Source: Albidovulum sediminis
GTDB taxonomy: Bacteria > Pseudomonadota > Alphaproteobacteria > Rhodobacterales > Rhodobacteraceae
Direction: 5' to 3'
NCBI RefSeq assembly: GCF_025380365.1
Contig: NZ_JAOCQF010000004.1
Location: forward strand, 1-64,000
DNA: 64,000 bases
Positions within the stretch are counted from its first letter, which is position 1; each line of letters begins with the position of its first letter. Shown here one piece after another: positions 1-64,000 of the stretch. A program made the translations under genes and the position numbers. Below the pieces are notes generated by a model, which saw only the letters and a program-made list of their open reading frames with translations, was not told the origin of the DNA and did no database searches.

Positions 1-77
1 AGGAAAAACTCCGCTTCGCCATCCGCGAAGGCGGCCGCACCGTCGGCGCAGGCGTCGTCTCCAAGATCCTCAAGTAA
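1..77 (+). CDS. tuf: Elongation factor Tu, C-terminal end (partial)
   Basis: Only the last 24 codons and the stop are present; reading from base 3 they give the typical EF-Tu end (FAIREGGRTVGAGVVSKILK). EF-Tu is the GTPase that brings aminoacyl-tRNA to the ribosome. The gene enters from the left edge. A strong intrinsic terminator follows about 50 bases later, so it ends a transcription unit. In many relatives tuf is followed closely by tRNA-Trp, secE and nusG; here tRNA-Trp lies 4.5 kb away and secE/nusG do not follow it. Confidence 0.93.
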   Translation, partial: EKLRFAIREGGRTVGAGVVSKILK

Positions 78-128
78 TCGCCGGTTCTGGCGGGCGGGCC
101 GGCAGGCCCACCCCCGGAAGACAGATCG

Positions 129-160
129 GGCCGCCCCCTGGGGCGGCCTTTTTCTTTTTG
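129..160 (+). terminator. Intrinsic terminator of tuf
   Basis: A perfect 9-bp GC stem (GGCCGCCCC / GGGGCGGCC) with a 2-base loop is followed by TTTTTCTTTTT. Confidence 0.9.
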
Positions 161-477
161 CCCGCCAGGGCTTGCGTGCATTCCTGCGCAGCCGGGCTGC
201 GAAATTCCGCTGCGGACATTTCCGCATGCCGGACTTGCAGCACGGGCAAAAGGCGCGGAACCGTTTCCCTCGGAAAAGGTCGGATCGCCGGTTTCATTCT
301 CGCGAAAGCGCCCTTTGACCGGGTTTTTTCCCCATTGGGCAGGAATCCTCACATTCAACAAAAGTTTTCGTGATGAATCAGCGGGTTGGCCGCCCCTTTC
401 CGTCCTTTCCCGGGGCTTCTATCTCAGCCGGGTCGAGGGGCAGACGCTCCTCTCTAACCCGAAAAAGGACACTGAAA
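161..477. other. Intergenic region, no gene seen
   Basis: About 320 bases between the tuf terminator and the first small exported-protein gene. Open frames here lack ribosome sites and resemble no family. It must hold the promoter of the gene at 478. The only specific signal noted is the motif at 355-374, which recurs before the paralogous gene at 3815-4063. Confidence 0.6.
355..374 (+). promoter_or_regulatory. Shared upstream motif, copy 1 (TCAAC-AAAA...TTCGTGAT)
   Basis: The 20 bases TCAACAAAAGTTTTCGTGAT end 103 bases before the start codon at 478. A close copy, on the other strand, lies at 4186-4206 before the paralogous gene. Both share TCAA, a CAAAA block and TTCGTGAT with almost the same spacing. 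Binding by a common regulator or sigma factor is inference. Confidence 0.4.
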
Positions 478-711
478 ATGAAAAACCTCGTTCTCTCCGC
501 CCTCCTGCTTGGCCTCGCCGCTCCGGCTGCCTTCGCCTACTCCGCCGACGGCCAGACGCTGCCGTCGACCGACCGTGCCGAGATCAAGCGGATCGTTCCG
601 AACGCCAATCTCGACAACCTGACTGCGGATCAGGCGGCGGCGCTGGGTGCGGCTCTCTACAGCGGCGACCAGTCCGAACGCGCCGGCAGCATCCGCGCGA
701 TCCTGAACTGA
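478..711 (+). CDS. Small exported protein, paralogue of the 3815-4063 gene
   Basis: A 77-residue protein of unknown function. The ATG at 478 is chosen because an AAAGGA site lies 8 bases upstream and translation then begins with a clean Sec signal peptide (MKNLVLSALLLGLAAPAAFA, residues 1-20). Earlier in-frame ATGs would bury that peptide. The mature part of about 57 residues has no cysteines and ends in a helix-rich segment (VPNANLDNLT, then ADQAAALGAALYS). The tail aligns by eye with the last 40 residues of the protein encoded at 3815-4063 (IPTEKMDDLT then LAQMREI), so the two form a small family. It stands alone, with its own terminator. Probably periplasmic; role not known. Confidence 0.75.
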   Translation: MKNLVLSALLLGLAAPAAFAYSADGQTLPSTDRAEIKRIVPNANLDNLTADQAAALGAALYSGDQSERAGSIRAILN

Positions 712-734
712 GTCAGACCGACCGGATCAGCAGG

Positions 735-764
735 GGCCGTCCTTCGGGGCGGTCCTTTCGTTTT
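735..764 (+). terminator. Intrinsic terminator
   Basis: The stem GGCCGTCC / GGGCGGTCC (one bulged T, one G-T pair) with a short loop is followed by TTTCGTTTT, 24 bases after the stop codon of the small exported-protein gene. Confidence 0.75.
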
Positions 765-835
765 GGTCGCGATGATTGACCGCCCCGCCGATTCGCCCCA
801 CACTTTGCCCGGCAAGCACACCGTCGGGGGAAGAC

Positions 836-1129
836 ATGTGCCAGATCTTCGCGGGGCAGGACCCCAACCGCTATGAATCCGTGACGCGCCGGCTGCGCCT
901 CAACGGGCAAAGCACGTCGATCCGCCTGGAGCGGTCGTTCTGGCGGATCCTGGATCGGATCGCGGAGCGCGAGGGCGTGTCCACACCCGCCTTCATCTCC
1001 AAGCTGCATTCGGAAGTGTTGCAGTTGCACGGAGAGGCCACGAACTTCACCTCGCTGCTGAGGTGCGCCTGCACGATACATCTGGGTGAACTTGAACAGG
1101 TCGAAGGCGCGCGGATCGCTGCCGAGTGA
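836..1129 (+). CDS. Ribbon-helix-helix domain protein (RHH_4 type)
   Basis: A 97-residue protein. The ATG at 836 has GGGGGAAG just before it; an earlier in-frame ATG at 776 has no such site. The centre reads SIRLERSFWRILDRIAEREG, the strand-helix-helix start of ribbon-helix-helix DNA-binding domains, followed by TPAFISKLHSE. Such proteins are small, dimeric, putative transcription regulators, common as orphans in Rhodobacteraceae. No antitoxin-toxin partner is adjacent, since the next gene is a VOC-fold protein 92 bases on. The target is unknown. Confidence 0.7.
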   Translation: MCQIFAGQDPNRYESVTRRLRLNGQSTSIRLERSFWRILDRIAEREGVSTPAFISKLHSEVLQLHGEATNFTSLLRCACTIHLGELEQVEGARIAAE

Positions 1130-1220
1130 CCCACAAAAACGCGGTGTAGTAGCCCGCTACTACCACGACCGGGAATTGGTCACCTAGCCTTACCAAAATC
1201 GCAAGGATTTCGGAGGGCGA

Positions 1221-1616
1221 ATGGCGAAAGCGATACATTCCATGATCCGCGTGCTTGAGGAGGCACGCTCGGTCGAGTTCTACTCCCGCGCTTTCGGGCT
1301 GAAGGTCGCGGACCGGCTGGATTTCGACAGCTTTACGCTGGTCTACCTGTCCAACGAGGAGTCGAGCTTCGAGCTTGAACTGACGATCAACAAGGGCCGG
1401 TCCGAGCCCTACAACCTTGGCGACGGCTACGGCCACCTTGCGGTTTCGGTCTCCGACCTCGACGCAGAGCACGCGCGCCTCACCGCCGCGGGCCTGGCGC
1501 CACGCAAGCTCGTCGATTTCAGGAACGGCGACGTCACGGTGGCGCGCTTCTTCTTCATCGCAGACCCCGACGGCTATCAGATCGAGGTCATCCAACGCGG
1601 CGGCCGGTTCCTGTAA
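1221..1616 (+). CDS. VOC-superfamily (glyoxalase I-like) protein
   Basis: 131 residues containing two beta-alpha-beta-beta-beta halves of the vicinal-oxygen-chelate fold. MIRVLEEARSVEFYSRAFGL opens the first, and GYGHLAVSVSDLD with FFFIADPDGYQIEVIQ closes the second. Possible metal ligands are His7, Glu52 or Glu54, His83 and Glu127, the pattern of lactoylglutathione lyase, which isomerises the hemithioacetal of methylglyoxal and glutathione. A GGAGGG site precedes the ATG. It sits 31 bases before a Tat-exported subunit and a GMC oxidoreductase on the same strand, so the three probably form one transcript, although this protein has no signal and is cytoplasmic. Another VOC dioxygenase or isomerase activity is possible. 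Confidence 0.75.
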   Translation: MAKAIHSMIRVLEEARSVEFYSRAFGLKVADRLDFDSFTLVYLSNEESSFELELTINKGRSEPYNLGDGYGHLAVSVSDLDAEHARLTAAGLAPRKLVDFRNGDVTVARFFFIADPDGYQIEVIQRGGRFL

Positions 1617-1647
1617 CCGGCCGTCTTCATGCTCAAGGGAGGGAAAA

Positions 1648-2169
1648 ATGAGCAAGATTGAACGCCACGGCCTGACCCGCCGGGCATTGCTGCAGCGCTC
1701 CGTCGCAGCCGGTGCGCTGGTCGTCGCGGGCGCGGGCTTCATCGCGGCGCCGGATGCCGCTTGGGCGCTGGAGGTCAGCGTCATTTCGGAACATCAGATG
1801 GCGACGCTGCTGCAGATGGCGCGCGACATCTATCCGCACGACAAGGTCGCCGACCGCTTCTACGCCGTCGCCGTCAAGGGCTATGACGCCGAGGACAACA
1901 AGGCGCTGGTCGAGGCGGGTGTGGCCGCACTCGACGCCGCGGCGCAGGCCGCGGGGCACGCCGACTATGTGTCGATCGGATGGGAGGAGGATCGCGTGAA
2001 GATCCTTCAGGCGATGGAGGGGGACGCCTTCTTCCAGACGGTCAGGTCGGGGCTGGTGACGGGTCTCTACAACCAGAAGGACGTCTGGCCGATCTTCGGC
2101 TACCAGGGCGAGAGCTTCAGCCAGGGCGGCTACATCGAGCGCGGCTTCAACGACATCGACTGGCTGTAA
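1648..2169 (+). CDS. Tat-exported small (gamma-type) subunit of a GMC dehydrogenase
   Basis: 173 residues. The ATG at 1648 follows AGGGAGGG. The N-terminus carries a Tat signal (LTRRALLQRSVAAGALVVAGAGF) ending near WALE at about residue 39. The remainder resembles the gluconate-2-dehydrogenase subunit-3 family: TLLQMARDIYPHDKV and later a GY-rich end (YNQKDVWPIFGYQGES). In such complexes the small subunit carries the flavoprotein through the Tat channel and stays bound to it in the periplasm. The GMC flavoprotein gene starts 15 bases downstream and has no signal of its own, which fits hitch-hiker export. The usual third subunit, a multihaem cytochrome c, is not encoded here. Confidence 0.8.
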   Translation: MSKIERHGLTRRALLQRSVAAGALVVAGAGFIAAPDAAWALEVSVISEHQMATLLQMARDIYPHDKVADRFYAVAVKGYDAEDNKALVEAGVAALDAAAQAAGHADYVSIGWEEDRVKILQAMEGDAFFQTVRSGLVTGLYNQKDVWPIFGYQGESFSQGGYIERGFNDIDWL

Positions 2170-2184
2170 GGGAGGGCCGTCACC

Positions 2185-3753
2185 ATGGTTGCGAAATTCG
2201 ACCTGAACGACGACTCCGTGGTCGTCATCATCGGCACCGGCGCGGGCGGCGGGGTTCTGGCCAACGAACTGGCGCAGAAGGGCGTCAAGGTCGTCGCGCT
2301 GGAAGCCGGCGGGCGCTACCTGCCGGAGGACTACGTCAACGACGAATGGGAAAGCTTCACCCAGTTGGCCTGGCTGGACGCCCGGACCACTTCGGGCAGC
2401 TGGCGCGTGGCCAAGGACTTCTCGGGCCTGCCGGCCTGGATCGTCAAGGCCGTGGGCGGGACCACGACCCATTGGGCTGGGGCTTCGATCCGCTTCCAGG
2501 ACCACGAATGGAAGGCGCTGAGCACCTACGGCGCGGTGGAGGGGGCAAGCCTTCTCGACTGGCCGATTGATGCCGCCGAAATGGCGCCCTGGTACGAGAA
2601 GGCCGAAGCCAAGCTGGGCGTCACCCGCACCGGCGACCGCGCGGGCCTGCCGGGGAACAACAACTACCTCGTCTTCGAGAAGGGCGCCAAGGCGCTGGGC
2701 TACAAGGAGGTCCACACCGGCCGCATGGCGATCAACTCGGCCGACTATGACGGCCGCATGGCTTGCCAGCAGACCGGCTTCTGCTTCCAGGGCTGCAAGT
2801 GGGGCGCCAAGTGGTCGGCCGCCTACACCGACATCCCGCGGGGCGAGGCCACCGGAAACCTGGAAGTGCGCGAGCGCAGCCATGCCGCGCGCATCCTGCA
2901 CGATGACAGCGGCAAGGTGACCGGGGTCGAGTACTTCGACAAGGACGGCAACCTGCAGATGCAGAAAGCGCGCATCGTCTGCGTGGCCGGCAACACCTTT
3001 GAATCGCCCCGACTTCTGCTGAACTCCGCGTCCTCCATGTTCCCGAACGGGCTTGCCAACTCCTCCGACCAGGTGGGGCGCAACTACATGCGGCACATGA
3101 CGGGCTCCGTCTATGCGGTCTTCGACAAGCCCGTGCGGATGTGGCGCGGCACGACGATGGCCGGCATCGTTCAGGACGAGGCGCGCCACGACCCCTCGCG
3201 CGGGTTCGTGGGGGGCTATGAGCTTGAAACGCTCTCGCTCGGCCTGCCGTTCATGGCGGCCTTCCTCAATCCCGGCGGCTGGGGGCGGTCCTTTACCACG
3301 GCGCTCGACAGCTACGAGAACATGGCTGGCATGTGGATCGTGGGCGAGGACATGCCGCAGGCGACGAACCGGGTCACGCTGTCGGAGACGAAGGACCAGT
3401 TCGGCCTTCCGGTCGCCAACGTCCATTTCGACGATCACCCGAACGACGTGGCGATGCGCAACCACGCCTACAAGCAGGGCATCGCGATCTACGAAGCCGT
3501 GGGCGCCACCCGCGCCTTCCCGACGCCGCCCTATCCCAGCACGCACAACCTCGGCACCAACCGCATGTCGGAGAAGCCCGAGGATGGCGTGGTGAACAAG
3601 TGGGGCCAGACCCACGACATCGCCAACCTGTTCATCTCGGATGGCAGCCAGTTCACCACCGGCGCGGCCGAGAACCCGACGCTGACGATCGTGGCGCTGG
3701 CGATCCGCCAGGCGGATCACATCGCGTCCGAGATGTCCGCCGGCAATATCTGA
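2185..3753 (+). CDS. GMC-family FAD oxidoreductase (large subunit)
   Basis: 522 residues. An FAD Rossmann motif lies near residues 12-35 (VVIIGTGAGGGVLANELA) with an acidic end after VVALEAGGR, then the GMC segment GGTTTHWAGASIRF. The C-terminal part has HNLGTNRMSE and the final GMC motif (DGSQFTTGAAENPTLTIVALA) with the Asn of the active-site region. The family oxidises alcohol or sugar hydroxyls; the substrate cannot be read from sequence. There is no signal peptide, so it is probably exported with the Tat subunit encoded 15 bases upstream. It is the last gene of its unit, followed by a strong terminator. Confidence 0.87.
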   Translation: MVAKFDLNDDSVVVIIGTGAGGGVLANELAQKGVKVVALEAGGRYLPEDYVNDEWESFTQLAWLDARTTSGSWRVAKDFSGLPAWIVKAVGGTTTHWAGASIRFQDHEWKALSTYGAVEGASLLDWPIDAAEMAPWYEKAEAKLGVTRTGDRAGLPGNNNYLVFEKGAKALGYKEVHTGRMAINSADYDGRMACQQTGFCFQGCKWGAKWSAAYTDIPRGEATGNLEVRERSHAARILHDDSGKVTGVEYFDKDGNLQMQKARIVCVAGNTFESPRLLLNSASSMFPNGLANSSDQVGRNYMRHMTGSVYAVFDKPVRMWRGTTMAGIVQDEARHDPSRGFVGGYELETLSLGLPFMAAFLNPGGWGRSFTTALDSYENMAGMWIVGEDMPQATNRVTLSETKDQFGLPVANVHFDDHPNDVAMRNHAYKQGIAIYEAVGATRAFPTPPYPSTHNLGTNRMSEKPEDGVVNKWGQTHDIANLFISDGSQFTTGAAENPTLTIVALAIRQADHIASEMSAGNI

Positions 3754-3767
3754 GTGCTTGAAAACGT

Positions 3768-3793
3768 AAAGGGCGCCCCGAGGGGCGCCCTTT
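3768..3793. terminator. Bidirectional intrinsic terminator
   Basis: A 12-bp inverted repeat, AAAGGGCGCCCC / GGGGCGCCCTTT, lies between the converging GMC gene and the small exported-protein gene on the minus strand. A and T runs flank it on both sides, so it can work in both directions. Confidence 0.85.
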
Positions 3794-3814
3794 GTCATGC
3801 GTCGCGGGTAAGCG

Positions 3815-4063
3815 TCACTCGCCGATGATCTTGAGGACCTGAGCGCGGGCGGCGTCGCCCATCTCGTGGCTGTCGACGATCGTGATGATCTCACGCATCT
3901 GCGCCAGGGTCAGATCATCCATCTTCTCGGTCGGAATCTTGAGTTCGATCAGGAACATCTTGAGCGTGTCCTGAACCATGTCGAACTCCGTCATGGCGTA
4001 GGCCCCGGAAGCGAACCCGCCCAGGGAAACGGCTGCGGCAAGGGCGAAGATCGTGGCTTTCAT
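3815..4063 (-). CDS. Small exported protein, paralogue of the 478-711 gene
   Basis: 82 residues. The ATG at 4063 is supported by AAAGGAA 7 bases upstream and by a Sec signal peptide ending at AYA (residue 23). The mature part is about 59 residues, without cysteine: TEFDMVQDTLKMFLIELKIP, then the MDDLTLAQMREIITIVDS segment and a helical end (AARAQVLKIIGE). That end aligns by eye with the 478-711 product. Function unknown. The two genes are 3.1 kb apart in opposite directions and share an upstream motif. Confidence 0.72.
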   Translation of the reverse strand: MKATIFALAAAVSLGGFASGAYAMTEFDMVQDTLKMFLIELKIPTEKMDDLTLAQMREIITIVDSHEMGDAARAQVLKIIGE

Positions 4064-4541
4064 CGTGGTCTTCCTTTCGTGCGTTGCACAGCTTGAGGTC
4101 ATTTCGTCCGGCGCTTCATCCAGCCGGTAGCTCTTTCGTAGCGAGGCTGAGCGCGGTCGGGAAAACACGTTTCCAGTCACGCGGAATCACGAATCATTTT
4201 GCTTGACAGGGGGGTTCGTGATTGTCCTCTCGACCGGGTGAAGCGAGGGGGAGCATTTCGTGATCGACCCCAAAGTTCCGTTAACATTGACCGCCCGTTC
4301 CGTAACGGAAGGCAGGCTGTCGCGCTGAAATGTTTCAATCGCCAGACGGCTGCAAAGGCGCGTTACCTTCGCATCACAGGTGCGTGAGATCACGTTGCGT
4401 TCAACTTGAGCGCGCGGCTGCCTCACGGGCGCGCGATCTGGACGGCCAATCCTGTTTCAGGGCCGCGGCGGGGCTCTGACCCGCTGCATTTTCCCCCTTC
4501 GGGAGAATCACGGCAAATCCCGGAAGCACACCAAATCGCCC
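4064..4541. other. Intergenic region, no gene seen
   Basis: About 480 bases between the small exported-protein gene (minus) and the tRNA-Trp promoter. Open frames here look accidental. It contains a 9-bp inverted repeat (AATCACGAA at 4185-4193, TTCGTGATT at 4215-4223), a further TTCGTGAT copy near 4256-4263, and a short palindrome CGTGA-GA-TCACG at 4383-4394. These may be regulator sites. Confidence 0.5.
4186..4206 (-). promoter_or_regulatory. Shared upstream motif, copy 2
   Basis: On the minus strand these 21 bases read TCAAGCAAAA, three bases, then TTCGTGAT, ending 122 bases before the start codon at 4063. They match the motif at 355-374 apart from one extra base and a few changes. The TTCGTGAT part is also one arm of a local inverted repeat. 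Confidence 0.4.
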
Positions 4542-4570
4542 TTGATTTCGCCCCGCCGCTGGAATACCCA
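4542..4570 (+). promoter_or_regulatory. Promoter of tRNA-Trp
   Basis: A -35 TTGATT and a -10-like TACCCA are separated by 17 bases, placing transcription start a few bases before the tRNA. The layout matches the promoter seen before tRNA-Met (57182-57210). Confidence 0.5.
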
Positions 4571-4582
4571 CCGCGCAGGCCC

Positions 4583-4658
4583 AGGGGTATAGCTCAGTTG
4601 GTAGAGCGACGGTCTCCAAAACCGTAGGTCGCGGGTTCGAGCCCTGCTGCCCCTGCCA
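4583..4658 (+). tRNA. trnW: tRNA-Trp (CCA anticodon)
   Basis: A 76-base cloverleaf with acceptor AGGGGTA / TGCCCCT, D-arm GCTCAGTTGGTAGAGC, anticodon stem ACGGT / ACCGT with loop CTCCAAA (anticodon CCA at 4616-4618), T-arm with GGTTCGAGCC and an encoded CCA end. In many alphaproteobacteria secE and nusG follow this gene; here the next element is 4.5S RNA on the other strand. Confidence 0.96.
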
Positions 4659-4775
4659 GGGCCGTTCAGCCGATCCGTCCAGCCAGTCTTTCCTGCCATG
4701 ATACGTGCCGTCTGCCCGCCGACGCGCCAGAGGCTGCGACAGCAGGAACAGGTTCCGGAGCGATGAAGTGAAAGG

Positions 4776-4873
4776 GTGAGAGGCTGGACATCGACCCAGA
4801 CGGGGCTCGTTACGGCTGCTTCCTTCCGGACCTGACCGGGTTGGCGAGGCGCCTGCCCGCGCCAACCTCTCGC
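4776..4873 (-). ncRNA. ffs: Signal recognition particle 4.5S RNA
   Basis: The minus strand carries the universal SRP RNA apical motif GGTCAGGTCCGGAAGGAAGC (base range about 4824-4844). The ends pair as GAGAGGTTGG with CCAGCCTCTC, giving the long helix of about 97 nt typical of alphaproteobacterial 4.5S RNA. The RNA binds Ffh and directs membrane proteins to FtsY and SecYEG. It converges with tRNA-Trp. Exact ends are estimated from the pairing and from the promoter just upstream. Confidence 0.93.
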
Positions 4874-4877
4874 GGCC

Positions 4878-4906
4878 CATATAGGCCGGGAGGGGCGGAA
4901 TGGCAA
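4878..4906 (-). promoter_or_regulatory. Promoter of 4.5S RNA
   Basis: Reading the minus strand: -35 TTGCCA, a 17-base spacer and -10 TATATG, ending about 5-7 bases before the predicted RNA start. A good housekeeping-type promoter for a stable RNA. Confidence 0.7.
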
Positions 4907-5028
4907 GTGTGCCGGGTGCCGCGGGCCGCGGGCAAACCCCGGTTGGCGCGCTGCGTAAACGGGGACGGGACAAGTCCCGCATCTTCCGCTATCAGCAGCT
5001 TCGGGCAGCGTTGACCGGGTGACGTAAA

Positions 5029-5787
5029 GTGCTTGAGCTTCCTCCGACGGCCGATCTTGCCTGGCTGTTCCTCGCCGCGCTTTCGGCCGGACTCGCGCGT
5101 GGCTTTTCCGGATTTGGCGCGGCATTGATCTTCGTCCCGCTGGCAAGTGCGGTCGTCGGCCCCCAGATCGCGGTGCCGCTTCTGCTGGTGGTCGATGGCG
5201 TCATGAGCGCCGGGATGATCCCGGCGGCGGTACGGCTGGCGCAGCGCCGCGAGGTCATGGTCATGGCCATCGGTGCGGCTGTCGGCGTGCCTGCGGGCGT
5301 CTGGCTGCTGGCGAACCTGGAGCCTTCGACGATCCGCTGGTCGATCGTGCTGGTCGTGGTGGTCCTGCTTGGGCTCCTGATGTCCGGACGGCGTTACAGT
5401 GGCCGCCCCGGCGCCCCGCTGACCATTCTTGTGGGGCTGGTTTCGGGGGTGTTTTCCGGCGCGGCCCAGATCGGCGGGCCGCCCGTCGTCGCCTACTGGC
5501 TTGGCGGAGACACACCCCTGCCGCTGGTCCGCGCCAACATCGTGGCCTATTTCGTCGTCTCCACGGTACTTGCCGCGGTCAGCTACCTCTGGGGCGGCCT
5601 GATCACTTCCGGCGTCCTTCTGCTGGCGGCGGTCAACGCGCCGCTTTACGGCCTTGGCGTCTGGGCCGGAAGCCGGATGTTCGCACTGGCGAGCGAGCGC
5701 ACCTTCCGGCGCATTTCCTATGCGATGATCGCCGCCGCCGCGCTGGCGGGAATGCCGGTTCTGGACGTGATCCTGCGCGGCAACTGA
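5029..5787 (+). CDS. TauE/SafE-family membrane exporter
   Basis: 252 residues with about eight hydrophobic segments. The start is a GTG at 5029. The family signature appears twice, once per half: LARGFSGFGAALIFVPL near residues 23-40 and GVFSGAAQIGGPPVVAYWL near residues 137-156. TauE/SafE proteins are inner-membrane carriers for sulfite, sulfoacetate or other small organosulfur or organic anions. No sulfur-metabolism gene is adjacent, so the substrate is open. It lies alone between ffs and a small membrane protein on the opposite strand. Confidence 0.85.
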   Translation: MLELPPTADLAWLFLAALSAGLARGFSGFGAALIFVPLASAVVGPQIAVPLLLVVDGVMSAGMIPAAVRLAQRREVMVMAIGAAVGVPAGVWLLANLEPSTIRWSIVLVVVVLLGLLMSGRRYSGRPGAPLTILVGLVSGVFSGAAQIGGPPVVAYWLGGDTPLPLVRANIVAYFVVSTVLAAVSYLWGGLITSGVLLLAAVNAPLYGLGVWAGSRMFALASERTFRRISYAMIAAAALAGMPVLDVILRGN

Positions 5788-5810
5788 CGGGTTGCCCCCG
5801 CGGCCGGGCC

Positions 5811-6152
5811 TTAACCTTCCGCCGTCACGTCGCGGCACCAGAGCCGGGTGAACGCGCCGGTGCAGACGGTGCGTTTGCCGAAGCCGTCGGCGCGGATGCG
5901 GGTAAACAGGACGCGGTCCTCGACCGTGACCTCAAGCCCCTCTCGGACCAGCTTGAAGCAGCCCGATGGCCGCAGCTTGCAGGTCACGAGCGCGATGGCG
6001 GCGATGGGGTCGCCCTCGGCATCGACGTCCTGGGTTGCGATCTGGTGCTCCAGCCGCGCGCGAAGCATGTCGTCGAATTCGGCCTCGCCCGGCTTGGTCA
6101 GCCAGGCGGCACCAGCCGCAAGGGCAAGCAGCAGAATGATCCAGCGGTACAA
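5811..6152 (-). CDS. Small membrane-anchored protein of unknown function
   Basis: About 113 residues with one N-terminal hydrophobic helix (WIILLLALAAGAAWL), then a soluble domain with three cysteines in the second half (TCKLRPSGC, VCTGAF, LWC), possibly disulfide-linked in the periplasm. A TTG at 6152 is preferred because AAGGAG lies six bases before it; a GTG at 6158 would directly abut that site. The pattern (anchor, TKPGEAEFDDMLR, conserved cysteines) recalls the DUF4359 family, but this is from memory and weak. Confidence 0.55.
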   Translation of the reverse strand: MYRWIILLLALAAGAAWLTKPGEAEFDDMLRARLEHQIATQDVDAEGDPIAAIALVTCKLRPSGCFKLVREGLEVTVEDRVLFTRIRADGFGKRTVCTGAFTRLWCRDVTAEG

Positions 6153-6231
6153 CGGCACCTCCTTGGCTTTGGGGTTGTTATGCCGCAGGTGGCTCGCTCG
6201 TGTCGAGCGGGAGCCGTGCAGGCACAGGGTT

Positions 6232-6873
6232 TCACGCGATGAGACCGGCCATGCGGGCGCCTTCCAGAAGCGAGGGCGCGATGTGGGTGGCGAGGTCGGT
6301 CCCCGGGGCCACCATGTCGGGAACCTGCACCACCGTCATCCCGGCCGCGTGGGCGGCGCGCGTGCCAGGATCGCTGTCCTCGAACACGAGGCAGGCCCCA
6401 GGGTCAACGCCAAGGCGCTGGGCGGCCAGCAGATAGGCATCGGGCGCGGGCTTGGCTCGGTCCACGCAATCGAAGGTCACGACCGTCGCGAAGTGGCGGT
6501 CCAGCCCGGTCAGGTGCAGCTTGTGATGGGCACGGTCGCGCCGCGTCGATGTGGCGATCGCGCGCGGCAGGGCGCGGGCGTGGAGAATGTCGAGCAGTTC
6601 CCGCGCGCCTGGCTTGAGCGGGATGCCCCGTCCTTCGACCTGGTCCGTCCGGGCGGTCAGCCGGGCGTCGAAATCGGCAAGGTCGAGCCCGGGAAAGGCC
6701 GCTCCCAGAAGCCCTGCGCAGGTGGCCATGTCCACGCCGAACAGCCGGTCCAGAACCGGATGCGCGGGGTCGAAGGACATCTCGGCCAGCACCTCGCGGG
6801 TGGCGACGGACCACAGCGACTCACTGTCGATCAGGGTGCCGTCCAGATCGAAGATCACGGCGCTGTAGGGCAT
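6232..6873 (-). CDS. HAD-IA family phosphatase (beta-phosphoglucomutase/phosphatase-like)
   Basis: 213 residues from the ATG at 6873, which follows AAGGA; a GTG 21 bases earlier has no ribosome site. HAD motif I is FDLDGTLIDSE at the N-terminus, motif II is ATSTRR, motif III is the Lys in DRAKPAPDAYL, and motif IV is VFEDSDPGTRAAHAAGM. The four-helix cap between motifs I and II places it in subfamily IA, with phosphoglycolate phosphatase and sugar-phosphate phosphatases. The exact substrate is not evident. Confidence 0.82.
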   Translation of the reverse strand: MPYSAVIFDLDGTLIDSESLWSVATREVLAEMSFDPAHPVLDRLFGVDMATCAGLLGAAFPGLDLADFDARLTARTDQVEGRGIPLKPGARELLDILHARALPRAIATSTRRDRAHHKLHLTGLDRHFATVVTFDCVDRAKPAPDAYLLAAQRLGVDPGACLVFEDSDPGTRAAHAAGMTVVQVPDMVAPGTDLATHIAPSLLEGARMAGLIA

Positions 6874-6950
6874 GGGGTCGGTGTCCTTCGGCACTGGATT
6901 GCGTTGCCGACAGGTCTAGCCCGGCCCGGTGGCAGAGGCAAATGGCGTGA

Positions 6951-8930
6951 TCAGAGCGCGATGCGGAAACGCGCGAACCCGTCCGCCCCATCGCCCGCTG
7001 CTTCGATCGCGACACCCTTCACGTCGCCGATGTAGCGCGCGGCACTTGGCCCTGTGTCGAACAGGACCGACGTGCCCGGCATCGCCTTGAACCGCCAGTT
7101 GGCGTCGGCCGACGGGTTGATCGTGCCCAGTTCGACGATGTAGCGCACGATGATGTCGCGGTTCGTGTCGGGGCCTTCGAAGACGACGGTATCGCCCTTG
7201 GCGCCGGGAAAGTCGCCGCCGCCCGAGGCGCGGTAGTTGTTCGTGGCGATGATGAACTCCGCCGCCGGATCGACGGGCTGGCCCGCGTACATCAGGTTGA
7301 CGATGCGGTTGGCGCCGGGGTTCAGATCCTCGCCCTTCGGCCCGTACTTCGAAGGTTGGCTCAGGTCGATCTCATAGCTGACGCCGTCGATGACGTCGAA
7401 GTTGTAGGACGGGAAGTCCGGGTTGATGAGCGGCTGGTCTGTGCCACCCGGCGTGATCTGGTTGAAAATGCCGGCCGACCGTTCCAGCCAGTCCTTCAGT
7501 TGCTGGCCGGTGACGCGCACGGCGCGGATGGTGTTGGGGTAGAGGTAGAGGTCGGCCACGTTCTTGATGGCGACGTCGCCCGCCGGCACGTCGGTGTAGT
7601 AGTCCGGTCCACCCCGTCCCCCCGCCTTGAAGGGGGCCGCCGCCGACAGGATCGGCAGGCCTTCGTGCGGGGTGCCCTTCATCATTTCGGCGATGTACCA
7701 GCCCTGCGCGATCGAAACGATCTGCACGGACGGATCGTCGGCCACGAGCGCGAAGTAGGAGTGCAGCGGCGCCGAGGTCTTGCCCACAGCGCGGCGGATG
7801 TAGTCGAGCGTCTCGTCATGTTCCTTCTGCGCCGACGCAAGGACGGTTTCGACGCTGTCGACCAGCGGCGTGATCGACCGGTCCTCGTTGCGCTGGTAGA
7901 TCGGCCGCGCCTCCGAGGTGAAGCTGACCACACGCCAGGCGTTGCCGTCCCGCTCCAGCAGCAGGTCGATCAGCCCGAGATGAGAGCCCCAGAAGCCCCC
8001 CATCACGCCGGGCTTGCCGGAGATGGTGCCCTTGGCCACGTCCACCTCGGCAAAGCCGTCGAAGGCGGGCGAGGGGAAGACGAGGTGGCTGTGACCAGTC
8101 AGTATCGCGTCGATCCCCTCGACCCGCGCCAGGGGAACCGCGGCATTCTCCATCCCGTCCACATGTTCGGCCCCGGCGATGCCGGAGTGGTTGAGCGCGA
8201 TGATGAGGTCGCACCCCTCCTCCCGCATCTGCGGCACCCAGGCCTGGGCCGAGGCGACGATGTCGCGGGTGTTCACGTTGCCCTCAAGGTGGCGGCGGTC
8301 CCAGTTCATGATCTGGGGCGGCACGAAACCGATCAGGCCGACGCGGATCGGATGGCCCTGGCCGGTGCCGTCGGTCACCGTGCGGTCGAGGATGACATAG
8401 GGCTTCAGCAGCGTCGCATCCCCGCGCGGGGAGGCGCCAAGCTTCGTCGCCACGTTGGCCGAAACGATCGGGAAATTGGCCCCCGCGACCGCCTTCATCA
8501 GGAAGTCGAGGCCGTAGTTGAATTCGTGGTTGCCAAGGGTGGACCCGTCGAAGCCGAGCGTGTTCATCGCCGCGATGATCGGGTGCATGTCGCCGTCCTT
8601 CATGCCCCGCTCGTAGGCGATGTAGTCGCCCATCGGGTTCCCTTGCAGGAAATCACCATTGTCGATCAGCAGGGAATTGGTGGCTTCGGCGCGGATCGCT
8701 TCGATGATGGCGGCCGTTCGGGCCAGGCCGACGGTATCGACGGGCTTGTCCGAGTAATAGTCGTACGGAAAGACGTGCACATGCACGTCCGTCGTCTCCA
8801 TGATCCGCAGGTGTGCCTGGTTGGCAGCGGCGAGGGCCGAAAAGGGGTGAAGCGCGATCAACGAGGCTCCTGCGGCGGAACCCGCCAGAAAATGTCTGCG
8901 GGTCAATGGCTTGGCGATAAATGGTGTCAT
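6951..8930 (-). CDS. cpdB: Periplasmic 2',3'-cyclic-nucleotide phosphodiesterase/3'-nucleotidase
   Basis: 659 residues. The ATG at 8930 follows GGAG and opens a Tat signal (LTRRHFLAGSAAGASLIALHPF, ending near LAAA). The frame is open much further upstream, but that region overlaps the nudC side and lacks signals. The N-terminal metallophosphatase domain shows TTDVHVHV, DNGDFLQGNP, TLGNHEFNYG and LTGHSHLVF, the two-metal ligands of the 5'-nucleotidase family. The C-terminal 5'-nucleotidase domain holds YTDVPAGDVAIKNVADLYLYPN and GGGDFPG. The length and the AxxxFHTHVHV-like start fit CpdB, which hydrolyses cyclic nucleotides and 3'-nucleotides for phosphate and nucleoside scavenging. CpdB is usually Sec-exported; the Tat leader is a lineage feature. 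It is divergent from nudC. Confidence 0.87.
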   Translation of the reverse strand: MTPFIAKPLTRRHFLAGSAAGASLIALHPFSALAAANQAHLRIMETTDVHVHVFPYDYYSDKPVDTVGLARTAAIIEAIRAEATNSLLIDNGDFLQGNPMGDYIAYERGMKDGDMHPIIAAMNTLGFDGSTLGNHEFNYGLDFLMKAVAGANFPIVSANVATKLGASPRGDATLLKPYVILDRTVTDGTGQGHPIRVGLIGFVPPQIMNWDRRHLEGNVNTRDIVASAQAWVPQMREEGCDLIIALNHSGIAGAEHVDGMENAAVPLARVEGIDAILTGHSHLVFPSPAFDGFAEVDVAKGTISGKPGVMGGFWGSHLGLIDLLLERDGNAWRVVSFTSEARPIYQRNEDRSITPLVDSVETVLASAQKEHDETLDYIRRAVGKTSAPLHSYFALVADDPSVQIVSIAQGWYIAEMMKGTPHEGLPILSAAAPFKAGGRGGPDYYTDVPAGDVAIKNVADLYLYPNTIRAVRVTGQQLKDWLERSAGIFNQITPGGTDQPLINPDFPSYNFDVIDGVSYEIDLSQPSKYGPKGEDLNPGANRIVNLMYAGQPVDPAAEFIIATNNYRASGGGDFPGAKGDTVVFEGPDTNRDIIVRYIVELGTINPSADANWRFKAMPGTSVLFDTGPSAARYIGDVKGVAIEAAGDGADGFARFRIAL

Positions 8931-9131
8931 GGCTGCACTCCGGTCCGGTCGGTCAATGCTTGATGCTACCATAATACCCTGACTGTAGTTGAGGAATTGC
9001 GCCGATCCAAGCCGACCGAGGCACGTTAGCGGAAACAGATCGTCCGCCGAAACGGGTGAACCTCCCCTGCACCAAGGAGATTGCAACCGCAAGGCGCGCA
9101 TGCCAGTGCTGTGCCGCGGAGGGCCTGGCAG

Positions 9132-10094
9132 ATGAGAGATGCGGAAACGGTGACATTTGGCGGCTCGGCTCTGAACCGGGCGGCGGAGCTGCGCGCCCGG
9201 CCTGACGAGATCGCCGCGCTCCTGAACGATCCGGCGGCACGGGCGGTTCCCCTCTGGCGCGGCAAGCCGTCGATTGACGGGGCCGGCGCGCTCGGCTGGG
9301 TGGCGGCAAACCACCCGGTGCTGCGGGATGGAGAGGAACCGGCCATCTTTCTGGGAAGCGATGAGACCGGGCCCCTTTTCACGATAGACCTGTCGGCCTG
9401 GCAGCCCGAGACAGGCGCCGACCCCGTGCCCGCCTCGTTCTTCGATGCAACCGAGCAGCGCCACCCGGGCCTGCCCGACGGGCACCGTTTCGCCGAGTTG
9501 CGCAACATCATGGCCGATCTTTCGGCGCGTGACGCGGAGTGCGCGGCAACAGCCAAAGCTTTGATCGGCTGGCACCGCAGCCACAGGTTCTGTTCCGCCT
9601 GTGGGGAGGAAAGCGGGGTGGCGCAGGCCGGCTGGCAACGGGTCTGTGGCGCCTGCGGCGCGGTGCATTTCCCGCGCACCGATCCCGTTGTCATCATGCT
9701 CATCACGCGCGGCAACAGCGCCCTTCTGGGCCGGTCGCCAGGCTGGCCCGAAGGGATGTATTCCTGCCTCGCGGGGTTCATGGAACCGGGCGAGACGATG
9801 GAGGCCGCGGTCCGGCGCGAGGTGATGGAGGAGACCCGCGTCCGGGTCGGCGCGGTGCGCTATCTGGCAAGCCAGCCCTGGCCCTACCCGTCGTCACTTA
9901 TGCTTGGCGCGGTGGGCGAGGCGCTGGACGAGACCATCATCCTCGACCCCAACGAGCTTGAGGCCGCGCGCTGGGTAAGCCGCGAGGACATGGCGCGCGC
10001 CTTTGCGGGCGATCATCCGGAGATCCGCGCTCCGCGCCGCGGGGCGATTGCGGGGTTCATCCTTCGGAACTGGCTTGCCGACCGTCTGGATTGA
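9132..10094 (+). CDS. nudC: NAD+ diphosphatase / NAD-RNA decapping Nudix hydrolase
   Basis: 320 residues. The ATG at 9132 follows GGAGGG. A zinc ribbon (CSACG ... CGACG) lies near residues 155-176. The Nudix box follows (GFMEPGETMEAAVRREVMEE), and about 35 residues later the NudC signature SQPWPYPSSLML. NudC cleaves NADH to NMNH and AMP and removes NAD caps from RNA. The gene is divergent from cpdB and is followed 28 bases later by an SRPBCC-domain gene on the same strand. Confidence 0.92.
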   Translation: MRDAETVTFGGSALNRAAELRARPDEIAALLNDPAARAVPLWRGKPSIDGAGALGWVAANHPVLRDGEEPAIFLGSDETGPLFTIDLSAWQPETGADPVPASFFDATEQRHPGLPDGHRFAELRNIMADLSARDAECAATAKALIGWHRSHRFCSACGEESGVAQAGWQRVCGACGAVHFPRTDPVVIMLITRGNSALLGRSPGWPEGMYSCLAGFMEPGETMEAAVRREVMEETRVRVGAVRYLASQPWPYPSSLMLGAVGEALDETIILDPNELEAARWVSREDMARAFAGDHPEIRAPRRGAIAGFILRNWLADRLD

Positions 10095-10122
10095 CGCGAA
10101 GGTGCGTCAGGAGGATTGATCC

Positions 10123-10602
10123 ATGAGGTTTTCCGCGTCGCAGGACATTGCCCTTCCCGCGTCAGCCGTGTTTTCGAAGATCACCGATTTCGAGGCGTTC
10201 GAGCGTCTGGCCCTGCGCCGCGATGTGGCGGTGAACCGGCGCGACCGGTTGCCGCAGGCGGGTGTCGGATCATCCTGGGAGGTCGACTTCCTTTATCGCG
10301 GCAAACCGCGCAATCTGCTTCTCGAAGTGGCCGAGATGCGACCGGACGGGCTTCTGGCGATGATCGGGCGGATCGGTGGCTTCGATCTGAACGTGTCTAT
10401 GGCAACTCAGGACACCGGGCCGGGCCGCAGCCGGCTGGCGGTCGAATTGGACGTGAAGCCGCGCAGCCTGTCGGCGCGGTTCCTGCTCAACTCGATCCGT
10501 TTCGGCAAACGGGGGCTGGAACGTCGCTTTGCCCGCCGCATCGCGGACTTCGGGCGCGCTCTGGAACGTTGGCAGACGTCGGGCGCAAGCCCCTGGCCAT
10601 AG
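10123..10602 (+). CDS. SRPBCC-domain protein
   Basis: 159 residues with a good AGGAGG site before the ATG. The layout is that of START/Bet v1-like hydrophobic-pocket proteins: an N-terminal strand (RFSASQDIALPASAVFSKITDFEAFE), a beta-rich centre and a long C-terminal helix (ARRIADFGRALERW). Members bind lipids, polyketides or other hydrophobic ligands. No catalytic residue can be assigned. It follows nudC by 28 bases and ends two bases before pheA, which runs the other way. Confidence 0.65.
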   Translation: MRFSASQDIALPASAVFSKITDFEAFERLALRRDVAVNRRDRLPQAGVGSSWEVDFLYRGKPRNLLLEVAEMRPDGLLAMIGRIGGFDLNVSMATQDTGPGRSRLAVELDVKPRSLSARFLLNSIRFGKRGLERRFARRIADFGRALERWQTSGASPWP

Positions 10603-10604
10603 GG

Positions 10605-11438
10605 TCAGTGGCGGCGCGGATCGGCGGGGTAGACACCCAGAAGCGTGACCGAGGAGGAGAAGTAGGCCAACTCCTCCATCGCGAGTCGGACGTTCTCGTC
10701 GTCGGGATGGCCCTCGATGTCGGCATAGAATTGCGTGGCCGAGAAGCTTCCGTCGACCATGTAGCTTTCCAGCTTGGTCATGTTGACGCCGTTCGTCGCG
10801 AACCCGCCCATCGCCTTGTAAAGCGCGGCGGGAATGTTGCGGACCTGGAAGACGAAGGTCGTCATCATGCCCGAACTGCCGCGCCGCGTCAGGTCCGGTT
10901 CGCGCGCCATGACAAGGAAGCGGGTGGTGTTGTGGGATCGGTCCTCGATATGGCGGACGAGGATGTTCAGCCCGTGGATCTCGGCGGCGAGATCGGAAGC
11001 CAGCGCGCCCTCGGTCCGGTTGCCCGACTTCGCCAGGTCTGCGGCTGCGCCCGCGCTGTCGGCGGCCGGGACGCCCTGGATGCCGTGTTTCTTGAGGAAG
11101 TCCGCGCATTGCGGCAATAGCACGAGATGGGCGCGCACCAGCTTGATGTCCTCAAGCCGGACACCCGGATTGGCCATCAGGCTGATGTGGACGCGCACGA
11201 AGGCTTCGTCGACGATGTGCAACCCGCTTTCGGGCAGCAGGCGGTGGATGTCGGCGACGCGCCCGTAGGTCGTGTTCTCGACCGGGAGCATCCCAAGCTC
11301 GGCGCGGCCCGACCTGACGGCCTCGATCACGTCCTCGAAGGCACGGCAGGGCAGGGGCTCCATGTCCGGTCGCGCATCGAGGCAGGCCTGATGGGAATAG
11401 GCTCCGGGTTCCCCCTGAAAGGCGATCCGACCGGTCAT
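10605..11438 (-). CDS. pheA: Prephenate dehydratase
   Basis: 277 residues, with AAGGAG before the ATG. The catalytic domain opens with IAFQGEPGAYSHQAC and contains MLPVENTTYG and the active-site segment SHNTTRFLV; the Thr of TRF is needed for catalysis. A C-terminal ACT domain (TTFVFQVRNIPAALYKAMGGFATNGVNMTKLESYM) should bind phenylalanine for feedback inhibition. The enzyme converts prephenate to phenylpyruvate. There is no chorismate mutase domain, so it is the monofunctional form. It is divergent from a membrane cytochrome c gene 121 bases away. Confidence 0.93.
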   Translation of the reverse strand: MTGRIAFQGEPGAYSHQACLDARPDMEPLPCRAFEDVIEAVRSGRAELGMLPVENTTYGRVADIHRLLPESGLHIVDEAFVRVHISLMANPGVRLEDIKLVRAHLVLLPQCADFLKKHGIQGVPAADSAGAAADLAKSGNRTEGALASDLAAEIHGLNILVRHIEDRSHNTTRFLVMAREPDLTRRGSSGMMTTFVFQVRNIPAALYKAMGGFATNGVNMTKLESYMVDGSFSATQFYADIEGHPDDENVRLAMEELAYFSSSVTLLGVYPADPRRH

Positions 11439-11559
11439 GCGGGTGGCTCCTTGACGTTGCCCCGCACCGGGGGGCGTTTCGCCGCGCTAACTATACCTTG
11501 AAAGAGGACAGTGGAAGCGGATAGATACGCGCGAGAAAAGGCCAGGGTAGAGGCGCGAC

Positions 11560-12084
11560 ATGTTCGACACGATGACTGTAACGAAGGCGGGCGGTGCGCT
11601 TTGCGGTGCCCTTCTCATCTTCCTTCTGGGCAAATGGGCGGCGGAATCGCTTTATCATACCGGACCCGTGGCACACGGGGACGAGGAAGTGGCCCAGGCC
11701 TACACGATCGACACCGGCGCCTCGGAAGGCGGCGAGGAAGCGGCGGCGGAAGGCCCGAGCTTCGAGGAGCTATTCGCGTCGGCCGATGCCGCCGCGGGCG
11801 AGAAGGTGTTCGGCAAGTGCAAGGCCTGCCACAAGATCGACGGCAGCAACGGCACCGGCCCGCATCTGGACGGCGTCGTCGGCCGCGCGGTCGCGGGGGT
11901 CGAGGGCTTCGGCTATTCGGACGGCATGGTTGCGCATGGCGGCAACTGGGAACCCGCCGTTCTCGATGCCTTCCTCGCCAACCCCAAGCAGGCTGTTCCG
12001 GGCACCAAGATGTCCTTCGCCGGCCTGCCGAAGCCCGAGGACCGCGTCAATCTCATCGCCTATCTCCAGTCGCTCGGCGGCTGA
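11560..12084 (+). CDS. Membrane-anchored class I cytochrome c (CycM / cytochrome cy type)
   Basis: 174 residues. The N-terminal helix [22 protein letters not shown] looks like an uncleaved anchor and is followed by an acidic, Ala/Glu-rich linker to about residue 70. The haem domain has CKACH near residues 87-91 and the Met ligand in [10 protein letters not shown]. This layout is that of cytochrome cy / CycM, which carries electrons from the bc1 complex to terminal oxidases while tethered to the inner membrane. It could feed the cbb3 oxidase encoded 12 kb downstream. It is a single gene followed by a strong terminator. Confidence 0.88.
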
Positions 12085-12107
12085 TCCCGTCAGCCACTTT
12101 GCCATCG

Positions 12108-12139
12108 GGGCCGCCCTTTGCGGGGCGGCCTTTTCTTTT
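12108..12139 (+). terminator. Intrinsic terminator of the cytochrome c gene
   Basis: The GC stem GGCCGCCC / GGGCGGCC with a short loop is followed by TTTTCTTTT, about 25 bases after the stop codon. Confidence 0.88.
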
Positions 12140-12231
12140 GGTTTCGGGCCGGGTCACACATTCGCAACTTGAAGCCCGCCGCCTGCGCTTCTAGCTTGGG
12201 GGAGTTGTGGTCCGACGGGGAGGAAGCCGGT

Positions 12232-14154
12232 ATGAAGCCCAGTGTCGCGTTGGCGGACGCACCTTCCGGACCGGCCGCAAGGGCGCTTGTCGGGGGGCTG
12301 TCGTTGGCGGCGGCGCTGATGCTTGCGGGCGCGACCGTGCTGCGCGCGGAAGAAGCGGTCACCACCTCGCACGCCATAACGACATTCGGCGACGCGCCGA
12401 AATATCCCTCCGATTTCAAGCATCTGGACTACGTCAACCCTGACGCGCCGAAGGGCGGTGAGATATCGGAGCCTGCTTTCGGAACCTTCGACAGTTTCAA
12501 CCCCTACACGCAAAAGGGCCGAGCGGCCGCCCTGTCCAACATCGCTTATGAAGAGATGATGGTGGGCACTGCCGACGAGATCGGCGCGATGTACTGCCTG
12601 ATCTGCGAGACGATCGAATACCCCGCGGACAAGGCCTGGGTCATCTTCAACATGCGCCCCGAGGCGCGGTTTTCGGACGGAAGCCCGCTGACGGCCGAGG
12701 ACGTCGAGTTCACCTATCAGCTTTTCCGCGAAGAAGGGCTGATCTCCTTCCGCACCGTCCTGCAGGAATTCGTGGAAACGGTCGAGGTGCTCGACCCCCA
12801 CCGCATCAAGTACATTTTCAAGTCCGACAGCGCGCCGCGGGAACGTATCCAGATGGCGGGCGGCCTGCCGGTGATGTCGAAGGCCTGGTTCGAGAAGACC
12901 GGCGCCAAGCTGGACGAAAGCCGGATGGAGCCGGGGATCGGTTCAGGCCCCTACGTGCTGGAAAGCTTCGACGTCAACCAGCGTGTGGTCTATCGGCGTA
13001 ACCCCGACTATTGGGGCAAGGATCTGCCGATCGCCATCGGCCAGAACAACTTCGACCGCATCCGGATCGAGTACTTCGGCGATGCGACGGCCGCGCTTGA
13101 AGGGCTGAAGGCGGGGGCCTACACGTTCCGCAACGAAAACTCGTCGAAGAACTGGGCGACGGCCTATGACTTTCCTGCGGCGGCGAAGGGCTGGATCGTC
13201 AAGCGCGAGCTTAAGCACGGCAACATCGCCACGGGTCAGTCGTTCGTGATGAACCTGCGGCGCGAGAAGTTTCAGGACCCCCGCGTGCGCGAGGCGATCG
13301 GGTTGATGTTCAACTTCGAATGGTCGAACGAATCGCTGTTCTACGGGCTTTACCGGCGCATCAACTCGTTCTGGGAAAACAGCGATCTTGCCGCGACCGG
13401 CCTGCCTTCGGCTGAGGAGCTGGCGCTGCTGGAGCCGCTCAAGGATCAGCTTCCGCCCGGCGTTCTGGATCAGGAACCGGCGATGGCGCCGGTTTCGGGC
13501 GACCGGCAGCTTGACCGCAAGAACCTGCGCAAGGCGGCCGCGCTTCTGGACGAGGCCGGATGGACCGTGGGCGACGACGGCATGCGTCGCAACGCGGCGG
13601 GAGAGTTGCTGACCATCGAGTTTCTCGAGGACGATCCAGCGTTCGACCGCGTCGTGAACCCGTTCGTCGAGAACCTTCGCGCGCTTGGCGTGGATGCGAA
13701 GCTCGACCGGGTCGATCCGGCGCAGTATACCAAGCGGGTGCGGCCCGACGCGGCGAATGCGGCGGCCTCTTTCGATTTCGACATCATCACCGATCAGTTC
13801 CCCACCGGCTACGAACCCGGCGCGGGCCTGAAGCAATATTTTGGCAAGTCCGGCCTTGCGGACGTGTTCAACACGATGGGACTGAGCCACCCTGCCGTCG
13901 ACGCGCTGATCGAGAATGTCATCGCCGCCGACAGCAAGGCCGAAATGCATGTGGCGGCCAAAGCGCTCGACCGTGTGCTGCGCGCGCTGCGATTCTGGGT
14001 GCCGCAGTGGTTCAAGGATAGCCACACCGTTGCCTACTACGACATGTACGCCCATCCGGACCCGCTGCCGCCCTACGCGCTGGGGGAGCTGAGCTTCTGG
14101 TGGTATGACGCAGAAAAGGCCGCCGCGCTCAAGGCGGCCGGCGCGCTGAACTAG
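12232..14154 (+). CDS. yejA: Peptide/microcin-C-type ABC importer, substrate-binding protein
   Basis: 640 residues. The ATG at 12232 follows GGAGGAA and precedes a long N-terminal signal with hydrophobic core (LVGGLSLAAALMLAGATVLRA). The mature protein is an SBP_bac_5 (cluster C) binding protein: ITTFGDAPKYPSDFKHLDYVNPDAPKGG is typical of YejA, followed by EVEFTYQLFREE-like and GSGPYVLESF segments. It is expected to bind oligopeptides in the periplasm and to feed YejB/YejE/YejF. Related systems also take up microcin C and help resist antimicrobial peptides. It is the first gene of a tight four-gene operon. Confidence 0.9.
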   Translation: MKPSVALADAPSGPAARALVGGLSLAAALMLAGATVLRAEEAVTTSHAITTFGDAPKYPSDFKHLDYVNPDAPKGGEISEPAFGTFDSFNPYTQKGRAAALSNIAYEEMMVGTADEIGAMYCLICETIEYPADKAWVIFNMRPEARFSDGSPLTAEDVEFTYQLFREEGLISFRTVLQEFVETVEVLDPHRIKYIFKSDSAPRERIQMAGGLPVMSKAWFEKTGAKLDESRMEPGIGSGPYVLESFDVNQRVVYRRNPDYWGKDLPIAIGQNNFDRIRIEYFGDATAALEGLKAGAYTFRNENSSKNWATAYDFPAAAKGWIVKRELKHGNIATGQSFVMNLRREKFQDPRVREAIGLMFNFEWSNESLFYGLYRRINSFWENSDLAATGLPSAEELALLEPLKDQLPPGVLDQEPAMAPVSGDRQLDRKNLRKAAALLDEAGWTVGDDGMRRNAAGELLTIEFLEDDPAFDRVVNPFVENLRALGVDAKLDRVDPAQYTKRVRPDAANAAASFDFDIITDQFPTGYEPGAGLKQYFGKSGLADVFNTMGLSHPAVDALIENVIAADSKAEMHVAAKALDRVLRALRFWVPQWFKDSHTVAYYDMYAHPDPLPPYALGELSFWWYDAEKAAALKAAGALN

Positions 14155-14171
14155 GCGGGGCGCACAGGGGA

Positions 14172-15266
14172 ATGGGCGCCTACATCCTGCGCAGGCTTCT
14201 TCTCGTGATCCCGACGCTGGTCGGGATCATGATCGTCAATTTCACGCTGACCCAGTTCGTGCCTGGCGGCCCGATCGAACAGGTCCTGGCCCAGATCCAG
14301 GGCGAGGGCGACGTGCTGAGCGGCATCACGGGTTCGGGGGACGGCGGCCAGACCGAGGACATCGCCGGAGGCGCTGCCAACGACAAGTACGTCGGCGCCC
14401 GCGGCCTGCCGCCCGAGTTCATCAAGGAACTGGAGGTCCAGTTCGGCTTCGACAAGCCGCCGCTGGAGCGCTTCCTGAACATGATGTGGAACTACCTGCA
14501 CTTCGATTTCGGGGAGAGCTATTTCCGCTCGATCTCCGTCGTCGATCTGGTGATCGAGAAGATGCCGGTGTCGATCACGCTCGGCCTCTGGTCGACGCTC
14601 CTGGCCTATGCGGTGTCGATCCCGCTTGGCATCCGCAAGGCGGTCAGGGACGGCACGCCCTTCGACACCTGGACCTCCGGCGCGATCATCGTCGGTTATG
14701 CGATCCCGGGGTTCCTGTTCGCGGTGATGCTGATCGTCCTGTTCGCCGGCGGCAGCTACTGGCGGATTTTCCCGCTGCGCGGCCTGACCTCCGACAACTG
14801 GGAGGATCTGACGGTCATCGGCAAGGTACTGGACTATTTCTGGCACATCGCGCTGCCCATCATTGCCTCGACGATCTCGGGCTTCGCCACGCTGACCTTG
14901 CTGACAAAGAACAGCTTCCTCGACGAGATCAACAAGCAGTACGTGCTGACCGCGCGGGCCAAGGGGCTGAGCGAAAGCCGCGTGCTTTATGGCCACGTGT
15001 TCCGCAACGCGATGCTGATCGTGATCGCCGGGTTCCCGTCGCTGTTCCTGGCGGTGCTCTTCGGCGGCGGGCTGCTGATCGAGATCATCTTCTCGCTCGA
15101 TGGACTTGGGCGCATGGGCTACGAGGCCGCGCTTCAGCGCGACTATCCGGTCGTTTTCGGGACCCTTTATGCGTTCGGCCTGATGGGGCTGGTGGTCGGC
15201 ATCGTCTCCGACCTCATGTATGTCTTCGTCGATCCGCGCATCGACTTCGAGCGGCGGGTGGGCTGA
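14172..15266 (+). CDS. yejB: Peptide ABC importer permease (YejB)
   Basis: 364 residues. It begins with the membrane segment YILRRLLLVIPTLVGIMIVNF, then a YejB-type periplasmic insertion (about residues 40-90). The binding-protein-dependent transport motif follows near residue 265 (LTARAKGLSESRVLYGHVFRNAM). It forms the channel with YejE. It starts 17 bases after yejA and its stop overlaps the yejE start as TGATG. Confidence 0.92.
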   Translation: MGAYILRRLLLVIPTLVGIMIVNFTLTQFVPGGPIEQVLAQIQGEGDVLSGITGSGDGGQTEDIAGGAANDKYVGARGLPPEFIKELEVQFGFDKPPLERFLNMMWNYLHFDFGESYFRSISVVDLVIEKMPVSITLGLWSTLLAYAVSIPLGIRKAVRDGTPFDTWTSGAIIVGYAIPGFLFAVMLIVLFAGGSYWRIFPLRGLTSDNWEDLTVIGKVLDYFWHIALPIIASTISGFATLTLLTKNSFLDEINKQYVLTARAKGLSESRVLYGHVFRNAMLIVIAGFPSLFLAVLFGGGLLIEIIFSLDGLGRMGYEAALQRDYPVVFGTLYAFGLMGLVVGIVSDLMYVFVDPRIDFERRVG

Positions 15267-16369
15267 TGCGTCTTTCGCCGCTCAACCAGCGCCGCTGGCG
15301 CAACTTCAAGGCCAACCGCCGGGCCTACTGGTCGCTGTGGCTATTCGCGGCTCTCTTCGGCCTGTCGCTCTTTGCCGAGGTGCTGGCCAACGACAAGCCG
15401 ATCGTCGTCAGCTACCGCGGCGCGCTCCATTTCCCGATCTACAAGTTCTACCCGGAGACCGCTTTCGGCGGCGACTTCAGGACCGAGGCGATCTATCGCG
15501 ATCCCGAGGTGCAATGTCTGATCAAGACCGGCGGGATCGTCGACTGTTTCGACGACCCCGAAGGCGTGATCGAGGATGCCGCCGACGGCGAATTCGCGGG
15601 CGAGCCGGTTCAGGCCGGCTGGCTGCTCTGGCCGCCGGTGCCCTACAGCTACAACACCATCAACAACGTGGGCACGGCACCCTCGCCCCCCGACGCGGAT
15701 CACTGGCTGGGCACCGACGACACCACGCGCGACGTTCTGGCACGGATCATCTACGGCTTCCGCCTGTCGATCCTGTTCGCGCTGATCGTTTCGGTCGGCG
15801 CGAGCGTGCTGGGGATCATCGCCGGCGCGGTTCAGGGCTATTTCGGCGGGCGCACGGACCTGATCTTCCAGCGGATCATCGAGATCTGGGGGGGCACGCC
15901 CTCGCTCTACATCATCATCATCCTTTTCGCGATCCTGGGGCGAAGTTTCTGGCTGCTTGTCGTGGTGTCGATCCTGTTCGGCTGGCCCGCGCTCGTCGGC
16001 GTGGTGCGGGCCGAGTTTCTGCGCGCGCGCAACTTCGAATACGTGCGCGCGGCCCGCGCGCTCGGCGTGCCGGACAGGGTGATCATGTTCCGCCACATCC
16101 TGCCGAACGCCATGGTGGCGACGGTCACGCTTTTGCCCTTCATCGTCACCGGGGCGATCGGCGGGCTTGCCTCGCTTGACTTTCTCGGCTTCGGGTTGCC
16201 GTCCTCGGCGCCCTCGCTGGGGGAACTCAGCCTTCAGGCCAAGCAGAACCTGCAGGCGCCCTGGCTTGGCTTCACCGCCTTCTTCACCTTCGCCATCATG
16301 CTGTCGCTTCTGGTCTTCATCTTCGAGGGCGTGCGCGATGCCTTCGACCCGAGGAAGACGTTCCAATGA
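15266..16369 (+). CDS. yejE: Peptide ABC importer permease (YejE)
   Basis: 367 residues. The ATG at 15266 overlaps the yejB stop by one base, the usual coupling; a longer open frame upstream runs inside yejB and is not used. The N-terminus reads RRWRNFKANRRAYWSLWLF, typical of OppC/YejE proteins, followed by a large periplasmic segment and GTDDTTRDVLARIIYGFRLSI. The permease motif is YVRAARALGVPDRVIMFRHILPN. The stop overlaps the yejF start by four bases (ATGA). Confidence 0.92.
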   Translation: MRLSPLNQRRWRNFKANRRAYWSLWLFAALFGLSLFAEVLANDKPIVVSYRGALHFPIYKFYPETAFGGDFRTEAIYRDPEVQCLIKTGGIVDCFDDPEGVIEDAADGEFAGEPVQAGWLLWPPVPYSYNTINNVGTAPSPPDADHWLGTDDTTRDVLARIIYGFRLSILFALIVSVGASVLGIIAGAVQGYFGGRTDLIFQRIIEIWGGTPSLYIIIILFAILGRSFWLLVVVSILFGWPALVGVVRAEFLRARNFEYVRAARALGVPDRVIMFRHILPNAMVATVTLLPFIVTGAIGGLASLDFLGFGLPSSAPSLGELSLQAKQNLQAPWLGFTAFFTFAIMLSLLVFIFEGVRDAFDPRKTFQ

Positions 16370-17952
16370 CCGAGGTTCTGAAGGTTCGCGACCTGTCCGT
16401 GCGGTTCCGTCAGGACGGCCGGATGATCGAGGCCGTCCGGGGTGTGAGTTTCGCCATCGGCAAGGGTGAGACGGTGGCCCTGGTCGGCGAAAGCGGCTCG
16501 GGCAAGTCGGTCACGGCCCTTTCGACGGTTGCACTTCTAGGGCCGAACGCAGAGATTTCCGGGTCCATCACCTATCTCGGGCAGGAGATGGTCGGCGCGC
16601 CGGAGCCCCTGCTCAGGAAGGTGCGCGGCAATGACATCAGCTTCATCTTCCAGGAGCCGATGACGTCGCTCAACCCCCTGCACACGCTGGAAAAGCAGAT
16701 CGGGGAAAGCCTGCTGCTGCACCAGGGGCTGACCGGGACAGTGGCTCGCGACCGGATGGTCGAGCTTTTGCAGAACGTCGGCATCGACAATGCGGAACGG
16801 CGGCTGAAGGACTATCCCCACCAGCTTTCGGGCGGGCAGCGGCAGCGGGTGATGATCGCCATGGCGCTGGCGAACGGGCCGGAACTTCTGATCGCGGACG
16901 AGCCGACGACGGCGCTCGACGTGACGATCCAGGCGCAGATCCTTGAGCTTCTGGCCGAACTGAAGCGCAGGGAGGGCCTCAGCCTTCTCTTCATCTCGCA
17001 CGACCTCAACATCGTTCGGCGCATCGCCGACCGCGTGTGCGTGATGCAGGGGGGCGAGATCGTCGAACAGGGGCCGGTGGCTGAGATCTTCGCCAACCCG
17101 CAGCATCCCTATACGCAGAAGCTTCTGGCGGCCGAACCCAAAGGCCGCCCCGACCCGGTGCCGGAGGGCGCGGAGGAGATCGTCCGCACCGAAGGGCTGC
17201 GGGTCTGGTTCCCGATCCAGCGCGGGTTCATGCGCAGGACCGTGGGCCACATCAAGGCCGTCAACGATGCCACGCTGTCAGTGCGGGCCGGCGAGACGCT
17301 GGGCATCGTCGGCGAAAGCGGCTCGGGCAAGACGACGCTGGCGCTGGGGATCATGCGGCTGATCCAGGCGGACGGGCCGGTGATCTACCTCGGCCAGGAT
17401 ATCTCGCGCTGGAAGGCGGGCGATCTTCGGCGGCTCAGACGCGACATGCAGATCGTCTTCCAGGACCCGTTCGGCAGCCTCAGCCCGCGCATGACCGCCG
17501 AGGAGATTATTGCCGAGGGGCTGGGCGTCCACGGCGTGGAACCGGGCCGCAACCGGACCGAGATGGTCGCAGAGATCATGGCCGAGGTCGGGCTCGACCC
17601 CGCCACCATGGGGCGCTATCCGCACGAGTTTTCCGGTGGGCAGCGCCAGCGCATCGCCATTGCGCGGGCGATGATCCTTCGTCCGAAGGTCGTGGTGCTG
17701 GACGAGCCGACTTCGGCGCTCGACATGACAGTGCAGGTGCAGATCGTGGAGCTGCTGCGCAATCTCCAGCGCAAGTACGGGTTGGCCTACCTGTTCATCA
17801 GCCACGACCTGCGGGTGGTGCGGGCGCTGTCGCACAAGATCATCGTCATGCGGCAGGGCGATATCGTCGAAACTGGCAGCGGCGACAAGATTTTTGAAAG
17901 ACCCGAGACGGATTATACGCGCGAACTGATGGCGGCCGCGTTCGGGGGCTGA
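16366..17952 (+). CDS. yejF: Peptide ABC importer, double ATPase (YejF)
   Basis: 528 residues with two complete ABC cassettes. The first has Walker A GESGSGKS near residue 40, signature LSGGQRQR and Walker B LLIADEP. The second repeats these: GESGSGKTT near residue 318, [14 protein letters not shown] and [11 protein letters not shown]. It powers the YejB/YejE channel from the cytoplasmic face. Fusion of the two ATPases is normal for YejF. The start overlaps yejE by four bases. Six bases downstream a glycosyltransferase begins, possibly on the same transcript. Confidence 0.93.
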
Positions 17953-17957
17953 TCCCC

Positions 17958-19181
17958 TTGAGGATCCTTTTCATTCACCAGAACTTTCCGGGGCAGTTCC
18001 TGCACCTGGCGCCGGCACTTGCCGCGCGCGGGCATGACGTGCTGGCGCTGACAGATGCGGGAAACCGTCGCCCCCGGATCGTGCGGACCCTGTGCTACCC
18101 TGGCCCCGACGGGCCGGAGGTGCCAGGCCTGGCGCGCACCTATGCGCGCGCCTGCGACCGCGGCGCCCGGGTCGCCCGCGCCTGTGCCGCGCTTGATGCG
18201 CAGGGCTACCGGCCGGACGTGATCTTCGCGCATGGCGGCTGGGGGGAGCCCTTGTTCCTGCGCGATGTCTGGCCGGACGTGCGCATCCTGACTTATGCGG
18301 AGTTCTTCTATCGCTCGACCGGGCTGGACAGCGGGTTCGACCCGGAATTTCAGGCGTCCGACCTGCCCGCACGCGTGGCCACGACGGCGCGCAGAGCGCA
18401 TCTTCTGATGGCGATTCAGGATGCCGACGCGGCGCTGGCCCCGACCGCGTTCCAGGCTGCGACCTTCCCCGAACCGATCCGCTCCAAGATCGCGGTGATC
18501 CACGATGGCGTCGATACTGACCTGCTCAAGCCCAATCCGGCTGCGTGCTTCCATCTGCCGGGCGGGCGGGTTCTTCGTCCCGGGGACGAGGTACTGAGCC
18601 TGGTCGCGCGGAACCTCGAACCCTATCGGGGCTATCACGTCTTCATGCGCGCGCTTCCCGCCGTGCTGGCCGCGCGGCCTGAGGCGCAGGTGGTGATTGT
18701 CGGCGGCGATGGGCAAAGCTACGGCGGCCCGCCCGACAGCGGCACATGGAAGGAACGGTTCCTTGACGAGGTGAAGAGCCGAATCGACCTTTCGCGGATG
18801 CATTTCACCGGCCGGATCCCCCATGCCCGGTTTGCCGCGCTGATGCAGGTCACGCGGGTCCACGCCTACCTCAGCTATCCCTTCGTGCTGTCCTGGTCGC
18901 TGATCGAGGCGATGGCGGCTGGGGCGCTGGTCGTGGGCTCCGCAACCCTTCCGGTCGAAGAGGTGATCCGGGACGGGGCGAACGGCAGGCTGGTCCCCTT
19001 CTTCGACGTGGAAGGCTGGGCGCGCGTCCTGGCCGGGGCGCTTGCCGATCCGGAGGCGCAGATCCCCTTGCGACGCGCGGCGCGGGAGACCGCCCTTCGC
19101 CACTACGACCTTCGGACGGTCTGCCTGCCGCGTCTGGTCGCCTTCGTGGAAGGCGCAGGCCGACAGCAACGGGCCGGCTGA
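17958..19181 (+). CDS. Glycosyltransferase family 4 (GT-B fold)
   Basis: 407 residues from a TTG at 17958, five bases after yejF; no good ribosome site is seen, so coupling to yejF is likely. It starts MRILFIHQNFPGQF with the GT4 N-terminal fold, has HDGVDTDLLKPN where the two domains meet, and the donor-site region SYPFVLSWSLIEAMAAGALVVGSATLPVEEVI, typical of GT4 enzymes. It should transfer a sugar from a nucleotide donor; acceptor unknown. No other polysaccharide genes are near. Confidence 0.82.
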   Translation: MRILFIHQNFPGQFLHLAPALAARGHDVLALTDAGNRRPRIVRTLCYPGPDGPEVPGLARTYARACDRGARVARACAALDAQGYRPDVIFAHGGWGEPLFLRDVWPDVRILTYAEFFYRSTGLDSGFDPEFQASDLPARVATTARRAHLLMAIQDADAALAPTAFQAATFPEPIRSKIAVIHDGVDTDLLKPNPAACFHLPGGRVLRPGDEVLSLVARNLEPYRGYHVFMRALPAVLAARPEAQVVIVGGDGQSYGGPPDSGTWKERFLDEVKSRIDLSRMHFTGRIPHARFAALMQVTRVHAYLSYPFVLSWSLIEAMAAGALVVGSATLPVEEVIRDGANGRLVPFFDVEGWARVLAGALADPEAQIPLRRAARETALRHYDLRTVCLPRLVAFVEGAGRQQRAG

Positions 19182-19204
19182 TCCGGCCGGCATCGTCCCC
19201 CGGC

Positions 19205-20560
19205 TCAGACCGCCGAACTGTGCCCGGCCTTCGAAAGGTCGTAGGCGTCGAAGGCGCGCGCGATCATCCGTGTCAGCGGCCGGCCGCGTTCGGGGATCGC
19301 GAAGCCCGTCTCATCCACCGACACCATGTCGCCGAACTTGCGCGCCGGCTCTGCGTAAAGCTCGCGCAGGCGTTCGGCAGAGATGTCGAAACGGCTCAGG
19401 ATCTCTGCGCTGTCGATGCGGAAATCGCACATCAACGCCTCGATCATCCGGGCGCGGAGAAGGTCTTCGTCGTCGAAGGCGTGCCCCTTGATGGTGGAGA
19501 AACGCCCCTCGCGGATCGCCTTGACATAGGCCGAGGTCGCTGGGGCGTTCTGCGCGTATCCCTGCGGCATGCGCGAGATCGCCGAAGCCCCGAGCCCGAT
19601 CAGCGCCTCGGCAGTATCGTCGGTATAGCCCTGGAAGTTGCGCCGCAGGCGCCCCTCGCGCGCCGCCACGGCCAGCCCGTCGTCGGGGCGGGCGAAGTGG
19701 TCGATCCCGATTTCGTCGTAGCCCGCGGCCAGGAACAGCTCCCGCGCGGTCTCGAACAGGTCGAGGCGCTCCTCCGGCTTGGGCATCGCGTCCGATGGGA
19801 TCATCACCTGACGCCGCGCCATCCACGGCACATGCGCATAGCCATAAAGCGCCACCCGGTCGGGGGCGAGCGACAGCAGCTTTTCGACGCTGTCGCGGAT
19901 GCGCCGGTTGGTCTGGTGCGGCAGCCCGTAAAGGATATCGGCGTTGAGCGACCGGACGCCGCGGGCGCGAATCATCTCCGCCGCCTTTTGCGTGATCTCA
20001 TAGCTCTGGTCGCGGCCGATGGTCTTCTGGATCACCGGGTCGAAGTCCTGCACCCCGATCGAGGCGCGGTTCATGCCCGCCGCTGCCAGCGCATCAAGGC
20101 GCGAATCGTCGATCTCGTTCGGGTCGATCTCGACCGAAAACTCGGCATCCTCGCCAAGCGGCACCGTCGCGAAGATCGTTTCGGCCAGCGCGGCGATCTC
20201 GTCTGCGGGCAGGAGCGTCGGCGTCCCGCCGCCCCAGTGCAGCCGCGACAGGGTGATGCCGCGCGGCAGGCGCGCCTTGAGTAACGCAAGCTCTTCCTTC
20301 AGCACCTGCGCATAGGCCCGCACCGGTTCGTCCGAGCGTGTGCCCTGCGTGCGGCAGGCGCAGAACCAGCACAGCCTGCGACAGAAGGGCACATGAAGAT
20401 AGAGCGAGATTCGGGAGCCTTCGGGGATGGCGCCGATCCAGCCGGAAAAATCCTTCTCCGTCACCGCGTTGGAGAAGTGCGGAGCAGTCGGATAGCTCGT
20501 GTAGCGGGGCACGCGCGCATCGAACAAACCGAGTCGCGCCAGTTCGGAATTGGGTTTCAT
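19205..20560 (-). CDS. hemN: Oxygen-independent coproporphyrinogen III dehydrogenase
   Basis: 451 residues. Radical SAM: the cluster motif is C60-x3-C64-x2-C67 (CRRLCWFC), with a fourth Cys69 as in HemN, preceded by YLHVPFC. It is followed by LHWGGGTPTLLP and IGVQDFDPVIQKTIGR, hallmarks of true HemN rather than HemW. It converts coproporphyrinogen III to protoporphyrinogen IX without oxygen. It is divergent from fnrL and shares a FNR box 36 bases upstream, so it is expected to rise at low oxygen, complementing the oxygen-dependent hemF at 38242. The order hemN/hemZ-fnrL near cco genes is known from Rhodobacter. Confidence 0.94.
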   Translation of the reverse strand: MKPNSELARLGLFDARVPRYTSYPTAPHFSNAVTEKDFSGWIGAIPEGSRISLYLHVPFCRRLCWFCACRTQGTRSDEPVRAYAQVLKEELALLKARLPRGITLSRLHWGGGTPTLLPADEIAALAETIFATVPLGEDAEFSVEIDPNEIDDSRLDALAAAGMNRASIGVQDFDPVIQKTIGRDQSYEITQKAAEMIRARGVRSLNADILYGLPHQTNRRIRDSVEKLLSLAPDRVALYGYAHVPWMARRQVMIPSDAMPKPEERLDLFETARELFLAAGYDEIGIDHFARPDDGLAVAAREGRLRRNFQGYTDDTAEALIGLGASAISRMPQGYAQNAPATSAYVKAIREGRFSTIKGHAFDDEDLLRARMIEALMCDFRIDSAEILSRFDISAERLRELYAEPARKFGDMVSVDETGFAIPERGRPLTRMIARAFDAYDLSKAGHSSAV

Positions 20561-20595
20561 GTTGGCACTGATAAGGGTTATGATCCCCTTACTCC

Positions 20596-20609
20596 TTGAC
20601 GTAAATCAA
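20596..20609. promoter_or_regulatory. FNR box between hemN and fnrL
   Basis: TTGAC-GTAA-ATCAA matches the FnrL consensus TTGAT-N4-ATCAA at 9 of 10 positions. It is 14 bases before the fnrL start and 36 before hemN, suggesting autoregulation of fnrL and activation of hemN. Confidence 0.8.
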
Positions 20610-20623
20610 AGACGCGCGAACGT

Positions 20624-21370
20624 ATGTCCCTGCACGAAGTCCCGACTGTCGCCCCGAAGTGCGGTGACTGCCCGATCCGCCACCGCGCGGTTTGTGCCCG
20701 TTGCGAAGTCGATGAACTCGCCCTTCTGGACGCGATCAAGTATTACCGCAGCTTCGAGGCCGGTCAGACCGTGATCTGGGCCGGTGACCGGATGGATTTC
20801 GTCGCCTCGGTCGTGACCGGCGTGGCCACCCTGACCCAGACGCTTGAGGACGGGCGGACGCAGATGGTCGGGCTGCTGCTTCCTTCCGACTTCATGGGCC
20901 GGCCCGGGCGCACCAATGCGCCCTACAACGTGACCGCGACGACCGACCTGCTGATGTGCTGCTTCCGCAAGAAGCCGTTCGAGGAACTGCTGTCGAAAAC
21001 CCCCCATATCGCCCAGCGTCTTCTGGAAATGACGCTGGACGAACTCGATGCCGCGCGGGAATGGATGCTGCTTCTGGGCAGGAAGACCGCGCGCGAAAAG
21101 ATCGCGAGCCTTCTGGCCATCGTTGGCCGCCGGGATGCCAGCCTCAATCTGCGCGCACCCTCGGGGCGGCTGGCGTTCGATCTGGCCCTGACGCGCGAGG
21201 CGATGGCGGATTACCTTGGCCTGACGCTCGAAACGGTAAGCCGGCAGATGTCGGCGCTGAAGCGGGACGGCGTGATCGAGCTTGAGGGCAAGCGGCACGT
21301 CATCGTTCCCGACTACGACCTTCTTCTGGACGAGGCCGGCGACGACAGCGACGGCGGCTTCCTGGTCTGA
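20624..21370 (+). CDS. fnrL: Oxygen-sensing Crp/Fnr-family regulator FnrL
   Basis: 248 residues. Four N-terminal cysteines (C13, C16, C24, C27) plus C112 provide candidate ligands for an oxygen-labile [4Fe-4S] cluster. A cyclic-nucleotide-type beta barrel follows (residues about 40-125), then the dimer helix and a winged helix whose recognition helix reads LTLETVSRQMSAL. E203, S206 and R207 give the E-xx-SR contact set that reads TTGAT. Without oxygen the dimer binds FNR boxes; four are visible in this window. It is the likely controller of hemN, usp, ccoNOQP and ccoGHIS. Confidence 0.95.
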   Translation: MSLHEVPTVAPKCGDCPIRHRAVCARCEVDELALLDAIKYYRSFEAGQTVIWAGDRMDFVASVVTGVATLTQTLEDGRTQMVGLLLPSDFMGRPGRTNAPYNVTATTDLLMCCFRKKPFEELLSKTPHIAQRLLEMTLDELDAAREWMLLLGRKTAREKIASLLAIVGRRDASLNLRAPSGRLAFDLALTREAMADYLGLTLETVSRQMSALKRDGVIELEGKRHVIVPDYDLLLDEAGDDSDGGFLV

Positions 21371-21492
21371 GCTGCGTCAATTTGCCAATGGCGCGAATCT
21401 CGGCGCGCGCCAGAATTCCCGATAGCTGAAGTCGGCAGGCAGTCAGCCTAATCGGTGTGTGCCATGCGTCCCCCTTTTCCGAAGGAGGTTTC

Positions 21493-23058
21493 ATGGAACG
21501 CAGAACTTCAGATCGACATGCCCGCCGCGACCGGAGAACCCGGCAAGGCTCCCTTCCCGCAAATGCCTTCCGCCAGGAGGCACTAACCCACTCCCGTGCC
21601 CGCATGGGCTTTCTCGACGAAGGCGATGTCGCCTTCCTGAAGGCGCGGGTGCTGGAACTGCTGGGCGACTACGGCGTGGCGGTCATCCACCCGCAGGCGC
21701 GGGCGGCACTTCTGGCGGCCGGTGCGAAGCCGGGCAGCGGGCCGGACCGGCTGCGCCTTCCCGCAGGGCTGGTGGCAGAGGCGATGGAGGCCACGCCCAA
21801 GGCGGCCCGTCTCGCAGGGAAACGGCGCGCGCTCGACCTCGACCTGCCGCGCGGCGACAGGGGATTCGTCATGCGCACCGGAACCGGCGCGCACGGCTAT
21901 GTCAGCCCGCGCGACACGCGCTACAGGAACATGGACCTGGCGGCGGTCGACGAGATCGCGGCCGTGGCCAGCACGCTCGACGAAGTGGGTTTCATCGCGC
22001 ATCCGTTCGTTCACGGGGTGCCCGAGAAGACCGCCGACATCCACAGCTTCGGCCGCCTGATCGCGCGGACGGACAAGCACATCTGGATGCAGCCCTACCA
22101 GTGGCAGAACGTCGAATACCTGATGAAGATCGCGGCCATCGCCGCGGGAGGAGAGGCGGAACTGCGCGCCAATCCGATAACAAGCGCCATCACCTGTTCC
22201 TTCACGCCGCTCGAATTCAAGTTCATGGACACGCAGGTGATCATCGAGGCGGGCAAGTACGGTGTCCCGCTGCACGCCTGTTCGCTGCCCTCTTCGGGGG
22301 GAACCGCGCCGCTCTCCGTCCCGTCGATGGCGATCATGGCGGCGGCAGAGATCGTCGGCATGACGGTGATGGCGCATGTGCTGTCGCCCGGCACGCCGGT
22401 GATCGCGACACCCCTGATGTTCACGCTCGACATGCGGACAGGCTCGGCGCTGCAATCCTGCGTCGAAAGCCTTCAGGCGGCGAGCGTGTCGGTCCAGTTG
22501 ATGAAGCAGGGATTCGGGATGCTGGCGCATACCTACGGTTCGGGTTCGGACACGCCGGATGTCGACCACCAGTCGATGGCCGAACGGGCGCTGCTCTGCC
22601 AGGCGGTCGCGCTGGCCGGGGCGGACATCCTGGGCGGTGTCGGGCAACTGGAATGCGCAACCGTGTTCAGCCCGGTCCAGGCCGTGCTGGACAACGAGGT
22701 GGGCGCGATGGTCCGCCGGTTCATCCGCAAGCCCGACCTCAGCGATGGCGCCCTGAACTGGGACGAGATGATGCGGATCCGCACCGGCGGACATTTCCTG
22801 GACAGCGATCACACCATCCGCACCTGCCGCGACCAGCTGTCGCCCGGCATCTTCCTGCGGCAAGGCCGGGACGGCTACGAAAAGTCGGGCCGCCGGACTG
22901 CTTTCGACGCCGCGCGCGATGCGGCGCTGGCGGCCATCGCGACGGCACCGGAGGCCGGCGTTCTGGATGACCACCAGCTTCGAGAGATCGCGGCGCTTGC
23001 CGCGCATGCCGATGAGCACATCGTTGCCGCCTATGCCGGGGCGGTCGAACTGATCTGA
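21493..23058 (+). CDS. MttB-family methyltransferase without pyrrolysine
   Basis: 521 residues. The ATG at 21493 follows GAAGGAGG. The sequence matches the trimethylamine methyltransferase (MttB) family: an N-terminal EGDVAFLKARVLELLGDYGV segment, MRTGTGAHGYVSPRD, then TSAITCSFTPLEF and a C-terminal DILGGVGQLECATVFSPVQAVLDNE. The frame has no internal amber codon, so it belongs to the non-pyrrolysine branch, which includes glycine betaine and other quaternary-amine demethylases that transfer methyl to a corrinoid protein. No corrinoid protein or reactivase gene is adjacent, so the acceptor must be elsewhere or the activity differs. It lies downstream of fnrL. Confidence 0.8.
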   Translation: MERRTSDRHARRDRRTRQGSLPANAFRQEALTHSRARMGFLDEGDVAFLKARVLELLGDYGVAVIHPQARAALLAAGAKPGSGPDRLRLPAGLVAEAMEATPKAARLAGKRRALDLDLPRGDRGFVMRTGTGAHGYVSPRDTRYRNMDLAAVDEIAAVASTLDEVGFIAHPFVHGVPEKTADIHSFGRLIARTDKHIWMQPYQWQNVEYLMKIAAIAAGGEAELRANPITSAITCSFTPLEFKFMDTQVIIEAGKYGVPLHACSLPSSGGTAPLSVPSMAIMAAAEIVGMTVMAHVLSPGTPVIATPLMFTLDMRTGSALQSCVESLQAASVSVQLMKQGFGMLAHTYGSGSDTPDVDHQSMAERALLCQAVALAGADILGGVGQLECATVFSPVQAVLDNEVGAMVRRFIRKPDLSDGALNWDEMMRIRTGGHFLDSDHTIRTCRDQLSPGIFLRQGRDGYEKSGRRTAFDAARDAALAAIATAPEAGVLDDHQLREIAALAAHADEHIVAAYAGAVELI

Positions 23059-23072
23059 CCGGCTGAAAGGCC

Positions 23073-23098
23073 GACGCGGACCCGGCAGGGTCCGCGTC
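23073..23098. terminator. Hairpin between converging genes
   Basis: A perfect 11-bp stem GACGCGGACCC / GGGTCCGCGTC with a GGCA loop lies between the MttB-family gene and usp. No T-run follows on either strand, so its action as a terminator is inferred from stem strength and position. Confidence 0.5.
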
Positions 23099-23129
23099 AA
23101 TCAGAGTCCTTGCCCGCAAAAGCTCGCGC

Positions 23130-23969
23130 CTAGTGCGCCATGAAGACGGGAACCTCGGAGATCTCGAGCATGTCGCGGGTCGCTCCGCCCAGGATCGCCT
23201 CGCGGAAGCGCGAGTGTCCATAGCCGCCCATGACGATGAGATCCGCGTCGATGTCGCGGGCGTGGCGGCACAGAACCTCGGACACGCGCGGCATGGTCCG
23301 GGCCAGCACCGAGACCTCCGCTTTGACACCATGGCGGGACAGGAACTGCGACAGAAGCCCTCCGGGGTCGGAACGTTCGGGGCCGTGGCTCGGCGGGTCG
23401 ATGACGGTGATGTTGACGAGGGAGGCCGCCTTCAAAATCGGCAGCGCGGCGCGGATCGCGATCAAGGCCTCGTCGCTCTGGTTCCATGCGATGGCCACCC
23501 GCGAGGGCGGCGCAGGTTCAAGACCGGTCGCAGGCAGGACGAGGACCGGACTGCGACCGTCGAAAAGTGCCGCCTCCAGCACCGCCTCGAGGTCGTGGTT
23601 GTCCTTGCCGCCATACGGTTTCGGAAGCACGACGAGGTCGGAGAACCGGGCCTGGACGGCAACCGGCTCGGTCAGCGTCGCGAGCTGCGTCACGACCGTC
23701 TCGACCGCCCAGCGGACATCCTCGGCGGCGAGACGCGCCCTGACCGCCGCTTCCGTCTCGGCCGCTTCGGTGCGCGCGAACTCGAAGGTTTCCTGATGGA
23801 TGACCGCGGTCGCGCCTGCGTAGTAGTAGCCCGTCTGGGTGCGGTCGATGCCGAGGCAGAGAATGTCCAGATGCGCATCCTCGCGCCTGGCAAGTGCGAT
23901 CGCCGCATCCATCTGGGCGGTCGAAAGTTGTGGATCGGTGACGATGGTGAGGATCGATTTGTAGCCCAT
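23130..23969 (-). CDS. Tandem universal stress protein (UspA x2)
   Basis: 279 residues from the ATG at 23969, preceded by GGGAGG; an earlier ATG at 23993 lacks such a site. The first UspA domain covers about residues 1-140 (YKSILTIVTDPQLSTAQMDAAIALAR). The second covers about 150-279 and keeps the ATP-binding pattern GGYGHSRFREAILGGATRDML, whereas domain 1 has lost it. Tandem Usp proteins are typical of low-oxygen and stationary-phase responses. A perfect FNR box sits 59 bases before the start, so FnrL control is likely. Confidence 0.88.
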   Translation of the reverse strand: MGYKSILTIVTDPQLSTAQMDAAIALARREDAHLDILCLGIDRTQTGYYYAGATAVIHQETFEFARTEAAETEAAVRARLAAEDVRWAVETVVTQLATLTEPVAVQARFSDLVVLPKPYGGKDNHDLEAVLEAALFDGRSPVLVLPATGLEPAPPSRVAIAWNQSDEALIAIRAALPILKAASLVNITVIDPPSHGPERSDPGGLLSQFLSRHGVKAEVSVLARTMPRVSEVLCRHARDIDADLIVMGGYGHSRFREAILGGATRDMLEISEVPVFMAH

Positions 23970-24027
23970 ATCCGGCCTCCCGAGAGCAAGCATGGCGTGA
24001 CCCTAGGTCGCGGCGAACGGCGCCGCC

Positions 24028-24041
24028 TTGATTCCGATCAA
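24028..24041. promoter_or_regulatory. Perfect FNR box before usp
   Basis: TTGAT-TCCG-ATCAA is a full match to the FNR consensus, 59 bases upstream of the usp start on the minus strand and 234 bases before ccoN. The position suits activation of usp. Confidence 0.85.
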
Positions 24042-24167
24042 GTGACGCGTTGTGCCACCTGACCCTGCGCACCCACCCGTGCCCGCCTGCGGCAGAGCCT
24101 AGCGCGAAGTGATGCCCGGTGTATACCGTTGCGGTGTCGCCCGCTTGTTCTGCCCCCGAGGGGACAT

Positions 24168-24181
24168 TTGACGCAGATCAA
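24168..24181. promoter_or_regulatory. FNR box before ccoN
   Basis: TTGAC-GCAG-ATCAA (9 of 10 consensus positions) lies 94 bases before the ccoN start codon. Activation of ccoNOQP by FnrL at low oxygen is well established in Rhodobacter. Confidence 0.85.
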
Positions 24182-24274
24182 GGTAAGCTCGGCCGCGCCG
24201 GGTCAAACCACCGGCGTCCGGAAACCCTTCGACTGCGCGAGTCGGAGGGGCATGGATGAACGAAGGGACATAGC

Positions 24275-25876
<1,602 letters not shown>

Positions 25877-25891
25877 GGGAGGCCCAGAACA

Positions 25892-26641
25892 ATGGCTATT
25901 CTTGAAAAGCACAAGTTCCTGGAAACCAACGCCACGGCCCTTCTGGTGGCATCGCTTCTGGTGGTGACGGTCGGCGGGATCGTGGAAATCGCCCCCCTCT
26001 TCTACCTCGAGAACACGATCGAGAAGGTGGAAGGCGTGCGGCCCTACACGCCGCTGGAACTGACCGGGCGCGACATCTACATCCGCGAGGGCTGCTATGT
26101 CTGCCACAGCCAGATGATCCGGCCGATGCGCGACGAGGTGGAGCGATACGGCCACTACTCTCTGGCGGCGGAGTCGATGTACGACCATCCGTTCCAGTGG
26201 GGATCGAAGCGCACCGGGCCGGACCTGGCCCGGGTGGGCGGTCGCTATTCGAACGAATGGCACGTCGACCACCTGACCGATCCGCAGTCGGTGGTGCCGG
26301 AATCGGTGATGCCAAAGTACGGCTTCCTGCTGGATCGCCTGATCGAGCCGGAGCACATCGCGGACCGGCTGTCGACGGATGCGCTGGTAGGCGTTCCCTA
26401 CACCGAAGATATGATCGGGCAGGCCCAGGCGGACTTCGCCGCGCAGGCCGATCCCGATGCCGACACCGCAGGGCTGCAGGAACGCTACGGCTCCAGCGCC
26501 TTCGCGGGTGGCAAGGACGTGGTCGTCTCCAACTTCGATGGCCACGCCGGTGTGAGCGAGATGGACGCGCTGATCGCCTATCTTCAGGTCCTCGGCACGA
26601 TGGTCGACTTCTCGACCTTCGAAAATGATCCGAACCGGTAG
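25892..26641 (+). CDS. ccoO: cbb3 oxidase monohaem cytochrome c subunit
   Basis: 249 residues. One N-terminal membrane helix ([24 protein letters not shown]) anchors a periplasmic domain with haem motif [11 protein letters not shown] near residue 70, typical of CcoO/FixO, and Met ligands later ([10 protein letters not shown]). It passes electrons from CcoP to CcoN. It starts 15 bases after ccoN with a GGGAGG site. Confidence 0.96.
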
Positions 26642-26650
26642 GAGGGGCGA

Positions 26651-26857
26651 ATGGACAGCTATTCGCTTTTCCGGGAATTCGCCGACAGCTGGGCGCTTCT
26701 TGCGCTGGTGCTGCTGTTCGTGGGCGTCGTGATCTGGGCCTTCCGGCCCGGATCGCGAAAGGTGCACGAGGACGTGGCGAACATTCCCTTCCGACATGAG
26801 GACAGGCCCGCCCCCGCCGGCACGACCGGCGCGCGGGGTGAAGGAGGCGCAAGATGA
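26651..26857 (+). CDS. ccoQ: cbb3 oxidase small subunit CcoQ
   Basis: 68 residues with one membrane helix ([23 protein letters not shown]), then a short charged tail. This is the usual CcoQ layout, which stabilises the CcoP interaction and protects the complex from oxygen. It lies 9 bases after ccoO and overlaps ccoP by four bases (ATGA). Confidence 0.92.
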
Positions 26858-27723
26858 GCAAGAAACCGACGACGACGAAGCCCCAGGTGGAGACGACCGG
26901 CCATACCTGGGACGGGATCGAGGAATACAACAACCCACTGCCGCGCTGGTGGCTCTGGACCTTCTACCTGACCATCTTCTGGGGTCTGGTCTACACGATC
27001 CTCTACCCGGCCTGGCCGCTGGTGGATCGCGCAACCCAGGGTCTTTGGGGCGGCAACCCGCGCATCGAGGTCGCTGCAGAGATCGAGCGGTTCGACGCAG
27101 CCAATGCCCCGATCGAGGCGAAGCTGGTGGCGGCCGACCTGACCGCGATCGCGGCCGATCCCGAACTTCTGGGCTATGCCACCAACGCCGGCGCAGCGGT
27201 GTTCAAGACCTGGTGCGCGCAGTGCCATGGTTCGGGTGCTGCCGGCGCGAAGGGCTATCCCAACCTGATCGACAACGACTGGCTCTGGGGCGGCACGATC
27301 GAGGACATTCACCTGACCGTGCAGCACGGTATCCGCAACACCGAGGACGCCGATGCGCGGTATTCGGAAATGCCGAAGTTCGGTGCGGATGGGTTGCTGG
27401 AACCCGCCCAGATCGACCAGGTGGTGCAGTATGTCCTGCAGATCTCGGGTCAGGACCATGACGCGGCGCTTGCCGGCGAAGGGGCCACGGTCTTTGCCGA
27501 CAACTGCTCGGCCTGCCACATGGAAGACGGCAGCGGCGACCGCATGCAGGGGGCGCCAAACCTGACCGACGCGATCTGGCTTTACGGCGGCGACGCCGCG
27601 GCGTTGACCGAAACGGTGACGAATGCCCGCTTCGGTGTCATGCCCGCATGGTCCGGCCGCCTGAGCGAGGCCGACATCCGCGCGGTCGCGACCTGGGTCC
27701 ACAGCCGCGGTGGCGGCGAGTAA
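26854..27723 (+). CDS. ccoP: cbb3 oxidase dihaem cytochrome c subunit
   Basis: 289 residues. A cytoplasmic N-terminus with [17 protein letters not shown] precedes the membrane anchor, a CcoP hallmark. Two class I cytochrome c domains follow, with CAQCH near residue 122 and CSACH near residue 219. The protein accepts electrons from soluble or membrane cytochrome c and passes them to CcoO. Three hairpins follow the stop codon, the last a clear terminator. Confidence 0.96.
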
Positions 27724-27729
27724 CGGAAT

Positions 27730-27755
27730 CCGGCGGGGCAGAAATGCCCCGCCGG
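27730..27755 (+). repeat. Hairpin 1 downstream of ccoP
   Basis: CCGGCGGGGC and GCCCCGCCGG form a perfect 10-bp stem with a 6-base loop, beginning six bases after the ccoP stop. No T-run follows. It may protect the ccoNOQP mRNA 3' end. Confidence 0.6.
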
Positions 27756-27760
27756 TGAAA

Positions 27761-27808
27761 AGCATCGGCGCCCCGTCCTGTTCGCGCGTTTCCTGGGGCG
27801 CCGATGCT
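27761..27808 (+). repeat. Hairpin 2 downstream of ccoP
   Basis: A perfect 14-bp inverted repeat (AGCATCGGCGCCCC / GGGGCGCCGATGCT) encloses 20 bases. It lies between hairpin 1 and the terminator and is not followed by a T-run. Confidence 0.6.
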
Positions 27809-27819
27809 CCAAATCACTG

Positions 27820-27846
27820 GGCGTGCCTGCGGGCACGCCTTTTTTG
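27820..27846 (+). terminator. Terminator of ccoNOQP
   Basis: GGCGTGCC / GGCACGCC stem with a TGCG loop, followed by TTTTTT. It separates ccoNOQP from the separately controlled ccoGHIS unit. Confidence 0.9.
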
Positions 27847-27963
27847 CGTATCCCGCTCTGCCCAGCGTGCCCGGTCCCATCCGCTGGAAGGACGCCGCGG
27901 CAATGGGCTGACAATAGCCTGCGACCTTTTGGACTTCAATTCGGGGTGGGGACGCCCTTACCA

Positions 27964-27977
27964 TTGACCTACATCAA
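27964..27977. promoter_or_regulatory. FNR box before ccoG
   Basis: TTGAC-CTAC-ATCAA (9 of 10 consensus positions) lies 67 bases before the ccoG start, after the ccoNOQP terminator, so the assembly operon has its own low-oxygen promoter. Confidence 0.8.
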
Positions 27978-28044
27978 AGCCCTGAGTCGGCCCGGTGCCC
28001 TAATAGTCCGACGCGAACGGACAAACATATTCAGGAAAGTGAAG

Positions 28045-29472
28045 ATGAGTGCCAGCGAAACGCCTCCGCCGCTCTATGCGGCGCGCGAGCCGATTTTCCC
28101 CCGCCGGGTCAAGGGCAACTTCCGGAGCCTGAAATGGGTTATCATGGTGGTGACGCTGGGCATCTACTATGTCACGCCCTGGCTGCGCTGGGACCGAGGG
28201 CCCAGCCTTCCCGACCAGGCCGTCCTGGTCGATCTGGCCAACCGGCGCTTCTTCTTCTTCATGATCGAGATATGGCCCGATGAATTCTACTTCATCGCCG
28301 GGCTTCTAATCATGGCGGGCCTTGGCCTGTTCCTGTTCACCTCGGCGCTTGGCCGGGTGTGGTGCGGCTACGCCTGCCCGCAGACGGTCTGGACCGATCT
28401 TTTCATCCTGGTGGAGCGCTGGGTCGAGGGTGACCGCAACGCGCGCGTCCGGCTCTGGAACCAGAAATGGGACCTCCGGAAATTTCGCCTGCGGATGACG
28501 AAGTGGATCATCTGGCTTCTGATCGGTCTCGCCACGGGCGGGGCCTGGATCTTCTACTTCACCGATGCCCCGACGCTCGCGCGCGATCTGATCACCTTCG
28601 ACGCGCATCCGATTGCCTATACGACGATGGGCATCCTGACCTTTACCACCTTCTTTTTCGGCGGCTTCGCGCGGGAACAGATCTGCATCTACGCCTGTCC
28701 CTGGCCGCGCATCCAGGCCGCGATGATCGACGAGGATACGCTGGTCGTCGCCTACCGCGAATGGCGGGGCGAACCGCGCGGCAAGCTGAAGAAGGGTGAG
28801 CTTGATCCTGGGCAGGGCGACTGCATCGACTGCATGGCCTGCGTCAATGTCTGCCCGATGGGCATCGACATCCGCAACGGCCAGCAGTTGGAATGCATCA
28901 CCTGCGCGCTGTGCATCGACGCCTGCGACGAGGTCATGGACCGTATTGGCAAGCCGCGCGGCCTGATCGGCTACATGGCGCTGAAGGACGAGGCAGCGGA
29001 ACGCGCGGGCGGCCACCCCAAGCAACTCTGGAAGCACATCTTCCGGCCTCGGACAATTCTTTACACGACGCTCTGGTCTGCCGTGGGCATCGCCCTCATC
29101 GTGGCGCTTTTCCTGCGGTCCCCCATCGACTTCAGCGTGACGCCGGAACGCAATCCGCTGTTCGTCACGCTGTCGGACGGATCGATCCGCAACGCCTACG
29201 AGATCCGCCTGCGCAACAAGCATCCGGAGGATCGGCCCTTCCTGTTGTCGATCACCTCGGACGCGCCGCTTGCCCTATCGCTCGAAGGTCGGGAAAGCTA
29301 TGTTGTGACCGTGCCGGCCGACGAAACGCTGACCCAGCGTGTCTACGTGACCGCGCCTCCGGGCAGCCGGGCGGCGGTGGCCGACCGCACCGCGATCCGT
29401 CTCTGGATCGTCGACCAGGTGAACGAGGACCGGGTTCACGTCAACACGGTCTTCAATGGAAAGGATCAGTGA
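28045..29472 (+). CDS. ccoG: cbb3 oxidase assembly protein CcoG (RdxB/FixG type)
   Basis: 475 residues. The ATG at 28045 follows CAGGAAAG; the frame is open further upstream but crosses the FNR box. About five membrane helices surround two ferredoxin-type clusters: CIDCMACVNVCP and CITCALCIDAC, eight cysteines for two [4Fe-4S] centres. An FixG immunoglobulin-like domain forms the C-terminus. CcoG is reported to reduce Cu(II) for cbb3 assembly. It is the first gene of ccoGHIS, with one base between it and ccoH. Confidence 0.95.
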   Translation: MSASETPPPLYAAREPIFPRRVKGNFRSLKWVIMVVTLGIYYVTPWLRWDRGPSLPDQAVLVDLANRRFFFFMIEIWPDEFYFIAGLLIMAGLGLFLFTSALGRVWCGYACPQTVWTDLFILVERWVEGDRNARVRLWNQKWDLRKFRLRMTKWIIWLLIGLATGGAWIFYFTDAPTLARDLITFDAHPIAYTTMGILTFTTFFFGGFAREQICIYACPWPRIQAAMIDEDTLVVAYREWRGEPRGKLKKGELDPGQGDCIDCMACVNVCPMGIDIRNGQQLECITCALCIDACDEVMDRIGKPRGLIGYMALKDEAAERAGGHPKQLWKHIFRPRTILYTTLWSAVGIALIVALFLRSPIDFSVTPERNPLFVTLSDGSIRNAYEIRLRNKHPEDRPFLLSITSDAPLALSLEGRESYVVTVPADETLTQRVYVTAPPGSRAAVADRTAIRLWIVDQVNEDRVHVNTVFNGKDQ

Positions 29473-29473
29473 G

Positions 29474-29929
29474 ATGGCACAGGAATTCACAGGGCGGAAG
29501 GTTTTCGTCTTCATCGCCTCGGCCTTTGCGCTGATCATCGCGGTCAACATCTTCATGGCGGTCAAGGCGGTGTCGACCTTCCCGGGGCTCGAGGTGCGCA
29601 ATTCCTATGTCGCCTCGCAGAACTTCGACCGCGAGCGGAAGGCACAGGAAGCGCTGGGCTGGACGTTGAGGGAGACCTATGCAGAGGGCGAGTTGCGGCT
29701 TGCCTTCCGCGACAGCGCCGGGCTGCCGGTTGAACTTGGTGACATTTCCGCCGTGGTCGGGCGTACGACGGAAGCGGCAGAGGACGTGACGCCGGCATTT
29801 GTCCACGACGGAACCGACTATGTCGCCGCCGTCGATCTTGCGCCCGGGCGCTGGATGGTCCTTCTCGAAGCCAGCGCCAAGGATGGAACGCGTTTTCACA
29901 AGCGCCTCGATCTATTCGTGAAGGACTAG
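29474..29929 (+). CDS. ccoH: cbb3 oxidase assembly protein CcoH (FixH family)
   Basis: 151 residues from the ATG at 29474, one base after the ccoG stop, with AAGGA upstream inside ccoG. One N-terminal membrane helix (KVFVFIASAFALIIAVNIFMAV) is followed by the FixH periplasmic domain (PGLEVRNSYVASQNFDRERKAQEALGW). It stabilises CcoN-CcoO-CcoP assembly. It starts six residues inside a longer frame whose first ATG overlaps ccoG and has no better site. Confidence 0.93.
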   Translation: MAQEFTGRKVFVFIASAFALIIAVNIFMAVKAVSTFPGLEVRNSYVASQNFDRERKAQEALGWTLRETYAEGELRLAFRDSAGLPVELGDISAVVGRTTEAAEDVTPAFVHDGTDYVAAVDLAPGRWMVLLEASAKDGTRFHKRLDLFVKD

Positions 29930-29937
29930 TCCGCCCC

Positions 29938-32121
29938 ATGTCGGCCTCATCCCTGTCGGCCTGTCCCGCCTGTGTTGCTGCGCCCTCGGCCGAAGCGATT
30001 GCCGGGGCGCGGGCCGAGAAGGCGTCGGGCATCGTCCTGTCGCTGCCCACCGCCCACTGCGCTGCCTGCATCTCGGACGTGGAGCGGGAACTCATGCGCG
30101 TGCCCGGCGTGCGTTCGGCGCGCGTCAACCTGACGCTGAAGCGCGTGAGCGTCGAGGCCGGCCCCGAGGCGACCCCCGCCCTGCTTGTCGAGCGACTGGG
30201 CCGCATAGGCTATGAGGCGCACGAGCTTGACCCCGGCCTTCTGTCGGTGACGGAGACCGACCGGCGCGGGCGCGACCTCTTGATGCGGCTTGGCGTCGCG
30301 GGCTTCGCGATGATGAACGTCATGCTTCTGTCCGTCGCAGTGTGGTCGGGGGCAGAGGCCGCGACGCGCGACCTGTTCCACTGGATCAGCGCGGCCATTG
30401 CCCTGCCGACGCTGGTCTTCGCCGGCCAACCCTTCTTTTCCTCGGCCTGGGCATCGCTCAAGGCGCGGCGGCTGGGGATGGACGTGCCGATCTCTCTGGC
30501 GCTGATCCTGTCGTCGGCGATCTCTCTCTACGAGACGATCGAGGGCGGGGAGCATGCCTATTTCGACGCGGCGGTGTCGCTCTGCTTCTTCCTGCTCGCC
30601 GGGCGCTACCTGGATTATCGCTCCCGCGCGGCGGCCCGCTCTGCCGCCGAGGAACTGGCCGCGCTCGAAGTGCCGCGCGCGGTCAGGATCGGTGCCGACG
30701 GCGATGAGACCGTTGCGATTGCCGACTTGCGCGCGGGCGAACTTGTGCGGGTCAAGCCGGGCGCGCGGATGCCGGTCGACGGGATCGTGACCGAGGGCGC
30801 GTCCGAGATCGACCGCTCGCTTCTCACCGGGGAAACGCTTCCGGTTCGCGTGAGCCATGGAACTGCGGTCAGCGCGGGCGAGGTCAACCTGACCGGCCCG
30901 CTCGTCGTGCGGGTGACCGCCGCGGGGAAAGATTCGTCGCTGCACCGGATGGCCGATCTTGTCGCCGTCGCGGAAAGCGCCCGGAACCGCTATACCTCGC
31001 TTGCTGACAGGATGGCGCGGGGCTATTCCCCCTCGGTTCACATCCTGGCGCTGGCGTCCTTTATCGGCTGGATGATCCAGTCGGGGGGCGATGTGCGCCT
31101 GGCGGTCAACGTGGCTTCCGCCGTGCTGATCATCACCTGCCCCTGCGCGCTGGCGCTCGCGGTGCCGGCGGTGGTGACGGCGGCATCGGGCCGGCTGTTC
31201 CGGCGTGGCCTGCTGATCAAGGACGGCACGGCCCTGGAGCGTCTGGCAGAGGTCGATACCGTCGTGTTCGACAAGACCGGGACACTGACCATGGGCACGC
31301 CGCGCCCGGTGGCCCTTGAACAGCATGCGGAGGCGGACCTGCGGCTTGCCGCGGCGCTGGCCTCCGGGTCCGCGCATCCGCTGTCGGCGTCGCTGTCATC
31401 GGCGCTGGCCGAACTGGGGATCGCGGCCGCCGAGGTCGCGGACTTGCGCGAGGTTCCGGGCGAGGGGATGGAGGCGACCTTCGCGGGGCGCCGCGTGCGC
31501 CTTGGCCGCGCCGACTGGACCGGGGCGGAGGCGCGCGATGCGACTGCGACCTATCTCGATGCGGGCGACGGCAAGCCTGCGCGGGCCTTCGTCTTTGCCG
31601 ACAGGCTGCGCCCCGGTGCGGCGGCGGCGGTCGCCGCGCTGAAGGCAGGCGGCAAGCGTGTCGTGCTCCTGTCCGGCGACAGTGCGGCGCCGGTCGAGGA
31701 CATGGCCCGGACGCTCGGCATCGAGGAATGGCGCGCCATGGTCCGGCCCGAAGAAAAGGCGGCCCATGTGGCAGCACTGACCGCGGCCGGCGCCCGCGTG
31801 CTGATGGTGGGCGACGGTCTGAACGACACCGCCGCCCTGGCCGGCGCGCATGTGTCGATCTCGCCCGCCTCGGCGCTGGATGCGGCGCGGGTGGCCTCCG
31901 ACATCGTGCTCTTGGGCCAGGACCTTCTGCCGATCGCCGACGCGGCCCGGCTGGCGGTGACGGCACGGCGGCGGATCAAGCAGAACTTCGCCCTGTCCCT
32001 GGCTTACAACGTCGTGGCGGTGCCGATCGCCCTGGCCGGGCTGGCGACGCCATTGATCGCGGCGCTGGCCATGTCCACGTCTTCGATCACCGTTTCGCTC
32101 AATGCGCTCAGGTTGAGGTGA
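29938..32121 (+). CDS. ccoI: Copper-transporting P1B ATPase for cbb3 assembly (CcoI/FixI)
   Basis: 727 residues. The N-terminus has an extra CPAC pair and one HMA domain with AHCAAC. P-type signatures: LTGETLP, the CPC metal site (TCPCALALAVP), phosphorylation site DKTGT, SAHPLSAS and GDGLNDTAAL. FixI/CcoI pumps copper outwards slowly so that it reaches CuB of CcoN. A second, efflux-type copper ATPase with two HMA domains (51304-53730) is present, the usual two-pump arrangement. It starts eight bases after ccoH. Confidence 0.95.
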   Translation: MSASSLSACPACVAAPSAEAIAGARAEKASGIVLSLPTAHCAACISDVERELMRVPGVRSARVNLTLKRVSVEAGPEATPALLVERLGRIGYEAHELDPGLLSVTETDRRGRDLLMRLGVAGFAMMNVMLLSVAVWSGAEAATRDLFHWISAAIALPTLVFAGQPFFSSAWASLKARRLGMDVPISLALILSSAISLYETIEGGEHAYFDAAVSLCFFLLAGRYLDYRSRAAARSAAEELAALEVPRAVRIGADGDETVAIADLRAGELVRVKPGARMPVDGIVTEGASEIDRSLLTGETLPVRVSHGTAVSAGEVNLTGPLVVRVTAAGKDSSLHRMADLVAVAESARNRYTSLADRMARGYSPSVHILALASFIGWMIQSGGDVRLAVNVASAVLIITCPCALALAVPAVVTAASGRLFRRGLLIKDGTALERLAEVDTVVFDKTGTLTMGTPRPVALEQHAEADLRLAAALASGSAHPLSASLSSALAELGIAAAEVADLREVPGEGMEATFAGRRVRLGRADWTGAEARDATATYLDAGDGKPARAFVFADRLRPGAAAAVAALKAGGKRVVLLSGDSAAPVEDMARTLGIEEWRAMVRPEEKAAHVAALTAAGARVLMVGDGLNDTAALAGAHVSISPASALDAARVASDIVLLGQDLLPIADAARLAVTARRRIKQNFALSLAYNVVAVPIALAGLATPLIAALAMSTSSITVSLNALRLR

Positions 32122-32125
32122 CGCG

Positions 32126-32284
32126 ATGGAGATGCTCGTCTACCTGATCCCGGCGTCCCTGTTCCTGGGCGGGGTCGGCCTTCTGGCCTTCCTCTGGGCG
32201 CTGAGAAGCCGCCAGTTCGAGGACCCGGAGGGTGACGGACAGCGGTTCCTGTCCGACGACTGGGACAAGCGGCCCAAGCCCTGA
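32126..32284 (+). CDS. ccoS: cbb3 oxidase maturation protein CcoS
   Basis: 52 residues, very short. One membrane helix (VYLIPASLFLGGVGLLAFLWAL) is followed by RSRQFEDPEGDGQRFLSDD, the family hallmark RSxQFDDxxGxxxRxLxDD. The ATG is four bases after the ccoI stop. CcoS is needed for insertion of haem b and copper into CcoN. It is the last gene of ccoGHIS. Confidence 0.95.
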   Translation: MEMLVYLIPASLFLGGVGLLAFLWALRSRQFEDPEGDGQRFLSDDWDKRPKP

Positions 32285-32309
32285 CCGGGCCGGGCCGCGC
32301 AGGTCGGCA

Positions 32310-34127
32310 TCAGGGGGCGATCACCGCGCATTCGGCGCTGCGGGCGACAAGCCGGCGGCAGGCCAGTTCAGCGGTTTCCTCGGTCATTCCGACAAAGTTG
32401 GCGTCAAATCCGCCGCGGGCGGGAACAACCTTGCGCAGCGCCTCGTCAAGCGTGTTCATCTCCATCAGCGCGGTCTGGAGCAACCGACGCTCGGCCTCGT
32501 ACCGGCTGGTGTAGTTGCCGACATTGATCGCCCACTGACGCCCACCGGATGTCGAGACGCGCGTGACCACCTCCAGGGGGGCGCTATCCTGCGACGGCGG
32601 CAGGTCGGCGGCGGCAAGGATGACTTGCCCCGGCCGCGCCTGCGGGATCGGGGTCATCGCCGGTGTGGTATCCATGGCGACGACCGCGGCTTGCACCGCG
32701 GGCTCCGACGGCACGTCGACACCCTTCGCGAGAGCGGGCTCGACCATGGCCGGCGCGGCCGCTGCAAGTTCCAACTCGGCCTCGGGTTCGGACTGCACCG
32801 ACGAACCAGGGCGCGCAACGGGGCGAAGCACCCCTTCGGTCAGGGGCGCCGCGGCCAGAACCATCACCTCTGCGGTTTCCGGGGCATCGGTCGCCGTAGC
32901 CGCCTCGGCGACGGTCACCACTTCGGTCTCTTCGGCGGGACGGGCGACGGGCTGCACGGCGTCCGGGTCTGCCGCCTGCGGGGCTACGGTTGCCAGCGCC
33001 GCGACCGTCGCCGCGGCAATGTCGGCTGCGGCCGGCCGGGGCTTCTCGGTTTCGGTCGCATGCACCGCCTCGAGCACGGAATCGATGTTTTCCTGCATCG
33101 CAAGCAGAAGTTCTTCGGGTGGCACGACAGGGGATGCGCCCGGCAATGGTCGCGGCACGGGCTTCTTCGCGGTCTTGACCGCGCCGGAGACCCGCAGGAT
33201 CTTGCCCGCACCGCCGGCTTCGCCGTCGCCCGGTGCGCCGCCATCGGCGACGGCATAGTTGGGCGTGGATGGTTTCTGGACGACGGCACGGTTCGGCGCC
33301 TTGCCGAAGCCGATGTCGAGCAGTTGCGCCACCCGTTCGTTGCGCTGGGCGGTCGAGGTGCCCCCGAACACTGTCGCGATGATCCGCTTTCCGTCCCGCT
33401 CGGCCGAGGCGACAAGGTTGAAACCCGCCGCCACGGTGTATCCCGTCTTGATCCCGTCGGCCCCCTTGTAGGCATCGAGGAAGCGGCGGTTGGTGGAGGC
33501 GACCTTGGCAACGCCGGCATCCGCCCAGCGGCGCGAGAACAGGTTGTAGTACTGCGGATAGTCGTAGAACAACTGCCGCCCGAGAATTGTCATGTCATGG
33601 GCGGTGGACAGGTGCCCCTCGGCGGTCAACCCGTTCGCGTTCCTGAAGGTCGTGTCCGACATACCCATCGCCCGCGCCGTGCGCGTCATCCGCTTCGCAA
33701 AGGCGGCCTCGGACCCCTCGATGGCCTCGCCGATCGCGGTCGCGGCGTCGTTGGCCGACTTGATCGCGGCGGCGCGGATCAGGTAGCGCAGGGCGATCTT
33801 CTGGCCGGGCTTCAGACCAAGCCGGGACGGCGGCTGCGATGCGGCGTGTTTCGACACGGTCACCTTGGTGTCGAGCGAGATTTCTCCACGCTCGATCGCC
33901 TCGAAGGCGATGTAGAGCGTCATCATCTTGGTGAGCGAGGCCGGATGCAGGCGCGTATGCGCATTCTTTTCGTGCAGGACTTCGCCCGTGCGCGCATCGA
34001 TCACGTAGTCGGCGTAAGGCGCTGACATCGCGGCGACTGGGGCCAGCGTCAGGAGCACCACAATCAAGAGTCGATGGATCGGCCCAAGAATCCACTGCCC
34101 GGAAAGGGTGGTAACGTCACTGCCCAT
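32310..34127 (-). CDS. D-alanyl-D-alanine carboxypeptidase with C-terminal SPOR domain
   Basis: 605 residues from the ATG at 34127. A signal/anchor (RLLIVVLLTLAPVAAMSA) is followed by a class C low-molecular-mass PBP (peptidase S11) domain with SxxK at S64-K67 (ASLTKMM), SAN near residue 124 and KTG (DGIKTGYT) near 225. About 220 residues rich in Ala, Pro, Glu and Val form a probable disordered linker. A SPOR domain ends the protein (QWAINVGNYTSRYEAERRL, about the last 80 residues). The enzyme trims the terminal D-Ala of peptidoglycan; SPOR binds denuded glycan at the division site. Confidence 0.9.
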   Translation of the reverse strand: MGSDVTTLSGQWILGPIHRLLIVVLLTLAPVAAMSAPYADYVIDARTGEVLHEKNAHTRLHPASLTKMMTLYIAFEAIERGEISLDTKVTVSKHAASQPPSRLGLKPGQKIALRYLIRAAAIKSANDAATAIGEAIEGSEAAFAKRMTRTARAMGMSDTTFRNANGLTAEGHLSTAHDMTILGRQLFYDYPQYYNLFSRRWADAGVAKVASTNRRFLDAYKGADGIKTGYTVAAGFNLVASAERDGKRIIATVFGGTSTAQRNERVAQLLDIGFGKAPNRAVVQKPSTPNYAVADGGAPGDGEAGGAGKILRVSGAVKTAKKPVPRPLPGASPVVPPEELLLAMQENIDSVLEAVHATETEKPRPAAADIAAATVAALATVAPQAADPDAVQPVARPAEETEVVTVAEAATATDAPETAEVMVLAAAPLTEGVLRPVARPGSSVQSEPEAELELAAAAPAMVEPALAKGVDVPSEPAVQAAVVAMDTTPAMTPIPQARPGQVILAAADLPPSQDSAPLEVVTRVSTSGGRQWAINVGNYTSRYEAERRLLQTALMEMNTLDEALRKVVPARGGFDANFVGMTEETAELACRRLVARSAECAVIAP

Positions 34128-34282
34128 GTCCTGCCTCGGTGCCCCGGTTTTTTGGTGGAGCTTCTGCTTCGTGCCAACGATAGCACATGGATTTCGCTGC
34201 GCAAAACCCCAAATCCGAGACTTTCTGAGATGTTGCAGAGAAATCTTCCCTTGCCCGTCCGGCAATGTGCGGTCGTCGCGAC

Positions 34283-34984
34283 TCATCCATTGATCGCCCC
34301 GAGAAGCGTCGGCAGGGCGCCCAGATCGCCGATTTCGCGAAAGCGGGGATGATCTTCGGGGGCTTCGGCATGCTCCAGCGCCCAGGTCAGGCCATGCGGC
34401 ACATGAATGCCCCAGGCGCCGGCTTCGATCGCCGGGACCACGTCGGACTTCATCGAGTTTCCAACCATCATCGCGCGCGCCGCCCCGTCGCCATGGCGGG
34501 CGAAGATCGCGGCATAGACTGACGGTGTCTTCTGCGACACGATCTCCACCCCGTCGAACAGGTCGCCCAGGCCGGATTGCGCCAGCTTGCGTTCCTGATC
34601 CAGCAGGTCGCCCTTGGTGACGAGCAGCAGGCGATAGTCTCCGGCAAGGGCATCGACCGTTTCGCGTGCGTGCGGCAGAAGCTCGATCGGGTGTGCGAGC
34701 ATCTCCTGCCCGGCGGCGATGATCTCGCGGATCACGCGGGCCGGAACGCGGTCTTCGGTTACCTCGATCGCGGTCTCGATCATGGAAAGGGTGAAGCCCT
34801 TGATCCCGAAACCGTAGCGGCCGACATTGCGCCGCTCGGCGGCAAGCAGGCGATCGCCGAGGTGGGCGGGATCGGCGAAATCGGCCAGAAGTTCGCCGAA
34901 ACGGCTCTGCGTCAGCCGGAAGAAACGCTCGTTATGCCAGAGCGTGTCGTCGGCGTCGAAGGCAACGGTGGTGACGGGCCGCAT
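34283..34984 (-). CDS. HAD-family hydrolase
   Basis: 233 residues. The ATG at 34984 follows GGGGAGGAT, and the longer frame starting at 35047 is not supported. Motif I is DADDTLWHNE, motif II VTKGD, the lysine is in SQKTPSVYAA, and motif IV is MVGNSMKSDVVPAIEAGAWGI. It resembles the YjjG/phosphoglycolate-phosphatase-like group with the DADDTLW start. The substrate is unknown. It is divergent from clpS. Confidence 0.8.
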   Translation of the reverse strand: MRPVTTVAFDADDTLWHNERFFRLTQSRFGELLADFADPAHLGDRLLAAERRNVGRYGFGIKGFTLSMIETAIEVTEDRVPARVIREIIAAGQEMLAHPIELLPHARETVDALAGDYRLLLVTKGDLLDQERKLAQSGLGDLFDGVEIVSQKTPSVYAAIFARHGDGAARAMMVGNSMKSDVVPAIEAGAWGIHVPHGLTWALEHAEAPEDHPRFREIGDLGALPTLLGAING

Positions 34985-35121
34985 CTGATCCTCCCCGCCG
35001 ATTTGATAGCGCGCCGCTGCGGATCGTGGCAATCGCTCCGATTGCACACTTTTTTCCCGTCGGCCAAGCGATTATATTCGCAGTCTGAACCCCGATGGCC
35101 GAATCCCGCAGGAGCAGTCGC

Positions 35122-35463
35122 GTGACCCTTCGTCCCTTCATCATGTCCGACCGAGAGGGCGGCCGAGATGGCGAGACCTCGGTCATCACCAAGACGAAGC
35201 CGAAGACCAAGCGGCCCCCGATGTACAAGGTCCTGCTGCTGAACGACGATTACACGCCGATGGAATTCGTTGTGCATGTGCTTGAGCGGTTCTTCGGGCT
35301 GAACCATTCCCACGCGTTCGAGATCATGCTGACGGTGCACAAGCGCGGGCTTGCGGTGGTGGGCGTCTTTTCCTTCGAGGTTGCGGAAACGAAGGTCGCT
35401 CAGGTCATGGATTTCGCGCGCCGCCACCAGCACCCGCTCCAGTGCACGATGGAAAAGGAATAG
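35122..35463 (+). CDS. clpS: ClpAP adaptor ClpS
   Basis: 113 residues from a GTG at 35122, which has GGAG seven bases upstream. Alternatives are the ATG at 35143 (the usual start in relatives, no ribosome site) and the ATG at 35095. A disordered N-terminus ([10 protein letters not shown]) precedes the conserved core: [44 protein letters not shown] and a final [10 protein letters not shown]. The Asn-Asp-Asp and the Met of TPMEFV form the pocket for N-degron residues. ClpS hands N-end-rule substrates to ClpA, which is not in the window. Confidence 0.94.
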
Positions 35464-35481
35464 GGCGGCAAGCCCGACATC

Positions 35482-36495
35482 ATGAGCCAGTCGCGACTTT
35501 CCCTGGCGCTTGAGGGCGCGGAGTTGCCTGACGCGGGAACCGTCGTCGTCATGGGCCCGAAAGGCGATGCCGACCTTTCAGCCTTGCCCAGGGACCGCGT
35601 TCGCATCGTGCAGGGGTTCCGCCGGGATCACGACGCGCTGAAGGCGCGGGGATTTGCGGTCTCTCCCGTCCTCGAGGGGCGGCACGCCGCGGCGGTCGTG
35701 TTCCTGCCGCGCGCCCGGGCCGAGGCGCGCGCGCGCATTGCCGACGCGGTCGCGCATCTTGCCGAAGGGGCGCCGGTCTGGGTGGACGGGCAGAAGACGG
35801 ACGGGGTGGACAGCGCGCTGAAGGACGTGCGCGCGCGGGTAGCCGTTGCCGACGTGGTCGCGAAAGCGCACGGCAAGACCTTCCGTTTCGCCGCGCCGGG
35901 GGGCGGGAGCCTTGAGGACTGGCGCGGCCTCGAAACCCGGCCCGCGCCCGGCTTCGTGGCGGTGCCGGGCGTCTTTTCCGCGGACGGAATCGACAAGGGA
36001 TCCGAGGCGTTGGCGGCGGCGCTGCCGCGCGACCTGCATGGCGTCGTGGCCGATCTGGGCGCCGGCTGGGGCTGGCTCGCGGCCCGGATTCTGGAGCGGG
36101 ACGGTGTGCGCGAACTGCATCTGATCGAGGCGAGCCATGCCGCGGTCGAATGTGCCCGCAGGAATGTCACCGATCCGCGCGCGCGGTTTCACTGGGCGGA
36201 TGCCACGCGGTTCAGGCCCGAACGCCGCTTCGACGTGGTGGTGACCAATCCGCCGTTCCACACCGACCGCGCGGCCGACCCGGCGCTGGGCGTCGCCTTC
36301 ATCCGCGCCGCCGCAGAGATGCTGACGCCGTCCGGCATCCTCTGGCTGGTTGCGAACCGGCATCTTCCCTACGAAAAGGCGATGGCGGACGCTTTTCGCG
36401 ACGTGGCAGAGGCGGGCGGCACCGCCGGCTTCAAGGTGCTGCGCGCCGCGCGGCCGATCGCGCCTGCCGGGGCGGCGCCTCGTCGCGGGCGGTGA
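35482..36495 (+). CDS. RsmC/RlmG-like class I methyltransferase
   Basis: 337 residues. The N-terminal half (about 1-160) is a degenerate methyltransferase-like domain, as in RsmC. The C-terminal half is the active one, with VADLGAGWGWLAARIL (SAM site), LIEASHAAVECARRN and the catalytic motif VVTNPPFHTD. The NPPFH form is typical of rRNA guanine-N2 methyltransferases RsmC and RlmG. The expected target is a guanine in 16S or 23S rRNA. It starts 18 bases after clpS, so the two may be co-transcribed. Confidence 0.82.
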   Translation: MSQSRLSLALEGAELPDAGTVVVMGPKGDADLSALPRDRVRIVQGFRRDHDALKARGFAVSPVLEGRHAAAVVFLPRARAEARARIADAVAHLAEGAPVWVDGQKTDGVDSALKDVRARVAVADVVAKAHGKTFRFAAPGGGSLEDWRGLETRPAPGFVAVPGVFSADGIDKGSEALAAALPRDLHGVVADLGAGWGWLAARILERDGVRELHLIEASHAAVECARRNVTDPRARFHWADATRFRPERRFDVVVTNPPFHTDRAADPALGVAFIRAAAEMLTPSGILWLVANRHLPYEKAMADAFRDVAEAGGTAGFKVLRAARPIAPAGAAPRRGR

Positions 36496-36537
36496 ATTCG
36501 GCTAGTCTCCACCCGGGAATCACGAACAGGGAACGAC

Positions 36538-37347
36538 ATGACCCTCTCCATCGCCGGCAAGACCGCGATCGTCACCGGCTCTGCCAGGGGGATCGGCCTT
36601 GCCATCGCCCGGCATTTCGTCGATCTGGGCGCCAACGTGATGTTTGCCGACATCGACGAGGCGCGGCTTGAATCCGAACTGGGCGAAGAGGCGGAGGGCG
36701 AAGGCCCCTTGCGCTACTTCGCCGGCGATCTCAGCCAGAAGCTGACGGCCGCGAACCTCCTGTCTGCCACGGTGGACGCCTTCGACCGCATCGACATCCT
36801 GGTGAACGCGAACCGGGATTTCGCCACCACCGATCCGCTGAACCCGGACGATCCCGCCTTCGAGATGCTGATCCGCCAGAACATGCTCTGCGCCGTGCGC
36901 CTGAGCCAGATGGTCGCGCGGCGCATGATCGCACAGGCCGAACGCAACGGCCAGGAGGAAGGGCAGGTGGGCGCGATCGTGAACGTCACGACGCTCGCCG
37001 CGCGGCTGGCGCAGCCCGAACTCCTCGGCGTATCGGTGGCAAGTGCGGCGATGGAGCAGGCCACCCGGTCGCTGGCCGTAGCGTTGGCGCCCCATCGGAT
37101 CCGCGTCAATGGCGTGGCCTTTGCCAGCGTCCTGAGTGCGAGCCTGCAATCCGCCCTGCGCGAAAACGGCGGCTGGCGCGACAGGATCATCGACGCAACG
37201 CCGCTCGGCCGCATCGCCGCGCCGACGGAGATTGCCGAAGCCGCACTCTACCTCGCGTCCGAGGCTTCGGGCTTCGTGACCGGGCAGATCCTGACGCTGG
37301 ACGGCGGGCGCGGCCTGATCGACCCGGCGGGGGTTCCGGCCTACTGA
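36538..37347 (+). CDS. Short-chain dehydrogenase-fold protein lacking the YxxxK catalytic motif
   Basis: 269 residues. The cofactor motif TGSARGIG lies at residues 14-21, and the acidic residues after strand 2 (ADIDE) favour NAD. The SDR end is intact (PLGRIAAPTEIAEAALYLASEASGFVTGQILTLDGG). However, where other SDRs have Tyr-x3-Lys this protein has V165-S-V-A-S169, and the usual NNAG motif reads NANRD. The catalytic Ser region is VNVTT. It should still bind a dinucleotide but is probably not a standard dehydrogenase. The ATG follows an AGGGAACG stretch, 42 bases after the methyltransferase gene. Confidence 0.78.
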   Translation: MTLSIAGKTAIVTGSARGIGLAIARHFVDLGANVMFADIDEARLESELGEEAEGEGPLRYFAGDLSQKLTAANLLSATVDAFDRIDILVNANRDFATTDPLNPDDPAFEMLIRQNMLCAVRLSQMVARRMIAQAERNGQEEGQVGAIVNVTTLAARLAQPELLGVSVASAAMEQATRSLAVALAPHRIRVNGVAFASVLSASLQSALRENGGWRDRIIDATPLGRIAAPTEIAEAALYLASEASGFVTGQILTLDGGRGLIDPAGVPAY

Positions 37348-37348
37348 C

Positions 37349-37732
37349 CTACTCCGGGTAAAGCCGCCGGCATTCCGCCACCGCCGCCATGGCCGTATCG
37401 GCCAGCGCGGCGCGGCGCGACTTCAGGCCGGCAAGCTTGCGGGCCTCTGCCTCGGGGTCGATGGCGACGGGTTCGCGCACGATGTCGGTGTAGGGTTCCC
37501 AGCAGCGGGTTCGTGGGCGTATCGGGTCATACGGACCGTCGTAGCACCGCACCCAGGCCCAGCGGGTGACCTCGCGGCGCTCATAGGCGTAGCCGCGCGC
37601 GATGTTTGCCTCGGTCTCGGCGATCAGGCTGTCGAGCGCGCGGATCTCCCGCGTGGCGTTGCGCACGCAGGTGTCCTGCGCGGAGCAGGCAGCAAGGGCG
37701 AGGGCGAGCAGGAGGGCAGGGGCAATACGCAT
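37349..37732 (-). CDS. Small lipoprotein, tandem paralogue 1
   Basis: 127 residues. The ATG at 37732 follows AAGGAA. A type II signal peptide ends in the lipobox LAAC (Cys at residue 16). The mature part has a helical region (NATREIRALDSLIAETEANIARGYAYERREV), aromatic and Cys residues in the middle (CYDGPYDPIRPRTRCWEPY) and a second helix (AIDPEAEARKLAGLKSRRAAL). Both helices recur in the neighbouring gene at 37743-38105. Predicted membrane-anchored; function unknown. Confidence 0.78.
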   Translation of the reverse strand: MRIAPALLLALALAACSAQDTCVRNATREIRALDSLIAETEANIARGYAYERREVTRWAWVRCYDGPYDPIRPRTRCWEPYTDIVREPVAIDPEAEARKLAGLKSRRAALADTAMAAVAECRRLYPE

Positions 37733-37742
37733 GGCGGTTCCT

Positions 37743-38105
37743 TCACTCCGGCGCTGCACAGGCGGGATGGGTGGCCAGAAGGGTGGCGCGGCGGTCGCGC
37801 AACCCTTCCAGCTTGCGCGTCTCGGCCGCGGGGTCGATCGCGACGGTCCGGGTGCGGTCGGTTCCGTCCGAACAGAAGCTGACCCCGACGTGGCTGCGCG
37901 CCGACCCGAGGCAGAAGTTGAAGCCGCCCGTCGCGGCGACCCGTTCCTCGCGATACCCGGTGTCGAGGGCGCGCCGGGTTTCCGCGATCAGCCGGTCGAG
38001 CGTTCGCAATTCGCGCGCGGTTCCGCTGTCGCAGCCGGGCGGTGCCGGCGCGGCGCAGGCCGCCAGGCAGAGGATCAGGGTCACTTCGGCAAGTTTTCTG
38101 GGCAT
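37743..38105 (-). CDS. Small lipoprotein, tandem paralogue 2
   Basis: 120 residues. Lipobox LAAC ends a short signal (EVTLILCLAAC). The framework is as in its neighbour: GTARELRTLDRLIAETRRALDTGYREERV, a divergent centre with two Cys (FNFCLG, VSFCSDG) and AIDPAAETRKLEGLRDRRATL. The stop lies 10 bases before the neighbour's start and within its ribosome site, so they are co-translated. Upstream of them on the other strand is hemF. Function unknown. Confidence 0.78.
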   Translation of the reverse strand: MPRKLAEVTLILCLAACAAPAPPGCDSGTARELRTLDRLIAETRRALDTGYREERVAATGGFNFCLGSARSHVGVSFCSDGTDRTRTVAIDPAAETRKLEGLRDRRATLLATHPACAAPE

Positions 38106-38241
38106 GGGGCGACTCGTTCGGTTTCAGGATCAAGGATACCCCACGCGATGCCAAGTCCAAACGGTGCCTGCGAGACTTGCCGCAACTGGCAGCGCGGCTG
38201 CAAAGCTGATAGGCACGGCACCGGACGAGGAGGGCCGGAAG

Positions 38242-39108
38242 ATGAACAGTTTCGACGAACGCAAGGAACGGGCCTCGACCTGGTTTCGCGCACTGCGCGA
38301 TGACATCGTCGCAGCCTTCGAGGCACTGGAGACTGCACATGCCGGGGGCGGCCGCGAACCCGGCCGCTTCGAGGTGAGCGAGACGCGGCGGGCGGGCGAC
38401 GGCGGCGGCGGGTTGATGAGCGTCCTGCGCGGCGGCGCCGTCTTCGAGAAGGTCGGCGTCAACGTCTCGACCGTGCACGGTGTTCTGGGAGAGCGGGCAC
38501 AGAAGGCGATGGCGGCGCGCGGGGTTCCCGGCATGGCCCAGGATCCGCGGTTCTGGGCGTCCGGCATCAGCCTGGTCGCCCACATGCAGAACCCCCATAC
38601 CCCCGCCGTGCACATGAACACGCGGATGTTCTGGACGCCGCACGCCTGGTGGTTCGGCGGTGGCGCGGACCTGAACCCCTGCATCGAGTACCCCGAGGAC
38701 ACGGCGCATTTCCACGCGATGCTGCAGGCCGCCTGCGATGCGCACGATCCGGGATACTACGCGCGGTTCAAGGACTGGGCGGACGAATACTTCTTCGTGC
38801 CCCATCGCGGCCGTGCGCGCGGCGTGGGCGGCATCTTCTACGACGACCTGAACACCGGCGACTGGGAGGCGGATTTCGCCTTTACCCAGTCTGTGGGGCG
38901 GGCGTTCCTTCCGGCCTTCGTGCCGGTGACAGAGCGCCGGCTCGGGTCAGCCGCAACCGAGGCCGACCGCGAGACGCAGCTGGTGCATCGCGGGCTTTAT
39001 GCCGAATACAACCTCGTCTACGACCGCGGTACCAAGTTCGGCCTCGAGACCGGGCACGACGCCAGCGCGGTCCTGATGAGCCTTCCACCGGTCGCGAAAT
39101 GGCCGTGA
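38242..39108 (+). CDS. hemF: Oxygen-dependent coproporphyrinogen III oxidase
   Basis: 288 residues from the ATG at 38242, preceded by GAGGAGGG; the frame is open far upstream without a ribosome site. Family motifs: GGVMSVLRGG-like GGGLMSVLRGGAVFEKVGVN, HMNTRMFWTPHAWWFGGGADLNP, HFKDWADEYFF-like FKDWADEYFFVPHR and GLYAEYNLVYDRGTKFGL. It oxidises coproporphyrinogen III with oxygen, the aerobic counterpart of hemN in this window. It converges with the HprK/PqqD-like gene 10 bases downstream. Confidence 0.96.
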   Translation: MNSFDERKERASTWFRALRDDIVAAFEALETAHAGGGREPGRFEVSETRRAGDGGGGLMSVLRGGAVFEKVGVNVSTVHGVLGERAQKAMAARGVPGMAQDPRFWASGISLVAHMQNPHTPAVHMNTRMFWTPHAWWFGGGADLNPCIEYPEDTAHFHAMLQAACDAHDPGYYARFKDWADEYFFVPHRGRARGVGGIFYDDLNTGDWEADFAFTQSVGRAFLPAFVPVTERRLGSAATEADRETQLVHRGLYAEYNLVYDRGTKFGLETGHDASAVLMSLPPVAKWP

Positions 39109-39118
39109 GGGCGCGGAC

Positions 39119-40357
39119 CTAGGGCGCCGGAACAATCAGCGCCTCGCCGAGAAGCTCGGCAAAGGTCCGGGCGCAGTCCTCGGCGATGCGGGCGGGATCT
39201 TCGGCGGGGAAGGCGGTGGCGACGATATCGGCGGCCTCCGGTCCGGTGGCCGGCTCTTCCAGCACGGCCCAGATGACCCGGGCGCCGTGGTTCAGCCGGA
39301 ACAACCCGCGCCCATCGCTGTCGGCAACGTAGTGCAGGCCGTCGATGGTCGTTTCGGTCAGCCCCTCGGCGCGGACGTAGCGGCGTTCGGGGTGGTAGAC
39401 CCGGTTCGCTTCATCGACCGCGGGCGCATCGCTCGACACGTCGAGTGGCGCCGCGACCCTTGGCGCGGGGCGGTTCCAGCGCGGAAATTCCTGCGCCAGA
39501 AGGGCCGCCGCCTCTTCGGCGGACCCGTAGGTCAGCGTGGCCAGCGGCACCTGGCTTGCCAGCGCCTCGAACGCGCGCATGATCCGGCCGGAATGCAGGT
39601 TGCGGGCGAAGTTGCGGTCGATGACGCTTTCGAATGCTTCGGCGCGGGACAGCGGGCCAAGCTGCGGCGGCTCCCCCTCGCGCCGGTCAAGCCGGACGAT
39701 GGCGCCGATGGGCATGCGCGTGCCATGGGCGGCGAGGTTCGGGACCTCGAGGTACTTGTAGCGGTCGTTGCCGGGGCCGGGATTGGCCGCCGCCCAGGTC
39801 CGGAACGCGGACGAAAACCCGGCCGGCACGGGCAGGCGGACGCGGGGAAGGACGCCGGTCGCGATCCCTTCCACGGTGCCATCGGCGGCGATCGTGATCG
39901 GCAGCACATCGTCGCCGAAGACGCAATGCCCGGCGTGGCCGAGAACGGCGGTCAGCACGCTTTTGCCGGCGCGATGGTCGTTGGGAAAGATCACCAGGCG
40001 ACCGGCGAACGCGACCGCGGCCCCATGGAGGCAGAAGAGCGAATCGCTTGCGCGCACACGTTCCAGCGCCAGATCCGCGATGACATCACAGACGGCGTCG
40101 ACGGCGTCCCATTCGTGCGCTGGCTCCGATCCGTGCAGGTCATGGACCAGGTAGCGGTTCGCGCCCGCGCCCGTGATCCGGATGCACGCGTCAGCTTCTC
40201 TCGCCTCCTCCAGAACCTCGAACCGCCAGTGCGGCATGACCGCGCCAAGCACGGGCAGCAGATCGTCAGCACCGTCCATCAGGATCGTCTGGCCCAAGCC
40301 CTCTAAGCGAAGGGCCAATTGCCGGCGCCTGGCGGTGTGCAGCCGCTTCAGCCGCAT
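39119..40357 (-). CDS. HPr-kinase-like / PqqD-like fusion protein
   Basis: 412 residues, no family name certain. Residues about 105-310 resemble the HPr kinase C-terminal fold: LFCLHGAAVAFAGRLVIFPNDHRAGKSVLTAVL has a P-loop at 126-133, though its first Gly is Asn (N-DHRA-GKS), and CVFGDDVLPI gives the Asp pair seen in HPr-type kinases. Residues about 322-410 look like a PqqD/RRE domain (VYHPERRYVRAEGLTETTIDGLHYV, FRLNHGARVIWAVLEE). RRE domains bind leader peptides of ribosomal peptides; HprK-like kinases phosphorylate some of those peptides. The ATG at 40357 has no clear ribosome site but overlaps a short upstream ORF that has one. Two short leader-bearing proteins lie just upstream. Confidence 0.72.
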   Translation of the reverse strand: MRLKRLHTARRRQLALRLEGLGQTILMDGADDLLPVLGAVMPHWRFEVLEEAREADACIRITGAGANRYLVHDLHGSEPAHEWDAVDAVCDVIADLALERVRASDSLFCLHGAAVAFAGRLVIFPNDHRAGKSVLTAVLGHAGHCVFGDDVLPITIAADGTVEGIATGVLPRVRLPVPAGFSSAFRTWAAANPGPGNDRYKYLEVPNLAAHGTRMPIGAIVRLDRREGEPPQLGPLSRAEAFESVIDRNFARNLHSGRIMRAFEALASQVPLATLTYGSAEEAAALLAQEFPRWNRPAPRVAAPLDVSSDAPAVDEANRVYHPERRYVRAEGLTETTIDGLHYVADSDGRGLFRLNHGARVIWAVLEEPATGPEAADIVATAFPAEDPARIAEDCARTFAELLGEALIVPAP

Positions 40358-40458
40358 GGGGGCGAACCGTCAGTGCCGGACAGGCATTTTGCCTGGCCCA
40401 CTCGGCACGAGGACCTGAGGTGGGATGCCGCCCTGGATCGGTCCTGGCCGCTGTGCAT
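40348..40458 (-). CDS. Candidate 36-residue ORF coupled to the HprK/PqqD-like gene
   Basis: A short ORF with a good AGGAG site six bases before its ATG at 40458. Its stop lies inside the first codons of the kinase-like gene (overlap of 10 bases). The product is rich in Ser and Arg with three cysteines in the second half (SSCRVGQAKC then SPPCG). It may be a leader that delivers ribosomes to the weakly initiated kinase-like gene, or a small peptide in its own right. No homology is known to me. It is too short to judge by composition. Confidence 0.4.
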   Translation of the reverse strand: MHSGQDRSRAASHLRSSCRVGQAKCLSGTDGSPPCG

Positions 40459-40665
40459 GATCGCTCCTCATCCGGGTGATGCGACGGCATCGGGGGCGCC
40501 GAGGTCTGTATGTCTTGCGCTGCAGAGGCTAGGCGGCGCCGGAAATCGTGTCAAAGCACAAAAATCGTGTGACCTGCCCGCAGAAGACGAAACGGCGTGG
40601 CGCCGTTCGCCCACCGGCAATGCGCGGCCGCAGACGGGCCCGCGACCGCGCCATCCCGAAAGGGA

Positions 40666-40971
40666 TCAGTTTTCGCCGGGCTGGGGCGCGGGGTCTGGTG
40701 TCGGCTGGGGCGTGGGCGGTTCCTTGCTGCCGCTCGGTTTTGAGGCCGACGAGGGCTTCGAGGCCGACGACGGCGAAGAACCGTGGCCCTTGCGCTTCTT
40801 CCCTTTCTTGTGCGACCGGGAGGCACCCGAACGCCCTTCCGAAGACGACTGGCCCGCCTCCGCCGCACCGAGGGCGGTGACTGCGGGCACGGAGTAGGCG
40901 GAGAGAGCAATCAGGCCAATCCGTGCAAGGGCACGCCGGCGCGACAAGGTCTTTTCTGACAGTTCTGACAT
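40666..40971 (-). CDS. Short Tat-leader protein A with low-complexity tail
   Basis: 101 residues; AGGGAAG precedes the ATG. Residues 9-34 read LSRRRALARIGLIALSAY then SVPAVTAL, a twin-arginine-like leader that is 21 of 26 identical to protein B (41305-41559). Y26-x2-P29-x-V31-x3-G35 resembles the YxxPxLxxxG motif by which RRE domains recognise lasso-peptide leaders. The tail is unrelated to B: a Ser/Lys/Gly-rich basic stretch, SSAS repeats, then a Pro/Thr-rich end. Probably exported; function unknown. An intrinsic terminator sits in its 5' leader. Confidence 0.68.
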   Translation of the reverse strand: MSELSEKTLSRRRALARIGLIALSAYSVPAVTALGAAEAGQSSSEGRSGASRSHKKGKKRKGHGSSPSSASKPSSASKPSGSKEPPTPQPTPDPAPQPGEN

Positions 40972-41014
40972 GAAACTTCCCTACATTTCGGCATCTTCTT
41001 GACGCCATACCTTT

Positions 41015-41040
41015 AAAAAAGGGTGACCTTTGGGGCACCC
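41015..41040 (-). terminator. Intrinsic terminator in the leader of protein A
   Basis: On the minus strand GGGTGCC and GGTCACCC (one bulged T) pair around a 5-base loop and are followed by TTTTTT, 44 bases before the protein A start codon. It could be an attenuator or end a small RNA from the AT-rich stretch at about 41045-41120. That stretch and the rest of 40972-41304 show no other gene. Confidence 0.65.
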
Positions 41041-41168
41041 GTCCGGAAAGATCAGGAACAAGCATGGCTAAACCATGGCGATAAAATGAATTAAAAAAAC
41101 AACCTAAAGATGTTTTGTTCCGGCAGTCTGTGCTTCGGGCTTGGTTGGTCCAAGTCGGCGCATCGGTG

Positions 41169-41198
41169 AAAAAGAAAGGGCGACCTGCGCGGCCGCCC
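41169..41198 (-). terminator. Terminator downstream of protein B
   Basis: On the minus strand GGGCGGCC / GGTCGCCC (one G-T pair) with a 5-base loop is followed by TTTCTTTTT, about 107 bases after the protein B stop. Confidence 0.75.
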
Positions 41199-41304
41199 CG
41201 TCATGTGTCGATGACCTGCCCGGCTTGCGGCAAGTTGCCAGCCGATGCGCAGGCGCTGCCGCCGGCGACAGGGACGCTGCGCCCCGCCCGCGCGGACCCT
41301 GACC

Positions 41305-41559
41305 CTAGTTGGAGCCCGCCGCGCAGTCCGAGCCGTCGTCCTCACCGCAATCGCGGGCGGGCTGGGGCCTACGGTCCGGATCGCTTGGCCCGCTGCGTTC
41401 GTCGCGCACGATCTTTTCCTTCTTGGGTTCAGGGTAGGAGACCGTCGTGGCGTAGCTCAGCGACGTGACCGCGGGAACGGTGTAGGCGCCAAGCGCCAGA
41501 AGCCCCACCCGGGCCAGCGCGCGCCGGCGGGACAAAAGAGATTTCGACATATCGGCCAT
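41305..41559 (-). CDS. Short Tat-leader protein B
   Basis: 84 residues from the ATG at 41559, which follows GGGGAAGG; a second Met three codons on is also possible. The leader S10-R11-R12-R13 with ALARVGLLALGAY then TVPAVTSL is collinear with protein A, including Y26, P29 and V31. The tail differs: a charged stretch (PEPKKEKIVRDERSGPSDPD) and two cysteines near the end (DCGEDDGSDC). Probably exported; function unknown. It lies between hemE and protein A, all on the minus strand. Confidence 0.66.
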   Translation of the reverse strand: MADMSKSLLSRRRALARVGLLALGAYTVPAVTSLSYATTVSYPEPKKEKIVRDERSGPSDPDRRPQPARDCGEDDGSDCAAGSN

Positions 41560-41667
41560 TCTGAAGCCTTCCCCTTGGGTTGAAATGCTGCGACCGACGT
41601 GCGGCCTGCGGGGAAGCATCGGCGCCCAGTTGGACTTAACCATGACGGGAATGGGTCTAATTCGCGT

Positions 41668-42696
41668 TCAACCGCCGCGAATGGCATCCAGCATGCGTGC
41701 CACGTTGTCGGGGTCGGCGTCCGGGGTGATGCCGTGGCCGAGGTTGAAGATATGGGGACCATTGGCGAAGGCGCGCACGACGCGCCGCGTCTCTTCCGTC
41801 AACCTGTCGCCGCCCGTCACCAGAAGTGCGGGGTCGAGGTTGCCCTGCACGCAGCCGTCGGTCTGGACATGCGCTGCCGCCCATTCGGCCGAAACGGAAT
41901 TGTCGATCGCGACGCAGTCCGCCCCCGTCGCGCGGGCGAAGCCGATGTAGCGGTCTCCCGCTTCGCGCGGGAAGGCGATGACGGGCAAGCCCGGGTGGCG
42001 CGCCTTCAGCGCGGCGATGATGCGGCGCGCGGGTTCCAGCGCGAAATCGGTGAAATCCTGGCCTTTCAGCGATCCCGCCCAGCTGTCGAACAGCTTGATG
42101 ACCTCCGCCCCGGCCTGCACCTGGGCCGAAAGGTATTCGACCGTTGCGACGGTCAGAAGGTCGATGAGGGCGGCGAAGGTGGCGCGGTCCGCGGACTTGA
42201 GCGCGTGGGCCGGGCCCTGGTCGGGCGTGCCGCGCCCGGCGATCATGTAGGTGGCCACCGTCCAGGGCGCGCCCGCAAAGCCGATCAGCGTGGTTTCGCG
42301 CGGCAGTTCCCGCGACAGGATGCGCACGGTTTCATAGACCGGGGACAGTCGGCCATGGATGTCGTCCTTGCCGCCGAGCCGCGCGAGATCGGCGGGCGTG
42401 GTGGTGGTGGAGAGCCGCGGCCCCTCGCCCGTCTCGAACCAGAGATCGGCACCCAGCGCCTGCGGCAACAGAAGGATGTCCGCAAACAGGATCGCCGCGT
42501 CGAAGCCGTAGCGGCGGATCGGCTGGAGCGTGACCTCGGCCGCAAGGTCCGGCGTGTAGCAGAGCGACAGGAAATCGCCCGCCTGCGCCCGCGTGGCGCG
42601 GTATTCCGGCAGGTATCGGCCGGCCTGGCGCATCATCCAGACCGGGGGAATGGCCTGGGTTTCGCCGGCCAGCGCCTTGTGGATGGTCTTCGTCAT
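41668..42696 (-). CDS. hemE: Uroporphyrinogen decarboxylase
   Basis: 342 residues from the ATG at 42696 (AAGGAG six bases upstream). Signatures: [17 protein letters not shown] near the N-terminus, [16 protein letters not shown], and [14 protein letters not shown]. It decarboxylates the four acetate side chains of uroporphyrinogen III to give coproporphyrinogen III, the substrate of hemF and hemN. It is divergent from hemC, the 105-base gap holding both promoters. Confidence 0.97.
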
Positions 42697-42800
42697 CAGG
42701 CTCTCCTTCGCCCCCTTCATCGCCGCCTGCGACCGGATGTCAAGGCGAAGTCGGGGTGCGCCCCATTGCGCGGCCAATGTGTCGCGGATATGCCGGAGGC

Positions 42801-43757
42801 ATGACAAAGCCCGATGCACAAACCCCGCTGAAGATCGGAACCCGTGGCTCTCCGCTGGCACTCGCGCAGGCGTTCGAGACGCGCCGGCGCCTGATGGAAG
42901 CCCATCGCCTGCCCGAGGACGCCTTCGAGATCGTCATCATCAAGACGACGGGCGACGACCGGGCGATGATCGCGGCGGACCGCCCGCTGAAGGAGATCGG
43001 CGGCAAGGGGCTTTTCACCCGCGAGATCGAGGACGCGCTGCTGTCGGGCAGGATCGACATCGCGGTCCATTCGATGAAGGACATGCCGGTCGCGCAGCCC
43101 GCAGGGCTTGTGCTCGACTGCTACCTTCCGCGCGAGGATGTGCGCGATGCCTTCGTGTCGCGCGATCATGCCTCGATTGCCGATCTGCCCGCGGGCACCG
43201 TCGTCGGGTCTTCGAGCCTGAGGCGGCGGGCGCAGCTTGCCAACCGGCGGCCGGACCTGGCCCTGGTGCAGTTCCGCGGCAACGTGCAGACGCGGCTGAA
43301 GAAGCTTGAGGACGGCGTGGCGGCGGCGACCTTCCTCGCGATGGCCGGGCTGAACCGTCTGGGCATGAGCCACGTCGCCCGTTCGGCCATTTCCCCGGAG
43401 GAGATGTTGCCCGCGGTGGCGCAGGGCGCCATCGGGATCGAGCGGCGGCAGGCGGACGCGGCCGCCAACGATCTTCTGGCCGCGATCCACGACGGGCCGA
43501 CGGGCGAACGGCTTGCGGCGGAGCGGGCGTTCCTGGCTGCACTCGACGGGTCGTGCGAAACGCCGATCGCCGGGCTTGCGGTCCACGAAGGCGGCGGCCT
43601 CTGGCTGCGCGGAGAGATCCTGCGCCCCGACGGGTCGGAGGCCATCGCGGGGGAGCGGCGGCTTGCGGTGTCCGACGCGGCAGAGGCCGGCCGCGACTTG
43701 GCGCGCGACCTGCTGGCACAGGCCGGCGCGGGATTTTTCGACTGGCGCCAGGGCTGA
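42801..43757 (+). CDS. hemC: Hydroxymethylbilane synthase (porphobilinogen deaminase)
   Basis: 318 residues. The ATG at 42801 follows CGGAGG. Signatures: [50 protein letters not shown]. The cofactor-binding Cys is in [13 protein letters not shown], where dipyrromethane is attached. It condenses four porphobilinogens to hydroxymethylbilane. Divergent from hemE. Confidence 0.97.
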
Positions 43758-43782
43758 CGGCAGGGGCCGGCGGGCTGACAGG

Positions 43783-45192
43783 TCAGGGCAGGACCTTGCC
43801 GGGGTTGAGAATGTTGCCCGGATCGAAGGCGCCTTTCAGCGTGCGCATCAGGTCGAGCGCGACCGGGTCCTTGTGGCGGCGCATGGAGCCGAGTTTCGAC
43901 AGCCCGACCCCGTGTTCGGCCGAGAAGCTGCCGCCAAGGTCCTGAACGGCATCCTCGACGACGCGGACCATCGCCTCCATCAACTCGGGGTCCTCGCGGG
44001 TGGGGAAGACGGCGAAATGGATGTTGCCGTCGCCGAGGTGGGCGACGCAATGCGGGAAGGCCCCGGGGTCGAGGGCGGCGACTCCCGATTCCGCCCGTGC
44101 GAGGAAGGTCGCGACCTTGTCGAGGGGCACGCAGATGTCGGTGTCCACCATGGGGCCCGACAGCGGCGTGCCGATCTCTGCCGCCGCCTCGCGCCGCGCC
44201 CAGAGGGTGCGCCGCTGGGCCTCGGACGTGGCGACCACCGCGTCGGTGACCAGCCCTTCCTCCATCATTGCGGCGGCAGTGTCCTCCAGAAGTGCCACGA
44301 TCGGAATGGTGCCGTCCGGACCCGGCGTGCAATCGCGCGGGGCGGTGGCGCCAAGCTCCACCAGGATCGTTACGTCGTGGAAGCGGTCGAAGGCGAGGCC
44401 GAGATCGGGGCGGCGCGCAAGCAGCAGTTCCTGATAGCTGCGCGGCATGAACTCGAAGGCTTCGACCAGACCGCCGGTCGCGGCCTGGAGCCGGTTGAGA
44501 AGCGTCAGCGCCGCATCGAGCGAGGGCAGCGCCAGCATCGCGGTCGCATGGGCGCGCGGGGCGGGAACCAGTTTCATCACCGCGGCGGTGATGACGCCCA
44601 GCGTGCCTTCGGCGCCGATGAACAGGTCTTTCAGGTCGTAGCCGGAATTGTCCTTGTGCAACTCGCTCATCAGGTTCAGGACACGTCCGTCGGCCAGCAC
44701 GACCTCGATCCCGAGGCAGAGCGCGCGGGTCGATCCGTAGCGCAGAACGTTCGAGCCGCCCGCGTTGGTCGAAAGCGCGCCCCCGATCGTGGCCGAACCG
44801 CGGGCGCCGAACCAGAGCGGGAAGTAGAGCCCGCATTCGGCGGCGGCGTCATGCAGGCGCGACAGGATCACACCCGATTCGGCGATGGCGATGCGCGCCT
44901 CCGGCCGGACCTCGCGGATGCGGTTCATCCGTTCGAGCGACAGCATCAGCCGGCCCTGCGCCTCGGTCCCGCCGACAAGCCCGGTGCGGCCGCCGGCGGG
45001 AACCACGGGCGTGCCGGTTTCCGACGCAATCCTCAGGATCGCCGAGACCTGATCCCTGTCCGCGGGGCGCAGCACCGCAAGCGGTTGCCAGTGGTACTTG
45101 CCCAGCCATTCCGAAGTGTAGGGGGCGCACTCCTGGCCGGTCAGGACATGGGCGGGGCCGAGCAGGGCGGTCAGACGGTCGATCAGGGTCAT
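43783..45192 (-). CDS. FAD-linked 2-hydroxyacid dehydrogenase (GlcD / D2HGDH type)
   Basis: 469 residues from the ATG at 45192, after GGAGG. An FAD-binding PCMH domain covers about residues 35-215 (VVPAGGRTGLVGGTEAQG, TIGGALSTNAGGSNVLRYGSTRALCLG). An FAD-oxidase C-terminal domain ends with HCVAHLGDGNIHFAVFPT and GGSFSAEHGVGLSKL, the catalytic His-containing motifs. The family oxidises D-lactate, glycolate or D-2-hydroxyglutarate; the last is favoured by overall similarity but this is not settled. There is no GlcE/GlcF next to it, which argues against glycolate oxidase. Confidence 0.82.
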   Translation of the reverse strand: MTLIDRLTALLGPAHVLTGQECAPYTSEWLGKYHWQPLAVLRPADRDQVSAILRIASETGTPVVPAGGRTGLVGGTEAQGRLMLSLERMNRIREVRPEARIAIAESGVILSRLHDAAAECGLYFPLWFGARGSATIGGALSTNAGGSNVLRYGSTRALCLGIEVVLADGRVLNLMSELHKDNSGYDLKDLFIGAEGTLGVITAAVMKLVPAPRAHATAMLALPSLDAALTLLNRLQAATGGLVEAFEFMPRSYQELLLARRPDLGLAFDRFHDVTILVELGATAPRDCTPGPDGTIPIVALLEDTAAAMMEEGLVTDAVVATSEAQRRTLWARREAAAEIGTPLSGPMVDTDICVPLDKVATFLARAESGVAALDPGAFPHCVAHLGDGNIHFAVFPTREDPELMEAMVRVVEDAVQDLGGSFSAEHGVGLSKLGSMRRHKDPVALDLMRTLKGAFDPGNILNPGKVLP

Positions 45193-45287
45193 GGGGCCTC
45201 CAGTATGACGCGCAGTCTCTAATTCCTGACGGGATTTGAACAGAGGTTCCGGCAAGGCCGGGCCACGATCGGACCGGAGGTGCCCCG

Positions 45288-47324
45288 ATGTCGAACGATC
45301 CCCTGTTGCAGCCTTACCGTCTCAAGCATCTGGTGCTGAAGAACCGGATCATGTCCACCGCGCATGAGCCCTCCTATTCCGAGGACGGACTGCCCTTGGA
45401 ACGTTACCGGCTTTACCACCGGGAGAAGGCCAGGGGGGGAATCGCGCTGACGATGACCGCCGGGTCGGCGATCGTGAGCGCCGACAGCCCGGCGGCCTTC
45501 GGCAACCTCCATGCCTATCGCGACGAGATCGTGGCGCCGATGAGGGCGCTGGCCGACGACGTGCACGAACACGGCGCCGCGGTGATGATCCAGCTGACGC
45601 ACCTGGGCCGGCGGACGGGCTGGAACAAGGCGGACTGGCTGCCGGTCCTGTCGGCCTCGCCCGTGCGGGAGCCGGCGCACCGGGCCTTTCCGAAAGAAGC
45701 CGAGGACTGGGACATCGAGCGGATCGTGGCGGACTACGCCACCGCGGCCGCAAGGATGCAGGCGGCAGGCCTCGACGGGATCGAGTTCGAGGCCTATGGC
45801 CACCTGATGGATTCCTTCTGGTCGCCCTCGACTAACCGTCGGGGGGACGAATGGAACGGGTCGCTCGACAATCGGCTGCGCTTCACCTGGATGGTGATCG
45901 ACGCGGTCAGGGCGGCGGTAGGGCCGGAGTTCATCGTCGGCATCCGCATGGTCGCCGACGAGGACTGGGACAAGGGACTGAGCCGCGCGGAAGGGGTGGA
46001 TATCGCGCACCGCATTGCGGCTTCGGGCAAGTTCGACTTCCTCAACCTGATCCGCGGCCACATCGATACGGACGCGGCGCTGACGGGGGTCATCCCGATT
46101 CAGGGCATGCGCGCCGCGCCGCACCTCGACTTCGCCGGCGAGGTGAGGGAGGCGACTAAGTTCCCGGTATTCCATGCCGCGCGCATCCCCGACGTGGCCA
46201 CCGCGCGCCACGCCATCGCGGCGGGCAAGCTGGACATGGTGGGGATGACGCGGGCGCATATCGCCGATCCGCACATCGTGGCCAAGGTCATCGCCGGACA
46301 GGAGGACCGCATCCGTCCCTGCGTGGGTGCGACCTATTGCCTGGACCGCATCTACGAGGGCGGCGAGGCGCTCTGCATCCACAACGCGGCAACCGGGCGC
46401 GAGGCGCGCATGCCGCATGTGATCGCCAGATCCGAGGCGCCGCGCCGGGTAGTGGTCGTCGGGGCGGGGCCCGCGGGGCTGGAGGCTGCGCGGGTGGCGG
46501 GTGAGCGTGGCCACCGCGTCACCGTGCTCGAGGCGTCGGACCGGGCGGGTGGGCAGGTCAACGTCCTGGCCGCTAACCCGCGGCGGCGCGAGATGGTGGG
46601 CATCGTCGACTGGCGGCTTGCAGAGCTGGAGCGGCTGGGGGTCGAGGTCCGGTACAACCTGTTCGCCGAGGCGGAGGACGTCCTGGCACTCGACCCGGAG
46701 GTGGTGGTGATCGCGACAGGTGGGCTGCCGCAGGCACCTGACCTGGAAGGCGAGGGACTGACGACGTCGAGCTGGGACATCATCACCGGCGAGGTGAAGG
46801 CGGCGGGCCGCGTTCTTGTCTACGACGATGGCGGGGCGCATGCGGGCATGACGGCGGCCGAGATGGCGGCGCGCGCCGGCGCCGAGGTGGAACTGGTGAC
46901 GCCGGAGCGGTTCTTCGCCCCCGACATGGGCGGGATGAACCACGTCCCCTACATGCGCGCCTTCCAGGAAACCGGCACGCGGATCACGATCAATACCCGT
47001 GTGGTCGTCGTCCGGCGTGAGGGCAACGAACTGGTGGCCTCTCTCGGCTCGGATTTCGCGCCCGGCTGGTCGGAGGAGCGGCGGGTCGACCGGGTGGTGG
47101 TGGAACACGGGACGCGGCCGCTGGACGAGCTTTACTTTGACCTCAAGCCGAAAAGCCGGAACCTCGGCGCGGTGGACTATGCGGCGCTGCGCACCACGGG
47201 GGCGATCTTCCCGGAGAAGAACCGGGACGGCGGTTTCATCCTTTACCGGATCGGCGATGCCGTGGCCGCGCGCAACATCCACGCCGGCATCTACGACGCG
47301 CTGAGAATGGGGATCCGCTGGTAG
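45288..47324 (+). CDS. Old-yellow-enzyme/dienoyl-CoA-reductase family, N-methylproline demethylase-like
   Basis: 678 residues. An N-terminal FMN barrel (about 1-340) contains MIQLTHLGRRTGWNKADW and EFEAYGHLMDSFWSP, and a C-terminal FAD/NAD part (from about 385) has VVVVGAGPAGLEAARVAG. This is the layout of trimethylamine dehydrogenase and 2,4-dienoyl-CoA reductase. The sequence closely recalls enzymes annotated as N-methylproline demethylase (stachydrine use) in Rhodobacteraceae. The iron-sulfur region has C345, C351 and C363, but the expected second ligand is Ala348. No betaine-catabolic neighbours are present, so the substrate is uncertain. Confidence 0.8.
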   Translation: MSNDPLLQPYRLKHLVLKNRIMSTAHEPSYSEDGLPLERYRLYHREKARGGIALTMTAGSAIVSADSPAAFGNLHAYRDEIVAPMRALADDVHEHGAAVMIQLTHLGRRTGWNKADWLPVLSASPVREPAHRAFPKEAEDWDIERIVADYATAAARMQAAGLDGIEFEAYGHLMDSFWSPSTNRRGDEWNGSLDNRLRFTWMVIDAVRAAVGPEFIVGIRMVADEDWDKGLSRAEGVDIAHRIAASGKFDFLNLIRGHIDTDAALTGVIPIQGMRAAPHLDFAGEVREATKFPVFHAARIPDVATARHAIAAGKLDMVGMTRAHIADPHIVAKVIAGQEDRIRPCVGATYCLDRIYEGGEALCIHNAATGREARMPHVIARSEAPRRVVVVGAGPAGLEAARVAGERGHRVTVLEASDRAGGQVNVLAANPRRREMVGIVDWRLAELERLGVEVRYNLFAEAEDVLALDPEVVVIATGGLPQAPDLEGEGLTTSSWDIITGEVKAAGRVLVYDDGGAHAGMTAAEMAARAGAEVELVTPERFFAPDMGGMNHVPYMRAFQETGTRITINTRVVVVRREGNELVASLGSDFAPGWSEERRVDRVVVEHGTRPLDELYFDLKPKSRNLGAVDYAALRTTGAIFPEKNRDGGFILYRIGDAVAARNIHAGIYDALRMGIRW

Positions 47325-47370
47325 GCCCGGCGCCGGCGATCAGGCGGCGCAACTAAGACGGCGGTACCGG

Positions 47371-48048
47371 TCACTTCGCGCCTTCGATGAGGGCAAGAAC
47401 TTCGGGCCCCAGCGTCTCGACGACCAGCGCCACGCCGGCGGGATTGGGGTGCAGCGCGTCGGGCTGCATGTAGTCCTGCAGCGCGGCGCCGCGGTCGGGC
47501 ATAGCGAGGATCGGCGCCAGGAACGGGGGTGCCAGGCGCGCGCCATGGGCCTTTGCGAGGTCGGGATAGATCGCATCGAAGGCCGCCTTGTAGTCCGGCC
47601 CGTAGTTGCCGGGCGCGATCATCGGCACCAGAAGCACGGGCAGGCCGCGTTCGCCGGTCTTGGTCAGGATCGCGTCAAGGTTGGCGCGCGCCTCCTCGGG
47701 CGGCAGGCCGCGCAACAGATCGTTGCCGCCAAGCGTCACGATCACCGCGCCGGTTTCGGGAACCAGCGCCCAGTCGGTCCGCGCAAGCCCGCCCGCCGTG
47801 GTATCGCCGGAAACGCCTGCGTTCAGGATCCGCGTTTCGGCGCCTTGTTCGTCGAGCCAGCGCTGAAGTTGGGGGACGAATCCATCCTCGGGCGCCAGTC
47901 CGTAGCCGGCGGTCAGGCTGTCGCCGAGGGCCACGATGGTGACCGGATCGGCATTTGCGGCGCCGGGCGCCAGAATGATCAGACCGAGGGTCGCGGCAAG
48001 GTTGCGCAGGCGGCGTCCCGCACCATATGCCTTGAGAAGACCAGACAG
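47371..48048 (-). CDS. tesA: Arylesterase / thioesterase I (SGNH hydrolase)
   Basis: About 225 residues. Motifs: block I VALGDSLTAGYGL (nucleophile Ser), GVSGDTTAGGL, VTLGGNDLLRG and the catalytic DALHPNPAG near the C-terminus. A signal peptide (LRNLAATLGLIILAPGAANA) leads to the periplasm. The start is unsettled: the frame has no ATG, GTG or TTG in the 70 bases before the signal; CTG at 48048 or 48057, or TTG at 48123 inside the divergent ATPase gene, are the options. Gene order tesA / ybbA-ybbP matches E. coli. Confidence 0.82.
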   Translation of the reverse strand: MSGLLKAYGAGRRLRNLAATLGLIILAPGAANADPVTIVALGDSLTAGYGLAPEDGFVPQLQRWLDEQGAETRILNAGVSGDTTAGGLARTDWALVPETGAVIVTLGGNDLLRGLPPEEARANLDAILTKTGERGLPVLLVPMIAPGNYGPDYKAAFDAIYPDLAKAHGARLAPPFLAPILAMPDRGAALQDYMQPDALHPNPAGVALVVETLGPEVLALIEGAK

Positions 48049-48073
48049 GCGAAACAGGCGGAAGCGGGCAGGG

Positions 48074-48754
48074 ATGGACGGCGTACTGAGCCTTGAAGGG
48101 GCGCGGCTGACACTGGCGGGCAACGCGGGGCCTGTCGAAATTCTCGAGGGCATCACGCTGTCGGTGGCGCGGGGCGAAAGCCTTGGGCTGGTCGGGCCGT
48201 CCGGTTCAGGCAAATCCTCGCTCCTCATGCTCATGGGCGGGCTGGAGCGCGCGACCTCGGGTCGGGTCTCGGCCCTGGGGCAGGACCTGACCGCAATGGG
48301 CGAGGACGCGCTGGCCCGCTTCCGTCGCGCCAATATGGGGATCGTTTTCCAGAGCTTCCACCTGATTCCGACGATGACCGCGCTGGAAAACGTGGCGGTT
48401 CCGCTGGAACTTGCCGGCGTGTCCGATGCGTTCGACCGCGCGCGGCAGGAACTGTCGGCGATGGGGCTGGGGCAGCGCCTGGGCCACTACCCTGCGGAAT
48501 TGTCCGGTGGCGAGCAGCAAAGGGTGGCGCTGGCCCGGGCGGCGGCCCCGCGCCCCGCGATCTTCCTCGCGGATGAACCTACGGGGAACCTCGACAGCGG
48601 CACCGGCGCCGCGATCATGGAACTGCTTTTCGCATTGCGGGACAGGTTCGGGGCCACGCTGGTCCTGGTGACCCACGCGCCCGAACTGGCGGAACGTTGC
48701 GATCGCATCGTCCGGCTGGCCGATGGCCGGATCGCCGCGGAGGAGCGTTCGTGA
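48074..48754 (+). CDS. ybbA: ABC transporter ATPase (YbbA/LolD-like)
   Basis: 226 residues; GCAGGG precedes the ATG. Walker A GPSGSGKSS near residue 43, MGIVFQSFHLIPTMTALENVAVPLELAG (MacB/LolD-type Q-loop region), signature LSGGEQQRVALARA, Walker B IFLADEPTGNLDSG, H-loop VTHAPEL. It pairs with the FtsX-type permease whose GTG start overlaps its stop. It is divergent from tesA, as in E. coli. Confidence 0.9.
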   Translation: MDGVLSLEGARLTLAGNAGPVEILEGITLSVARGESLGLVGPSGSGKSSLLMLMGGLERATSGRVSALGQDLTAMGEDALARFRRANMGIVFQSFHLIPTMTALENVAVPLELAGVSDAFDRARQELSAMGLGQRLGHYPAELSGGEQQRVALARAAAPRPAIFLADEPTGNLDSGTGAAIMELLFALRDRFGATLVLVTHAPELAERCDRIVRLADGRIAAEERS

Positions 48755-51279
48755 GCCTTTCGGTGGCGGTGGCCATAGCGCGGCGCGACCTGCGCGGGGG
48801 GATCCGGGGGTTTGCCGTCTTTCTCGCCTGCCTCGTCCTCGGCGTTGCGGCGATTGCCGCAGTGGGCACCGTCCGAAGCGCGATCGCCGATGCGCTTTCG
48901 CGCGAGGGGGCAGCGCTTCTGGGGGGCGATGCGCAGATGTCCTTCACCTACCGCATGGCCAGCGCGGAGGAACGCGCCTTCATGGCTGCGCGCGCCGCGG
49001 AGGTGTCGGAGATCGTCGATTTCCGCTCCATGGCCGTTGCCGGCGCGGGCGCGGATGCCGTTCGCGCCCTGACCCAGGTCAAGGCCGTCGATGGCGCCTA
49101 TCCCCTGCTCGGAACGGTGCTGCTGGAACCGTCGATGGACATTCAGTCGGCGCTTGCGCCGCAGGACGGCGTGCCCGGCGGGGTGATGGAGGGCGTTCTG
49201 GCCGATCGCCTGGGACTGGCGGTCGGCGACAGGTTCCGCCTGGGGCTGGCAGAGTTTCGCCTGTCCGCCCGCATCGTGCGGGCGCCGGACGGGGCGATGG
49301 GCGGGTTCCTGCTTGGCCCCCAGACCATCGTCCTGGCCGCATCGCTGGAAGGATCGGGGCTTCTGGAACCCGGCAGCCTCTATGACAGCCGCTATCGGTT
49401 GCTTCTCTCGCCCGGGGCCGACCTCGACGCGCTGGAGCGCGAGGCCGAGGCCGCCTTTCGCGACAAGGGCATGCGCTGGCAGGATGCCCGACGGGGCGCG
49501 CCGGGGGCGGAACGGTTTGTCGACCGGATGGGGTCCTTCCTGGTGCTTGTGGGGCTTGCGGGCCTGGCGGTCGGCGGGGTGGGCATCGCTTCGGCCGTGC
49601 GGTCCTATCTGGAAGGCAAGACCCGAACCATCGCGGCACTGAAGGCGGTGGGCGCCGAGGGCAGGACCATACTTCTGGTCTACCTGCTCCAGGTGGGCGC
49701 GGTGGCGGTCCTCGGGATCGTGCTCGGTGTCGGGCTTGGCATCCTGCTGCCGGTTCTGGCCGCGCCGCTGGCTGCTGGGCTCTTGCCGATACCGGTCGCG
49801 GTGGTGCCGGCGGTGCGGCCGGCCCTCGAAGCTGCGGTCTACGGGTTTCTGACCGTCGCGCTGTTCACGCTCTGGCCGCTGGCGCGGGTGCGCGAGGTCC
49901 GGGCCGCGGCCCTGTTCCGCGATCTCGGCACCGCGCGGCGGCGCTGGCCGGGGTGGCGGATGGGGGCCATCCTTGCGACGCTGTCGGCGGCGTTCGTCCT
50001 GGTGGCGACTTTTTTGGCCGCCGTGCCGCAACTTGCGCTCGGGACGCTGGGCGGCATCGCCGGGGCATTGGTGCTGCTTGCCGCATCCGCCTGGGTGCTG
50101 CGCCGGATCGCTCGGGCGTTCTCGCACCGTGCAAACGGCCGGCCCGGCCTGAGGCTGGCGCTGGCCGCCATCGCCGGACCGCGGGAAGAGGCCAGTTCGG
50201 TCGTGCTCGCGCTTGGGCTGGGTCTGTCGGTGCTGGCCGCGGTCGGCCAGATCGACGCGAACCTGCGGGCGGCGATCGACCGCGACCTGCCCGATGTCGC
50301 CCCCTCGTTCTTCTTCGTCGACATCCAGGGCGACCAGATCGATGATTTTCGGGATAGGCTTGCGGGGTTCGCCGGGGTCCACAAGGTCGACAGCGCGCCG
50401 ATGCTGCGGGGCGTCGTCACGCGCATCGACGGTCAGGACGCGCGGGCGGTGGCGGGCGATCACTGGGTGCTGCGGGGGGACCGCGGGCTGACCTATGCAG
50501 ACCGTCCGCCGGCCGATACCCGCCTTGTCGCCGGTTCGTGGTGGCCCGAAGGCTACGCCGGCCCGCCGCAGATGAGCTTTGCCGCCGAAGAGGCGGCTGA
50601 ACTGGGGTTGACGCTTGGCGACCGGGTCACCGTGAACGTCCTTGGCCGCGAGATCGAGGCGACCATCACCTCGCTGCGGGAGGTCGATTTCTCGACCGCC
50701 GGCATCGGCTTCGTCATGGTCCTCAACCCCGCGGCACTTGCAGGCGCGCCGCACAGCTTCATCTCCACCGTCTATGCCGATGCCCCGGTCGAGGCCGAGG
50801 TGCTCAGAACCGCGGCCGAAGCCTGGCCCAATATCACCGCGATCCCGGTGAGGGAGGTGGTCGGCCGGGTCGCCGGCATCCTCGATGCCATCGCCCGGGC
50901 AACCGCGATCGCAGCGGGGGTGACGCTGCTGACCGGCGCGGTGGTTTTGATCGGGGCAGCGGCGGCAGGGCAAAGGGCGCGGACCTACGAGGCCGCGATC
51001 CTCAAGGTGCTGGGGGCGACGCGGTGGGAGATCCTCGTCAGCTTCGCGCTCCGCTCCGCCCTGATGGGCGCGGCGGCGGGGCTGGTCGCGATCGGGTTCG
51101 GGGCGGCGGCGGGATTCGCGGTCATGCATTTCGTGATGGACGGCACCTTCCGGTTTGAGCCGGTTTCGGCCATTGCGATCGTCGCAGGCGGCATTCTCGC
51201 AACGCTGGCGGCCGGGCTTGCCTTCGCCCTGCCGTCGCTTCGGGCGCGACCCGCAAGGGTGTTGCGCGGGGCGGAATAG
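48751..51279 (+). CDS. ybbP: FtsX-like ABC permease (YbbP type)
   Basis: 842 residues from a GTG at 48751 that overlaps the ybbA stop (GTGA) and follows GGAGGAG. It is a long FtsX/MacB-fold permease with two FtsX domains: a first membrane helix (GFAVFLACLVLGVAAIAAVG), a large periplasmic domain, a helix block around 265-420, a second periplasmic domain and a final block (MGAAAGLVAIGFGAAAGF). Such proteins work as mechanotransmitters or lipid/lipoprotein extractors; for YbbP the substrate is not established. Confidence 0.87.
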   Translation: MSLSVAVAIARRDLRGGIRGFAVFLACLVLGVAAIAAVGTVRSAIADALSREGAALLGGDAQMSFTYRMASAEERAFMAARAAEVSEIVDFRSMAVAGAGADAVRALTQVKAVDGAYPLLGTVLLEPSMDIQSALAPQDGVPGGVMEGVLADRLGLAVGDRFRLGLAEFRLSARIVRAPDGAMGGFLLGPQTIVLAASLEGSGLLEPGSLYDSRYRLLLSPGADLDALEREAEAAFRDKGMRWQDARRGAPGAERFVDRMGSFLVLVGLAGLAVGGVGIASAVRSYLEGKTRTIAALKAVGAEGRTILLVYLLQVGAVAVLGIVLGVGLGILLPVLAAPLAAGLLPIPVAVVPAVRPALEAAVYGFLTVALFTLWPLARVREVRAAALFRDLGTARRRWPGWRMGAILATLSAAFVLVATFLAAVPQLALGTLGGIAGALVLLAASAWVLRRIARAFSHRANGRPGLRLALAAIAGPREEASSVVLALGLGLSVLAAVGQIDANLRAAIDRDLPDVAPSFFFVDIQGDQIDDFRDRLAGFAGVHKVDSAPMLRGVVTRIDGQDARAVAGDHWVLRGDRGLTYADRPPADTRLVAGSWWPEGYAGPPQMSFAAEEAAELGLTLGDRVTVNVLGREIEATITSLREVDFSTAGIGFVMVLNPAALAGAPHSFISTVYADAPVEAEVLRTAAEAWPNITAIPVREVVGRVAGILDAIARATAIAAGVTLLTGAVVLIGAAAAGQRARTYEAAILKVLGATRWEILVSFALRSALMGAAAGLVAIGFGAAAGFAVMHFVMDGTFRFEPVSAIAIVAGGILATLAAGLAFALPSLRARPARVLRGAE

Positions 51280-51303
51280 CGCGCCGGTTCGCGGGGCGGG
51301 GGG

Positions 51304-53730
51304 TCAGGCGCGCCGCAGGCGCAGGGCGTTCGTGACCACGAACACGGATGACAGGGCCATGGCCCCGGCGGCAAGCATCGGCGACAGCAGCGGCCCGCCG
51401 AGCGGGTAGAGGAGCCCCGCCGCCACCGGGATCAGCACCACGTTGTAGCCGAAGGCCCAGAACAGGTTCTGGCGGATGTTCCGCATCGTCGCGCGTGACA
51501 GCGTGACGGCGGTCGCGACGGCCTCCGGGTCGCCCCCCATCAGGACCACCTCGGCGCTTTCGATGGCCACGTCGGTGCCCGTTCCCATGGCAATGCCCAC
51601 GTCGGCGGCGGCAAGGGCCGGGGCGTCGTTGATCCCGTCACCGACGAAGGCAATCGGGGCGTTCCCGGCAAGGCTCCGCAGCGCCGTGACCTTGCCCTCT
51701 GGCAGGACCTCGGCGCTGACGCGGTCGATTCCAAGCCGACGTGCGACCGCCTCGGCGGTGGCGCGGGCGTCGCCGGAGATCATCGCCGTCTTCAGTCCTG
51801 AACGATGCAGCGCCGCGATGGTCTCGGCCGCACCCGGCTTGATCGGGTCCGCAACGGCGAGCAGGGCAACGGCGCGACCGTTCAGCGCGACGTGAATCGG
51901 TGTCCGCCCCTCGGCGGCAAGGGCGTTCGCGCGTGCGGCGAGGTGGTCTGCGGTGATGCCCGCCTCTTCGAGCGCGCGGCGGTTTCCGACAAGAATGCGC
52001 TGCCCCTCGACCGTGGCGGACAGGCCGCGGCCCGGCCGGGCCTCGACCCCGTCGGCGTCGGGCAGGGACAGCCCGCGCGCCTGCGCCGCGGCGACAATCG
52101 CGCGCGCCAGCGGATGCTCCGACCGCGCTTCGGCCGCGGCGGCAAGGCGCAGGATGTCGTCGGCGGCAAAGCCCGGCTCCGGTTCTATGTCGGTCAGTTC
52201 CGGGTGCCCTTCGGTCAGCGTTCCGGTCTTGTCGAACGCGACGACCCGCACGTCCGAAAGACGCTGCAACGCATCCCCGCGCCGGAACAGGACGCCGCGT
52301 TCCGCCCCCCGTCCGGTTCCGACAAGGATCGAGACCGGCGTGGCAAGCCCCATGGCGCAGGGGCAGGCGATGATCAGCACCGAGATGGCCGCGACAAGGG
52401 CGTGGGTCAGCCGAGGCTCCGGCCCGAGCGCGAGCCAGACGGCGAAGGTCAGGACGGCAAGCGCCATGACCACGGGAACGAACCAGAAGGTGATCCGGTC
52501 CACCAGCGCCTGAACCGGCAGTTTGGCCCCCTGCGCGTCCTCAACCAAACGGATGATGCGCGACAGCACCGTGTCTTCGCCCGTGGCGGTCACGCGGTAG
52601 GTCAGCGCAGCGGTGCCATTCACCGTGCCCCCCGTCACGATCGCGCCTTCGCCCTTCTCGGCCGGTGCGGGTTCTCCGGTCAGCATGCTTTCGTCGACCC
52701 AGCCGTGGCCTTGAGTGACCACGCCGTCAACCGCCACACGCTCGCCCGGCGCCAGCCTGGCGATGTCGCCAGGCCTCAGGTCCTCGACCGCGACCTCCAC
52801 CACGGAATCGCCACGCTCGACCCTTGCGGTCGCGGGCCGCAGCCCCACAAGCCGTCGGATCGCCTCGCCGGCGCGGCCCTTCGCCCGCGCCTCGAGCAGT
52901 CGGCCGACCAGGATCAGCGTCACGATGGTCGCCGCCGCCTCGAAGTAGACGTCGCGCGCGGCCGCGGGGACGAGACCTGGCGCAAAGGTGACCACGCTCG
53001 AATAGACGAAGGCCGCGAGACTGCCGAGCGCCACGAGAGAGTTCATCTCGGGCGCGGCGCGGACCAGCGCGGGCAGCCCGTGGGACAGGAAGACGCGGCC
53101 CGGCCCGAACAGCACCATGGCCGTCAGGACAAACTGGATCAGCCAGGATGTCTGGTGCCCGATCGTGCCGGCGACCCAGTGGTGGAAGGCGGGGACCATG
53201 TGGCCGCCCATCGCCAGAACGACGACGGGCAGGGTCAGGGCACCCGACAACGCGACACGCCGGGCCAGCAGGGCCGCCTCGGCAGCCCGCCGGTCCGGGG
53301 CGGTGGCCGTGGTGTCCCGGTGCGGGCGGGCCTGGTATCCGGTCCTGGCGACGGCACCGGCCAGCGTCGGGGGATCGGTCAGCCCGGGAACGTAGCGCAC
53401 CCGCGCGGACTGTGTCGCGAGGTTCACCTCGGCGGCCGCGACACCGGGCACTGCACGCAGCGCGCGCTCCACGCGGCCGACACAGGAGGCGCAGGTCATT
53501 CCCTCGATGTCGAGGCGGGTTTCGGTTTCGACCGGCGGATAGCCCGAGCGCCGCAGGACCTCGGCGAGGGCGGCGGCATCGGCCGGAGAGTCGAACTCGG
53601 CCGAAGCCGTGCCCGCGATCAGGTTCGCCTGAGCCGCAGTCACGCCCGGCACCGCCGTCAGCGCGCGCTCCACCCGACCGACGCAGGACGCGCAGGTCAT
53701 TCCGTCGACGGCAAAGGTGGCGCTGGGCAT
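51304..53730 (-). CDS. copA: Copper-efflux P1B ATPase
   Basis: 808 residues. Two N-terminal HMA domains, each with GMTCASCVGRVERAL (about residues 8-22 and 76-90). Eight membrane helices; the metal site is CPC (IIACPCAMGLATP), the phosphorylation site DKTGT, with SEHPLARAI and GDGINDAPAL. The ATPase exports Cu(I) from the cytoplasm. It differs from ccoI, which has one HMA domain and sits in the cbb3 operon. No CueR or CopZ gene is adjacent. It is divergent from mnmH. Confidence 0.94.
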   Translation of the reverse strand: MPSATFAVDGMTCASCVGRVERALTAVPGVTAAQANLIAGTASAEFDSPADAAALAEVLRRSGYPPVETETRLDIEGMTCASCVGRVERALRAVPGVAAAEVNLATQSARVRYVPGLTDPPTLAGAVARTGYQARPHRDTTATAPDRRAAEAALLARRVALSGALTLPVVVLAMGGHMVPAFHHWVAGTIGHQTSWLIQFVLTAMVLFGPGRVFLSHGLPALVRAAPEMNSLVALGSLAAFVYSSVVTFAPGLVPAAARDVYFEAAATIVTLILVGRLLEARAKGRAGEAIRRLVGLRPATARVERGDSVVEVAVEDLRPGDIARLAPGERVAVDGVVTQGHGWVDESMLTGEPAPAEKGEGAIVTGGTVNGTAALTYRVTATGEDTVLSRIIRLVEDAQGAKLPVQALVDRITFWFVPVVMALAVLTFAVWLALGPEPRLTHALVAAISVLIIACPCAMGLATPVSILVGTGRGAERGVLFRRGDALQRLSDVRVVAFDKTGTLTEGHPELTDIEPEPGFAADDILRLAAAAEARSEHPLARAIVAAAQARGLSLPDADGVEARPGRGLSATVEGQRILVGNRRALEEAGITADHLAARANALAAEGRTPIHVALNGRAVALLAVADPIKPGAAETIAALHRSGLKTAMISGDARATAEAVARRLGIDRVSAEVLPEGKVTALRSLAGNAPIAFVGDGINDAPALAAADVGIAMGTGTDVAIESAEVVLMGGDPEAVATAVTLSRATMRNIRQNLFWAFGYNVVLIPVAAGLLYPLGGPLLSPMLAAGAMALSSVFVVTNALRLRRA

Positions 53731-53850
53731 CGGGGGATTCCTTTCGCCCCTAGATGGGCCGCACCCCGGGAATTGTCAAACCGCCGACCAGAGCCCGGCG
53801 CCCGCCTGTCTGCCCTTCCGCCGCAGTCGCCGGCGGGTTAAGAGAACGCG

Positions 53851-54909
53851 ATGGCACTCAGGCTCACCTCGCTTCTCGATCTGGACCGGCACGGTTTCGA
53901 TGCCATCATCGACGTGCGCTCTCCATCCGAGTTTGAGGAAGACCATCTTCCCGGCGCGGTGAACCTGCCGGTTCTCGACGATGCGGAGCGGGCGCGGGTG
54001 GGCACGATCTACAAGCAGCAGTCACCCTTCCTGGCCCGCAAAATGGGCGCGGCCCTTGTCGCACGCAACGCAGCACAGCATCTGGAGGGGCCGCTTTCCG
54101 GCATGGGCGGCGGCTGGCGGCCGCTGGTCTACTGCTGGCGCGGGGGGCAGCGGTCGGGGTCCTTCGCAACGATCCTTGCACAGGTCGGCTGGAGGGTGGA
54201 CCTTGTCGACGGGGGCTACAAGGCCTGGCGCCGGCTGGTGGTCGAGGAACTGCACGACCGCGACGTGTGTTCGCCGGTGGTCGTTCTTGACGGCAACACC
54301 GGGTCGGCCAAGACGGAAATTCTGGGCCTTCTGGCCCGGCGCGGGCTTCAGGTGATCGACCTCGAGGGGCTGGCAAACCATCGCGGATCGCTGTTCGGCC
54401 ACCGGGAGGGCGGGCAACCGACGCAGAAGGCCTTCGAGGGGCGGCTGGCGATGGCTCTGGCCGCGCTCGATCCCGCGCGGCCGGTGGTGGTGGAAGCCGA
54501 AAGCTCCAAGGTCGGCGATCTCGCGCTTCCCAAGCGGCTCTGGGCGGCGATGGGGGCGGCGCCGCGCGTGCGTATCGCTGTCCTGGTCGAGGAGCGTGCG
54601 GCCTACCTGTCGCGTGCCTATGCGGACCTGACCGAGGACCGCGCGCGGCTTGAACATACGATCATGCTCTTGCGGCATCTGCACGCGGCGGACGTCATCG
54701 AAAGCTGGCGTGGGATGGTGGCCGGCGGACAGCATGCCGCCCTGGCCGAAGACCTGATGCGACGCCACTACGATCCGCGCTACGAGCGTCATCGCGACAG
54801 GTTCGAGGCTTCGGGCTGCGAGGTCGTGGCAGCGCAGTCGCTTGCGCCCGACGCGCTTGAGGATGTCGCCGACCGCGTGGCGAGCGCCGTGCAGCGGCTT
54901 GCCGGATAG
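53851..54909 (+). CDS. mnmH: tRNA 2-selenouridine synthase
   Basis: 352 residues. The N-terminal rhodanese domain carries the catalytic Cys95 in YCWRGGQRSGS. A P-loop-like segment lies at 148-155 (GNTGSAKT, where the usual GK is AK), followed by GSLFGH and QPTQKAFE. MnmH (SelU, YbbB) geranylates and then replaces sulfur by selenium at the wobble uridine of tRNA-Lys, Glu and Gln, using selenophosphate. The selenophosphate synthase lies next to it, converging, 19 bases away. Confidence 0.94.
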   Translation: MALRLTSLLDLDRHGFDAIIDVRSPSEFEEDHLPGAVNLPVLDDAERARVGTIYKQQSPFLARKMGAALVARNAAQHLEGPLSGMGGGWRPLVYCWRGGQRSGSFATILAQVGWRVDLVDGGYKAWRRLVVEELHDRDVCSPVVVLDGNTGSAKTEILGLLARRGLQVIDLEGLANHRGSLFGHREGGQPTQKAFEGRLAMALAALDPARPVVVEAESSKVGDLALPKRLWAAMGAAPRVRIAVLVEERAAYLSRAYADLTEDRARLEHTIMLLRHLHAADVIESWRGMVAGGQHAALAEDLMRRHYDPRYERHRDRFEASGCEVVAAQSLAPDALEDVADRVASAVQRLAG

Positions 54910-54928
54910 CGCCGGTTACCAGGGCCGA

Positions 54929-57100
54929 CTAACCGTCGACGGTGACGAAGGGCGCGCCCTCCTCAAGCCGGCCGATCCGGGCCGGGTTTTCGCCAAGGTC
55001 ACGCAGATGCGCCAGAACGGCGTCGGCCTCAGCCTCGGGCACCGCGGCCAGAAGGCCGCCGGCGGTCTGCGGATCGAACAGCAGGTCAGCGCGTGGACCT
55101 TGTCCCAGTGACATGCGACCGGCGGCCTGCCGGTTCTGGGGCAGCAGGGTCGAGCCGTGGCCAGCGGCAGCCAGCGCCTCGGCCCCATGCAGGAAGGGGA
55201 CGGCCGACAGGTCGATCCGGGCCGACAGGCCCGAGGCTTCGAGAAGGCCCAGAAGATGGCCCGCGAGGCCGAAGCCCGTCACGTCGGTCATGGCGTGCGC
55301 ATGGGGCGCGAGCGCCCGCGCGGCCGCCCCTTGCGGGTGCGCCATCGAGTCGAGAGCCGCCGCGACCACCCCACCGGGCGCCGCCCGCGCCATTTCGGCG
55401 GCGAGGATCACGCCTGTGCCGATGGGCTTGGTCAGGATCAGCACGTCACCCGGACGCGCGCCCGACTGGGTGACGGGCGGCCCTTCACTCAACCCTGTCA
55501 CCGTGTAGCCAAGCGTCAGTTCCGCCCCCAGGCTCGTGTGCCCGCCGACCACGTCCGCCCCTTCGCCGGAAAAGACCTCCGTCGCGCCGGCCAGGATCTC
55601 GCGCAGGGTTTCGCGTTGCAGGCGCGGCGCCATGCGCGGCAGGATCGCCTGCACAAGTGCGGCCTGCGGTCTTGCCCCCATCGACCAGACATCGCCGAGC
55701 GCGTGGATGGCGGTGATCCGGGCCAGAAGCCAGGGATCCTCGGTGAAGGCCCGGACATGGTCCGTGGTCAGGATCTGCGCCCCGGCCCCGTGGCGCAATA
55801 TCGCCGCATCGTCGCCGGTACCCCAGATCACGTCCGGCCGCCGCGGCTGCGGCAGCCCCGCGAGGGTCGCCGAAAGATCGCTGCGCCCCATCTTCGCGCC
55901 GCAGCCGCCGCAGAGCGGCTTGCCGTTGCCGATCTCCTCGGCCACGCCAGCGGCGACCTGTGCCGGAAGCGTCGGCGCGGGCATCGCGGGCAGCGTTTCG
56001 AACTTCGCCATGAAGCGGCGGTCGATGCGGTCCTTCCAGTCCCACAACCAGGCCCCGTCGAGCGGCAGGCCCCACTTGTCGGCGACCGCCCTGCCGGCGC
56101 CGGCCGAGATCAGCTTGAGATAGTCCCGCTGCGGGCGATAGGGCCGCAGACGCCCGGTTTCCGTCGCCGCAACCGTAAGATTGTGCAGCAGAACCGGCGC
56201 CTGGCGCACCGCAAAGACGCCGGCCTTCGGTCGCGGCGCATGGGCCAGGTGCGCGATGTCGCCGGTGGCGAAGATGGCGGGGTCTGACACCGACCGGAGG
56301 TGGTCGTCCACGATGATGAAGCCATCCTGCAGGGCAAGTCCTGTATCGGCAAGCCAGCCTTGCGCCCGCGTCGCCGCGGCCCCCAGCGTGAACTGCGCAG
56401 GCACGAAACGCCCGTCCGCAAGCCGCACGCCGTCGGCGTCCACGCGCAGGACGGCGCAGTCTTCGATGACCGTCACCCCCGCCCTTGCAAGATGGCGCAG
56501 GAGTGCTGAACGAGCGCCGCGCCCCACTGCCGACAGGGCCTTTCCCGCCTCGATCAGGGTGACGCGCGCATCCCGGCCCAGCCTTTGCGCCGCAGCCAGC
56601 GCCAGTTCGACCCCTGCGACACCGCCGCCGATCACCGCCACGGCGGCACCTGAGGGAGCGGATGCCACGAAGCCTGCCCAGCGGTCGGCAAACGCGTCGA
56701 GCGGCTTGGCCGGGACCGCGTGTTCCGCGAAACCGGGCAGGGAAGGCATTTCCGAAGAGATTCCGATGTCGACCGACAGGACGTCGTAAGCCACCGGCGG
56801 GCGCCCGGCCACCTCGACGCGCCGCGCCGTGCGGTCGATGCCGGTCGCGCGCCCCAGGATCAGACGGGCACCGGCAAAGCGGGCAAGCCTGACAAGATCG
56901 ATTTGAAGGGCCTCGCGCGGGTAGCGTCCCGCGATGTGACCCGGCAACATGCCCGAATAGGCGGCCGTCGGGTCCGGGCCGATCAGCGTCAGCCGCACGC
57001 CCGGCACCGGGTTCATGCCCCAGGAGCGCAAGGCCAGCACATGCGCGTGCCCGCCGCCGATGAAGACGATGTCCCGGGTCAGGGGAATCTGTGGGTGCAT
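54929..57100 (-). CDS. selD: NADH-dehydrogenase-like / selenophosphate synthetase fusion
   Basis: 723 residues from the ATG at 57100 (AAGGA upstream). Residues about 1-375 are an FAD/NAD oxidoreductase of NDH-2 type (DIVFIGGGHAHVLALR, SGMLPGHIAG, IFATGDIAHLAHAPRPKAGVFAVRQAP). Residues about 385-723 are SelD: GGC400GAK403 has the catalytic Cys and Lys, then GDDAAIL, DVWSMGARPQ, GGHTSLGAE, DVTGFGLAGHL and DPQTAGGLL. It makes selenophosphate from selenide and ATP; the flavin domain may supply reduced selenium. The fusion is known in several bacterial groups. No selA, selB or Sec-tRNA gene is seen here. Confidence 0.93.
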   Translation of the reverse strand: MHPQIPLTRDIVFIGGGHAHVLALRSWGMNPVPGVRLTLIGPDPTAAYSGMLPGHIAGRYPREALQIDLVRLARFAGARLILGRATGIDRTARRVEVAGRPPVAYDVLSVDIGISSEMPSLPGFAEHAVPAKPLDAFADRWAGFVASAPSGAAVAVIGGGVAGVELALAAAQRLGRDARVTLIEAGKALSAVGRGARSALLRHLARAGVTVIEDCAVLRVDADGVRLADGRFVPAQFTLGAAATRAQGWLADTGLALQDGFIIVDDHLRSVSDPAIFATGDIAHLAHAPRPKAGVFAVRQAPVLLHNLTVAATETGRLRPYRPQRDYLKLISAGAGRAVADKWGLPLDGAWLWDWKDRIDRRFMAKFETLPAMPAPTLPAQVAAGVAEEIGNGKPLCGGCGAKMGRSDLSATLAGLPQPRRPDVIWGTGDDAAILRHGAGAQILTTDHVRAFTEDPWLLARITAIHALGDVWSMGARPQAALVQAILPRMAPRLQRETLREILAGATEVFSGEGADVVGGHTSLGAELTLGYTVTGLSEGPPVTQSGARPGDVLILTKPIGTGVILAAEMARAAPGGVVAAALDSMAHPQGAAARALAPHAHAMTDVTGFGLAGHLLGLLEASGLSARIDLSAVPFLHGAEALAAAGHGSTLLPQNRQAAGRMSLGQGPRADLLFDPQTAGGLLAAVPEAEADAVLAHLRDLGENPARIGRLEEGAPFVTVDG

Positions 57101-57181
57101 GATCCGATCCTTGCCTTCGCGGTACCGTTTAGCGATCCGGGGCAAGATCGCAATGCCCGTCGCGTTCCCGGAGATTTCCGC

Positions 57182-57210
57182 TTGACGTCCCGGCCTGCCT
57201 CGCATACCTA
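57182..57210 (+). promoter_or_regulatory. Promoter of tRNA-Met
   Basis: -35 TTGACG, a 17-base spacer and -10-like TACCTA place the start about six bases before the tRNA. Same geometry as the tRNA-Trp promoter. Confidence 0.6.
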
Positions 57211-57222
57211 CGCGCTCGCTCT

Positions 57223-57299
57223 GGCGGAGTAGCTCAGCTGGTTAGAGCAGAGGAATCATAATCCTTGTGTCGGGGGTTCAAATCCCTCCTCCGCTACCA
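57223..57299 (+). tRNA. trnM: tRNA-Met (CAT anticodon, elongator type)
   Basis: A 77-base cloverleaf: acceptor GGCGGAG / CTCCGCT, D-arm GCTCAGCTGGTTAGAGC, anticodon loop ATCATAA with CAT at 57257-57259, T-arm GGGTTCAAATCCC and encoded CCA. A U in the first acceptor pair (G1-T72) argues against initiator tRNA; tRNA-Ile2 with lysidine is less likely but cannot be excluded by eye. A decayed integrase gene runs into its 3' end, marking it as an integration site. Confidence 0.92.
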
Positions 57300-58074
57300 T
57301 GCATCTCCTTGATATCGTAGACGGGCCGGTCCGAGTTCTCGGAGCGGCTATCGTCAGTCGGGGAGCAGTTGGGAAACTTGGCCCTGCTCCATGCGCCTCG
57401 CGCTTACGGATGGCCTGTGCAGCGAGACCTGAGTCCCGGCTCAGGTAGTGCGAGTCGAGGATATTGTTTGTTTCCTTCAGGGCGTGTCCGGTGATCGAAG
57501 CGATCTCAGGAACCGACCAGCCGGCAAGCGCAAGTCGCGTCACCGAGGTCCCGCGGAGGTCGTGGAAGGTCACACCCTTGATGCCAGCCCGCGCAACCAC
57601 CTTTGCCCATGACGCGCGCAAGCCGTCAGAGGTCCAAGGACGCGGCGCGCCGTCGGCCGATGCGCGTGTGGTGGCGAGTATGGTGTCCGCAGCATGGGGT
57701 GCGGTTGAAAGGAACTCTTTCAAAGGCTGGCCGAGCGGTATCGTGATGTGCCGCCCGGTCTTTCTCTGTCTGAGGCGGAAAGGTCTCTGAAGCTCGAGGA
57801 TTGCTCGAAGGCGGAAATAACGGAGTTCAAGCTGTCCCCCAGAAGCCGCGCTGCGACTCGCGATTGCGGTTTGATAAGCCAGAACGAACCCTTGAGATCC
57901 ATGCCTTCCAGGGAGTCTCGGGCTGCCCTTCCAAGCGTAGAAGTATGTCACGCGGCGGCCATCTGAGAGCGTCTTGGTGAACCGCGTCGTCGTCTCAGGC
58001 TTTCTGTCAGCAGTATCTGCAGGAATATCTTGGCACGAAATCACGTGCGGACGAGCGTAGAGTGCTGCCGGCAT
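57256..58074 (-). pseudogene. Decayed tyrosine integrase next to tRNA-Met
   Basis: The C-terminal catalytic domain is readable: RKTGRHITIPLG, TFHDLRGTSVTRLALAG (R with HxLR), ITGHALKETNNIL and a tyrosine in DSHYLSRDS. The N-terminal arm-binding part (RFTKTLSDGRRVTYFYAWKGSPRLP) is in the same frame, but near 57860 the homology jumps to another frame (LNSVISAFEQSSSFRDLSASDR). Near 57765 it jumps back with the central domain missing. So it has a frameshift and an internal deletion and is not functional. Its open frame reads through the last 44 bases of tRNA-Met, as in integrases whose 3' end carries the attachment core. The 5' end is cut by an IS fragment. Confidence 0.75.
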
Positions 58075-58300
58075 GTGGTGCAAGCGACCGGATCGGGTCG
58101 GCATACTTCTTCCGCCAAGCATAGAACCTCGCCTCACTGATCCCGGCCTTCCGGCACACCTCGCCGATCACCGTGCCCTCTTCCGCCCGCTTCGGGACGA
58201 ACGCGATCTGCGCCTCGCTGAACTTCGATCTCTTCATGTCAGCTCTCCGATTCCCAGCCCGATCCTAAACTGGAAAATCCCAGCTCGATCCGGCCCAGGA
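58075..58300 (-). mobile_element. IS3-type insertion sequence fragment (orfA start)
   Basis: The ATG at 58237 opens MKRSKFSEAQIAFVPKRAEE followed by GTVIGEVCRKAGISEARFYAWRKKYAD. This is the helix-turn-helix start of OrfA of IS3-family (IS407-like) transposases. After about 46 residues the match ends at about 58099 and the sequence passes into the integrase remnant. Upstream sequence to about 58300 looks like the element's left end. OrfB and the right end are missing, so it is a dead fragment. Boundaries are approximate. Confidence 0.7.
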
Positions 58301-58677
58301 AGCGGGAAGCAGGTCAGCAGCGACGGCAGCCTCAGGCAGATCAATGTGTCCTGACCCTGGGTATCCTTCGCGGTAGGGACACAGCAGGCGCTGCCGGCTG
58401 TGGGCGTCAGGCCGGCAATGAAATCCGCCAGCGGGGCGAGGGCAGCGGGTTTCAGCGCAGAACAGATGCGTGGCCCGTCGATCTCTCCGGTGATGATCCC
58501 GGTGGCCTTGAGGACGCGCAGATGCTCGGAGACCGTCGACAGGGCAAGGCCGACTACCCCTACAAAATCGCCGCCGATGCAGCCGGGTTTGGCTTGCAAC
58601 AGGCGCGGGATTCTGCGCCGGGCAGGATGCGCCAGCACCTTGGCAAGCGCGGCCGCGCTGCCCTCGTTCCCCGCCAT
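58234..58677 (-). CDS. ArsR/SmtB-family regulator with altered C-terminus
   Basis: 147 residues from the ATG at 58677 (GGGAAG upstream); an ATG at 58710 has no ribosome site. Residues 1-90 form the winged helix: ALAKVLAHPARRR, then LSTVSEHLRVLKATGIITGEIDGPRI as recognition helix and wing. Instead of the classical CVC helix it has a vicinal Cys pair near residue 104 (SACCVPT), as in ArsR proteins that bind As(III) through C-terminal cysteines. About 40 further residues with no family likeness extend into the IS fragment, and the stop overlaps the IS orfA start (ATGA). It is divergent from aioX. Arsenite-responsive repression is expected if it still folds. Confidence 0.65.
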   Translation of the reverse strand: MAGNEGSAAALAKVLAHPARRRIPRLLQAKPGCIGGDFVGVVGLALSTVSEHLRVLKATGIITGEIDGPRICSALKPAALAPLADFIAGLTPTAGSACCVPTAKDTQGQDTLICLRLPSLLTCFPLPGPDRAGIFQFRIGLGIGELT

Positions 58678-58814
58678 GTGGACGCTTCCCAAACCGATCC
58701 GACTCCGCATATCGTCGATTTTCGATGCGGGCAGTCGGCAGATAAGCCGCATCGACCGGGGGCCAGCAATGCCGGCGACCGGGAAGGCTGGCTTCGTTTC
58801 GGTTGGGGGGAGAC

Positions 58815-59666
58815 ATGCAAGGCACACGGCGCGCGATGCTGCTTGGTGCGGCAACCTTGGCCGCTGCGCCTTGGGTGCGGGCCCAGGGAGCGCCGCCCTT
58901 CCGGTTCGCGCTGACTCCCGTCTTTCTCGACAACGATGCGGCGGTCATCTCCGCGCTGCGCTCCGCGCTTGCGGCCGGGATGGGGCAGGACATCGAACTG
59001 GTCCAGCGGCGAACCTATCAGGAGATCTCCGGGGCGCTTCTGGATGGATCGGTGGATGCGGCTTGGACCTGCGGCTACCCCTACCTGCAGCATCGCTCCG
59101 AATTCCGTCTTCTCGGGGTTCCGGTCTGGCGCGGGCGACCGCTCTACCAGTCATACCTGATCGTCGGGGCCGACGACCCGGCCACGGCGCTGCCCGACCT
59201 CAGGGGCACTACGCATGCGTTTTCGGATCCCGACAGCAACTCGGGTTACCTCGTCACAGCCTCGAACCTCGCCCAGTCAGGTGAAACACCGGATCAATTC
59301 TTCTCGCGCGTCATCTTCACGTATGGCCATCGTAACGTCGTCCGGGCCGTTGCCGGGGGGTTGACCCGATCGGGCAGCGTCGACGGCTATGTCTGGGAAG
59401 CGCTGAACGCGGCGGAACCGGATCTCACGGCACGGACGAAGGTCATCTCCCGTTCCGAGTGGCTGGGTTTTCCCCCTTTCGTCGCGCGAAGCGATCGGAT
59501 CGGGGACCCCGCTGTCAGTGCCTGCGGAGCGGCACTTCTGGCGCTTTCCGCGACTGCGGAAGGCCGGGCGGCGCTACGCGTTCTCTATCTCGATGGCGTC
59601 GCCGCCCCGGATGACGCGCTGTTCGACGGGATCGCCGCGCGCATGGCGGCTCTGGAGGGCGGATGA
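58815..59666 (+). CDS. aioX: Arsenite-binding periplasmic protein AioX (PhnD-like)
   Basis: 283 residues. The ATG at 58815 follows GGGGGGAGA. A signal peptide (RRAMLLGAATLAAAPWVRAQ) with paired Arg is followed by a PhnD/SsuA2-type periplasmic binding domain. Cys86 in DAAWTCGYPYLQHR is the likely arsenite ligand, equivalent to the single essential Cys reported for AioX of Agrobacterium. AioX binds As(III) and signals to AioS. It overlaps aioS by four bases (ATGA), giving the order aioX-aioS-aioR-aioB-aioA typical of alphaproteobacteria. Confidence 0.92.
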   Translation: MQGTRRAMLLGAATLAAAPWVRAQGAPPFRFALTPVFLDNDAAVISALRSALAAGMGQDIELVQRRTYQEISGALLDGSVDAAWTCGYPYLQHRSEFRLLGVPVWRGRPLYQSYLIVGADDPATALPDLRGTTHAFSDPDSNSGYLVTASNLAQSGETPDQFFSRVIFTYGHRNVVRAVAGGLTRSGSVDGYVWEALNAAEPDLTARTKVISRSEWLGFPPFVARSDRIGDPAVSACGAALLALSATAEGRAALRVLYLDGVAAPDDALFDGIAARMAALEGG

Positions 59667-61090
59667 CGTCCCTTCCCCGCTTCCGCGATCTGCCCGTCAC
59701 GCTGCGCGTGCCCCTCATCACTGCCGGCCTGATGATCCTGCTTGGGCTTCTGGCAAGCCAGAGTGTTCTTGCCACGCTTGGCCGTGTGCAGGACGCCCGG
59801 CTTTCTGAAGCGGCCAGGCTCCATCTGGAGGGTTTATCGGTTGCGCTCGGCCCTTCGGTGCTGCGGCAGGACGTCTGGGAAGTCTACGACATCCTTGACC
59901 GGGCCCGTTCCGCCTATGACGGCCGGCGGCTTTTGCTGTCGGTCGTGGCCGATGAACGCGGACGCATCCTGGCCGCGACCGATCCGCGTCGCGCGCCCGT
60001 CGGCGAGGATGTTGCGACCTTCGAAGCCGACGCGGTTCTGCCGCCAGAAATCCGCATGACCGGCGACCCCGTCCTGCGGGTGAGCGCACCGCTTCTCTAC
60101 CAGGGACGAGAGATTGGCCGGATCGTTACGGAACTGGATGTGACCGACCTTCTTGCGGAACGCCGCAGCGTCGCGATGTGGCTTCTTTTCGGCAACACCG
60201 CCGCGACCGCGCTGCTCGCCTTCGGCGGCTGGCTGGCGGTGGCCCGAATCCTGCGCCCAGTGGGCACGCTCGTGCAGGCGATGGACGATTCACGGGGGGC
60301 GCCACGACCCATTCCCGACGTCGATATCCCGCGAGGCGACCCGGGGCTTGCCCGCCTGATCCAGACCTACAACAGGATGACCACGGCGGTCGAAAGCCGG
60401 GCCGAAGCCGAGCGGCGGCTTGCGGAGCGGGAACGCTTCGTCAGCCTCGGGCGCCTGTCTTCCTCGCTCGCCCACGAGGTCAACAACCCACTCGGCGGGT
60501 TGTTGAATGCGGCCGACACGCTGCGCACCTATGCTGACCGGCCAGAGGTCGTCCGGCAGTCGGCTGAACTGATGCAGCGCGGCCTTGCGCACCTCCGCGA
60601 GGTGACACGGGCGATCCTGGAGCAGCACCGACTGGACCGCGCGGGTCAGCCGCTCAGACCCGAGGATTTCGAGGATCTGAGATTGCTGTTCGAGCCCGAA
60701 GCGGCGAGCCGTGGGCAGGTTCTGGACTGGGAGCTGAACGCGGGGGCGTCCGTTCTGGCCAGGCTGCCCGCAGCGCCGGTCCGCCAGGTGGTGCTCAACC
60801 TGCTTCTGAACGCAGCAGCTGCAGCCGGACAGAACGGCCGCGTCGGGCTGGACGTCGCCAACGGGCAGGACCGCCTGTCGGTCACGATCAGCGATGACGG
60901 CCCGGGGCTCGGCCAGGCAGACCTTGGTCGCCTGCTTGGGGCAGGCCCGCTGCCGCCGGGCGGCGGGGTTGGGTTGCGGCTGGTGCGCGATCTGGTCACG
61001 GGGTTGGGCGGGGCGATCCAGCACGAACGTCTCGAAACCCGAACCCTCATCCGGATCGAGTTTCCTTTGCGGGGAAGCGCCGATGCTTGA
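59663..61090 (+). CDS. aioS: Arsenite-responsive sensor histidine kinase AioS
   Basis: 475 residues. Membrane helices lie near residues 17-38 and 172-195 and enclose a periplasmic sensor domain of about 135 residues. A HAMP-like linker follows (RPVGTLVQAMDDSRG). The kinase core has the phospho-acceptor His271 in SSLAHEVNNPLGGLL, the N box LNLLLNAAAAAG, and the G boxes SDDGPGLG and GGGVGLRLVRDLV. It should phosphorylate AioR when AioX carries arsenite. It overlaps both neighbours: four bases with aioX, eight with aioR. Confidence 0.92.
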   Translation: MTSLPRFRDLPVTLRVPLITAGLMILLGLLASQSVLATLGRVQDARLSEAARLHLEGLSVALGPSVLRQDVWEVYDILDRARSAYDGRRLLLSVVADERGRILAATDPRRAPVGEDVATFEADAVLPPEIRMTGDPVLRVSAPLLYQGREIGRIVTELDVTDLLAERRSVAMWLLFGNTAATALLAFGGWLAVARILRPVGTLVQAMDDSRGAPRPIPDVDIPRGDPGLARLIQTYNRMTTAVESRAEAERRLAERERFVSLGRLSSSLAHEVNNPLGGLLNAADTLRTYADRPEVVRQSAELMQRGLAHLREVTRAILEQHRLDRAGQPLRPEDFEDLRLLFEPEAASRGQVLDWELNAGASVLARLPAAPVRQVVLNLLLNAAAAAGQNGRVGLDVANGQDRLSVTISDDGPGLGQADLGRLLGAGPLPPGGGVGLRLVRDLVTGLGGAIQHERLETRTLIRIEFPLRGSADA

Positions 61091-62291
61091 AGGCCGGCGC
61101 ATCCTTCTGGTCGAAGACGACGAGATCATGGGCACGTCCTTGGTCCAGCGGCTGGAACTCGAGGGTGCCGAAGTCCTCTGGCACCGCCACGTCGCCCGGG
61201 CGCTTCCCGCGATCAGGACACCACGAAAGCCGCTGGATGCCGTCGTCTGCGACATCCGTTTGCCCGACGGCACAGGCGAGGAACTCTATGACACGCTCAC
61301 CCGGACGGGGCATCCGCCGCCCTTCCTGTTCATCACGGGACAGGGAGCCATCGACCAGGCGGTGCGGCTGATCCGTTCGGGTGCTTCCGACTACATCGCG
61401 AAACCGTTCGATATCGGCGCCTTCTTGTCGCGCCTGGTTCTCGTCATGCGTTCGCGCGCGGGTCAGGAGATGCCGCCCGAAACCGGCATCACCGACGCGG
61501 CTCGGGCGGTGGATCGCCAGATCCAGGATGCAACGCGGCGCGACTCGCCGCTGCTCATCCGCGGCGCTCCGGGGCTGGGCAAGCTTCGCCTGGCACGGAG
61601 GGTCCACGACCAGTCCGATCGGTGTGCCGCACCCCTGGTCGTTGTCGACGCACTGCGCGAACCGGTCGAAGCGGCCACCTTGGCAGGCGCCGCCGCCCGG
61701 GCAGAAGATGGAACCCTGGTCATCGTCGGGATCGGGCGGTTGGACGTCGCCGCACAGAACCGGCTGCTGGAGGTGCTGAGGTCCCCGACCTTCCGTCTGA
61801 TCGCCACGGCTGGCCTGCGGATCGAGGAAAAGGCGGCCGACAGCTTCCGCGCCGATCTGCTGGCGATCCTGCAGTCCCATGAGATTGTCGTGCCGTCGCT
61901 GGCCGAACGACCGGAGGACGCCGTATGGCTTGCCGGTCGACTGCTCCAGGGTTTCAATGCACGCAGGCCCACACCCCTGGCCGGCATCTCGGCCACCGCC
62001 GAGGAAGCGATCCGGTCGCACCACTGGCCTGGCAACGGTCGGGAATTGCGTGCCCGTCTCCTGCGAGCGGTCGAGGCGGCCGAGGGCGAACTTGTGTTGA
62101 CATCGGACCTGTTCCCGGAACGAGCTGGAGCGCAGGAATTGCGATCTCTTGCCGAGGTTCGAGACGCGGCGGAGCGATCCCAGATTGCCGCCGCGCTCGA
62201 GCGGACCGGGGGGCAGGTGGGAGAGGCGGCACGGCTCCTGCGCGTATCCCGCACGACGCTGTGGGAGAAGATGCAGAAACTCGGCATCTGA
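61083..62291 (+). CDS. aioR: Response regulator AioR with degenerate AAA+ domain
   Basis: 402 residues from the ATG at 61083. The receiver domain (1-120) has Asp57 (VVCDIRLPDG) and Lys107 (DYIAKPFD). The middle is NtrC-like but degenerate: Walker A is GAPGLGKL (161-168), the segment before Walker B is short, no GAFTGA loop is present, and Walker B reads GTLVIVGIGRL without the Asp-Glu pair. The arginine-finger region and HHWPGNGRELR remain. A Fis-type helix-turn-helix ends the protein (GEAARLLRVSRTTLWEKMQKLGI). AioR proteins activate aioBA, in Agrobacterium with RpoN; this copy may act without sigma-54. Confidence 0.9.
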   Translation: MLEGRRILLVEDDEIMGTSLVQRLELEGAEVLWHRHVARALPAIRTPRKPLDAVVCDIRLPDGTGEELYDTLTRTGHPPPFLFITGQGAIDQAVRLIRSGASDYIAKPFDIGAFLSRLVLVMRSRAGQEMPPETGITDAARAVDRQIQDATRRDSPLLIRGAPGLGKLRLARRVHDQSDRCAAPLVVVDALREPVEAATLAGAAARAEDGTLVIVGIGRLDVAAQNRLLEVLRSPTFRLIATAGLRIEEKAADSFRADLLAILQSHEIVVPSLAERPEDAVWLAGRLLQGFNARRPTPLAGISATAEEAIRSHHWPGNGRELRARLLRAVEAAEGELVLTSDLFPERAGAQELRSLAEVRDAAERSQIAAALERTGGQVGEAARLLRVSRTTLWEKMQKLGI

Positions 62292-62302
62292 CGCGGCTCC
62301 CA

Positions 62303-62320
62303 TGTTCGGAAATCCGAACA
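62303..62320. promoter_or_regulatory. Perfect palindrome before aioB, site 1
   Basis: TGTTCGGAAATCCGAACA: 8-bp arms around AA, 12 bases after the aioR stop and 123 before aioB. No T-run follows, so it is more likely an operator, perhaps for AioR, than a terminator. Confidence 0.5.
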
Positions 62321-62348
62321 GCCAAGAAACATTAGCAAGATGAGCCAC

Positions 62349-62365
62349 TTGCCGCGATGCGGCAA
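62349..62365. promoter_or_regulatory. Perfect palindrome before aioB, site 2
   Basis: TTGCCGC-GAT-GCGGCAA: 7-bp arms, 78 bases before the aioB start. No -24/-12 promoter (TGGCAC-N5-TTGC) was found by eye between aioR and aioB. Confidence 0.45.
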
Positions 62366-62442
62366 GGCGACCGTGGCTGTCGCACCCTGACCCTCCCTGC
62401 TGCTAGCCTTTCTTCAGGGATATGACAGGGAGGATCCGAGCC

Positions 62443-62964
62443 ATGAAATGCAACAAGCTGGTCGATGTCGGCCGGCGGCAGTTTCTGCGGGGTGGCGTCA
62501 TGAGTGCCGCCGGCGCAGCCGCGGCAACCATCGTCGCCCCGACGGCGGCCGCAGCACAATCGCTGGCCCGTGTCGATTATCCGTCGAACCGCCTCGCAAA
62601 CCTGTCCGACCTGAAGCTTAATGAGCCGATGGACATCGCCTATCCCGACGAGGGCAGTCCCGGCGTGCTCCTCAAGCTCGGCAGCGCCGTCGAGGGAGGC
62701 GTCGGTCCGGAGGGCGACATCGTGGCGTTTTCGGTCCTGTGCCCCCACAAGGGCTGGCCGCTCAGCTACAACGCCGGTGACAAGACGCTGAACTGCCCCG
62801 GCCACTTCAGCCGCTTCGACTGCGAGGCGGGCGGCCAGCAGACCTGGGGCCATGCCACCCAGAACCTGCCTCAGTTCGCGCTGCGCGTTGATGACGCGGG
62901 CGACATCTTCGCCGAAGGGGTGGACGAGCTGATCTACGGCCGTCTGTCCAACGTGCTGGCATAA
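62443..62964 (+). CDS. aioB: Arsenite oxidase small (Rieske) subunit AioB
   Basis: 173 residues from the ATG at 62443 (AGGGAGG upstream). A Tat signal (GRRQFLRGGVMSAAGAAAATI) exports the folded complex with AioA. The Rieske [2Fe-2S] ligands are C100-P-H102 and C118-P-G-H121. The two extra cysteines that form a disulfide in the Alcaligenes protein are Trp105 and Gly120 here, as known for some alphaproteobacterial AioB. It passes electrons from AioA to cytochrome c. It ends 14 bases before aioA. Confidence 0.95.
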   Translation: MKCNKLVDVGRRQFLRGGVMSAAGAAAATIVAPTAAAAQSLARVDYPSNRLANLSDLKLNEPMDIAYPDEGSPGVLLKLGSAVEGGVGPEGDIVAFSVLCPHKGWPLSYNAGDKTLNCPGHFSRFDCEAGGQQTWGHATQNLPQFALRVDDAGDIFAEGVDELIYGRLSNVLA

Positions 62965-62978
62965 GGAGGGCTGATTCA

Positions 62979-64000
62979 ATGGCTTACAAGCGTCAAATCG
63001 ATCGCCTGCCGATCATCCCGGCCGACGCCAAGGTGCAGAACGTAACCTGCCACTACTGCATCGTGGGCTGCGGCTACAAGGCCTACACCTGGCCGATCAA
63101 CCGTCAGGGAACGGCTCAATCAAACTGGTCGGGCGGAGACCTCAGCCTGCAACAGGACATGGAAACAGACGCCTGGTATGCGCCCTCCATGTTCAACGTC
63201 GTGAAGCAGAACGGCCAGAACGTGAATCTGGTCATCAAACCGGATCATGATTGCGTGGTAAACGCCGGACTCGGTTCGGTCCGGGGCGCGCGCATGGCCG
63301 AGAACCGCCGATCGGACGTTTCGGGCACGCAGCAGCAGCGCCTGACCGACCCCCTCGTCTGGCGTTACGGCACCTGGCAACCTACCACCTGGGAAGACGC
63401 GCTCGACCTTGTGGCGCGTGTCACCGCCCGGGTGATCGACAAGGACGACGAGGACGACCTTTTCGTCTCGATGTTCGACCACGGCGGCAGCGCCGGCGGT
63501 TATGAGAACACCTGGGGGACCGGCAAGCTCTACTTCGGGTCGATGAAGGTGAAGCACTGCCGCATCCACAACCGGCCAGCCTACAACTCGGAAGTCCATT
63601 CCAGCCGCGATATGGGCGTGGACGAGCTGAACTACGGCTACTCCGACTACGAGGTGACCGACACGATCTTCCTTGTTGGTGCCAATCCAATCGAGACGCA
63701 GACGAACCTGTTCCTCAATCACATGATGCCGGGGATGCGGAACGGTGCGCGGGTGCTCGTCGTCGATCCGCGCCGGACAGTGTCGATCAACGCCTGCGAG
63801 GAGGTGGCGGGCGCTGAAAACGTGCTCCACCTGCAGATCAATTCGGGCACCGACCTCGCGCTTTTCAACGCCCTCTTCACCCACATCGCCGATCAGGGCT
63901 GGGTAGATGCAGACTTCATCGCCGCCTCGACCTTCGCCGACGGTATCGCCGTGCCCGAAGATGAAGCGCATCCGGCCAATCTGGGCTCGTTCGAGGCCGC
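62979..64000 (+). CDS. aioA: Arsenite oxidase large molybdopterin subunit AioA (partial)
   Basis: The first 340 codons; the gene leaves the right edge (full length is about 830-850 residues). AAGGAGGG precedes the ATG. C24-x2-C27-x3-C31 (CHYCIVGC) binds the [3Fe-4S] cluster. Family segments include GCGYKAYTWPINRQGT, FDHGGSAGGYENTWGTGKLYF, IHNRPAYNSEVHSSRDMG and LVGANPIETQTNLFLNH. AioA oxidises arsenite to arsenate in the periplasm at a bis-MGD molybdenum site. It has no signal and is exported with AioB through Tat. Confidence 0.96.
   Translation, partial: MAYKRQIDRLPIIPADAKVQNVTCHYCIVGCGYKAYTWPINRQGTAQSNWSGGDLSLQQDMETDAWYAPSMFNVVKQNGQNVNLVIKPDHDCVVNAGLGSVRGARMAENRRSDVSGTQQQRLTDPLVWRYGTWQPTTWEDALDLVARVTARVIDKDDEDDLFVSMFDHGGSAGGYENTWGTGKLYFGSMKVKHCRIHNRPAYNSEVHSSRDMGVDELNYGYSDYEVTDTIFLVGANPIETQTNLFLNHMMPGMRNGARVLVVDPRRTVSINACEEVAGAENVLHLQINSGTDLALFNALFTHIADQGWVDADFIAASTFADGIAVPEDEAHPANLGSFEA

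Follow-up and report, generated by a model that had tools for sequence, protein, structure and literature searches.

The question raised by this locus is what a protein that joins an HprK-like kinase to a PqqD-like RRE may do beside two short proteins with a leader in common. The window, i.e. the whole stretch of 64,000 nucleotides that was analysed, carries all three genes on the minus strand; their positions in the preliminary description, made from the letters alone, are confirmed, and both short proteins indeed lie upstream of the fusion and share their leader. Because the fusion is nearly always paired with leader proteins that have a matching motif and, for the most part, serine-repeat tails, it probably phosphorylates them before export. 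The features are as follows:

39119..40357, minus strand: fusion of an HprK-like kinase and an RRE (PqqD-like), 412 aa (ORF call, domain searches and AlphaFold model)
39488..40321, minus strand: HprK-like kinase part, residues about 13-290, with invariant His111, Lys132-Ser133 and Asp149-Asp150 (boundaries from the secondary structure of the model; conservation)
39959..39982, minus strand: P-loop, residues 126-133, NDHRAGKS, with Asn at place 1 and Arg at place 4 (sequence and alignment)
39908..39913, minus strand: Asp149-Asp150, the HprK-type Asp pair (alignment; role from the available part of PMC10368454)
39128..39379, minus strand: RRE (PqqD-like) domain, residues about 327-410, with Asn356, Trp363 and Asp394 (Pfam, profile search, model and alignment)
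40666..40971, minus strand: protein A, 101 aa, leader plus Ser/Thr-rich tail (ORF and tail composition)
40879..40896, minus strand: YSVPAV in leader A, an RRE-binding-type motif YxxPx-hydrophobic (leader alignment)
41305..41559, minus strand: protein B, 84 aa from an inner ATG, the same leader plus a tail that is short and charged and contains a Cys pair (ORF and tail composition); the longer frame extends to 41643
41467..41484, minus strand: YTVPAV in leader B, an RRE-binding-type motif YxxPx-hydrophobic (leader alignment)

Both domains of the fusion were recovered in profile searches. The NCBIfam model HprK_rel_A (TIGR04352) matched the fusion below its curated cut-off of 200 bits (E = 8.8e-7, 28.3 bits), as it did five relatives (30-42 bits). 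PqqD (PF05402) scored slightly under its gathering cut-off of 23.4 bits against the protein (E = 2.4e-4, 21.8 bits) and above it in a six-frame search of the genome (24 bits at the fusion), while four relatives reached 30-53 bits. A phmmer search of the PDB with the single protein gave no useful match, and a profile of 18 sequences matched RRE structures (TbiB1, E = 4e-7), the LppB structure 9x8z (E = 2.1e-6) and HPr kinases (3tqf, E = 2e-4). The proposed HprK-like and PqqD/RRE-like fusion is hence borne out by PDB matches to both domains, the single-protein scores being weak; such a profile search had been named beforehand as a possible refutation, and it confirmed both relationships. The AlphaFold model proposed as a further check is confident (pLDDT 92.9, pTM 0.90), and the best 50 of 459 matches in a structure search with it are all PEPCK or HPr kinase, with no RRE structure among these 50.

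Six of the kinase residues are strictly conserved. The structure alignment used 55 of 66 loci, leaving out two with unreadable letters, those split in two frames (L212, L216, L221, L223 and L225), those cut off (L217, L220 and L224) and the kinase-only L226. His111, Gly131, Lys132, Ser133, Asp149 and Asp150 are invariant in all 56 aligned sequences at the spacing of BsfK, whose eight named kinase residues include six that are invariant across the fusion family (n = 56). The P-loop and Asp pair had thus been placed correctly, with K132, S133, D149 and D150 all unchanging. Speaking against the kinase reading, the P-loop of the fusions is altered compared with BsfK: the first Gly is replaced by Asn in 46/56 sequences and the second conserved Gly by Arg in 55/56.

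Co-occurrence of the fusion with leader proteins in other genomes, which had been put forward as a check and whose absence would have counted as a refutation, is widespread. A strong leader match (best at least 57.6 bits) was found in 20 of 198 family genomes, scored with at most 37 candidates per genome; nine further genomes gave best matches of 22-29.3 bits and the remainder none at E 0.001. Those 20 genomes are the 19 with the fusion, including one with a broken kinase gene (G123), and G196, where the contig breaks off 90 codons into a frame that matches the start of the fusion (31.7 bits). Fusion and leader are together in 20/20 family genomes with either the fusion or a strong leader match, a figure that, like the uniform presence of RR, Tyr and Pro in the leaders, is partly given by construction, since the leaders were chosen first by a pattern requiring RR/RK and Y/W..P and then by a model built from those. 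The 66 loci were found by kinase patterns without regard to the leader (at least six of them also belong to the family set), and in 62 of them a leader protein is encoded 36-189 bases upstream of the matched kinase part, on the same strand. The contig search gave no match with the single fusion protein and did give matches with a profile of close relatives. The class-wide search found some match in 145/385 genomes; among 29 loci read besides the window, 18 have a leader within 1.5 kb and 11 do not, two of the latter lying at a contig start. No leader was seen at the split loci L154, L155 and L157-L160, even with wider flanks, nor at the kinase-only loci L050 and L051, which are devoid of the RRE. 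The locus L153 sits at a contig start. As judged by these sequence comparisons, the pairing of fusion and leader is not due to chance.

The leader common to A and B, correctly described as shared, is here redefined as a twin-arginine-type signal that contains the motif RR-x13-YxxPx(L/F/M/V/I). RR..YxxP is present in 114/114 distinct leaders above 30 bits, and the next anchor is Leu, Phe, Met, Val or Ile in 113 of them. The aligned leaders have RR in 25/25, partly owing to the choice of search pattern, as well as Ala at position 34 in 25/25 and Ala at 36 in at least 90%; the leader of protein B ends in ATT, not AxA. Twin arginine, a hydrophobic stretch and an AxA-type end are features of Tat signals. 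The Tat model TIGR01409 gave 29 matches up to E 10 in the genome of the window, with neither A nor B among them, and one leader at L033 scored 13.2 bits against a cut-off of 16.7; the predicted Tat export is therefore drawn solely from the three features just named. The idea that A and B are ordinary Tat substrates unconnected to the fusion was rejected, because RR..YxxP occurs in 0/29 of these TIGR01409 matches (21 of them above the cut-off) and because the other 178 family genomes, scored with at most 37 candidates each, lack any leader match above 29.3 bits.

Leader recognition by the RRE of the fusion is supported, at the level of sequence, by a matching motif and matching RRE residues. 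The available parts of PMC10368454 and PMC13381572 describe a YxxPx-hydrophobic motif bound by the RREs of lasso peptides and linear polyphosphorylated peptides (LPPs), and in the latter source D70 and N33 of LppB, which hold Tyr and Pro, were mutated. D70 maps to Asp394 of the fusion (kept in 53/56 aligned sequences) and N33 to Asn/Asp356 (55/56), while the LppB contacts F74 and V35 are not kept, being mostly Leu and Gly/Val/Leu, respectively (n = 56). A binding-type motif situated within the export signal itself would also suit a Tat-signal chaperone, a protein that would bind the signal and spend ATP solely on the timing of export, leaving the tail unmodified. Maturation chaperones time the export of some Tat enzymes, and three long leader-bearing proteins, one of them unlinked, are subtilases, which fits such a role. 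A kinase site would be superfluous in a chaperone, yet all 56 sequences keep its His, Lys, Ser and both Asp unchanged, and the regular Ser/Thr spacing of the tails would be left unexplained; we thus regard a chaperone as unlikely.

This spacing is pronounced. The tail of protein A contains 29% Ser/Thr, with six in succession at every third residue. Among 98 tails of at most 140 residues, taken from 115 distinct ones behind the best leader match per protein and excluding proteins with a masked stretch, Ser makes up 26% and Thr 6%; at least four Ser/Thr stand at every third residue in 84/98, and pairs at lag 3 exceed shuffled sequences with z = 32.9. Such tails might be neutral low-complexity sequence generated by repeat slippage, the kinase having another target. 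Some arrays are indeed near-identical DNA repeats (one L046 protein has 18/19 Ser as TCG), and protein B carries no array at all. The filler residues between Ser/Thr vary (Pro, Ala, Ser, Gly, Thr, Glu and Arg), however, while Ser/Thr stays constant, and both Ser codon families occur in 90/90 tails with at least eight Ser (in a 102-tail set where some tails are cut behind a second, spurious match), so that neutral tails seem very improbable. The earlier proposal that the fusion modifies the tails, perhaps by phosphorylation, is supported by sequence for the Ser/Thr-rich tail of protein A; the tail of protein B (11% Ser/Thr) offers no obvious target.

Neighbouring genes bear on which modification is made. 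The gene families that carry the most labels next to the fusion (66 loci) are a two-component pair and the second leader protein; an AMP-binding enzyme (13 loci of 7 labels) and an ABC ATPase-like ORF (7 loci of 6 labels) are less recurrent. The ABC-type ORF directly adjoining the leader gene in L032 is of the oligopeptide-import type according to Pfam, and its reading as an MsbA-like exporter was dropped. Further ABC-like ORFs are present at other positions in the loci. A different O-linked modification, for instance the attachment of a nucleotide, of polyphosphate to one residue or of a glycosyltransferase primer, would differ from simple tail phosphorylation in the last step only. It is suggested by the altered P-loop, by LppK and ThcoK/SyanK, which load several phosphates on one Ser (available parts of PMC13381572 and PMC10368454), and by a split HprK and RRE pair without leader that adjoins a glycosyltransferase in L071 (the same place as L154), with L155 and L225 similar by eye. 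Against it, the commonest neighbours are the two families named above, and the PF14907 transferase is absent from the genome of the window and found in 5/20 fusion genomes, each time on a contig separate from that of the fusion save in G184, where it lies about 646 kb away. We consider this last step a minor possibility, though one with a better claim than a chaperone.

A lasso or lanthipeptide-like pathway with its remaining enzymes elsewhere could likewise account for an RRE, a YxxP leader and an HprK-like kinase, all known from lasso clusters (available part of PMC10368454). Searches of the 20 fusion genomes with PF13471, PF14907 and PF00733 led us to reject it. PF13471 (B2) has no match in the genome of the window and occurs in 2/20 fusion genomes, in neither case at the fusion locus. 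PF00733 (Asn_synthase) is weak and on another contig in the genome of the window (best 27.5 bits), and among the matches listed for the 20 genomes none lies within 40 kb of the fusion. The tails, moreover, are long repeats with no conserved ring, which leaves such a pathway with hardly any credit.

We therefore favour, as a likely reading, a compact cassette for peptide or protein phosphorylation in which, once the RRE has bound the export signal, the tail is phosphorylated by the kinase and the product leaves through Tat. What the sequences show is the domain make-up, the co-occurrence and the motif, together with the conservation of contact and kinase residues and the regular placing of Ser/Thr; binding, phosphorylation, target residues, Tat export, cleavage and product role we infer. 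The C-terminal RRE would bind the YxxPx-hydrophobic motif inside the Tat-type signal of A and B and so bring the tail to the kinase, which would phosphorylate Ser/Thr in the cytoplasm. The modified protein would then be handed over to the Tat pathway. Its signal, which serves as the RRE leader as well, may be cut at the AxA site by an ordinary signal peptidase. The product is perhaps a periplasmic peptide that is poly-anionic and binds metals or surfaces. That the fusion binds the leader and modifies the tails before export, as first suggested, is thus supported, at the level of sequence, by the conserved residues and the tail spacing, protein B being the exception for its tail.

More broadly, a twin-arginine signal may double as a RiPP-type leader by which the RRE-kinase captures Tat substrates through YxxP and phosphorylates their arrays before export. 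As larger proteins would be served besides small repeat peptides, namely second leader proteins beside the two-component system and subtilases, this could be a general export route for phosphorylated proteins in Pseudomonadota, a view to which we give an even chance. To our knowledge, Tat export and leader-guided peptide modification are known only as separate mechanisms. If true, the reading would join them, provide a simple two-gene test of pre-export peptide modification, add many Pseudomonadota to the Bacillota as hosts of linear RRE-kinase systems and predict a hitherto unknown class of exported proteins rich in phosphoserine, for which RR-x13-YxxP would be a searchable marker of substrates.

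Several known systems resemble this arrangement. HPr kinase/phosphorylase (PDB 1jb1, 1kkl, 3tqf) shares the fold and active-site residues, whereas the fusion has an RRE, an altered P-loop and leader-protein partners. HprK-like and PqqD-like proteins also form pairs in the SynChlorMet cassette (ScmC/ScmD) and as HPr-rel-A kinase/PqqD; the corresponding NCBIfam models match the fusion or its relatives weakly, far below their curated cut-offs. Among the literature matches listed for HprK-like kinases, PqqD/RRE, RiPPs and Tat signals there is no description of this system, and term searches of the available parts of the RRE-Finder paper and a 2025 RRE paper gave no match. In phosphorylated lasso peptides (BsfK/BsfB1; paeninodin type), where BsfK phosphorylates Ser of the precursor with the assistance of an RRE, the HprK-like kinase, the YxxPxL leader motif and six of the eight named kinase residues at identical spacing are alike; unlike these systems, the fusion locus is without macrolactam cyclase or B2 peptidase, and long repeat tails replace the short ring-forming core (available part of PMC10368454).

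The closest system is that of the LPPs (LppA, LppB and LppK; 2026), stated in the available part of PMC13381572 to be restricted to Bacillota, where LppK phosphorylates a linear YxxP precursor; the publication of this related system amends the preliminary remark that no described system with this set was known. Judged from that part, both have a linear precursor with a YxxPx-hydrophobic leader and variable C termini, at least one precursor per locus, an HprK-like kinase and a PqqD-type RRE whose Asn/Asp pair holds Pro and Tyr. They differ in that the RRE of the window is fused to the kinase rather than discrete, the leader takes the form of a twin-arginine-type export signal, most tails consist of Ser/Thr arrays, the fusion has no linked NTP transferase (as judged with PF14907) and the hosts are mainly Pseudomonadota. 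Of the LPP leader motif YxxPxVLxHQxIxFETxxS, the 25 aligned leaders keep YxxPx-hydrophobic and lack the VLxHQxIxFET part. An SpI-like (archaeal-type) leader peptidase and an MsbA-like ABC exporter also count among the features of LPPs. In the known relatives a single Ser is phosphorylated, with no arrays, a point that speaks against array phosphorylation by the fusion (available parts of PMC10368454 and PMC13381572). The best reading is hence a system that works like LPPs without linked transferase, lasso cyclase or B2, and that represents a new, proteobacterial variant.

The pairing of the HprK-like kinase/RRE fusion with short leader-bearing proteins is real, and in the window it takes the following form:

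38242-42861: cassette between hemF (forward strand) and hemE (reverse strand)
39119-40357, reverse strand: HprK-like kinase/RRE fusion, 412 residues (kinase in the N-terminal two thirds, PqqD/RRE in the C-terminal 85 residues)
40666-40971, reverse strand: protein A, short protein with the common leader
41305-41559, reverse strand: protein B, short protein with the common leader

Proteins A and B lie upstream of the fusion on the same strand, with 308 bases between A and the fusion; on that strand hemE is upstream of A and B, and hemF comes after the fusion, on the opposite one. The fusion and its two upstream leader proteins, as first observed, are hence confirmed. In the only congener searched (G010), the 12 kb around hemE retain hemE and contain nothing that matches the fusion, A or hemF, and searches of the whole genome recovered neither fusion nor leader; the cassette is therefore accessory.

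Single-sequence searches matched the fusion weakly to HprK_rel_A (28.3 bits) and PqqD (21.8 bits). An 18-sequence profile found both relationships in the PDB, matching the RRE structures TbiB1 (a lasso B1 protein; E = 4e-7) and LppB (from the linear polyphosphorylated peptide, LPP, systems of Bacillota; E = 2e-6) as well as the HPr kinases 3tqf (E = 2e-4) and 1jb1 (E = 2e-3). The AlphaFold model, based on an alignment of 56 sequences, is confident (pLDDT 92.9, pTM 0.90), and its structural neighbours, among the 50 of 459 matches listed, are PEPCKs and HPr kinases, two enzymes with a common fold. The domain composition claimed in the preliminary description thus holds. Within the P-loop (Walker A, residues 126-133), the first Gly is replaced by Asn in 46/56 sequences and the second by Arg in 55/56, which speaks against a textbook P-loop. 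Few residues other than Asn are able to adopt the backbone shape of Gly. His111, Gly131, Lys132, Ser133, Asp149 and Asp150 are invariant (56/56), with the same spacing as their counterparts His148, Gly168, Lys169, Ser170, Asp186 and Asp187 described for the lasso peptide kinase BsfK (PMC10368454).

A twin arginine and a hydrophobic stretch are present in all 25 aligned leaders, together with an Ala close to the end and a Tyr and a Pro that never vary; this constancy is partly by choice because the first leader-finding pattern required RR/RK and Y/W..P. RR...YxxP occurs in every one of 114 distinct leaders scoring above 30 bits, with an RR-to-Tyr spacing of 13 in 105 and Leu, Phe, Met, Val or Ile two residues past the Pro in 113; it is found in none of the 29 Tat-model matches of the window's genome. 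The motif bound by RREs in lasso leaders is described as YxxPx(L/V/I/F/A) (PMC10368454, PMC13381572), and that of LPP leaders as YxxPxV (PMC13381572). LppB is reported to fix the kink at the leader's Pro through the side chain of Asn33 and the Tyr through that of Asp70, complex formation being lowered by D70A and nearly abolished by N33A (PMC13381572). Counting LppB from the Met after the tag in the PDB profile alignment, which makes the contact residues fit the published numbers, Asn33 corresponds to fusion residue 356 (Asn in 36, Asp in 19 and Ser in 1 of 56) and Asp70 to Asp394 (kept in 53/56). At further contacts the type of residue is retained (I362, F383, I391 and L407), while at those of LppB F74 and V35 it is not. 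The export signal thus contains an RRE site, and much of a pocket to match it is present in the enzyme. The fusion was earlier proposed to bind the common leader; judging from the motif and these residues, recognition by its RRE is very likely. Tat export of the leader proteins is likely.

Among 198 genomes of the same family, 18 encode a full-length fusion and one (G123) a gene broken by a stop; nine further genomes have partial kinase matches only. With the leader model, 20 genomes score at least 57.6 bits for their best match, and the others no more than 29.3 bits. The 20 high scorers comprise the 19 genomes with a fusion and G196, where a leader close to a contig end precedes the initial part of a fusion (31.7 bits) running off the contig. 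In G123 (L049 / L020 and L030), the stop lies inside the kinase gene and the frame of the upstream leader protein is still open. Since the leader model was derived from the same fusion loci, a second test with two kinase patterns weighs more. It picked 66 loci from named genomes, at least six of them already in the family set, and 62 have a leader protein upstream on the same strand, at 36 to 189 bases (median 110) from the matched kinase part. Of the four leaderless loci, L215 and L216 have the kinase at a contig edge, L225 is a split pair from a different context and L226 has the kinase only. By record titles, the hosts are mostly Rhodobacteraceae, and also include Gammaproteobacteria MAGs, Vreelandella venusta, a Solemya gill symbiont, Chelativorans and a Deltaproteobacteria MAG. 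The co-occurrence in other genomes anticipated by the preliminary description is therefore borne out.

Many other Alphaproteobacteria encode the kinase and RRE in two adjacent, often overlapping genes. Reading 29 loci from across the class showed a leader no more than 1.5 kb away in 18 (fused in four, L053-L056; RRE separate or not seen in 14) and none in 11, two of which are at a contig start. One leaderless split pair (L071/L154) adjoins a glycosyltransferase (Pfam for L071), and L155 and L225 are leaderless pairs beside a glycosyltransferase as well, the likeness judged by eye. The kinase-RRE pair hence has at least one other context, and leaderless split pairs perhaps represent another pathway using the same enzymes.

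The 98 distinct short tails (140 residues or fewer) contain 26% Ser and 6% Thr. Ser/Thr pairs are in excess at lag 3 (1363 vs 784 in shuffled tails, sd 17.6) and below shuffled tails at lags 2 and 4; Ser/Thr at every third residue runs for at least four positions in 84/98 tails and at least six in 73/98. The filler residues vary (Pro, Ala, Ser, Gly, Thr, Glu, Arg). Every tail with eight or more Ser, 90 in all, draws on both Ser codon families, a pattern that slippage of one repeat alone would not yield. Such arrays are expected under selection for hydroxyl groups, and phosphorylation of the tails by the fusion kinase seems fairly likely. Protein A, whose Ser/Thr-rich tail was proposed as the target, fits the pattern with a run of six; protein B, at 11% Ser/Thr, does not. 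We infer modification of whole arrays, whereas known relatives modify a single Ser (PMC10368454, PMC13381572). Among the tails in L034, L035, L037, L039, L041, L042, L049 and protein B, many by eye carry a small two-Cys end segment, and others finish with a short hydrophobic one. Speculatively, the product could be a poly-anionic peptide, periplasmic or at the surface, with a role in metal binding or in signalling via the two-component set.

Downstream of the kinase, 23/65 loci have a second leader ORF, for instance at 8816-9316 (reverse strand) in L034 and 10546-10965 (forward strand) in L033. Of four such proteins scanned, that of L034 has a PepSY-like Pfam match slightly below cut-off (E = 5.5e-4), and those of L033, L169 and L200 have none. 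A response regulator and a histidine kinase often come next; the former is found beside the fusion in 22 loci (11 genus or MAG labels) and the latter in 20 (9 labels), both Pfam-confirmed in L034. AMP-binding enzymes (Pfam for L184, 3628-5184, forward strand) and like ORFs recur in 13 loci (7 labels), mostly upstream of the leader gene, which may be plain synteny among related genomes. Leaders also head three subtilases:

L043, 7520-8833, forward strand: subtilase (Pfam E = 4e-30)
L142, 7091-8533, forward strand: subtilase (Pfam E = 6e-24)
L217, 4255-5544, forward strand: subtilase (Pfam E = 1e-24)

The L142 subtilase is on a different contig from its genome's fusion, and hence the enzyme may act on distant substrates.

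Literature searches on HprK-like kinases, RREs, RiPPs and Tat gave, among the matches listed, no description of a kinase-RRE system with Tat-type leaders. In the window's genome and 20 fusion genomes, the fusion locus lacks the lasso genes B2 (PF13471) and, among the matches listed, cyclase (PF00733). In one genome (G132), Asn_synthase, B2, NTP transferase and HprK-like genes form a separate lasso-type set on contig C114, the fusion being on another contig. An NTP transferase is linked in LPP systems, whereas PF14907 is unlinked to the fusion in the same genomes, and the LPP leader motif past YxxPx is missing from the 25 aligned leaders. LPPs and paeninodins are, according to the LPP authors, restricted to Bacillota (PMC13381572). 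We therefore file the cassette under neither group, although its way of working resembles that described for both LPPs (PMC13381572) and phosphorylated lasso peptides (PMC10368454).
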